From contig JACRKB010000214.1 in assembly GCA_016235545.1 (NCBI GenBank), forward strand, positions 1 through 34,274: a DNA stretch of 34,274 nucleotides, written 5' to 3'. Below are positions 1-34,274 of this stretch, piece after piece; positions within the stretch are counted from its first letter, which is position 1, and each line of letters opens with the position of its first letter. Source of the stretch: Verrucomicrobiota bacterium (GTDB lineage Bacteria; Verrucomicrobiota; Verrucomicrobiia; Limisphaerales; SXTU01). The position numbers and the translations under genes are program-made. The notes below the pieces were generated by a model that did no database searches, was not told where the DNA came from, and saw nothing but the letters and a program-made list of their open reading frames with translations.

Positions 1-732
1 ACCAGCGAGTTCAAGCTCGACGAGAACAAGATTGGCTACGTGCGGCTCCGGCAGTTTGGCGAGAAGACCGCTGACGAGCTGGAAGGGGCGTTGGTCAAGA
101 TGGAGAAGGCCGGGTTGAAAGGCGTCATCATGGATTTGCGCGACAACCCCGGCGGCCTGCTCGACCAGGCCGTGAAGGTGTCCGAGAAATTCCTCCCGCG
201 CGGCCAGCTCGTCGTCTCCACCGAGGCCCGGCAGGTGGCGGACATCCAAAAATTCACGGCGTCGGGCCGCAACAGCCGGACGTTGCCGATGGTCATTCTT
301 GTCAACGGCGGCAGCGCAAGCGCGTCGGAGATCGTCGCCGGCTGCCTGCAGGACTTGAAGCGAGCCGTGGTGCTGGGCGAACAGAGCTTTGGCAAAGGCT
401 CCGTGCAAAGCATTCTCCCGCTCTCGGACGGCTCCGCACTCCGCCTCACGACGGCGAAGTATTACACGCCGAGCCACAAGGTCATTCACGAGAAGGGCAT
501 CACGCCGGACGTGGTCGTGCCAATGTCGGCGGACGAGGAACGATTCTTCGCCATCAAACGCTCCGGCGCTCCGCTCGATGCGCTTGACGAGAAGGAGCGC
601 GAACAAGTCGCCAAGGCCCGTGATCAACAGCTCGACCGTGCCACAGACATGCTCAAGGGCATCCTGCTCTACGACAAGCAGGGCAAGCCCATTGGCAAGG
701 TCGCGGCGCAAGCTGTCGAGAAGTCGAAATGA
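1..732 (+). CDS. C-terminal processing peptidase, S41 family (5' end outside window)
   Basis: This is the C-terminal part of a periplasmic, tail-specific serine protease of the CtpA/Prc family. The frame is open from base 1, so the gene begins upstream; the GTG at 40 lies inside the domain and is not a plausible start. Visible hallmarks are the MDLRDNPGGLLDQAV segment, the NGGSASASEIVAG segment that carries the catalytic serine, and the EQSFGKGSVQ segment that carries the catalytic lysine. The YYTPSHKVIHEKGITPD stretch that normally closes the S41 core follows, and the PDZ domain must lie upstream. The last ~70 residues are charged. The stop overlaps the start of the next small ORF (ATGA), suggesting translational coupling. 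The family assignment is firm; the exact substrate cannot be told. Confidence 0.93.
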   Translation, partial: TSEFKLDENKIGYVRLRQFGEKTADELEGALVKMEKAGLKGVIMDLRDNPGGLLDQAVKVSEKFLPRGQLVVSTEARQVADIQKFTASGRNSRTLPMVILVNGGSASASEIVAGCLQDLKRAVVLGEQSFGKGSVQSILPLSDGSALRLTTAKYYTPSHKVIHEKGITPDVVVPMSADEERFFAIKRSGAPLDALDEKEREQVAKARDQQLDRATDMLKGILLYDKQGKPIGKVAAQAVEKSK

Positions 733-971
733 ATGACCCGTTGGAAAAACTCCCATCGAAGATGCAAGGAGCGGTAGTTGCTTTGTTCATTGTGCCTTGG
801 GCTGCGTTCGGATTGTTGACAACAGATTTGCTGCCTTCGGCTTGGCGGTTTGATAGCTGGCCAGAGACAGCGAGGGTGATTTCTTCCATTGCGTTCGGCG
901 TTTTCGTAGTTGCAGAAACGGTTTTCTCCTTCTGGTATTTCCTCGGTCATGAGGGGAAAGCTGAGGAATAA
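729..971 (+). CDS. Small two-helix membrane protein of unknown function
   Basis: This 80-residue ORF starts at the ATG that overlaps the protease stop codon (ATGA), the arrangement expected for a translationally coupled gene. It has a short polar N-terminus, a hydrophobic segment at about residues 12-33, a loop with DLLPSAWRFDSWPE, a second hydrophobic segment at about residues 48-72 and a charged tail (GHEGKAEE). I recognise no family. Its base composition is less GC-rich than the neighbouring genes. Position suggests co-transcription with the upstream protease, but a functional link is only a guess. A non-coding explanation is less likely because of the overlap and the two clean membrane segments. 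Confidence 0.6.
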   Translation: MNDPLEKLPSKMQGAVVALFIVPWAAFGLLTTDLLPSAWRFDSWPETARVISSIAFGVFVVAETVFSFWYFLGHEGKAEE

Positions 972-1046
972 CCAACACTCCGGTTGCAGTCTTCACGCGG
1001 AAGCGCTCTTGCATGATGTTTTGGCGATAACGATTGGAACCAACTC

Positions 1047-2159
1047 GTGCTCCTCGCCCTCGAATCCTCCTGCGACGAGACCAGCGCCGCCGTCATCCAC
1101 GATGGACGCGTGCTGGCCAATGTCGTCGCCTCCCAGATCAAGCTCCATGCCGAATACGGCGGGGTCGTGCCGGAACTCGCGACGCGGGAGCATCTGCGGA
1201 ATCTGATTCCTGTCACACGAGCCGCGTTGGCCAGTGCCGGCGGTTTGCAACCGCCGTCCCAAGCCCAGGGCACGCACGATGGCGACTGCAAGTCGCCGGC
1301 GCCAGCGCTTGACGCCATCGCCGCCACCATCGGTCCCGGCCTGCCGCAGGCATTGATGATTGGCGCACGCGCAGCGCAGGCGATGGCCTTCTCGCTGCGC
1401 AAGCCCTTCTTCGGCATCCACCACCACGAGGCGCACCTCTACTCGCCGTGGATTGCCGTCGCCCCGAACCCAGAACCTGGAACGCAGAACTCGAAACTCC
1501 TCCACGCCGATTTCGCCAGCTTCCAGCCCAACGTCTCCCTCATCGTCAGCGGCGGGCACACGATGCTTGTCTTCGTGGAGGCTGAGCTGAAACACCACCT
1601 TCTGGGCGGCACGGTGGATGACGCGGCAGGTGAGTGTTTCGACAAGGCCGCCAAGCTCATGGGGCTGCCCTATCCCGGCGGCCCGGAGCTGGACGCGCTC
1701 GCCGAACAGGGCGACCCGCGCGCCTTCGACTTCCCACGTCCGATGATCCGGGAGTTGCATGACGACTTCAGCTTCAGCGGGCTGAAGACCTCGGTGCGCT
1801 ACTGCCTCCGCGACCAGCCCTTCATCCTCGACGACCCGGAAAGTGTCCGCGACCTCTGCGCCAGCGTGCGTGCGGCCATCGTGGACGTGCTGGTGACGAA
1901 GACCGTGCGAGCCGCGAAGCGCCTCGGCGTGCAGTGCGTGACCGCGTCCGGCGGCGTGACCTGCAACCGCGCGCTGCGCAAACAACTCACCGAAGCCTGC
2001 GCCAGCAACGGGCTGACGCTCCGGCTCGCCGACAAATCCCTCTGCACAGACAATGCCGCGATGGTGGGAATCCTCGCCGAGCGCAAACTCCAGCGAGGCG
2101 TTGCGCCGAGTTCGGTGGATGAGGAAGTGAAGCCGAGCTGGCCGCTGGTTCCCAAGTAG
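1047..2159 (+). CDS. tsaD: tRNA N6-adenosine threonylcarbamoyltransferase TsaD, with two in-frame repeat insertions
   Basis: TsaD transfers the threonylcarbamoyl group to A37 of ANN-decoding tRNAs, in complex with TsaB and TsaE. The 370-residue product starts at GTG 1047, giving the canonical LALESSCDETSAAV N-terminus. KLHAEYGGVVPELA follows, then the metal-site HHHEAH box (H126 and H130), VSGGHTMLV, DDAAGECFDKAAKLMGLPYPGGP, FSFSGLKT, SGGVTCNRALR and CTDNAAM. Family members are about 335-340 residues. The excess lies in two places: about residues 66-86 (GLQPPSQAQGTHDGDCKSPA) and 137-152 (VAPNPEPGTQNSKL). Both are translations of palindromic repeats found elsewhere in this window. All catalytic motifs are intact, so the protein is probably functional. 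No clear Shine-Dalgarno precedes the GTG. The gene converges on the PQQ-protein gene. Confidence 0.95.
   Translation: MLLALESSCDETSAAVIHDGRVLANVVASQIKLHAEYGGVVPELATREHLRNLIPVTRAALASAGGLQPPSQAQGTHDGDCKSPAPALDAIAATIGPGLPQALMIGARAAQAMAFSLRKPFFGIHHHEAHLYSPWIAVAPNPEPGTQNSKLLHADFASFQPNVSLIVSGGHTMLVFVEAELKHHLLGGTVDDAAGECFDKAAKLMGLPYPGGPELDALAEQGDPRAFDFPRPMIRELHDDFSFSGLKTSVRYCLRDQPFILDDPESVRDLCASVRAAIVDVLVTKTVRAAKRLGVQCVTASGGVTCNRALRKQLTEACASNGLTLRLADKSLCTDNAAMVGILAERKLQRGVAPSSVDEEVKPSWPLVPK
1236..1303 (+). repeat. Palindromic repeat inserted in frame in tsaD (two hairpins)
   Basis: There are two adjacent perfect hairpins: 1238-1256 (8-bp stem, TGC loop) and 1281-1297 (7-bp stem, GCA loop). They are separated by about 24 bases. 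The second hairpin, GGCGACTGCAAGTCGCC, is identical to the one at 16318-16334. The first matches the hairpin near 16246-16266 except for paired stem changes. In frame it encodes the extra TsaD residues ending DGDCKSPAPA. Exact ends are uncertain. Confidence 0.85.
1466..1500 (+). repeat. Second repeat-derived insertion in tsaD
   Basis: This stretch is rich in the CAGAAC/GAACCC and AACTCGAAACTC words and is translated as NPEPGTQNSKLL. It resembles the tail of the element between mreC and mreD (22548-22580), where CGGAACTCAAAACTCAAAAC occurs. It lies between the HHHEAHLYSPW and VSLIVSGGH motifs, exactly where TsaD is about 17 residues longer than usual. Confidence 0.6.
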
Positions 2160-2223
2160 GTCAGCGCTTCCAGCCTGACTTCTGATTTTTCAGCAGCCGC
2201 TCGATCCGAGTTTTCCTGATGGA

Positions 2224-2247
2224 AGGACAGGCGCGACGCGCTGTCCT
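2224..2247. terminator. Hairpin between convergent tsaD and PQQ-protein genes
   Basis: AGGACAG pairs with CTGTCCT, and the CGCG-A-CGCG core between them can extend the stem. It sits between two convergent stop codons (2159 and 2253), where a bidirectional terminator is expected. There is no T-run on either side, so it may instead be another member of the local palindromic repeats. Confidence 0.4.
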
Positions 2248-2252
2248 AGTAG

Positions 2253-3581
2253 TTATCGCGCCGCCTGTGTTGCCGGCTTGTTCTCGATGCGATACAGTGC
2301 CGTGTCCGTGCGGAGAAAGAGCGCGTGGTCCACTGCGGCGAGCGAGGCGAAGATTTTTCCGGGGAGCGGGTTTTTCTCCAGCACCTCAAACTTCGTTCCT
2401 GGCTTCACGACTGATGTCAGCCCCTCGCGGTTGTGGACGTAGATTTTGCCATCGGCAAATGTCGGCGAGGAGCTGTAGTTGCCGCCGAGGCGCTCGCGGT
2501 AATGCTCGGCTCCGGTCTTCGCGTCGAGACACGTGAAGATGCCACCATCATTGACGAAGTAGAGTTCTCCCCCGACCAGCAGAGGCGAGGGCATCGTGGG
2601 CGCGCCCTTCTCGTAGCGCCACGCGATCTTCGGTGTCTTCTCACCCTCGTAGCGCAGGGCGAGGATCTGCGCCTTCATGTAGCCTGTGCTCATGAAAATC
2701 ATCCCGTGGCCGACGACCGGGCGCGGCGTCAGGGAGAAGCCCAGCTGGCCATACTTCACGCGCCACAGCTCGCGGCCCAGCTCGTCGTAGCTGTAAATCC
2801 AGTCGGACGAGGGCGAGATGATTTGCTCCTTGCCGTTGATGGCAAGGAGGAGCGGCGTGCCGTATGATTTTTTGAGCTGCGGGTTGGTGTTCATCTCTCC
2901 GGAGCGCGGCGTTTTCCATGCGAGCTTGCCGGTTCGCTTGTCCAAGGCGGCGATGAACTGGTGGTCGCTGCCGTCGAGGTGAAAAATCATCAGGTTTTTC
3001 CAAATCACCGGCGTGCTGCCGGGCCCGTTCTCGTGCATGACGACGAGGCCGGTGTGGGTCCATAAAACCTTGCCCGCGCGCGTGTCGAGGCAGGCGTTGC
3101 CCAGCGCTCCGAAATGGCAGTAGAGCTTCCCATCCTCGATGACCGGAGTGCCGGATGCGTAGCTGTTGAGTGCGTGGACCCACTGCGGCTCGCGCAATGA
3201 CAGCAGCAAAATGTTCTGCGTGAGCTTGCCGGTGTCGCGGTCCACGCAGAGGGCGCGGAGCTCGAGCTTCTCCAGAAGGGTGAGGGCCTGGTCGCCGGTG
3301 TTGGCCTTGAGGCGGCGCGCGGCGTCTTCCTTTGTCGCAGGAGTTTCGATGGCAGTGGTCAGCCATATGTTCCTGCCCTCGATGACCGGCGAGGACCACG
3401 CGCGGCCTGGCAGCTCGGCCTTCCAAGCGACGTTTTTCGTCTCGCTCCACGAGACAGGGAGACCGGTTGCCTTCGAGTGGCCCTGACCGCCGGGGCCGCG
3501 CCATTCCGGCCATTCAGCGGCAGAGAGCGAGGTGGCAATTGCAGCCAGTGTGGTTGCGAACAGGAGGCGTGTTGTTTTCAT
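2253..3581 (-). CDS. Secreted PQQ-binding-like beta-propeller repeat protein
   Basis: The 442-residue product has a clear N-terminal signal peptide (MKTTRLLFATTLAAIATSLSA, cleavage near residue 21-22). The mature start WPEWRGPGGQGHS is a signature of secreted propeller proteins common in Planctomycetota and Verrucomicrobiota. Repeating segments such as WKAELPGRAWSSPVIEG, GTPVIEDGKLYCHFG, DKRTGKLAWKTPRSGE, PSPLLVGGELYFVNDGG and SSPTFADGKIYVHNREG show the PQQ-like blade pattern (aromatic/Gly, then V-x-[DN]-x-x-[ST]-G-x-x-x-W). It probably acts in the periplasm or at the outer membrane; BamB-like or dehydrogenase-like roles cannot be separated by sequence. It is divergent from the Gfo/Idh gene, so the 121 bases between them presumably hold both promoters. 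Confidence 0.9.
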   Translation of the reverse strand: MKTTRLLFATTLAAIATSLSAAEWPEWRGPGGQGHSKATGLPVSWSETKNVAWKAELPGRAWSSPVIEGRNIWLTTAIETPATKEDAARRLKANTGDQALTLLEKLELRALCVDRDTGKLTQNILLLSLREPQWVHALNSYASGTPVIEDGKLYCHFGALGNACLDTRAGKVLWTHTGLVVMHENGPGSTPVIWKNLMIFHLDGSDHQFIAALDKRTGKLAWKTPRSGEMNTNPQLKKSYGTPLLLAINGKEQIISPSSDWIYSYDELGRELWRVKYGQLGFSLTPRPVVGHGMIFMSTGYMKAQILALRYEGEKTPKIAWRYEKGAPTMPSPLLVGGELYFVNDGGIFTCLDAKTGAEHYRERLGGNYSSSPTFADGKIYVHNREGLTSVVKPGTKFEVLEKNPLPGKIFASLAAVDHALFLRTDTALYRIENKPATQAAR

Positions 3582-3702
3582 GCGTTTGACGACGGCTAGA
3601 AAGACGGATTGCCGGGGGATGTCAATTCTTCAAGCCAGGACGCGGGCCAAGGAGATTGTCCAGGACGCTTGCCACGAATGGCGGATCAGGCACGATTTGC
3701 GC

Positions 3703-4878
3703 ATGAGCATTCCATTGCACCACCTCCGCGCCGGCGTCATCGGCACGGGATTCATCGGCCCTGTCCACATCGAGGCGCTCAAGCGTCTCGGCGTGCAGGT
3801 GACAGCCATTTGCGGTTCGACCAAGTCTGCGCGCGCATGCGCCGCGAAGTGGGGCGTCCCGGAGGTGTATGGCGACTACGATTACAAGGCCATGCTCGCG
3901 TCGCCAAATGTGGATGTCGTCCACATCACGTCGCCGAACAAGGTCCATGTCGAGCAGTCCCTCGCCGCGCTCGCGGCGGGTAAGCACATCGTCTGCGAGA
4001 AGCCGCTCGGCATGGCCGCGAAGGAAACGGCCAAGGTCGTCGCAGCCGTGAAGCGCAAGGGCGCGCCCGTGTTTGCGGTGAACTACATGTGCCGCTTCTT
4101 TCCCGCCGTGCTCCAGATGCGCGCGATGGTCCAGCGCGGCGACCTTGGCCGAATCATCCACGTCCAAGGCCACTTCTTCCAAGACTGGCTCCTGCACGCG
4201 ACCGACTACAACTGGCGCCTGCTCGCCGGCGAGGGCGGCAAGCTCCGCGCCGTCGGGGACATCGGCACGCATTGGATTGATGCGGTCAGCTTCATCCTCG
4301 GCGCGAAGGCGGAGGCGGTGTTTGCGCACTTGGAGACATTTCACAAGGAGCGTTACCGCCCGCGTGGCGAAGTGCAGACATTCGCGAAGGTGGACCCAAA
4401 GACGATGCTGCCCTACAAGTGTGACACCGAGGACTTCGGCACCGTGCTGCTCAAGTTCGGCAAGGCGAAGCACGGCTTCGTGGACGGCGCGCACGCCAAC
4501 GCTTCCATCTCACAGGTCGCCGCCGGCTGGAAATGCAGTCTCGCGCTCGGCATTTACGGCACGAAGGGCAGCGTGCGCTGGGACCTCCAGCAGCCGAACG
4601 AAATCCTCGTGGGCCGCCGCGACGAGCCGAACCAGATTCTCCAGCGCGCCACCGCCGGCTTCAGCGAGGACGTCGCTGGCTTCACCGACTATCCCGGCGG
4701 CCATCCCGAAGGCTTCCCCGACAGCCACAAGATGCACTACCGCGCCGTTTATGAGCACATCGCCAGCGGGCGCAAGACGCCGGCGCTCTTCGCCACGGCG
4801 GCGGACGGACACCACGAGGTGAAGCTGTGCGAAGCCATCCTGCGCAGCAGCCGCGCGGAGCGGTGGGTGCGGGCCTGA
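3703..4878 (+). CDS. Gfo/Idh/MocA family NAD(P)-dependent oxidoreductase
   Basis: The 391-residue product is a predicted sugar or inositol dehydrogenase-like enzyme. The N-terminal Rossmann fold has GVIGTGFIG (G14-x-G16-x-x-G19), followed by the ITSPNKVH strand and the CEKPLGM motif (EKP at 99-101). The C-terminal domain carries GDIGTHWIDAV, whose H190 and D193 match the usual catalytic/substrate positions. I chose ATG 3703 because the Rossmann strand follows within ten residues. The frame is open back to 3532, but that would overlap the divergent PQQ gene and add non-conserved sequence. There is no obvious Shine-Dalgarno. The substrate is unknown; such genes are abundant in polysaccharide-degrading Verrucomicrobiota. 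Confidence 0.92.
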   Translation: MSIPLHHLRAGVIGTGFIGPVHIEALKRLGVQVTAICGSTKSARACAAKWGVPEVYGDYDYKAMLASPNVDVVHITSPNKVHVEQSLAALAAGKHIVCEKPLGMAAKETAKVVAAVKRKGAPVFAVNYMCRFFPAVLQMRAMVQRGDLGRIIHVQGHFFQDWLLHATDYNWRLLAGEGGKLRAVGDIGTHWIDAVSFILGAKAEAVFAHLETFHKERYRPRGEVQTFAKVDPKTMLPYKCDTEDFGTVLLKFGKAKHGFVDGAHANASISQVAAGWKCSLALGIYGTKGSVRWDLQQPNEILVGRRDEPNQILQRATAGFSEDVAGFTDYPGGHPEGFPDSHKMHYRAVYEHIASGRKTPALFATAADGHHEVKLCEAILRSSRAERWVRA

Positions 4879-4890
4879 AACCGACGGCCG

Positions 4891-6813
4891 TCAGCCGTGC
4901 AACACCTTGTCCATTGCCACCAGCAGCGTCTCGGCGGTGAAGGGCTTGGCCACCACGGCGGCGAACTGGCTGGTCTTGCTCTGCTCCCGCATCACTTCCT
5001 GCGAGCCGGTGACGAGGATCACGCTCAACGCGGGGTTGATGTTTCGCATCACCTTGGCGAGCCGGCCGCCGTCCATCACCGGCATGTTCAAGTCCACAAG
5101 CGCGAGGGAAAACTTCTCGCCCCGGGTGAAGGCGCTCAGCGCCGCGGCCGGTCCGTCCGCCACCGTCGCGGTGTAATTATGCTCCGCCAGCAGCGCCTGA
5201 ATCATCTGCCCGAGCGCGGCCTCGTCGTCCACCACCAGCACGCGTTCGCCGCGGCCCAGGGGCAGTTGCACCGGCGCGGTTGCCTCCGCGGTTGTCGCAG
5301 TCCCGCCGGTGGCGGGCAGGTAGATCGCGAAGGTCGTGCCTGCGCCCGGCTTGCTCGTGACTTCCACGAAGCCGCCATGCTCCTTCACGATGTTTGCCAC
5401 CGTGGCCAGGCCGATGCCTGTGCCCTTGCCGGGAGGCTTCGTGGTGAAGAAGGGATTCCAAATCTTTGCCAGCACCTCGGGCGTCATGCCGGAGCCGGTG
5501 TCCGTCACGCGCAGGACCACGTGCGGCCCGGCCTTCGCCCCGGGCTTCTGCGCGGCGAACGCCCCGTCCAGCACGCGGTTCTCGGCCGCGACCGTCAGCC
5601 TGCCCACGCCGTTCATCGCGTCGCGCGCGTTGACCATCAGATTGAGCAACACCTGATGAATCTGTGTCGGGTCCGCGCGGATGACGAACAGGTCCGCTGC
5701 CAGATCGCTCAGGATCGTCATCGCCTTGGGGAAGGTTTCCTTCGCCATGCCAACGGCGTCGCGAACCAGGTGCTGCGGTGCCAGCTCCATGCGTTCCTGA
5801 CCGTCCGACCCGCGCGCGAAGGCGAGGATCTGCCGCACCAGTCCCGCACCGCGCTCCGCGCTGACTTGGATCACCTTGGCCATCTCCTTCTGCATCTCCG
5901 CCGGCGGGTCCGCCTGCAACATCTCCGCCGCCATGAGCACGGGCGCGAGCACGTTGTTCAAGTCGTGCGCGATGCCCCCGGCCAGCGCGCCCAGGCTCTC
6001 CATGCGCTGCGCCCGGTAGAACTGCGCCTGTAGCTTCTTGAACTCCGTCTGGTCCGTGCTCACCGCCAGGATGCCGCGCGCCGAGCCGTCCGCATGGCGC
6101 AACAGCGTCCAGTGGCTGTGCGTTGTCACGCTGTCGCCGTTGGGCCGGATGGCTGGCAAGTCCCCGCGCCACTCGCCCAGCAGCAGCGTGTCCCCGATCG
6201 CAGAGACCATCTGCGAGGAATCGCCCTTGCTGATGAGCGCGGCCAGTGGCCGACCGTGCGCCTCGGGCGCGGGCGTGCCGAAAATCTTTTCCGCGCCGGG
6301 ATTCCACGACTGCACGCGGCCGTCCAGCTCCAGCACCACGATGGCGTCCGTTGCGAGGTCAATCAGCGCGGCCTGCTCGCGGACTTTCTGGTTCGCCTCG
6401 TCCACCTTTGCGCGCTCGCGCAGGAGCCTGCCGTAGCTGTTCAGCCGCGTGATGGTCTTCACGCGCGTGCGGAGCTCGGCGCGGTCGAACGGCTTGCTGA
6501 TGAAGTCATCCGCGCCGCACCCGATGCCCATGATGCGCGACTGCCGGTCGTCCAGCGCCGTGACCATGATGACGGGCACCTCGGCGAGGCGCGGGCTCTC
6601 GCGCAGCCGACGGCAGACCTCGAAGCCGTCCATCTCCGGCATCATCACATCCAGCAGGATGAGGTCAGGCTGCAACTGGGCGGCGAGCTTGAGCGCCTCC
6701 GGGCCGTCGGCGGCCTCGACGAGCCGGTAGTCCGGGTTGTCGAGCAGCTCGATGAGCGTGTGGCGGTTCGCCGCGTGGTCATCAACGAGGAGGATGGTGG
6801 AGGGGTGGTTCAT
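4891..6813 (-). CDS. Hybrid sensor: REC-PAS-HisKA-HATPase-REC
   Basis: This is a 640-residue cytoplasmic histidine kinase with no membrane segment. The first receiver domain is at 1-125 (acceptor D55 in LILLDVMMPEMDG, K107). A short coiled region leads to a PAS domain (about 145-260). The dimerisation/phosphotransfer box LGALAGGIAHDLNN has H283. The ATPase has an N-box (NLMVNARDAM, N395), DTGSGM and GKGTGIGLATV. The second receiver domain is at 523-640 (D574 in LVDLNMPVMDG, K623 in AKPF). Receivers at both ends suggest it takes phosphate from another kinase, perhaps the hybrid kinase just upstream, and passes it on. There is no DNA-binding output. It is separated from the upstream kinase gene by a repeat-filled gap of 232 bases. 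Confidence 0.93.
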   Translation of the reverse strand: MNHPSTILLVDDHAANRHTLIELLDNPDYRLVEAADGPEALKLAAQLQPDLILLDVMMPEMDGFEVCRRLRESPRLAEVPVIMVTALDDRQSRIMGIGCGADDFISKPFDRAELRTRVKTITRLNSYGRLLRERAKVDEANQKVREQAALIDLATDAIVVLELDGRVQSWNPGAEKIFGTPAPEAHGRPLAALISKGDSSQMVSAIGDTLLLGEWRGDLPAIRPNGDSVTTHSHWTLLRHADGSARGILAVSTDQTEFKKLQAQFYRAQRMESLGALAGGIAHDLNNVLAPVLMAAEMLQADPPAEMQKEMAKVIQVSAERGAGLVRQILAFARGSDGQERMELAPQHLVRDAVGMAKETFPKAMTILSDLAADLFVIRADPTQIHQVLLNLMVNARDAMNGVGRLTVAAENRVLDGAFAAQKPGAKAGPHVVLRVTDTGSGMTPEVLAKIWNPFFTTKPPGKGTGIGLATVANIVKEHGGFVEVTSKPGAGTTFAIYLPATGGTATTAEATAPVQLPLGRGERVLVVDDEAALGQMIQALLAEHNYTATVADGPAAALSAFTRGEKFSLALVDLNMPVMDGGRLAKVMRNINPALSVILVTGSQEVMREQSKTSQFAAVVAKPFTAETLLVAMDKVLHG

Positions 6814-6818
6814 GTGAA

Positions 6819-6844
6819 GTGATGCGTGATTTGTGATGCGTGAT
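6819..6844 (+). repeat. Direct repeat GTGATGCGTGAT x2, left arm of kinase-gap element
   Basis: GTGATGCGTGAT occurs at 6819-6830 and 6833-6844, immediately upstream of the REC-PAS kinase start. The same 12-mer in inverted orientation lies at 7045-7056, so these repeats bracket the gap between the two kinase genes. Confidence 0.8.
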
Positions 6845-6888
6845 GAGGAAGGCGGTCAAAGGGATGCGACGCGACGCCGACCCGCGCG

Positions 6889-6940
6889 CCTTCTCCCTTC
6901 CTCGGAGGAGGGAAGAAGGTGGCCGCAGGCCGGATGAGGG
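6889..6940 (-). repeat. Palindromic repeat, CCCTCTCCCCTC family, copy A
   Basis: An imperfect 15-bp stem (6889-6903 with 6905-6919, 13 of 15 paired) has a single-base centre and is followed by GGCCGGATGAGGGG. It is the same family as 6967-7012 and as the copy inside the large kinase gene at 7894-7963, in the orientation opposite to copy B. Confidence 0.75.
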
Positions 6941-6966
6941 GTGCGGCCACCAACGCCGACGCATGC

Positions 6967-7014
6967 AACCCCTCACCCCGGCCCTCTCCCCTCATCCGAT
7001 GAAGGGAGAGGGTG
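6967..7014 (+). repeat. Palindromic repeat, CCCTCTCCCCTC family, copy B
   Basis: A stem of 15 bp (6982-6996 with 6998-7012, 14 of 15 paired) is preceded by AACCCCTCACCCCGG. That prefix can pair with the GGATGAGGGG tail of copy A, so A and B form one larger inverted structure across 6889-7012. Confidence 0.75.
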
Positions 7015-7045
7015 CCAGAGACCACTTGAGTGCTCAGTTCACGCA

Positions 7046-10645
<3,600 letters not shown>

Positions 10646-10765
10646 GTGTGAAGAATCGCTTGCTCTGGGATAGTGCCGGTCTGCACCACGCGTGTCTGTC
10701 AGGGAAAGCACTACAACGGAACGGGGAGGCAAAGCGCCACGCTACCCCTTGAATCTCTGCGTCAG

Positions 10766-10813
10766 TCCCGCCTCTGCGGTGCAAATACGGGGGCTGGCAC
10801 CGCAGAAGCGGGA
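10766..10813. repeat. Inverted repeat, TCCCGCCTCTGCGGTGC arms
   Basis: The arms 10766-10782 and 10797-10813 pair at 16 of 17 positions around a 14-base loop. It lies in the gap between the response regulator and the hybrid kinase, downstream of the former on the minus strand, so it could act as a terminator or attenuator. No T-run is present. Confidence 0.7.
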
Positions 10814-10885
10814 CGGACGCAGTGCGCAAGTTTCAAGGGCGGAAAGCGCGAAGGCTCGCGATTTTGGACCCTGAACCGGCAGCGT

Positions 10886-10970
10886 CTGTAGCGGCGCTCT
10901 GTGAGCGCCGTGCTGCGGCTACCCATCGGCTGTGGATGTCCCACTCGGCGGTCACAGACCGCCGCTACAG
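10886..10970. repeat. Inverted repeat of two hairpins, CTGTAGCGGCG family
   Basis: The arms 10886-10910 and 10946-10970 are inverted copies agreeing at 23 of 25 positions. The two differences are a matched pair: one arm has GCTCTGTGAGC, the other GGTCTGTGACC when read in the same direction. Each arm therefore keeps its own hairpin. Confidence 0.82.
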
Positions 10971-10991
10971 GTTCATGGGCGTGCGCCGCGC

Positions 10992-11645
10992 TTAAGCGCG
11001 GTGCGTTTGGTATTTCACCTGCGCGTAGCGGAGCAGTTCCACGCGGTTGTTGATGATCAGCTTCACCATCAGGCGCGCCTTGTAGGTCTCCACCGATTTG
11101 GTGCTGACCTCTAACTCCGCCGCCACTTCCTTGGCGGTGTAGCCCTGGCCCAGCAAACGCAGCACCTGCGACTCCCGGGTGCTGAGGTCCGTGACGTGTC
11201 CGGGGTCGAGAATGGCCGTGCGGCCGGCCTTCGCCAGCAACTTAGGATCAAAGTGAACGCCGCCACGTGCCACCCGGCGGAGTGCGGCGAGCAAGTTAGT
11301 CGGGGAGGTGTCCTTGAGCACGTAACCGACGGCTCCCGCCCGGCGAACGTGATTCAACACCACCGGGGATTCATGGGCGGTGAACGCGATCACCCGCGCC
11401 TTGGGACAGGCGTTCAGGGTCTCCCGGGTCGCCTCCACGCCGTCGCTCTTCGGCAGGGAGATGTCCATCAGCACAAGCCGGGGCTGGAGTTTTTTCGCAA
11501 GGCGCACTGCTTCCGCGCCGTCCCCCGCCTCGCCCACGACCTCGAAGTCCGGCTGCCTGTCCAACAGATCGCGCAGCGCCGTGCGCAGGATGACGTGATC
11601 GTCGACAAGGAGCGTGCGGTGAGTTCTTGATTGACGGGTCGACAT
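10992..11645 (-). CDS. NarL/FixJ-type response regulator (REC + LuxR HTH)
   Basis: This 217-residue two-component response regulator has an N-terminal receiver (TLLVDDHVILR; acceptor D61 in LVLMDISLPKSDG; conserved K in YVLKDTSP). A C-terminal LuxR-type helix-turn-helix (LSTRESQVLRLLGQGYTAKEVAAELEVSTKSVETYKARLMVKL) follows. It is full length for the family. The start is supported by GGGGAG located six bases upstream on the coding strand (11652-11657). It is the only protein of the signalling cluster with a DNA-binding output. It is therefore the likely end point of the phosphorelay formed with the two hybrid kinases downstream, although that pairing is inferred from position only. Confidence 0.95.
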   Translation of the reverse strand: MSTRQSRTHRTLLVDDHVILRTALRDLLDRQPDFEVVGEAGDGAEAVRLAKKLQPRLVLMDISLPKSDGVEATRETLNACPKARVIAFTAHESPVVLNHVRRAGAVGYVLKDTSPTNLLAALRRVARGGVHFDPKLLAKAGRTAILDPGHVTDLSTRESQVLRLLGQGYTAKEVAAELEVSTKSVETYKARLMVKLIINNRVELLRYAQVKYQTHRA

Positions 11646-11671
11646 GGGTTACTCCCCGCAGAGTGATCCCA

Positions 11672-11699
11672 TTGAGAGCAAACGGTCTATGGCTATTTT
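11672..11699 (+). promoter_or_regulatory. Candidate sigma-70-type promoter for the XRE gene
   Basis: TTGAGA (11672-11677) and TATTTT (11694-11699) are separated by 16 bases in the divergent region, about 95 bases before the XRE start. They match the consensus hexamers at 5 of 6 and 4 of 6 positions. No Shine-Dalgarno is seen before the gene. Confidence 0.35.
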
Positions 11700-11792
11700 G
11701 CGCGCCCGCGCATTATGGCCTGACAAAGGGAAGCAGCGATCCGATCTGACCGCGCCACGCATGGAAGGGGCAGCGGGCCGCAGTCCGACTAC

Positions 11793-12050
11793 ATGAGCAG
11801 CCTTCCCAGAAAGGCGGCACCCGCCAACGTGATTGGCCCCCAGTTCCGCACCCATCGCGTGGAGGCGGGGTTGACACAGAAAGAGTTGGCGGAGCTTTGC
11901 CAGCGGAAGGGCCTGAATCTGACGCGGGGCACGCTGGCCAAAATGGAGTCCGGGGCCCGGTTCGTGAAGGCGTGCGGACTGTTCATCATCGCCAAGGTGC
12001 TCAACGTCCCGCTGGAGCGCTTTTACCCGCCCGGCTTCGGGCGCGGCTAG
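11793..12050 (+). CDS. Small XRE-family helix-turn-helix regulator
   Basis: This 85-residue protein is almost entirely one Cro/CI-type HTH domain: VIGPQFRTHRVEAGLTQKELAELCQRKGLNLTRGTLAKMESG, followed by IIAKVLNVPLERFYPPGF. The LTQKELAE helix and the RGTLAKMESG recognition segment are characteristic. There is no effector or metal-binding domain. It is divergent from the response regulator gene and sits 216 bases before smc in the same direction. It could be autoregulatory or a stand-alone housekeeping regulator. There is no toxin-like neighbour, so I do not call it an antitoxin. Confidence 0.88.
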   Translation: MSSLPRKAAPANVIGPQFRTHRVEAGLTQKELAELCQRKGLNLTRGTLAKMESGARFVKACGLFIIAKVLNVPLERFYPPGFGRG

Positions 12051-12201
12051 CCCGAGGGAGCGTGGAATCCGTTTGCGCAAGGGCGCGGAACTGGCGCATT
12101 GCCCTGGCCCCGGCGAGCCGTTCTTCAAGGAGCAATTTCACTCTCAACGCATCCCTTTGCAGCTTTTGCGTAAACGACGGATTGTCAGTTGTGAATAAGT
12201 C

Positions 12202-12239
12202 ACCCCCATATATGGTGGGTTTCCGCTTTACACCCCACC
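12202..12239. promoter_or_regulatory. Palindromes upstream of smc, possible operator
   Basis: CCATATATGG (12206-12215) is a perfect 10-bp palindrome flanked by CCC/GGG. It is followed by GGTGGG at 12214-12219, inverted as CCCACC at 12234-12239. They lie about 30-65 bases before the smc start, where an operator or promoter would be. An AT-rich core in such GC-rich DNA stands out, but the binding protein is unknown. Confidence 0.3.
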
Positions 12240-12266
12240 GGATATTGGGCTTACACTCCACCCATC

Positions 12267-15200
12267 ATGTATCTGAAGAACCTCACCGTTCTTGGCTTCA
12301 AGTCCTTCGCGGACAAGACATCGCTCAACTTCCAGCCCGGCATCACCGCCGTCGTCGGGCCGAATGGCTGCGGCAAGTCCAACGTGGCCGACGCCATCCG
12401 TTGGGTGCTGGGCGAGCAGTCGGCCCGAGCACTGCGCGGCGGCGAGATGGCCGACGTGATTTTCAACGGCACGGACGGTCGCCGGCCCCTCGGCATGGCG
12501 GAGGTTTCCCTGACCATCGGCGACGTGGACGCCGAGCAGCTCAAGGCGGCGGGCGTGGAGATGGCCTTCAACGAAATCACCATTACGCGCCGCATCTTCC
12601 GCGACGGCGGCTCGGAGTATTACATCAACAAGGTGCCGTGCCGGCTGCGGGACATTCAGCAGTTCTTCATGGGCACGGGGATGGGGAAGACGAGCTACTC
12701 CATCATGGCGCAGGGCCACATCACGCAAATCATCCAGAGCAAGCCCGAGGACCGGCGCATGGTGTTCGAGGAGGCGGCGGGCATCACGAAGTTCAAGGCG
12801 CAAAAGAAGGAGTCGCTCCGCAAACTCGAACACACCGACCAAAACCTTCTCCGTGTGGAAGACCTCATCCGCGAGGTGAAGCGGCAAATCGGCTCGCTCC
12901 AGCGTCAGGCCGGTAAGGCGCGTCGCTACAAGCAGGTCGCGATGGAGTTGCAGCATCTCGACACCCAGCTTGCGCGCCATCAGTTCGACACGTTGCAGGC
13001 CGAGATTTCCCAGCGCACGCACGAGGGCGAGCAGCTTCGCGCGGAGATGGAAGACCTTTCGCAGAGCGTCCTGCGCAGTGAGGACGAGCTTCAGCAACTC
13101 CGCCATCGCCTCTCCGACCTCGACGCGGAAATCAACGCGTCGCGCCAGCAGGGTCTCGAACTCAAGGGCCAGTCCGAGCATCACGAGCATCGCATCCAGT
13201 TCAACGACGAGCGACTCCGCGAGTTGGAGGCGCAGAACACGAAGGCTTTCCGCGACATCAACGAGTCGGAGGAACGCATCGGCTACGCGCGGCAGGAACA
13301 CGTCGCCGTCACGCAGCGGCTCTCCGAGTCGCAGCAGAAGCTCGAAACGTTGCGCGGCGAACTTAGCGCCAAGCAGCAGGCCGTCCAGACGGTCGAGCGC
13401 GAGCTTATCACGCGGCAGGAGGAACTTCGCCGCGCGCAGACGGAGGCCTTCAACTCCTCGCAGCAACTCAGCCGCGTGCGCAACGAAATCAACGCGCTCG
13501 ACTTGCAGAAGCAGGGCAACGTCGTGCGCCTCGAAAAGCTTTCCTCGGAGAAGATTCAGTTGGAGGAAGAACGCGGACGCCTTGATTCGCGCCTCACGGA
13601 GTTCGCCGCAAACGTCGAGACGGAGAAGCTCAGCGTCGTCGCGCAGCGCGGCACGGTCGAGGAGCGCCAGCAGCGGCTCCGCGACATTCAGGGGGAAATC
13701 AATTCCGTCAGCCACGAACTCGACACCATTCTCCGCGCGCAAGCAGGCGTGAAGTCGCGCCTCAACGTGCTCGAACAGTTGCAGGGCAGCCACGAGGGTT
13801 TTAGCGCAGGCGCGCAGGCCGCGCTCAAGCAGTCCAAGCTCGCGCTCGGCACGCTCGCCGACCGCATCCGCGTGCCGGACCAGTATGTCGTCGCTGTCGA
13901 GACCGCGCTTGGCCACCACCTCCAGCTCGTCTTGACGGAGCAGCCCGAGGCCGCGCAGCAAATCTTCGCGGACTTGAGCGCGAACAAGAAGGGCCGCGCG
14001 AACATCGGCTGCCTCGGCTTGAAGAATCCCGACTTCAAGCCCGCCGTTGCGACGGACGACGCGCCCGGCGAGTCGGCCTTGAAGGTCATCGAGGCGGATG
14101 AATCCATCGCCTACCTCATCAACGGACTGCTCGGCAACACCCGCATCGTTGCGGACCTCGCCGCCGCCACCGCCGCGTGGCAGCAGACGAATGGTGCTTA
14201 CAACTTTGCCACGCTCACGGGCGACCTGCTCAATCGGCAGGGCATTTTCACCGGTGGCTACTTGAGCGGCAGCGCGAATGGCAAGGCCCCATCCTCCATC
14301 CTTGGCCGCAAGAACCAGATCACCGGACTCAAGGCCGAGATTGAACAGGCGCAGGCGCAGGCGGACGGCATCAGCCACAAGAAGGGCGCGTTGCAAGCCG
14401 AGCAGACCGCGCTGCAAGCCAGCCTCCAGCAGGCCCAGACTGAATTGCGCACGCAGGAGGTCGCCATCGCCACGCGCGAGGGCGAGTTCAAGGCGCTCAA
14501 GCTCTCGCTCCAAAACCTCCACCTCCGCATTGACACGGTGGTCTACGAAATCCAGTCGCTCGCCGCGCAGGAGCAGGAGGGCAACGCCAAGCGCGAGCGT
14601 CTCGCGACCCAAATCGCGGAACTCGAAACACGCGAGCAGTCCGTGGTGGCACGCGTCGCGGAACTCGGCGCGAACATCGACACGCTCCGCCAGCAGCGCG
14701 ACACGGCTTTGACCGCCCTGAACGACACCAAGGTCGCCACCGCGACGGAAGAACAGCTTGTCCGCTCGTTCGCCGGGCAGAAGGCCCCGCTCGAAGCCCG
14801 CATCCGCGAGCTGGAGCAGTTGATCCAGACGCGCCAGACGGAGATCGGCGCGTTCGCCCAGCGCAAGACGCAGGCCGAGGGCGAGATCGCGGATTCCCGC
14901 CACCAGATTGAGCGGCTCCAGCACGAGCGCGAGCAGGTCGGCCAGCGCGTCACCGAGCTCGGCACGCAGAAGACCGCGCAGGAAGGCGACATCGAGCTGC
15001 GCGAGGAAGGCCTGCGCGAGCGCCGCAAGCAACTCGGCGAGCTTCAAGGCCGGCGCGGGGCGATTGACATCGAGCTGACGCAGAAAACGATGCAGGTGCA
15101 GAACCTCCGCCAGCGCATCCACGAGAAATACCAGGTCAACCTCGACGACGTGCGCAGCGAGTGCATCACCATCACCTACGCCGACGAGGGCGCGCCGAAG

Positions 15201-16028
15201 GTCGAGACCGTTTCACCCGAGGAAATGGCGAACCGCGGCATGGCCACGGATTGGGACAAAGTCGCCGAGCAAGTCGCGGCGCTCCAGACGAAGCTTGACG
15301 ACCTCGGGCCGGTGAACCACGCCTCCATCGAGGAATACGAGGAGGCCGAGACACGCCACGCGTTCCTCACCCAGCAGCACGGCGACCTCGTCGCCGCGAA
15401 GGCGCAGCTCCTCGAAATCATCAACAAGATCAACAACCAGACCAAGGTCATGTTCGCCGAGACCTTCGCCAAGATCCGCGACAACTTCCGCGTGCTCTTC
15501 ACGGAAATCTTCGGCGGCGGCAAGGCCGACCTCGTCCTCGTGGACGAGAACGACCTCTTGGAGTCGGGCGTCGAGATCGTCGCCAAGCCCCCGGGCAAGC
15601 AGCTCCAGAGCATCTCCCTCCTCTCGGGCGGCGAGCAGACCATGACGGCCGTCGCGCTGCTCTTCTCGATCTATCAGGTGAAGCCCTCGCCGTTCTGCGT
15701 GCTCGACGAGCTGGACGCACCGCTCGACGAGTCGAACATCAACCGCTTCATCCGCGTGCTCCAGCGCTTCCTCGTGCACTCGCAGTTCGTCATCATCACG
15801 CACAACAAGCGCACCATCGGCATTGCCGACATCCTCTACGGCGTGACCATGCAGGAGCACGGCGTGAGCAAGATCGTGAGCGTCAAGTTCCACAAACAAG
15901 ACGAACCCGCCGCCGACCGCACGTCTGCAACGCCGCTGGTCCCGCCCGCCGCCGTGCCCGCCGTGGAAGCCGAGGAGGACGCGCCGCACAAGCGCGAGGA
16001 GACCCTGGAAATCGTGATGGCGAAGTAG
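12267..16028 (+). CDS. smc: Chromosome segregation ATPase SMC
   Basis: This 1253-residue SMC condensin subunit organises and segregates the chromosome as a dimer with ScpA and ScpB (neither in this window). The N-terminal head has FKSFADKTSLNFQPGITAVVG and the Walker A motif GPNGCGKSN (31-39). Long coiled coils flank a hinge at about 520-670 (DRIRVPDQYVVAVETALGHH to LNRQGIFTGGYLSG). The C-terminal head has the ABC signature LSGGEQ (from about 1119) and Walker B FCVLDELDAPLDE (Asp near 1147). It is somewhat longer than the usual ~1180 residues, partly because of a Pro/Ala/Glu-rich tail after the head (about 1215-1253). The start ATG has no Shine-Dalgarno. A very long antisense frame across it is a codon-bias shadow. 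Confidence 0.97.
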   Translation: MYLKNLTVLGFKSFADKTSLNFQPGITAVVGPNGCGKSNVADAIRWVLGEQSARALRGGEMADVIFNGTDGRRPLGMAEVSLTIGDVDAEQLKAAGVEMAFNEITITRRIFRDGGSEYYINKVPCRLRDIQQFFMGTGMGKTSYSIMAQGHITQIIQSKPEDRRMVFEEAAGITKFKAQKKESLRKLEHTDQNLLRVEDLIREVKRQIGSLQRQAGKARRYKQVAMELQHLDTQLARHQFDTLQAEISQRTHEGEQLRAEMEDLSQSVLRSEDELQQLRHRLSDLDAEINASRQQGLELKGQSEHHEHRIQFNDERLRELEAQNTKAFRDINESEERIGYARQEHVAVTQRLSESQQKLETLRGELSAKQQAVQTVERELITRQEELRRAQTEAFNSSQQLSRVRNEINALDLQKQGNVVRLEKLSSEKIQLEEERGRLDSRLTEFAANVETEKLSVVAQRGTVEERQQRLRDIQGEINSVSHELDTILRAQAGVKSRLNVLEQLQGSHEGFSAGAQAALKQSKLALGTLADRIRVPDQYVVAVETALGHHLQLVLTEQPEAAQQIFADLSANKKGRANIGCLGLKNPDFKPAVATDDAPGESALKVIEADESIAYLINGLLGNTRIVADLAAATAAWQQTNGAYNFATLTGDLLNRQGIFTGGYLSGSANGKAPSSILGRKNQITGLKAEIEQAQAQADGISHKKGALQAEQTALQASLQQAQTELRTQEVAIATREGEFKALKLSLQNLHLRIDTVVYEIQSLAAQEQEGNAKRERLATQIAELETREQSVVARVAELGANIDTLRQQRDTALTALNDTKVATATEEQLVRSFAGQKAPLEARIRELEQLIQTRQTEIGAFAQRKTQAEGEIADSRHQIERLQHEREQVGQRVTELGTQKTAQEGDIELREEGLRERRKQLGELQGRRGAIDIELTQKTMQVQNLRQRIHEKYQVNLDDVRSECITITYADEGAPKVETVSPEEMANRGMATDWDKVAEQVAALQTKLDDLGPVNHASIEEYEEAETRHAFLTQQHGDLVAAKAQLLEIINKINNQTKVMFAETFAKIRDNFRVLFTEIFGGGKADLVLVDENDLLESGVEIVAKPPGKQLQSISLLSGGEQTMTAVALLFSIYQVKPSPFCVLDELDAPLDESNINRFIRVLQRFLVHSQFVIITHNKRTIGIADILYGVTMQEHGVSKIVSVKFHKQDEPAADRTSATPLVPPAAVPAVEAEEDAPHKREETLEIVMAK

Positions 16029-16037
16029 CGCGTTCCA

Positions 16038-16061
16038 GCGGCTGCAAGTCCCCGGCGCGGG
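16038..16061 (+). repeat. Degenerate copy of the GCGACTGCAAGTCGC repeat after smc
   Basis: Ten bases after the smc stop, 24 bases match the right arm of the 16236-16347 element at 21 positions. The palindrome is broken here, suggesting a decayed remnant. Confidence 0.6.
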
Positions 16062-16085
16062 TTCCCAACCTGTTCGTAATCTTCT

Positions 16086-16133
16086 TCCAAATCCTGCTCA
16101 TCCCCCCGTTCCTGCCGGAGCGCAGGATTTGGA
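16086..16133. terminator. Inverted repeat between convergent smc and RNase E/G genes
   Basis: TCCAAATCCTGC (16086-16097) pairs perfectly with GCAGGATTTGGA (16122-16133) across a 24-base loop. It is placed between convergent stop codons (16028 and 16360), so a bidirectional terminator is possible. It lacks a T-run and could be one more repeat element. Confidence 0.4.
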
Positions 16134-16235
16134 TTACAAGCAGGAAGAGGTCTCCCCTGCTTGCGCTGAGGCGCGTTCCCTCCGCTGAGTCACGCAGAGA
16201 ATCCCACGTTCCTCCAAGAGTCGGGACTTCTGCCA

Positions 16236-16347
16236 ATGCACCCGTGCCGGCGACTTGCAGTCGCCGCCTTGCGCATGAGCGGCATGGGCACCCAACGAAT
16301 TGCTGCAACCCATGCACGGCGACTGCAAGTCGCCGGCACGGGTGCAT
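16236..16347. repeat. 112-base palindromic element with 31-bp perfect arms
   Basis: Arms 16236-16266 and 16317-16347 are perfect inverted copies. Each arm itself contains the hairpin GGCGACTTGCAGTCGCC or its reverse complement. The central ~50 bases hold a further inverted pair GCATGGG/CCCATGC. It fills the gap between the convergent smc and RNase genes, and ends 12 bases before the RNase stop codon. Relatives are inside tsaD (1236-1303) and at 16038-16061. Confidence 0.92.
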
Positions 16348-16359
16348 AAGGGTGCCGCA

Positions 16360-18366
16360 TCAGGCCGCGCTTGTGGCCAGCTCCTCGTTGGTGACGGCGT
16401 TGAGGATTTTGAACTGCTCGGCGTGGAATGCTGGGTCGGCGCGGAAGGTGAGCTTGCCGAAGAACTTCTTCTCCATCTCGATCAGGATTTGCTCGTCCTC
16501 CTTGCGCAAGCGGTCGAGCACGGCGGGGTGGGAGACGACGCGCAGCTGGAAGTCGCTCTCGTCGCGCGGCCGTTTCTTGAGGATTTCCTGGAGCTTGCGC
16601 TGGATTTCCACGCTCATGGTCAGGGCGCTCTTCACCTTGGCGCGGCCTTTGCAGTAGGGGCAGTCCTCATAGACGGTGGCGCGGATGCTTTCGGTGTGGC
16701 GCTGGCGTGTCATCTCCATGAGGCCGAGCTGGGAGATGGGCAGGATGTGGGTCTTGGCCTTGTCGCGCCGGAGGCCGTCCTTGACGCGCTGATAGACGCT
16801 TTGCTGGTCGCGGCGGTGCCTCATGTCGATGAAGTCGAGGACGATGAGGCCGCCCAGGTTGCGCAGGCGCAGGAGGCGTGCGATTTCCTCGGCAGCCTCG
16901 AGGTTGACCTTGGTGATGGTTTGCTCCTTGTCCTTGTCCTGTTCCTTGCTCTTGTGGCTGCCGGTGTTGACGTCAATGGCCACGAGGGCCTCTGTTTCGT
17001 CCACGACGAGGTAGCCGCCGCTCTTGAGATGGACTTGGCGGGAGAAGGTGGCTTCGAGCTGCCGGCTGATGCCGAAGCGGTCGAAGACGGGCTGCGGCTC
17101 GTTGTAGAGCTTCACCTTGCTGATGGAGCGCTTGGATATCTTGCCGATCATTTCCTGCATCCGCTCGAACTGCTTGCTGTCGTCAATGACGATGCGCTCG
17201 ACATCCTCGGTGAGGAAGTCGCGCACGGTGCGCTCGATGAGGTCAGGCTCCTGGAAGACGCAGGTGGCTGGGCCCTGCTTGGTGATGCGCTCCTGCACGG
17301 CCTTCCACTCTTCGAGCAGGAAGGCGAGGTCCCGGATGAAGTAACGTTCCTGCTGGCCCTCGCCGGCGGTGCGGATGATGACGCCCATGCCGTCGGGGAT
17401 GTTGAGCTTGCGGACGATTTTTTTCAGGCGCTGGCGTTCCTCGCCCTGTTCGATCTTGCGGGAGATGCCGGACTGGTCGGAGTTGGGCAGGAGCACGAGG
17501 TAGCGGCCCGGGAGCGCGAGGTGGGTGGTGACGCGGGGGCCCTTGGTGCCGATGGGGCCTTTGGTGACCTGGATGATGATCTCGCTGCCCTTGGGGTAGA
17601 GCTTGGGGATGTCCTTCTGGGTTACTTTGGGCTTCTCCGGGAGCTTCTCATGGGGCTTGTCCTTGGGCGGGGACTTCTTCTCGCGTTCGACGATTTCGAC
17701 GCCGCTGTCGAGGTTGCTCGGCACGATGTCCCAGTAGTGGAGGAATGCGTTCTTCTCGAAGCCGATGTCCACGAAGGCAGCCTTCAAGCCGTCCTCGAGG
17801 TTGCGGATCTTGCCCTTGTAGATGCTTCCGACGAGGCGCTCCTCGGTGGTGCGTTCGATTGTGAACTCCTCGAGTCGTCCGTCCTCGCTGACGGCCACCC
17901 GGGTTTCGAGAGACTCGGAGTTGATGATGACCTCCTTGTGCACCTTCTTCTCCGGCTTCATCAGCTTCTTGACCTTGGTGACGACTTTTTGAGCGGCGTG
18001 CTTGAGGGTCGCCATGAGGCCCTTCGGACGGTCCTTGACCTCGACGGGCTTGAAGTCGGCTTCCTCGGCGTTGACCTCCTCGGGGGTCTCGAGATTCGGC
18101 TCGCGGTAGTCGTGGCGGCCTGCGGGCTTGGATGAGGCTTGCGATTCGCCCTCGGCTGGGAGGCCGGCGGCGATGTTTTCGGAGCGGCGGATTTCGTGCT
18201 CGTGGCGGCTGCGGGCGAAGACGGATTCCTCGACGTTGATTCTGATGCCGCCGGTGGCGGCCGCGCGCGCCTCGTGGGCGGCGCGGTCGGGCTTGGCGTT
18301 GGGGTTAAGGCCGCCTGTGGGGCGGAAGCGGCGGGTGCCGCCGCGGTTGGAGAAACGGTTGCTCAT
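16360..18366 (-). CDS. Ribonuclease E/G family endoribonuclease with long basic N-terminal extension
   Basis: This 668-residue single-strand-specific endoribonuclease would act in rRNA maturation and mRNA decay. After ~145 charged, low-complexity residues comes an S1 RNA-binding domain (about 175-285, GSIYKGKIRNLEDGLKAAFVDIG) interrupted by a Lys/Pro-rich stretch at 228-258. The catalytic core follows, with metal-binding aspartates in LVAIDVNTG (D465) and IVLDFIDM (D511). The zinc-link motif CPYC is at 569-572. Start ATG 18366 lies two bases after the rodA stop, so translation is probably coupled. The upstream in-frame extension overlaps rodA and is unlikely. E. coli RNase G is about 490 residues. 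The gene closes the mre-mrd cluster, a location also seen for rng in other bacteria. Confidence 0.93.
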   Translation of the reverse strand: MSNRFSNRGGTRRFRPTGGLNPNAKPDRAAHEARAAATGGIRINVEESVFARSRHEHEIRRSENIAAGLPAEGESQASSKPAGRHDYREPNLETPEEVNAEEADFKPVEVKDRPKGLMATLKHAAQKVVTKVKKLMKPEKKVHKEVIINSESLETRVAVSEDGRLEEFTIERTTEERLVGSIYKGKIRNLEDGLKAAFVDIGFEKNAFLHYWDIVPSNLDSGVEIVEREKKSPPKDKPHEKLPEKPKVTQKDIPKLYPKGSEIIIQVTKGPIGTKGPRVTTHLALPGRYLVLLPNSDQSGISRKIEQGEERQRLKKIVRKLNIPDGMGVIIRTAGEGQQERYFIRDLAFLLEEWKAVQERITKQGPATCVFQEPDLIERTVRDFLTEDVERIVIDDSKQFERMQEMIGKISKRSISKVKLYNEPQPVFDRFGISRQLEATFSRQVHLKSGGYLVVDETEALVAIDVNTGSHKSKEQDKDKEQTITKVNLEAAEEIARLLRLRNLGGLIVLDFIDMRHRRDQQSVYQRVKDGLRRDKAKTHILPISQLGLMEMTRQRHTESIRATVYEDCPYCKGRAKVKSALTMSVEIQRKLQEILKKRPRDESDFQLRVVSHPAVLDRLRKEDEQILIEMEKKFFGKLTFRADPAFHAEQFKILNAVTNEELATSAA

Positions 18367-18368
18367 GA

Positions 18369-19589
18369 TTAGTAGGACCTGCGATGCAGGTAGATGTTTT
18401 GGAGAAGGCCCGCAGCGACCAGGGTGCAAATCACTGAAGTCCCGCCGTATGATAACAGCGGCAGTGGCACGCCCGTCACGGGCATCAAACGGATGTTCAT
18501 GCCGATATTGATGAACACATGGCTGAACAGGAGCGCTACCACTCCCGCCGCCATCACTTTGCCCAGGCGGTCGCGCGCCTGGCCGGCGATTCTGATTCCG
18601 GCGAACAGAACCACCGCATAGAGCGAGAGCACAACCATGCTCCCGACGAATCCGCTCTCCTCGGCAAGCACCGAGAAAATGAAGTCGTTGTGTGCCACGG
18701 CGCGCGGCAGGTAGCCCAACACGTTCTGGGTTCCTTGCCGCCAGCCCTTGCCCGTCAGCCCACCGGAGCCGACGGAGATGAGCGCCTGCTCGACGTTGTA
18801 AGAGTCGTTGCGCTCCTGGATGCGGGCTTTCTGAAGCTCCGCCGCCGTGGCGTTGGGCGGAGCGAAATACTTGTGGTCGAGACCGAAATAGACCAGCAGC
18901 CGGCGGCGCTGGTAATCCTCCAGCTTGAACTGCCAGTTGGGAGGCGCGAACAGCACGTCCACGAGTATCAGCGCCACGATGAGCGCCGAGCCGCTGAGGA
19001 AGCGCCGCAGATACCTCGCCGGAATGCCGGCGACATACATCATCACAAAGCCGGTGGGGATGAGCACCAGCGCGGAGCCGAGGTCCGGCTCGATGAAGAT
19101 GAGCAGGAAGGGCAGGCCAAGTATGGCCAGGGATTTCCAGAAATTGCCCGTGAGCTTCAGCTCGTCGAGCGGCCGGGCGAGGAAGTTTCCGAGCGCGAGG
19201 ATGAAGGCGATTTTCGCAATCTCCGAGGGCTGAAGCTGGAAGATGCCCAGGTCAATCCACCTCCGCGCGCCAAACTTCATCGCGCCGATGTGTGGGATGA
19301 GCACGAGCAGAAGCAGGAGGATGCTGGCCCAGTAAAAGACGTAGGACCAGCGGGCGAGGGTTTGGTAAGGGATGATGCACGTCACCGCCATGGCCCCGAA
19401 CCCCGCAATGTAGAGGCAGATTTGTTTGAAGTGAAGCTGCTTGAACCACGGCACGCCCGCGCCCGACTCGGTCGCGTAGCGCGCGCTGTGAATGAAGAGC
19501 GCGCCCAGCACCATCAGCCCCAGCAAGGCGCACAGCAGCACCCAGTCAATCCGGGCGGGCTTTTCGGCGATGTTGGGGCGGGCGAGCAT
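18369..19589 (-). CDS. rodA: Rod-shape peptidoglycan glycosyltransferase RodA (SEDS family)
   Basis: This 406-residue inner-membrane protein has about ten hydrophobic segments. SEDS polymerases make glycan strands from lipid II and work with a class B penicillin-binding protein. Recognisable motifs are IDLGIFQLQPSEIAKIAFILALGNFLAR, FIEPDLGSALVLIPTGFVMM, ISVGSGGLTGKGWRQGTQ, HNDFIFSVLAEESGFVG, and GMNIRLMPVTGVPLPLLSYGGTS near the C-terminus. RodA rather than FtsW is supported by its place directly after mrdA in the mreBCD cluster. The gap to mrdA is 205 bases and contains repeats; the gap to the RNase gene is only two bases. Confidence 0.95.
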   Translation of the reverse strand: MLARPNIAEKPARIDWVLLCALLGLMVLGALFIHSARYATESGAGVPWFKQLHFKQICLYIAGFGAMAVTCIIPYQTLARWSYVFYWASILLLLLVLIPHIGAMKFGARRWIDLGIFQLQPSEIAKIAFILALGNFLARPLDELKLTGNFWKSLAILGLPFLLIFIEPDLGSALVLIPTGFVMMYVAGIPARYLRRFLSGSALIVALILVDVLFAPPNWQFKLEDYQRRRLLVYFGLDHKYFAPPNATAAELQKARIQERNDSYNVEQALISVGSGGLTGKGWRQGTQNVLGYLPRAVAHNDFIFSVLAEESGFVGSMVVLSLYAVVLFAGIRIAGQARDRLGKVMAAGVVALLFSHVFINIGMNIRLMPVTGVPLPLLSYGGTSVICTLVAAGLLQNIYLHRRSY

Positions 19590-19645
19590 CAGGCAGGGAG
19601 GCCCAAAGATTTGGGACGCACAAAACTAGGGAGGGGAGTTGCCCA

Positions 19646-19745
19646 CGGATAACGCGGATGCCAAACAGTGCGGAGAGGCTGGCTTTCATCCGCGTCATCC
19701 GCGGGCAGCACTCGGTTTTCCATGCCCGGAATCGGAACGGTTCCG
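19646..19745. repeat. Inverted repeats in the mrdA-rodA gap
   Basis: CGGATAACGCGGATG (19646-19660) is repeated inverted at 19687-19701 with one mismatch. A separate perfect hairpin CGGAAC-G-GTTCCG lies at 19733-19745. They fill much of the 205-base gap between mrdA and rodA within an apparent operon. Confidence 0.75.
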
Positions 19746-19794
19746 TTTGAAGCCCGGTGTTTTCCGTCTCGCAGTTTTGTAGGTGAGGTCAGCA

Positions 19795-21750
19795 TCAGTT
19801 CAAACTGGCAAGGATTGAAGTCCTCTGCACGCCGTCGCGCTCGCGCTTCTGGAGCGCCTCGTAAATTTTCTTTGCCACCGGCGCGCAGGTTTTGCCACCG
19901 GAGGCGCCGCTCTCGACCATCACCACGACCGCCCACTTGGGCCGGTCCACCGGCGCGAAGGACGCGAACCACGTCGTCTTGTCCACCATCTTGCCTCCGC
20001 GCTCGACTTCCGCCGTGCCGGTCTTGCCGCCGATCTTCAGGCCGGGCACTGCGGCGTCGCGCCCGGTGCCGCCGGCCTCCTCCACATCCGCGAGCATGGC
20101 CTCGTGAATCAAGCGGAGGTTCTCGGGCTTCACTCCGAGTTCATCGCGCACGCGGGCGGGGAACTGGGACACTTTGGCGCCGGACTGCGGGTCGCTTGGC
20201 TCCAGCCGCAGGACCAGGCGCGGCCAGAAAACTTTTCCTCCATTCGCCACGGCGGCGGTCAGCACGGCCATTTGAAGCGGGCTGACGGAGACCTTGCCCT
20301 GGCCGATGGCAAGGTTCGCCGTGTCGCCGGGCTGCCACCTGCGCACGAGGTCTGTCTGGTCGGGGAAATCCCCTGCCGTCTCCTGGCGTGGCAGCAGGCC
20401 GGTGCGCTCGCCGAGGTGGAATTTCTCGCCGAGCATGATCATCTTCTGAAGCACGCCGGGCTTGAGCGCGTGGTGGATGAAGTAGGAATTGGAGGAGTGC
20501 ACCAGCGCCTTCTTGAAGCTGTAGGGGCCGGGCGAAACGGTGTCGTCGATCTTGCGGTTGCCGACATGGATGCAGCCTTTGCCGGGACGCGTCGGGTCGG
20601 CCTCGACGTTGTAGATCGCCTTCGGATCGAGTGCCTCCATCTCAAGGGCCGCCAGGCCGGTGAGCATCTTGAGGATTGATCCGGGGTGGTAGTTCTCCTG
20701 CGTGGCGCGGTTGAGCAGCGGCTTCTGGACGGGATGGTTCAGCACGTTGGTCCAATGCTCCGCGGAGATTCTGCCCATGAATTCAGCCGGCTCAAAGTCA
20801 GGGGCGGAGGCCATCGCCAGCACCTCGCCGGTCTGCACGTCCAGCACCACTGCGGCACCACGCGTCTGCGCGCCAAAGTGCGTCGTGATCAGGGCGCGCT
20901 CGACGGTTTGCTGGAGCTTGAAGTCGAGCGTGAGCACGAGGTTGTCGCCCGGCTCCGGCACGCGGAGCACCGTCTCCTGCTGGCGGTAGCCGAGGCGGTT
21001 CACGGTCATGGACTTGGTTCCGGCCAGGCCGCGCAACTGCGAGTCGAAGATGCCTTCGAGGCCCGCCATGCCCTTCCAGTCCGGCAGGCGATAGTGGTAG
21101 AAGGCATCCTCCTCGTCCTGTGAGCTGTTGTCGGTGTGCAGCATTCCCAGCACATGGGCGGCCAGCGAGCCGTGCGGATAGACTCGCAGCGGCTGGATTT
21201 CCAAGTCGAGTCCGGGGAAGACTCCAGGCCGCTCGGCAAAGCGTGCGACCTGCACGGCGTTGAGGTTTTGCAAAATGGAAATCGGCAGCGCGCGGACCTC
21301 GCTGTAGTGGCGCTGGAACTTCTTCTGGTCAATCACCTGCGGCTGCTGGAGCCAGTCACCCACCTGTGTGGTGATGTTGCTGACGACGTGGTAGCGGGCG
21401 GTCCACTCCAGCGCCTCGCGCTCGCTGCGGGTGAGCCTCGCGCCGACTGGGCGCAGCCTCATGTATTCGGCGTGGAAATGCTTGCCCAGCTCGGCGAGGT
21501 AAAGCTCGATGTTGTAAGTGGGGCGGTTCTCGGCGAAGGGCTGGCCGTTGCGATCCAGGATTTTTCCGCGCACTGCCGGCATGCGGACGGTGCGCATCGC
21601 CTGATCCTCGAGGCTCTCGGCGAACTTCTTGGAGGAGAACACCTGCACATACCAAAGCCCCGCCAGGAGCACTGTGAAGCCCGCCGCCAGCACGAGCGCG
21701 ACCACGCGGAGTTGCGAGTCGGGCTGCTTGATGGGGGCAATTTGAAACAT
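19795..21750 (-). CDS. mrdA: Penicillin-binding protein 2, peptidoglycan transpeptidase
   Basis: This 651-residue class B penicillin-binding protein cross-links the lateral wall and partners RodA. It has one N-terminal membrane anchor (about 15-37), the dimerisation region with RGKILDRNGQPFAENRPTYNI, and the transpeptidase domain with the three active-site motifs: S358-I-L-K361, S419-S-N421 and K576-T-G578. GGKTGTAEVE and the ANLAIGQGKVSVSPLQMA segment are typical of PBP2. Start ATG 21750 gives a short cytoplasmic tail of about 14 residues; no Shine-Dalgarno is visible. It lies between mreD and rodA, with repeat-filled gaps of 165 and 205 bases on the two sides. Confidence 0.95.
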   Translation of the reverse strand: MFQIAPIKQPDSQLRVVALVLAAGFTVLLAGLWYVQVFSSKKFAESLEDQAMRTVRMPAVRGKILDRNGQPFAENRPTYNIELYLAELGKHFHAEYMRLRPVGARLTRSEREALEWTARYHVVSNITTQVGDWLQQPQVIDQKKFQRHYSEVRALPISILQNLNAVQVARFAERPGVFPGLDLEIQPLRVYPHGSLAAHVLGMLHTDNSSQDEEDAFYHYRLPDWKGMAGLEGIFDSQLRGLAGTKSMTVNRLGYRQQETVLRVPEPGDNLVLTLDFKLQQTVERALITTHFGAQTRGAAVVLDVQTGEVLAMASAPDFEPAEFMGRISAEHWTNVLNHPVQKPLLNRATQENYHPGSILKMLTGLAALEMEALDPKAIYNVEADPTRPGKGCIHVGNRKIDDTVSPGPYSFKKALVHSSNSYFIHHALKPGVLQKMIMLGEKFHLGERTGLLPRQETAGDFPDQTDLVRRWQPGDTANLAIGQGKVSVSPLQMAVLTAAVANGGKVFWPRLVLRLEPSDPQSGAKVSQFPARVRDELGVKPENLRLIHEAMLADVEEAGGTGRDAAVPGLKIGGKTGTAEVERGGKMVDKTTWFASFAPVDRPKWAVVVMVESGASGGKTCAPVAKKIYEALQKRERDGVQRTSILASLN

Positions 21751-21767
21751 GGGTCAGGCGACCAGGG

Positions 21768-21917
21768 AGCCACAGATGGCCACGGATGACCACAGTCGCA
21801 GGAGGAGTGGACTGATTCGGAGGGCGGGAGGGCAGGAGGAAACCAGCAGGCTGCGGGCTTTGTTTCCTGCCTTCCTGCTCTCCATGTGAAATGTCTTTCC
21901 GATGTTCATCTGTGGCT
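21768..21917. repeat. 150-base element bounded by AGCCACAGATG arms in the mreD-mrdA gap
   Basis: AGCCACAGATG (21768-21778) and its exact reverse complement (21907-21917) bound nearly the whole gap between mreD and mrdA. The interior has further imperfect pairing (GCAGGAGGAAAC with GTTTCCTGC). The right arm overlaps the mreD stop codon (21916-21918). Confidence 0.75.
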
Positions 21918-22467
21918 AAAATTTCGTCCGCTTGATTTCGCGAGTGGCGCGGTATTGGGACTCGGAGAGCGGCTGGTAGCTGAACCAGCGGCCAAGTTGC
22001 GCGAAGAGGCGGAATGCGAGCGGAGTCGCCACTGCGCCGCCCAGCGCCATCACGAGCCATTGCCCCAGCAGCCGCCCTGTCAAAGGCACGGGTTGGTGCG
22101 AGAATATCAGCGCAAGCACGACGGACGCGGGCACCAGTGCACTGGCCAGTAAGCCCGTCATCACCTGCGCGTAGGTCTGATCTCGCAGCACGAGGTCGCG
22201 CTTGTAATGGAGCAGGGTTCCGGCGAGCGCCAGCGCGACGGTTGTGACTCCCAGCGGGTTTGCGGAGAAGGAATCCAGCATCAGCCCGCCGCAGATGGCG
22301 AGCAGCGCCACGCTCGACAGCGAGGAGGACAATGCAACATAGACCATGAGCGCCGGCAGCAGGCTGACTTGCGCGCCAAACCAGTTGCGGAAGCCGTTGA
22401 AGGAAACCTCGAAGGCGACCGCGAGCCACGCGGCGAGCAGGGTGGAGATGGTTTCGAGGCGGTTCAC
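21916..22467 (-). CDS. mreD: Rod shape-determining membrane protein MreD
   Basis: This 183-residue inner-membrane protein of the elongation complex has five to six hydrophobic stretches (for example LLAAWLAVAFEV, LLPALMVYVALSSSLSSVALLAICGG, GVTTVALALAGTLL, VMTGLLASALVPASVVLALIFS and WLVMALGGAVATPLAFRLF). The sequence is poorly conserved in this family, so the call rests on topology, length and position between mreC and mrdA. I chose GTG 22467 (VNRLETISTLL). The frame stays open to a GTG at 22548, but that extension is a translation of a repeat element (GTGVPQLRTQYSERK). The stop codon TAG lies in the arm of the next repeat. Confidence 0.85.
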   Translation of the reverse strand: MNRLETISTLLAAWLAVAFEVSFNGFRNWFGAQVSLLPALMVYVALSSSLSSVALLAICGGLMLDSFSANPLGVTTVALALAGTLLHYKRDLVLRDQTYAQVMTGLLASALVPASVVLALIFSHQPVPLTGRLLGQWLVMALGGAVATPLAFRLFAQLGRWFSYQPLSESQYRATREIKRTKF

Positions 22468-22491
22468 AAAATCTGTTTTGCGTTCAGAGTA

Positions 22492-22580
22492 TTGAGTTCT
22501 GAGCTGGGGAACGCCGGTGCCGACGCATCGTCCAGAATGTCCGAGCACCCAACTCGGAACTCAAAACTCAAAACTCGGAA
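22492..22580. repeat. Inverted repeat in the mreC-mreD gap
   Basis: TTGAGTTCTGAGCTGGG (22492-22508) is inverted at 22548-22564 with two mismatches. It is followed by the tandem words AACTCAAAACTCAAAACTCGGAAC. The same words appear in the second tsaD insertion. It occupies nearly all of the 121 bases between mreC and mreD. Confidence 0.72.
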
Positions 22581-22588
22581 CAGTGTCT

Positions 22589-23425
22589 TCATTGCGCGAC
22601 GACCCATACCTGGTCCAGTGCGTTGAGGTTGACGGCCAGTTTGAGGCGCGCTTCCTGGTAGAGGCCGAAGCCGACGCTGCGCACGTCCACGATTTCGCCG
22701 ATGCGGATGCCCGCCGGGAACACGCCGCCCAGTCCGCTGGTGAGCACTTGGTTTCCGGGCTTTAACTCCAGTCCGCTTGTCACGATGGACTGGCCGGGTT
22801 TGACCGGGCTGCCGCGTGACAGGTAGGTGAGCGTCACGATGGCGGGGTCGGCTGCGTAGGGCATCACGACGCCGTTCTCCTTGGTCTCCTCCACCCGGGC
22901 GGCGACGCGGCAATTCTGGTCACCGAGCAGCACGACTTGGGAGCGTGTCGCCCCGACGGTGGAGACGCGGCCCGCGAGGCCTTCGGGTGTGATGACCGGC
23001 ATGTCCACGCGCACGCCGTCCTTGCTGCCCACGTCGATGAACACGGTGCGCCACCAGTTGGCGGGGTCGCGGGCGATGACGCGCGCGGGCTTGAGCTTCC
23101 ACGGCGAGCGGGCGGGGAAGCCGGCCTGTCTGCGGAGGCGGTCGTTCTCCCGTGCAGCCTCCTGCGCTTGGGCGATGGAGAACTCCAGTTTTTGCTTTTC
23201 CGCGCGCAGTTGCTCCAACTCGCGCACAAGGTCATCGCGTGGAACGACGGCGTTGCCCGCGCGGCGGGCGACGCTCTGGGTGGATTCCGTGAGGCCGAAG
23301 AGCGGGAGGAACAACCCCGTGAGAGCGAGCTTGACCCGGCTGGCGGCAGCATCGGGGAGGCTGAGAAATATCAGCCCCGCCAGCGCCACGATTCCGAGCG
23401 CGATATATTGCGGCTTGCGCAGCAT
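22589..23425 (-). CDS. mreC: Rod shape-determining protein MreC
   Basis: This 278-residue periplasmic scaffold of the elongation machinery links MreB and MreD with the penicillin-binding proteins. It has one N-terminal membrane helix (about 8-26), a coiled coil (about 66-100, ELEQLRAEKQKLEFSIAQAQEAARENDRLR) and the beta-barrel core with ARVIARDPANWWRTVFIDVGSKDGVRVDMPVITPEGLAGRV. VTSGLGGVFPAGIRIGEIVDV, a conserved MreC motif, follows. It starts 25 bases after the mreB stop, consistent with one operon. It is full length. Confidence 0.95.
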   Translation of the reverse strand: MLRKPQYIALGIVALAGLIFLSLPDAAASRVKLALTGLFLPLFGLTESTQSVARRAGNAVVPRDDLVRELEQLRAEKQKLEFSIAQAQEAARENDRLRRQAGFPARSPWKLKPARVIARDPANWWRTVFIDVGSKDGVRVDMPVITPEGLAGRVSTVGATRSQVVLLGDQNCRVAARVEETKENGVVMPYAADPAIVTLTYLSRGSPVKPGQSIVTSGLELKPGNQVLTSGLGGVFPAGIRIGEIVDVRSVGFGLYQEARLKLAVNLNALDQVWVVAQ

Positions 23426-23450
23426 GGCCCGCAGAGATGCGGGCGAACGG

Positions 23451-24479
23451 TCAGCTAGTGCTGGAGGTGGCGACGCGCTTGAGGAACGCGAGTTCTTGGA
23501 GGACGCGCCCGGTGCCTTCGGCCACGGCGGTCAGCGGATCGTCGGCAATGTGGACGGGCAAACCCGTCTCCTGCGCGACAAGCCGGTCAATGTTCCGCAA
23601 CAACGCGCCGCCGCCAGCCATGACGATGCCGCGGTCAATCAAGTCCGCGGACAGTTCAGGGGGGCAGCGTTCCAGCGTGATGCGAACCGACTCCAAGATG
23701 CTCGATAACGGTTCCTTCAAGGCTTCGCGAATCTCTTCTGAGCGGATGGTGATGGTCTTGGGAAGTCCCGCGCTCAAGTCGCGGCCCTTGACTTCCATCG
23801 TGAGTTCCTGCTCCAGCGGATAGGCTGATCCAACGCGGATTTTTATTTCCTCCGCAGTCCGTTCGCCAATCATCAAATTGTAAGTGCGCTTCATGTGCGC
23901 GACGATCGTCTCGTCAAACTCGTCCCCGCCCACGCGGAGACTCCGGCTGAACACAATGCCCGCGAGTGAGATGATCGCGATCTCGCATGTGCCGCCGCCA
24001 ATATCCACGATCATGTTGCCCGCCGGCTCATGCACCGGCAGGCCCACGCCAATGGCCGAAGCCATCGGCTGTTCGATCAGATAGACCTCACGTGCCCCGG
24101 CATGGGTGGCCGAGTCCTTCACCGCGCGGCGTTCAACCTCGGTGATGCCAGAAGGCACCGCCACGACAACGCGCGGCGCGATCAGCTTGCGGTGGTGAAC
24201 CTTTTGTATGAAGTGCCGCAGCATTGCCTCCGTGATCTCGAAGTCGGCGATGACGCCGTCCTTCATCGGCCGGATGGCGAGAATATTTCCGGGCGTGCGG
24301 CCCAGCATCCGCTTGGCCTCCTCTCCGACGGCGAGAACGTTGGTCGTCCCTGCTTGAATCGCGACGACGGAGGGTTCCCGCAGGACGATGCCCTGATCGC
24401 GCACGTAAACCAAGGAGTTGGCAGTTCCGAGGTCTATCCCGATGTCGTTGGAGAACAGGCTTTTAAGTTGCGACAGCAT
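23451..24479 (-). CDS. mreB: Rod shape-determining actin homologue MreB
   Basis: This 342-residue cytoplasmic actin-like ATPase forms membrane-bound filaments that direct lateral wall synthesis. The nucleotide-binding motifs are [15 protein letters not shown] (phosphate 1), [18 protein letters not shown] (phosphate 2) and [15 protein letters not shown] (adenosine). Also typical are [25 protein letters not shown] and [18 protein letters not shown]. The N-terminal [11 protein letters not shown] may act as a membrane-contact segment. Its presence with mreC, mreD, mrdA and rodA indicates a rod-shaped cell or one that grows by lateral wall insertion. It is the first gene of the cluster and is divergent from the prenyl synthase gene. 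Confidence 0.97.
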
Positions 24480-24936
24480 GAAATGCGCTTAGTAGGGAGT
24501 GAGCGTAGGGGGCCATCGGTGCCTGGGCAAGTCATTTCAAGGCGCACGAGGCATCTCTGTTTTTTGCAAAGAAGAAGAGATTCCGCCCTGCGCCTCCCCC
24601 GAGTTCTGCTATTGAGGCGGAGGGCGGATTGGGAGGGTCGGTTTTGGAGAGGCTTTCTTCACTGGGCCAGGGGCAAAGGTCACCACTATACGCACTCTTG
24701 AGGAGATCAGGTGGATAACCCCGAGCAACTCCACGCGTTCACTTCGCAAAAGAATCGAATCAGTGGTCGAGCAACGGAAGTCGGGTTTAGAAGCAGGATT
24801 ACGGGCAGGAGGGGAGCCGCCACGCGATTACAAGAAAGTGAAATGCGCCCCGCTTCAAGGCCGGAAACCGTCCGCCGCCAGCGCCTCCCCGAACTCCCGC
24901 TTGCGCCGCCTCCGCCCTTCTCCTACAACCACGCGC
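24480..24936. other. 457-base divergent region between mreB and the prenyl synthase gene
   Basis: No credible gene is visible. The region must hold the mreB promoter on the minus strand and the prenyl synthase promoter on the plus strand; I cannot place either with confidence. It contains a strong hairpin (24582-24628) and a weaker ATCTCT/AGAGAT pair (24553-24558, 24576-24581). The prenyl synthase frame is open from 24763, but the stretch before 24937 has no conserved residues. Confidence 0.6.
24582..24628. repeat. Strong hairpin in the mreB leader region
   Basis: The arms 24582-24596 and 24614-24628 pair at 14 of 15 positions around a 17-base loop (CCGCCCTGCGCCTC with GAGGCGGAGGGCGG). It lies about 105-150 bases before the mreB start, in a divergent intergenic region where a terminator is not expected. 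Confidence 0.6.
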
Positions 24937-25863
24937 ATGCCGACGACCGCCACGCGCACAGGTGCGCGTCATCAAAACACTTTTGACCTGAACACTTGGC
25001 TCGACGCCCGCAGCGCTGCTGTCAACGCCGCGCTTGACGCCCTGCTTCCGCCCGAGAAGACCAGGCCAGCCACCATCCACAGGGCGATGCGATATTCGCT
25101 CTTCGCCGGTGGCAAGCGAATGAGACCCGCGCTCACACTCGCCGCTGCGGAGGCCTGCGGCGGTCGCGAGGCGGACGCACTGCCACTCGCCTGTGCCGTC
25201 GAGTGCATCCACACCTACTCGCTCATCCACGACGACTTGCCCGCGATGGACAACGACGACTTCCGCCGGGGCAAGCCGACAAACCACAAAGTTTTCGGCG
25301 AAGGCATCGCCGTGCTGGCAGGCGACGCGCTGCTCACGCAGGCGTTTGAAATAACCGCGCTGGCCAAGGGCTGGACGCGCTATTCCCACCGTGACCTCGT
25401 GCTGGAAGTGGCCAAGGCCAGCGGCTCATTGCAACTCATCGCCGGCCAGGTCGCGGACCTCGAAGGCGAAGGCAAGAAGCTTTCCGAGGCGGATCTCCGC
25501 TACATCCACGAGCGCAAAACAAGCGCGCTGCTCTGCTGTGCCGCACGCCTCGGTGGCATGAGCGCGAACTGCACGCCTGCCCAGCTCCGCGCGCTCACCG
25601 ACTTCGGCTATCACGTCGGCCTCGCGTTCCAGGTCATTGACGACATCCTCGACGTGACTCAGACCAGCGAGCAGCTCGGCAAGACCGCGGGCAAGGACAT
25701 CACCGCGCAGAAGGCGACCTATCCGAGCATCGTGGGCTTGGAGACGAGCCGGAAGATTGCGCAGCGGCTCACCGCCAAAGCCTTCGCCGCGTTAAAGCCA
25801 TTCAAAGGCCGCGCCGCCGCCCTCGAAGCCCTCGCGCACTACCTGCTGGCGCGGGACAAATGA
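24937..25863 (+). CDS. Polyprenyl (farnesyl/geranylgeranyl) diphosphate synthase
   Basis: This 308-residue trans-prenyltransferase condenses isopentenyl diphosphate with allylic diphosphates, feeding quinone, carotenoid or undecaprenyl synthesis. Motifs in order are FAGGKRMRP (58-64), the first aspartate-rich motif IHDDLPAMDNDD (D99, D100, with four residues before the next Asp, as in bacterial farnesyl synthases), GDALLTQAF, RYIHERKTSALL, the second aspartate motif QVIDDILD (D235, D236, D239) and GKTAGKDITAQKATYPSIVG. ATG 24937 gives the usual length; the longer frame from 24763 has an unconserved basic N-terminus. Chain length cannot be fixed by eye, though it is probably an IspA-type C15/C20 enzyme. 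Its stop overlaps an ATG of the next frame (ATGA). Confidence 0.93.
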   Translation: MPTTATRTGARHQNTFDLNTWLDARSAAVNAALDALLPPEKTRPATIHRAMRYSLFAGGKRMRPALTLAAAEACGGREADALPLACAVECIHTYSLIHDDLPAMDNDDFRRGKPTNHKVFGEGIAVLAGDALLTQAFEITALAKGWTRYSHRDLVLEVAKASGSLQLIAGQVADLEGEGKKLSEADLRYIHERKTSALLCCAARLGGMSANCTPAQLRALTDFGYHVGLAFQVIDDILDVTQTSEQLGKTAGKDITAQKATYPSIVGLETSRKIAQRLTAKAFAALKPFKGRAAALEALAHYLLARDK

Positions 25864-25943
25864 TCGCAGGCCGGTGGCGAACCTCCGTCCACCTGCTGCT
25901 GGTGAATCCACCCGCGCCGGCACGGGTCGAACAAACTGATTTT

Positions 25944-28900
25944 ATGCCGACACCACGCCTGTTCCTCGGTTTCACCATCACCGGCCTGCTCGCCGCGTCC
26001 GCCGCCTCCGCCGCGCCAGCGAAGAAGGTGGATTACAACCGCGACATCCGCCCGATTCTCTCCGACAACTGCTTCTTCTGCCACGGCCCCGACGAGAAGA
26101 AGCGCGAGGCGAAGCTCCGTCTCGACGTGCGCGAGGACGCCATCGCGAAGAAGGCCTTCATCCCGGGCAAGCCCGACCAGAGCGAGTTGCTAAAGCGCAT
26201 CTTTACCAAAGACCCGGACGATTTGATGCCGCCGCCGGACTCGCACAAGAAGCTCACCGTCGGGCAGAAGGACTTGTTCAAACGCTGGATTGCCGAGGGC
26301 GCCGGGTATCAGACCCATTGGTCCTATGTGTCCCCGAAGAAGCCCGCCGTGCCCGCCGGCAAGAACGCTGTGGACCATCTCGTCCAGGCGCGGCTGAAGG
26401 AAATCGGCCTGAAGTCCTCGCCCGAGGCCGACCGCCGCACGCTCGCGCGCCGGCTCTACTTTGATTTGCTCGGCCTGCCGCCGAAGCCCGAGGAAGTGGA
26501 CGCCTTCGTGAATGACAAATCCCCCGACGCCTACGCGAAACTCGCCGAGCGACTCCTCTCCTCACCGCACTACGGCGAACGCATGGCCATCGGCTGGCTG
26601 GACGTAGTGCGCTACGCGGACACCATCGGCTACCACTCCGACACGCCGCGCAATGTCTTCCCCTACCGCGACTACGTCATCCGCGCGTTCAACGAGAACA
26701 AGCGCTTCGACCAGTTCACGCGCGAGCAGCTCGCCGGCGACTTGTTTCCCAATGCGTCGCTAGAGACTCGCGTGGCCTCCGCTTTCAACCGCCTCATCCT
26801 CTCCACCGAAGAGGGCGGCGCGCAGCCCAAGGACTACGAGCAGCGCTATCTCACCGACCGCGTCCGCGCCGTCGGCACCGTCTGGCTCGCGCAGACCACC
26901 GGCTGCGCGCAATGCCACGACCACAAGTTTGACCCCGTGACGCAGCGCGACTTCTACTCCCTCGGCGCGTTCTTCGCCGACATCAAGGAACCCATCGTCG
27001 GCAAGCGCGAGGAAGGCATGCCCGTGCCCAGTGCGCAGGACACGGCGGAAGTCGCTCGGCTCGACGGCGAGGCGACCAAACTCCAGGCGGACTTCGACGC
27101 TCCGCATCCTGAACTCGCCGCCAAGTTCAACGATTGGCAGGACGCCGCCTTCGCCGCCGTGCAGCACGACGCGAAGTGGAAGCCGCTCAAGCCCGCGAAA
27201 GTCGCATCCTCACAAAAGTCGAAGCTCGCTGTGCAGGCCGACGGCTCCGTGCTCGCCAGCGGCAAGGCCCCGGACAAGGACACTTACACCGTGACCGTCA
27301 CGAACGTGCTCAAGGCCATCACGGGCCTGCGCGTCGAGGCGCTGCCGGATGACTCGCTGCCGGCCAAAGGCCCGGGTCGCGGGGCAAACGGGAACTTCGT
27401 GCTCACCGAGGCCGCGGTGAAAGTCCAGGCGGGCAAGGGCAAGGCCGAGTTGGTGAAACTCGCCGCCGCGCGTGCGACCATCGAACAGACCGCCGGTGCG
27501 CCGAATCCCCTCAAGTCGTGGGCCGCCGCGTTCACCATTGATGGCGATGAGAAGGATGCCACGCTCGGCTGGGCCGTGCTGCCGGAGGTCGGCCAGGCGC
27601 AGCATCTCGTTTTGGAGCTGGCCGCGCAGTTGTCCGTCGAGGCGGGTGACACGCTCACGATTGAGCTGCGGCAGAACAGCACGAAGAAGGAGCATTTGCT
27701 CGGCAAATTCCGGCTGGCCACGACGAGCGATATCGAGGCCGCGCGCGGTGCCCACCCAGCCCCTCCCCCGGCGGACATCGCGGCACTTCTGAAGGTCACC
27801 ACCGACAAACGCACCGCGGCGCAGAAGGACAAGTTGTTCGCGCACTTCAAGGCCCTTGCGCCCGAGCTGGCCAAGCTGCGCCAACAGCTCGCCGACGCGA
27901 AGAAGGCAAAGACAGACTACGAGGCGAAGATTCCCAAGTGCATCGTCTCGGTGTCCTCGGAGACCAAGCGCACCGTCCGCATTCTGCCGCGCGGCAACTG
28001 GATGGACGAGAGCGGCACGGTGATGCAGCCCGCGCTGCCGGCATTTCTTCCCGTGTCGCTCAAGAAGAAGCCGAAAGCCGAAGCTCCGCTCACTCGCGCG
28101 GACCTGGCCGAGTGGATAGTGGCGAAGGACAACCCGCTGACCGCGCGCGTTTTCGTGAACCGCCTGTGGAAACAGTTCTTCGGCACCGGCCTCACGAAGA
28201 TGCTCGATGACATGGGGGCGCAGGGCGAGTCGCCGGTGAACCCCGCCCTGCTTGACTGGCTCGCGAGTGAATTCCGTGACAGCGGCTGGGACGTGAAGCA
28301 CATGGTTCGCGTCATTGTGAACAGCGCGACCTACCGGCAGACTTCGGTGGCAACGAAAGAGCAGCAAGCCCGCGACCCTTACAACCGCGAGCACGCCCGC
28401 CAGAGCCGCTGGCGCATCGAGGCCGAGATGGTCCGCGACAATGCGTTGACCGTCGCCGGCCTGCTGAACCCGAAGATTGGCGGCCCGAGCGTGAAGCCTT
28501 ACCAGCCCGACGGCTACTGGGAGAACCTGAACTTCCCCGTGCGCAGCTACGACGCGAGCAAGGGCGAGGACCAGTTCCGCCGCGGTCTCTACACTTGGTG
28601 GCAGCGCAGCTTCCTGCATCCCTCGATGCTCGCCTTCGACGCGCCCAGCCGCGAGGAGTGCGCCGCCGAACGCACGCGCTCGAACATCCCGCAGCAGGCG
28701 CTCGTGCTGCTCAACGACCCGACCTACGTCGAATCCGCCCGCGCCTTCGCCGCGCGCATCGTGAAAGAAGGCAGCGGCGATGCTACCGCCCGCATCACCT
28801 GGGCTTGGAAGCAGGCACTCTCCCGCGCTCCGCGTCCCGACGAGCTCGCCACCGCCCGCGCGCTCTTTGACAAGCACCTCGCCCAATACAAGGCCGACAC

Positions 28901-29033
28901 GAAGGCCGCCGAGTCGCTGCTCAAAGTCGGTCTCGCTCCGTTGCCTGCTGCCGCAGACCAGGCCGAACTCGCCGCGTGGACCAGCGTCGCGCGGGTCATC
29001 CTCAACCTGCACGAAACGATTACGCGTTCCTAA
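25944..29033 (+). CDS. Secreted PSCyt1-DUF1549-DUF1553 (Planctomycete cytochrome C-type) protein
   Basis: This 1029-residue exported protein starts at ATG 25944, which gives a clean signal peptide (FLGFTITGLLAASAASAA). An overlapping ATG at 25860 on the prenyl synthase stop would put ~28 unconserved residues before it. The PSCyt1 domain has the haem-binding CFFCH (43-47) within DYNRDIRPILSDNCFFCHGPDEKKR. DUF1549 spans about 145-350 and ends with a second C-x-x-C-H, CAQCHDHKFDPVTQRDFYSLGAFFAD (321-325). A ~350-residue variable middle follows, then DUF1553 (about 740-1000, from LTRADLAEWIVAKDNPLTARVFVNRLWKQFFG). The three-base gap to the DUF1501 gene shows an operon. This pair is a hallmark of Planctomycetota/Verrucomicrobiota; its function remains uncharacterised. 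Confidence 0.93.
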   Translation: MPTPRLFLGFTITGLLAASAASAAPAKKVDYNRDIRPILSDNCFFCHGPDEKKREAKLRLDVREDAIAKKAFIPGKPDQSELLKRIFTKDPDDLMPPPDSHKKLTVGQKDLFKRWIAEGAGYQTHWSYVSPKKPAVPAGKNAVDHLVQARLKEIGLKSSPEADRRTLARRLYFDLLGLPPKPEEVDAFVNDKSPDAYAKLAERLLSSPHYGERMAIGWLDVVRYADTIGYHSDTPRNVFPYRDYVIRAFNENKRFDQFTREQLAGDLFPNASLETRVASAFNRLILSTEEGGAQPKDYEQRYLTDRVRAVGTVWLAQTTGCAQCHDHKFDPVTQRDFYSLGAFFADIKEPIVGKREEGMPVPSAQDTAEVARLDGEATKLQADFDAPHPELAAKFNDWQDAAFAAVQHDAKWKPLKPAKVASSQKSKLAVQADGSVLASGKAPDKDTYTVTVTNVLKAITGLRVEALPDDSLPAKGPGRGANGNFVLTEAAVKVQAGKGKAELVKLAAARATIEQTAGAPNPLKSWAAAFTIDGDEKDATLGWAVLPEVGQAQHLVLELAAQLSVEAGDTLTIELRQNSTKKEHLLGKFRLATTSDIEAARGAHPAPPPADIAALLKVTTDKRTAAQKDKLFAHFKALAPELAKLRQQLADAKKAKTDYEAKIPKCIVSVSSETKRTVRILPRGNWMDESGTVMQPALPAFLPVSLKKKPKAEAPLTRADLAEWIVAKDNPLTARVFVNRLWKQFFGTGLTKMLDDMGAQGESPVNPALLDWLASEFRDSGWDVKHMVRVIVNSATYRQTSVATKEQQARDPYNREHARQSRWRIEAEMVRDNALTVAGLLNPKIGGPSVKPYQPDGYWENLNFPVRSYDASKGEDQFRRGLYTWWQRSFLHPSMLAFDAPSREECAAERTRSNIPQQALVLLNDPTYVESARAFAARIVKEGSGDATARITWAWKQALSRAPRPDELATARALFDKHLAQYKADTKAAESLLKVGLAPLPAAADQAELAAWTSVARVILNLHETITRS

Positions 29034-29036
29034 GCC

Positions 29037-30500
29037 ATGAATCTTCATTCCGAACTCCGTCAGTTCCGCCGGCAACAGCAAACGCGCCGCGCCTTCCTCG
29101 GTCGCACCGCCCAGGGCGTCGGTGGCTTCGCGCTCGCCTCGTTGCTGAACTCCCCTTTGTTCGCTGCCGCGAAGAAGTCCGCTTCGCCGGCGAAAGACAA
29201 GTGGCTCGGCGTCGTGAACCCGCTGCACTTTCCCGCCAAGGCCAAGCGCGTCATCTGGCTTACGATGGCGGGCGGGCCGTCGCATTTGGAGACGTGGGAT
29301 TACAAGCCGCAGCTCGCGAAGATGCACGGCGAGCCGATGCCGGAGTCGTTCACCAAGGGGAAGCAGATCGCCCAGCTCCAGAACGCGAAGCTGAACTGCT
29401 TCGGCCCGCAGCTTGGGTTCAAGAAGTTTGGGCAGAACGGCCAGGAGATTTGTGAATTGCTCCCGCTCATCGGCTCCGTGACGGACGAGATGTGCGTCAT
29501 CCGCTCGATGACCACAGAGGCCATCAACCACGACCCGGCGCATATGTTCATGAACACCGGTGCGCAGATTGCCGGCCGGCCCAGCGCGGGCGCATGGGTC
29601 ACTTACGGCCTCGGCACCGAGGCGGAGGACTTGCCCGGCTTCGTGGTGCTGACTTCGCTCGGCAAGGGCGGGCAGAACCAGCCCATCGCCGCGCGGCAGT
29701 GGTCGCCGGGCTTTCTGCCAAGCCGCTTCCAAGGTGTCCAGCTCCGCAGCAAGGGAGACGCGGTCATGTATCTCGGCACGCCAGCCGGGGTGACCCGCGA
29801 CCAGCAGGGTGACGTGGTGCAAGCTGTCAACTCACTCAACAAGAAATACGACGCAGTGGTGGACGACCCGGAAATCGCCACGCGCATCGCGCAGTATGAA
29901 ATGGCCTTCCAGATGCAGGCCAGTGTTCCCGAGCTGATGGACACGGCGAAGGAGCCGCAGGCCATCATGGACCTCTACGGCTGCAAAGCTGGCGACGGCT
30001 CGTTCGCTGCGAACTGCCTGCTCGCTCGCCGGCTCGCCGAGCGCGGCACGCGTTTCATCCAGCTCTATCACAAGGATTGGGACCATCACGGCGGCGTGAA
30101 GGAAGGCATCACACAGAAGGCCGCCGAGATTGACCGCGCGTGCATGGCGCTCATCACCGACCTCAAGCAGCGCGGCATGTTCCAGGACACCATCATCGTC
30201 TGGGCCGGCGAATTCGGACGCACGCCGATGAGCCAGGGCGGCAGTGGTCGCGACCACCACAACGCCGGATTCAGCATCTGGCTCGCGGGCGGCGGCATCA
30301 AAGGCGGCGTCAGCTACGGCGCGACCGACGAACTCGGCTACTCCGCCGTCGAGAACATCGTGAACGTCCACGACCTGCACGCGACGATTCTCAAACTCCT
30401 TGGCATTGACCACACCCGGCTCTCCGTGAAATTCCAGGGCCTTGACGTAAAACTCTCCGGCGTGGAAGGCGCGAAGCCGATTCAGGGAATTCTTGCGTAA
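29037..30500 (+). CDS. DUF1501 (sulfatase-like) protein with Tat signal
   Basis: This 487-residue member of the DUF1501 family has an alkaline-phosphatase/sulfatase-like fold. The N-terminus TRRAFLGRTAQGVGGFALASLL has the twin-arginine R17-R18-x-F-L pattern, so export in folded form by Tat is likely. Family hallmarks are VIWLTMAGGPSHLETWDYKP, INHDPAHMFMNTG, GRPSAGAWVTYGLG, WDHHGGVKEG, WAGEFGRTPMSQGGSGRDHHNAGFSIWLAGGGIKGG, and DLHATILKLLGIDHTRL with its metal-ligand-like His and Asp residues. It is three bases downstream of the PSCyt/DUF1553 gene, the standard partner. The substrate is unknown; its abundance in polysaccharide degraders suggests a role in polymer use, but this is inference. Confidence 0.93.
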   Translation: MNLHSELRQFRRQQQTRRAFLGRTAQGVGGFALASLLNSPLFAAAKKSASPAKDKWLGVVNPLHFPAKAKRVIWLTMAGGPSHLETWDYKPQLAKMHGEPMPESFTKGKQIAQLQNAKLNCFGPQLGFKKFGQNGQEICELLPLIGSVTDEMCVIRSMTTEAINHDPAHMFMNTGAQIAGRPSAGAWVTYGLGTEAEDLPGFVVLTSLGKGGQNQPIAARQWSPGFLPSRFQGVQLRSKGDAVMYLGTPAGVTRDQQGDVVQAVNSLNKKYDAVVDDPEIATRIAQYEMAFQMQASVPELMDTAKEPQAIMDLYGCKAGDGSFAANCLLARRLAERGTRFIQLYHKDWDHHGGVKEGITQKAAEIDRACMALITDLKQRGMFQDTIIVWAGEFGRTPMSQGGSGRDHHNAGFSIWLAGGGIKGGVSYGATDELGYSAVENIVNVHDLHATILKLLGIDHTRLSVKFQGLDVKLSGVEGAKPIQGILA

Positions 30501-31118
30501 GCGAGAGTGGTGAAACTGAATCCGGCGCGAAGTATTAACGGATGGTTACACGCGGTTTGATGCTCTGTTGCGCTATCGATTTGGAATGGAAACCACCCCG
30601 GCATGGAGGCCATTCAGACGCATGCGTTCGGTGCACCACTCCTGTCAGGGCGTCACGATGGGTGGTGAACTGTCGGAGTGAAGTCACGACTCGTTCTATC
30701 TTGGCATCGGCATCGCACGGCGGTGGCTGGGCTGGCAGCGTTGCCACCGAGTGGTGCGGGGGCGGGGCTGGCCCGGACAGGGGCTTTCTGCGCTGCCCTG
30801 CCTGGTTGACTCTCGGGGCTGGCCCGGTTGGCTCCAACCGCGAGAAGGATCGCTGACTGTTGTAGAGATTGCGGGAGTGCGCGTTCCAACTCTATTGCCG
30901 AGTGAGAGTCCATGTCCGTCTGTCGAGAAAATCATTCGATGCCCGTCCCTCGCGTCAATGGGACATTTCAAGTTTTCTGAATGACAGGGCACATTCGCGC
31001 CAGGGTGTGAAGCTCCCGGCCCTCGGTGCTCAAGCGCAAGTCGCGGGCGGGAAGCACGCACTCCGGTCACGGATAAATCCTTGAACAGTCCGGTTTCCGC
31101 GCCAGTCTCTTCCCGCGC
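30501..31118. other. 618-base intergenic region with hairpins, no recognisable gene
   Basis: Frames on both strands (for example 30542-30856 plus and 30535-30837 minus) have unusual composition rich in Trp, Cys, Arg and Gly, and no family likeness. The DNA holds several hairpins: CGGTGGC/GCCACCG (30721-30727, 30743-30749) and CGGTTGG/CCAACCG (30825-30831, 30834-30840). GCACCACTC at 30633 is inverted at 30749. A 14-base direct repeat CGGGGCTGGCCCGG lies at 30763 and 30814. It could be a structured RNA or remnant repeats. No tRNA, tmRNA, RNase P RNA or SRP RNA signature was recognised. Confidence 0.5.
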
Positions 31119-32333
31119 ATGACTTCCGCAGGCCACGCTCCCGCACCATCAGGGCTGTTTGATTTCGTTCCCCGCACCCGGCTCGTCTTCGGCGCGGACA
31201 GCGTCGGGCGAGTCGGTGAAATGGCGGCGGAGCTTGGGGGCAGGCGCGTGCTGCTCGTCACGGACCCCGGCATCGTGAAGGCCGGCCACGCCGCCAGCGT
31301 GCAGGAATCCCTCACCAAGGTGGGCATGCACGTCAGCCTTTTCGACCGAGTGAAGGTCAACCCGACCACCAAATGCGTGGACGAATGCGTTGCTGTCGCT
31401 GCGGCGGAGCAGGTGGACTTGCTCGTCGGCCTGGGTGGCGGCAGCTCGATGGATACTGCGAAAGGCTGCAACTTCATCTTCACCAATGGCGGGCGGATGC
31501 AGGACTACTGTGGCGTGGGCAAGGCGCGAAAGCCCATGCTCCCGCTCATCGCCATCCCCACCACCGCAGGCACGGGCAGCGAATGTCAGTCCGCCGCGCT
31601 CATTGCCGACGAGCAGACGCACATGAAGATGGCCTGCCTCGACCCCAAGGCCGCCGCGCGCGTAGCCATCCTCGACCCCGCGCTCACCGTTTCGCAGCCG
31701 CATCGAGTCACAGCCTGCACGGGCATTGACGCCATTGCCCATGCCGTCGAGAGCGCCGTCACGACGCGGCGCAACCCGCTCTCCCAGATGTATTCGCGCG
31801 AGGCTTTCCGCCTTTGCGTCACGAGCCTGCCGCAGGTTTTGAAACATCCGAAAGACATCGAGGCTCGCGGGCGGATGCTGCTGGGCGCGGCCTACGCGGG
31901 AATCGCCATCGAGAACTCCATGCTCGGCGCGGCGCACTCGGCGGCGAACCCGCTGACAGCGCACTACGACATCATCCACGGGCAGGCCGTGGGGATGATG
32001 CTGCCGCTGGTCATCCGCTTCAACGCGGAGAACCCCGACGCGCTGCGCTGCTATGCGGAACTCGCATCCGGTCCCGAGCTGGCCACGGTGAAGGGCGGCC
32101 TCACGACTGCGCTCGAAGCGTTGCTGGCCCGTCTCGAATCCTTGCTCAACCTCGCCGGCTTCCCGCGCTCTCTGTCCGACTGCGGCGTCGAGCCTTCGAG
32201 AATCAAGCAGCTTGCCGAGGAGGCTGCGAAGCAGTGGACCGCGAACTTCAACCCGCGCCGCGTCGAGGTCGCCGACTTCGCGGGCCTTTACGAAGCTGCC
32301 TTCAACCGCCGTAGCGACGGGGATTTGGTGTGA
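31119..32333 (+). CDS. Iron-containing (group III) alcohol dehydrogenase
   Basis: This 404-residue NAD(P)-dependent oxidoreductase is of the Fe-ADH superfamily. Dinucleotide binding is shown by VGLGGGSSMDTAKG (about 103-116) and IAIPTTAGTGSE. The metal ligands are D204 and H208 in TGIDAIAHAVES, H273 in MLGAAHSAANPL and H287 in HYDIIHGQAVGMMLP; all four are present, so an active enzyme is expected. The substrate (simple alcohol, 1,2-diol, 3-hydroxy acid or phosphonate aldehyde) cannot be set by eye. It follows a large uncharacterised gap and precedes the PPC-domain gene by an AT-rich repeat. No Shine-Dalgarno is evident before ATG 31119. Confidence 0.93.
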   Translation: MTSAGHAPAPSGLFDFVPRTRLVFGADSVGRVGEMAAELGGRRVLLVTDPGIVKAGHAASVQESLTKVGMHVSLFDRVKVNPTTKCVDECVAVAAAEQVDLLVGLGGGSSMDTAKGCNFIFTNGGRMQDYCGVGKARKPMLPLIAIPTTAGTGSECQSAALIADEQTHMKMACLDPKAAARVAILDPALTVSQPHRVTACTGIDAIAHAVESAVTTRRNPLSQMYSREAFRLCVTSLPQVLKHPKDIEARGRMLLGAAYAGIAIENSMLGAAHSAANPLTAHYDIIHGQAVGMMLPLVIRFNAENPDALRCYAELASGPELATVKGGLTTALEALLARLESLLNLAGFPRSLSDCGVEPSRIKQLAEEAAKQWTANFNPRRVEVADFAGLYEAAFNRRSDGDLV

Positions 32334-32345
32334 GCGGTGAAGGGG

Positions 32346-32384
32346 AATTGCAAATTTGAAACTGAAAATTGCAAATTTGAAATT
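32346..32384 (+). repeat. AT-rich tandem repeat between the alcohol dehydrogenase and PPC genes
   Basis: AATTGCAAATTTGAAA occurs at 32346-32361 and 32367-32382, a 16-base direct repeat with a 21-base period. It is strikingly AT-rich within GC-rich DNA. A TTG at 32356 inside it opens the PPC reading frame but is unlikely to be the true start. Confidence 0.8.
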
Positions 32385-32418
32385 GCCGGGCTTGCTCCGT
32401 AGCCGCCGAGTTCAGGAG

Positions 32419-34134
32419 GTGGATTTCCATGCACGCCGTGGCATCCGCCTCTTCACCTCGGTGGCCACAAGGCTGCCTCTCTCCGCTCTCCTCTTTTCTC
32501 TCCTCTCAATCACGGCCGCCCAAGCCGCCGCACCCGCGCCGGACTTCCTCTTCCCCGCCGGAGGCAAGCCCGGCGCGACGTTCCCAGTCACTGTCGGCGG
32601 CAAGCTCGAGGGCTGGCCTGTGGGCGTGTGGACGAGTCACCCGGGGCTGGCTTTCAACGCCGCCACCAACAGCGGCTCTTTTTCAGTCACCATCGGCGCC
32701 GACGTGCCGGCGGGGCCGCATCTGGTGCGCTTCTTTAACGCCGATGGAGCATCGGAGCCACGGACGTTTGTCGTCGGCCGGCGCGACGAGCTGTTGGAAG
32801 TCGAGCCCAACGATGACTTCCGTCGCGCGCAACGCGTGGAGCAACGCGCCTCCGTCATCAATGGAAGGCTGGAGAAATCTGGCGACGTGGACTCGTTCGC
32901 GATTCAAGCCGAGCCGGGGAAGTGGGTCGTCGCCGCGGTGGAGTGTTACGCGCTGGGAAGTTCTGTGGACCCGGTGCTGCAAATCCTCGACGAGCGCGGC
33001 GTGCGCATGGCATTCAATCACGACACGCATAACCTCGACGCCATTGCCGCGTGGCAGGCGACGCGCGCGGGCACTTGTTACGTGCAAGTCTTCGGCTTCG
33101 CACATCCACCTGCGGCAGACGTCTCGGCGAAGGGCAGCGCAGCGTTTGTCTATCGCCTCACCATCACCACCGGGCCGTTCGCGCGCTCTGCTTATCCGGC
33201 AGGGGTCAGGCGCGGGAGCAAATCCCCGCTCGCCTTGCTGGGCTGGAACTTGGACAACACGACTCAAACCGTGGACGGCTCCCGTGCTCAGCCTGCTGAC
33301 CCGCTGCTCTTCGTCCCCGCCGAGGCGACCGGCGAAACGCTGTGGCTGGCTGTGGGCGATGGCACCGAGCTGACCGAGGCGGAGCCGAACGACGCGTCCA
33401 CCAGCGCGCAGAGGGTCACACTCCCCGCCACGTTGAACGGGCGCATCGGCAGGGCGGGGGACGTGGACCGCTTCGCCTTCACCGCGAAGAAGAACGAGCG
33501 CTTCAACTTCCAGGTGCGCGCCGCCGCGCTGCATTCGCCACTCGCTGCGCTGCTGCGCGTGGAGGACACGAACGGACTCTCGCTCGTCCAGCAGGAAGGC
33601 GGCGACGGCACTGACCCGCGTCTCGCCTGGAACGCGCCGGCGGACGGCACGTTCGTCGTGGCCATCAGCGACATGTATGGCAGCGGCAGCGACCACCACT
33701 TCTATCGCATCGAGACCGTGTCACCCCCGCCGCATTTCACGGCGACGATTCCAGTTCATGCGCTGTTTGTGGAAAACGGAAAAACGAACGAAATCAAAGT
33801 CACCGTCACTCGCGTCGAGGGCTTCAAAGAGCGGCTCGTTCTAAGCGTGAAGGGGCTGCCCGACGGTGTGACTGCGAAGCCCGCCGCTGTCCCTGACAAG
33901 AGCGGCGAGGTGAAACTCGAACTCGTGGCGGGCGCTGACGCGAAGCCCGCGAGCGTGCCGATTGAAATACTCATCTCCGCGTCGGACGTGCGCCCGCCCA
34001 TGAGCCGCGCCGCGACTTTCAGCCTGCGCGGCATCGAGCCGCGCGGTGACCGGCTCATCAACGCCGGCCATGTCGCTTGGCTCACTGTGTCGAACAAGCC
34101 TGCGCCGCCGCCTCCGAAGAAGAAGCGGAAGTAA
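32419..34134 (+). CDS. Secreted protein with two PPC (pre-peptidase C-terminal) domains
   Basis: This exported protein of about 571 residues has a hydrophobic signal segment (LPLSALLFSLLSITAAQAA) and then an N-terminal Ig-like part (PDFLFPAGGKPGATFPVTVGG). Two PPC-type beta-sandwich domains each open with the EPND motif: LEVEPNDDFRRAQRV with SGDVDSFAIQAEPG, and TEAEPNDASTSAQRV with AGDVDRFAFTAKK. It ends in a Pro/Lys tail (PAPPPPKKKRK). The start is uncertain: GTG 32419 and GTG 32461 both give a usable signal peptide, and the TTG at 32356 lies in a repeat. A good AGGAGG (32414-32419) precedes an ATG at 32429 in a different frame. It probably binds polymers or other secreted proteins; no catalytic motif is seen. 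Confidence 0.85.
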   Translation: MDFHARRGIRLFTSVATRLPLSALLFSLLSITAAQAAAPAPDFLFPAGGKPGATFPVTVGGKLEGWPVGVWTSHPGLAFNAATNSGSFSVTIGADVPAGPHLVRFFNADGASEPRTFVVGRRDELLEVEPNDDFRRAQRVEQRASVINGRLEKSGDVDSFAIQAEPGKWVVAAVECYALGSSVDPVLQILDERGVRMAFNHDTHNLDAIAAWQATRAGTCYVQVFGFAHPPAADVSAKGSAAFVYRLTITTGPFARSAYPAGVRRGSKSPLALLGWNLDNTTQTVDGSRAQPADPLLFVPAEATGETLWLAVGDGTELTEAEPNDASTSAQRVTLPATLNGRIGRAGDVDRFAFTAKKNERFNFQVRAAALHSPLAALLRVEDTNGLSLVQQEGGDGTDPRLAWNAPADGTFVVAISDMYGSGSDHHFYRIETVSPPPHFTATIPVHALFVENGKTNEIKVTVTRVEGFKERLVLSVKGLPDGVTAKPAAVPDKSGEVKLELVAGADAKPASVPIEILISASDVRPPMSRAATFSLRGIEPRGDRLINAGHVAWLTVSNKPAPPPPKKKRK

Positions 34135-34178
34135 AGGGGCGCATCTCACTTTCCTGCAGACCGGACGCGAGTCGGTGC

Positions 34179-34262
34179 TTCGGGCTGAAAGCCCGGCATT
34201 CGCTAGCCTGGGGTGAAGCCCCAGGTCAACGAGGCCACGAGGAAGCCGAGCGCTGTAAGCGC
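34179..34262. repeat. Three-hairpin repeat element after the PPC gene
   Basis: There are three perfect hairpins in a row: CGGGCT-GAA-AGCCCG (34181-34195), CCTGGGG-TGAAG-CCCCAGG (34207-34225) and GCGCT-GTA-AGCGC (34250-34262). They follow the PPC stop by about 45 bases, so the element may end transcription, but its modular form is more like an interspersed repeat. The window ends just after it. Confidence 0.7.
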
Positions 34263-34274
34263 GTCACCTTGGCA

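Follow-up and report, generated by a model that had tools for sequence, protein, structure and literature searches.

A genus-restricted family of GTGC-tagged hairpin doublets in Limisphaerales: probable REPINs with no RAYT gene found beside them in draft genomes

Among the closest described systems are the REPINs of Pseudomonas fluorescens SBW25 (Bertels and Rainey 2011, PMC3116915), non-coding and mostly intergenic elements in which a spacer of set length, less conserved than the rest, separates two REP units that face each other, and whose single units have been explained as decayed doublets. These features are shared by the GTGC-tagged family described here, the doublets of which measure about 70 and 96 bp, compared with inter-REP spacings of 71 bp (GI) and 110 bp (GII) in SBW25 (PMC3116915). 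GTAG-REP families, described by Di Nocera and colleagues (2013, PMC3733652), include those of the verrucomicrobium Opitutus terrae. GTAG-REPs resemble the GTGC family in combining a tetranucleotide with a 6-13 bp stem and a short loop, in forming head-to-head dimers, in having alternative complementary stem bases and intragenic copies, and in occurring in Verrucomicrobiota; the tag GTGC was not found in the text of that article. CGTC-REPs, from the same article, are likewise mostly head-to-head dimers with no dedicated transposase, but differ from the GTGC family in the tag, the stem (A/T first pairs), a loop of 4-5 bp and a CCA tail. Finally, REPtrons, the TnpA-REP loci (PMC8266576), have a tag-plus-hairpin layout in common with the RAYT loci of the genus studied here and with the GTGC family, and REPSm, which is perfectly palindromic and has a 3-nt loop, is similar to the GTGC unit (PMC8266576).

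The element at issue is located at positions 16236-16347 (unstranded) of the window, by which we mean the whole stretch of 34,274 nucleotides of DNA from a Verrucomicrobiota bacterium that was analysed. Two convergent genes surround it, smc (12267-16028, plus strand, TIGR02168) and a gene for a Rne/Rng-family ribonuclease (16360-18429, minus strand, assigned by TIGR00757 and its open reading frame). A first-pass annotation had described perfect 31-bp inverted arms in this gap, each with a hairpin of its own, and these were confirmed: each arm (16236-16266 and 16317-16347) measures 31 nt, and the two are 100% complementary and 50 nt apart. The accompanying description as a 112-base palindrome holds for the arms but not for the centre, as the structure is interrupted by an asymmetric 50-nt spacer (16267-16316, plus strand). 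Both arms contain the 23-nt unit GTGC-CGGCGACT-TGC-AGTCGCCG. The left unit (16244-16266, plus strand) consists of the tag at 16244-16247 and the hairpin at 16248-16266, and the right unit (16317-16339, minus strand) has the same sequence. The outer 8 nt, ATGCACCC (16236-16243, plus strand) and its complement GGGTGCAT (16340-16347, minus strand), lengthen the match from this unit to 31 nt; at the position of this outer end, other long copies show a weak consensus TGAACCC. Folded as single-stranded DNA, the window copy yielded -59.2 kcal/mol and a set of 200 dinucleotide shuffles -27.2 +/- 2.6 kcal/mol (z = -12.3); no shuffle was as stable. Rfam gave no match within the window. The decayed half copy noted earlier is real as well, a single unit on the minus strand at 16036-16058 with 3 mismatches, 8 bp past the smc stop codon. 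An imperfect inverted repeat (73%) at 16068-16151, between smc and the palindrome, resembles a dispersed family of the same genome, CTCCTGCTCGTAATCCTgaTCC.

The unit is composed of an unpaired conserved tag, GTGC, followed by the hairpin CGGCGRCT-TGC-AGYCGCCG, and may also be written GTGC-CGGCGACTTGCAGTCGCCG. It is by no means confined to the smc gap, since the window's own genome (5.0 Mb in 311 contigs) contains 102 units at up to 1 mismatch, compared with 0 for a reversed control pattern, and each of 10 other genomes of the genus contains between 1 and 133. When repeated 15-mers were counted in 0.98 Mb of the own genome, a sample picked partly for hits, the commonest one likewise derived from the unit. 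Of 11 genomes from one Limisphaerales genus, 8 contain the strict doublet pattern, whereas the 282 further genomes searched in the order gave 0; the search set at family level consisted of the same genomes as that of the genus. An exact-unit scan of GTDB genomes returned, among the matches listed, almost exclusively metagenome-assembled genomes that seem to belong to the genus; several of these are labelled Limisphaerales or Pedosphaera, and some titles are implausible. Adjacent units are convergent in 38 of 42 pairs (these 38 include 5 single units that are self-palindromic and so were read on both strands), spaced mainly by 43-50 or 69-73 bp, and the doublets fall into two length classes of 66-73 bp and about 92-97 bp. 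The spacer of the long class is asymmetric, with a consensus like CGTTGCGGGTGG...CTGCTGTNGCCCACGGA, so that the long copies descend from one sequence; the short class may represent an internal deletion of the long one. A 23-bp period in the spacer lengths was considered and dropped, as the long class has a conserved spacer of its own. Compared with a consensus built from 23 other 50-nt spacers in the genus, the spacer of the window copy is identical at 27 of 50 positions, a value reached by 0 of 20000 shuffles; judged by this spacer, the window copy appears to be an old or loosely kept member of the long class.

Of 165 hairpins retrieved without use of the tag, 159 have GTGC on one side. At the variable position of the stem, 108 arms have A..T and 31 have G..C, versus 9 with G..T and 3 with A..C, while the two arms of one doublet are frequently unlike at this base; this covariation within units whose doublet arms differ shows the unit's own small hairpin to be the conserved structure. 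Among the 76 doublets examined, the arm match is perfect over 31 nt in the window copy only and spans the 23-nt unit in 27. An outer palindrome TGAACC...GGTTCA was considered as a common target, and the test on the 76 doublets revealed no general inverted flanks. The same doublets showed no sign of the target duplication that had been suggested as a check, as 1 of 76 has flanking direct repeats that reach 5 bp or more, compared with 1.95 expected. This also bears on a possible origin as a MITE from a classical DDE insertion sequence, which the inverted ends and the lack of a gene would favour; given the missing duplication, the conserved hairpin of the unit itself, and that no parent insertion sequence with such ends was seen, we consider this origin extremely improbable.

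By contrast, the family agrees well with REPs and REPINs, and the REP/BIME-like architecture proposed in the first-pass annotation is borne out by tag-plus-hairpin units in head-to-head doublets. As in REPs, a stem-loop of 20-50 nt follows a conserved unpaired tetranucleotide, here GTGC instead of GTAG, and the units occur in high copy number and mainly outside genes; as in REPINs, inverted doublets are over-represented and have spacers of set length and variable sequence. The tag places the family outside the GTAG-REP superfamily (GTAG, or GYRG/GTMG/GTGG), and the tag together with the 3-nt loop outside the CGTC-REP superfamily, which has a CGTC tag, an 8-9 bp stem, a 4-5 nt loop and a CCA tail. 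By anatomy, the element is a REPIN as defined by Bertels and Rainey (PMC3116915), with neither a GTAG tag nor, in the draft genomes searched, an adjacent RAYT gene; such adjacency is also missing from the CGTC families (PMC3733652). Altogether, we regard it as very likely that the GTGC element is mobile, non-autonomous and non-coding, a REP doublet built from two REP-like units that face each other, with RAYT-type movement as the proposed route.

Placement of the elements relative to genes, based on a simple codon-usage gene caller, showed 15 of 64 to be intragenic compared with 78% of random positions; the 49 intergenic elements reside in 30 tandem, 11 convergent and 8 divergent gaps. Intragenic lengths in multiples of 3 contrasted too little with intergenic lengths to allow a claim. 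The intergenic enrichment, the mild excess in convergent gaps (11 of 49) and the strong hairpin in the convergent gap of the window might be taken to indicate a bidirectional transcription terminator or a stabiliser of mRNA 3' ends between convergent genes. However, the window copy shows no terminator-like GC hairpin with a T-run, most copies lie in tandem gaps and others in divergent gaps or within genes, the spacers form two length classes, and presence varies across species, all of which renders this function very unlikely. Conservation of the sequence at the rng junction, which according to the first-pass annotation would point to a terminator, was not observed either: the unit is absent near 9 of 9 other Rng loci of the genus, where the rng neighbours, including the genes downstream of rng, are not syntenic. 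The element may still influence the mRNA ends of smc and rng secondarily.

Comparisons between species provide evidence for insertion, persistence and decay. A second full copy, a short-class doublet of 69 bp (1234-1302, unstranded), lies in frame within tsaD of the window (1047-2159, plus strand; TIGR03723 and orthologues) and encodes GGLQPPSQAQGTHDGDCKSPAPA. The corresponding TsaD loop is free of inserts in six relatives (G002, G004, G005, G006, G008 and G009), while G001 and G003 have two unrelated hairpin-family inserts at the same loop, both from families with further copies or close relatives elsewhere; this strongly suggests that such elements do insert. On balance tsaD has gained fewer bases than the element contains, and a few target bases were therefore probably lost. 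In-frame inserts of three unrelated families in one loop illustrate the way in which conserved proteins gain peptides from such elements. All three inserts at this loop, in G000 (the window's own genome; 1234-1302), G001 and G003 (L267 and L270), are palindromic, and G007 and G010 have longer loops without a clear hairpin. A clean difference between species is also present inside a predicted gene, with the doublet at L049 and without it at L174. Three copies in G005 have in common a spacer variant that was seen in no other genome, an indication of multiplication within the G005 lineage. At other orthologous sites (L040/L238, L141/L056 and L083/L213), a doublet in one species corresponds to a single 27-bp palindrome in the other, as would be expected if two self-complementary units recombine. 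These species-level presence/absence patterns and genome-specific copies in draft assemblies are what has been observed with respect to excision or transposition of the doublet as a unit; neither excision nor a transposition intermediate was seen, whereas in SBW25 the excision of doublets was seen by sequencing (PMC3116915).

Some copies persist in place, as indicated by three species (L130, L152 and L184) in which a long doublet comes directly after the stop codon of the same gene. This doublet, which follows '...VVMAK stop', had been considered to mark the end of smc; reading of the sequence identified the gene as polyprenyl-synthetase-like and not smc. In eight orthologous doublets common to species, the arms are about 91% identical, a value inflated because the copies were found by their arms, the flanks 75% and the spacers 55%. 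The better conservation of the arms, allowing for this bias, might reflect a cellular DNA site under selection, such as a protein-binding or chromosome-organising palindrome, with mobility being incidental. Copy numbers between 1 and 133 in species of one genus, insertion into coding sequence and genome-specific spacer subfamilies argue against such a role, which we rate as decidedly improbable. The earlier view that the window copy is probably recent is not supported, given its diverged spacer and the occurrence of other family doublets in more than one species; the copy is probably not recent. The proposal of a non-autonomous mobile element with its enzyme encoded elsewhere fared better, being supported by the dispersed, non-coding, multi-copy nature of the family and its presence or absence between species; the enzyme itself was not found.

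For a REPIN, the expected source of mobility is a RAYT, and members of the Y1/HUH group do occur in the genus. A search with PF01797 detected IS200-like Y1 genes of 150-157 aa in addition to RAYT-like genes. In the four loci examined (L031, L104, L105 and L106), each such Y1 gene lies between inverted hairpin repeats of its own. The similar layout makes it conceivable that the GTGC doublets are MITEs of these genes ('TIRYT' in the terms of Di Nocera et al.), that is, terminal repeats of a Y1 transposase of about 150 aa and not REPs. However, none of these Y1 genes bears the GTGC unit or shares its ends, their repeats differ in sequence, and the conserved tetranucleotide before the stem as well as the head-to-head doublets are better explained by REPs, so that we consider this origin unlikely. 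An alignment-based search for RAYTs identified full-length genes in G001, G003 (two), G005 and G008, remnants or partial matches in G000, G004, G006 and G007 with further partials in G005 and G008, and no match in G002, G009 and G010; both RAYT proteins that were compared match NF047646, one of them above the cut-off. Five RAYT-like loci (L252-L255 and L260) have inverted tag-plus-hairpin repeats on both sides of the gene, one set per gene, such as GTAG-CTCGACATTCCAATGTCGAG, GGAGC-GCGGCRTTCAYGCCGC and others, with GTAG-like or GGAG tags and hairpins other than that of the GTGC unit. Machinery for such a layout thus exists in the genus. In REPtrons and in these loci the RAYT gene lies inside its own hairpin set; in contrast, no such locus was found for the GTGC family in 11 genomes, whereas the SBW25 families are tied to specific RAYT genes (PMC3116915). 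The Y1/HUH transposase flanked by the same hairpin that the first-pass annotation had anticipated was sought in all 11 genomes of the genus, all drafts, and no GTGC unit was detected beside a Y1, RAYT, IS200-like or other transposase gene; two partial-match RAYT loci have a weak, 4-mismatch unit match elsewhere in the fetched stretch. Where facing units lie within 3.5 kb of each other, inspection by eye and self-comparison likewise revealed no evident transposase gene between them. G009 and G010, which are about 80% complete, contain 23 and 53 units and no detectable Y1 or RAYT gene. As all genomes are drafts, a small enzyme locus between repeats may have been lost from them. A gene of about 0.8 kb enclosed by high-copy 95-bp repeats could end up on a contig too short for binning, and in the own genome 8 contig ends are located within about 200 bp of a unit.

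Judging from the layout and by analogy to the other families of the genus, the GTGC family is most likely moved as single-stranded DNA by a RAYT-type HUH enzyme. Each unit would fold when the DNA is single-stranded, e.g. during replication, a Y1/HUH enzyme of the RAYT type would recognise tag and hairpin, and the doublet would be cut and rejoined elsewhere without target duplication; the cognate enzyme might be lost, might be missing from the draft assemblies, or might be a RAYT acting in trans. It might further be speculated, although with rather low probability, that the family is an orphan without a RAYT of its own that still multiplies by cross-mobilisation through other RAYTs or another single-strand enzyme, its hairpins being kept by selection across speciation, and that the tsaD loop displays insertion preferences common to hairpin families. 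As the genus harbors both RAYT loci with their own hairpins and the GTGC family without one, the question of a dedicated RAYT versus mobilisation in trans can be addressed by genome comparison. The family extends the REP/REPIN kind in a phylum with few described families, being restricted to one genus, unusual in its tag and without a detected RAYT of its own.

A RAYT-like match in the window's own genome (L257, G000:C51:14682-15053) lies inside an open frame of 1141 aa and is possibly a remnant or an out-of-frame reading. Further hairpin families accompany the GTGC elements. At 10888-10968 the window contains a doublet of a canonical GTAG-tagged family (GTAGCGGCGCTCTGTGAGCGCCG ... CGGCGGTCACAGACCGCCGCTAC) with TGAACC/GGTTCA flanks; beyond the GTGC copies, TGAACC...GGTTCA was found around a GTAG doublet and two GGAG doublets. 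A second abundant palindromic family, GGAGC-GCGGACGCCCACGTCCGC, forms doublets as well (L035, L038, L039 and others); no intact RAYT was detected in the own genome, and about 32 hits to this family were found in 0.98 Mb of it.
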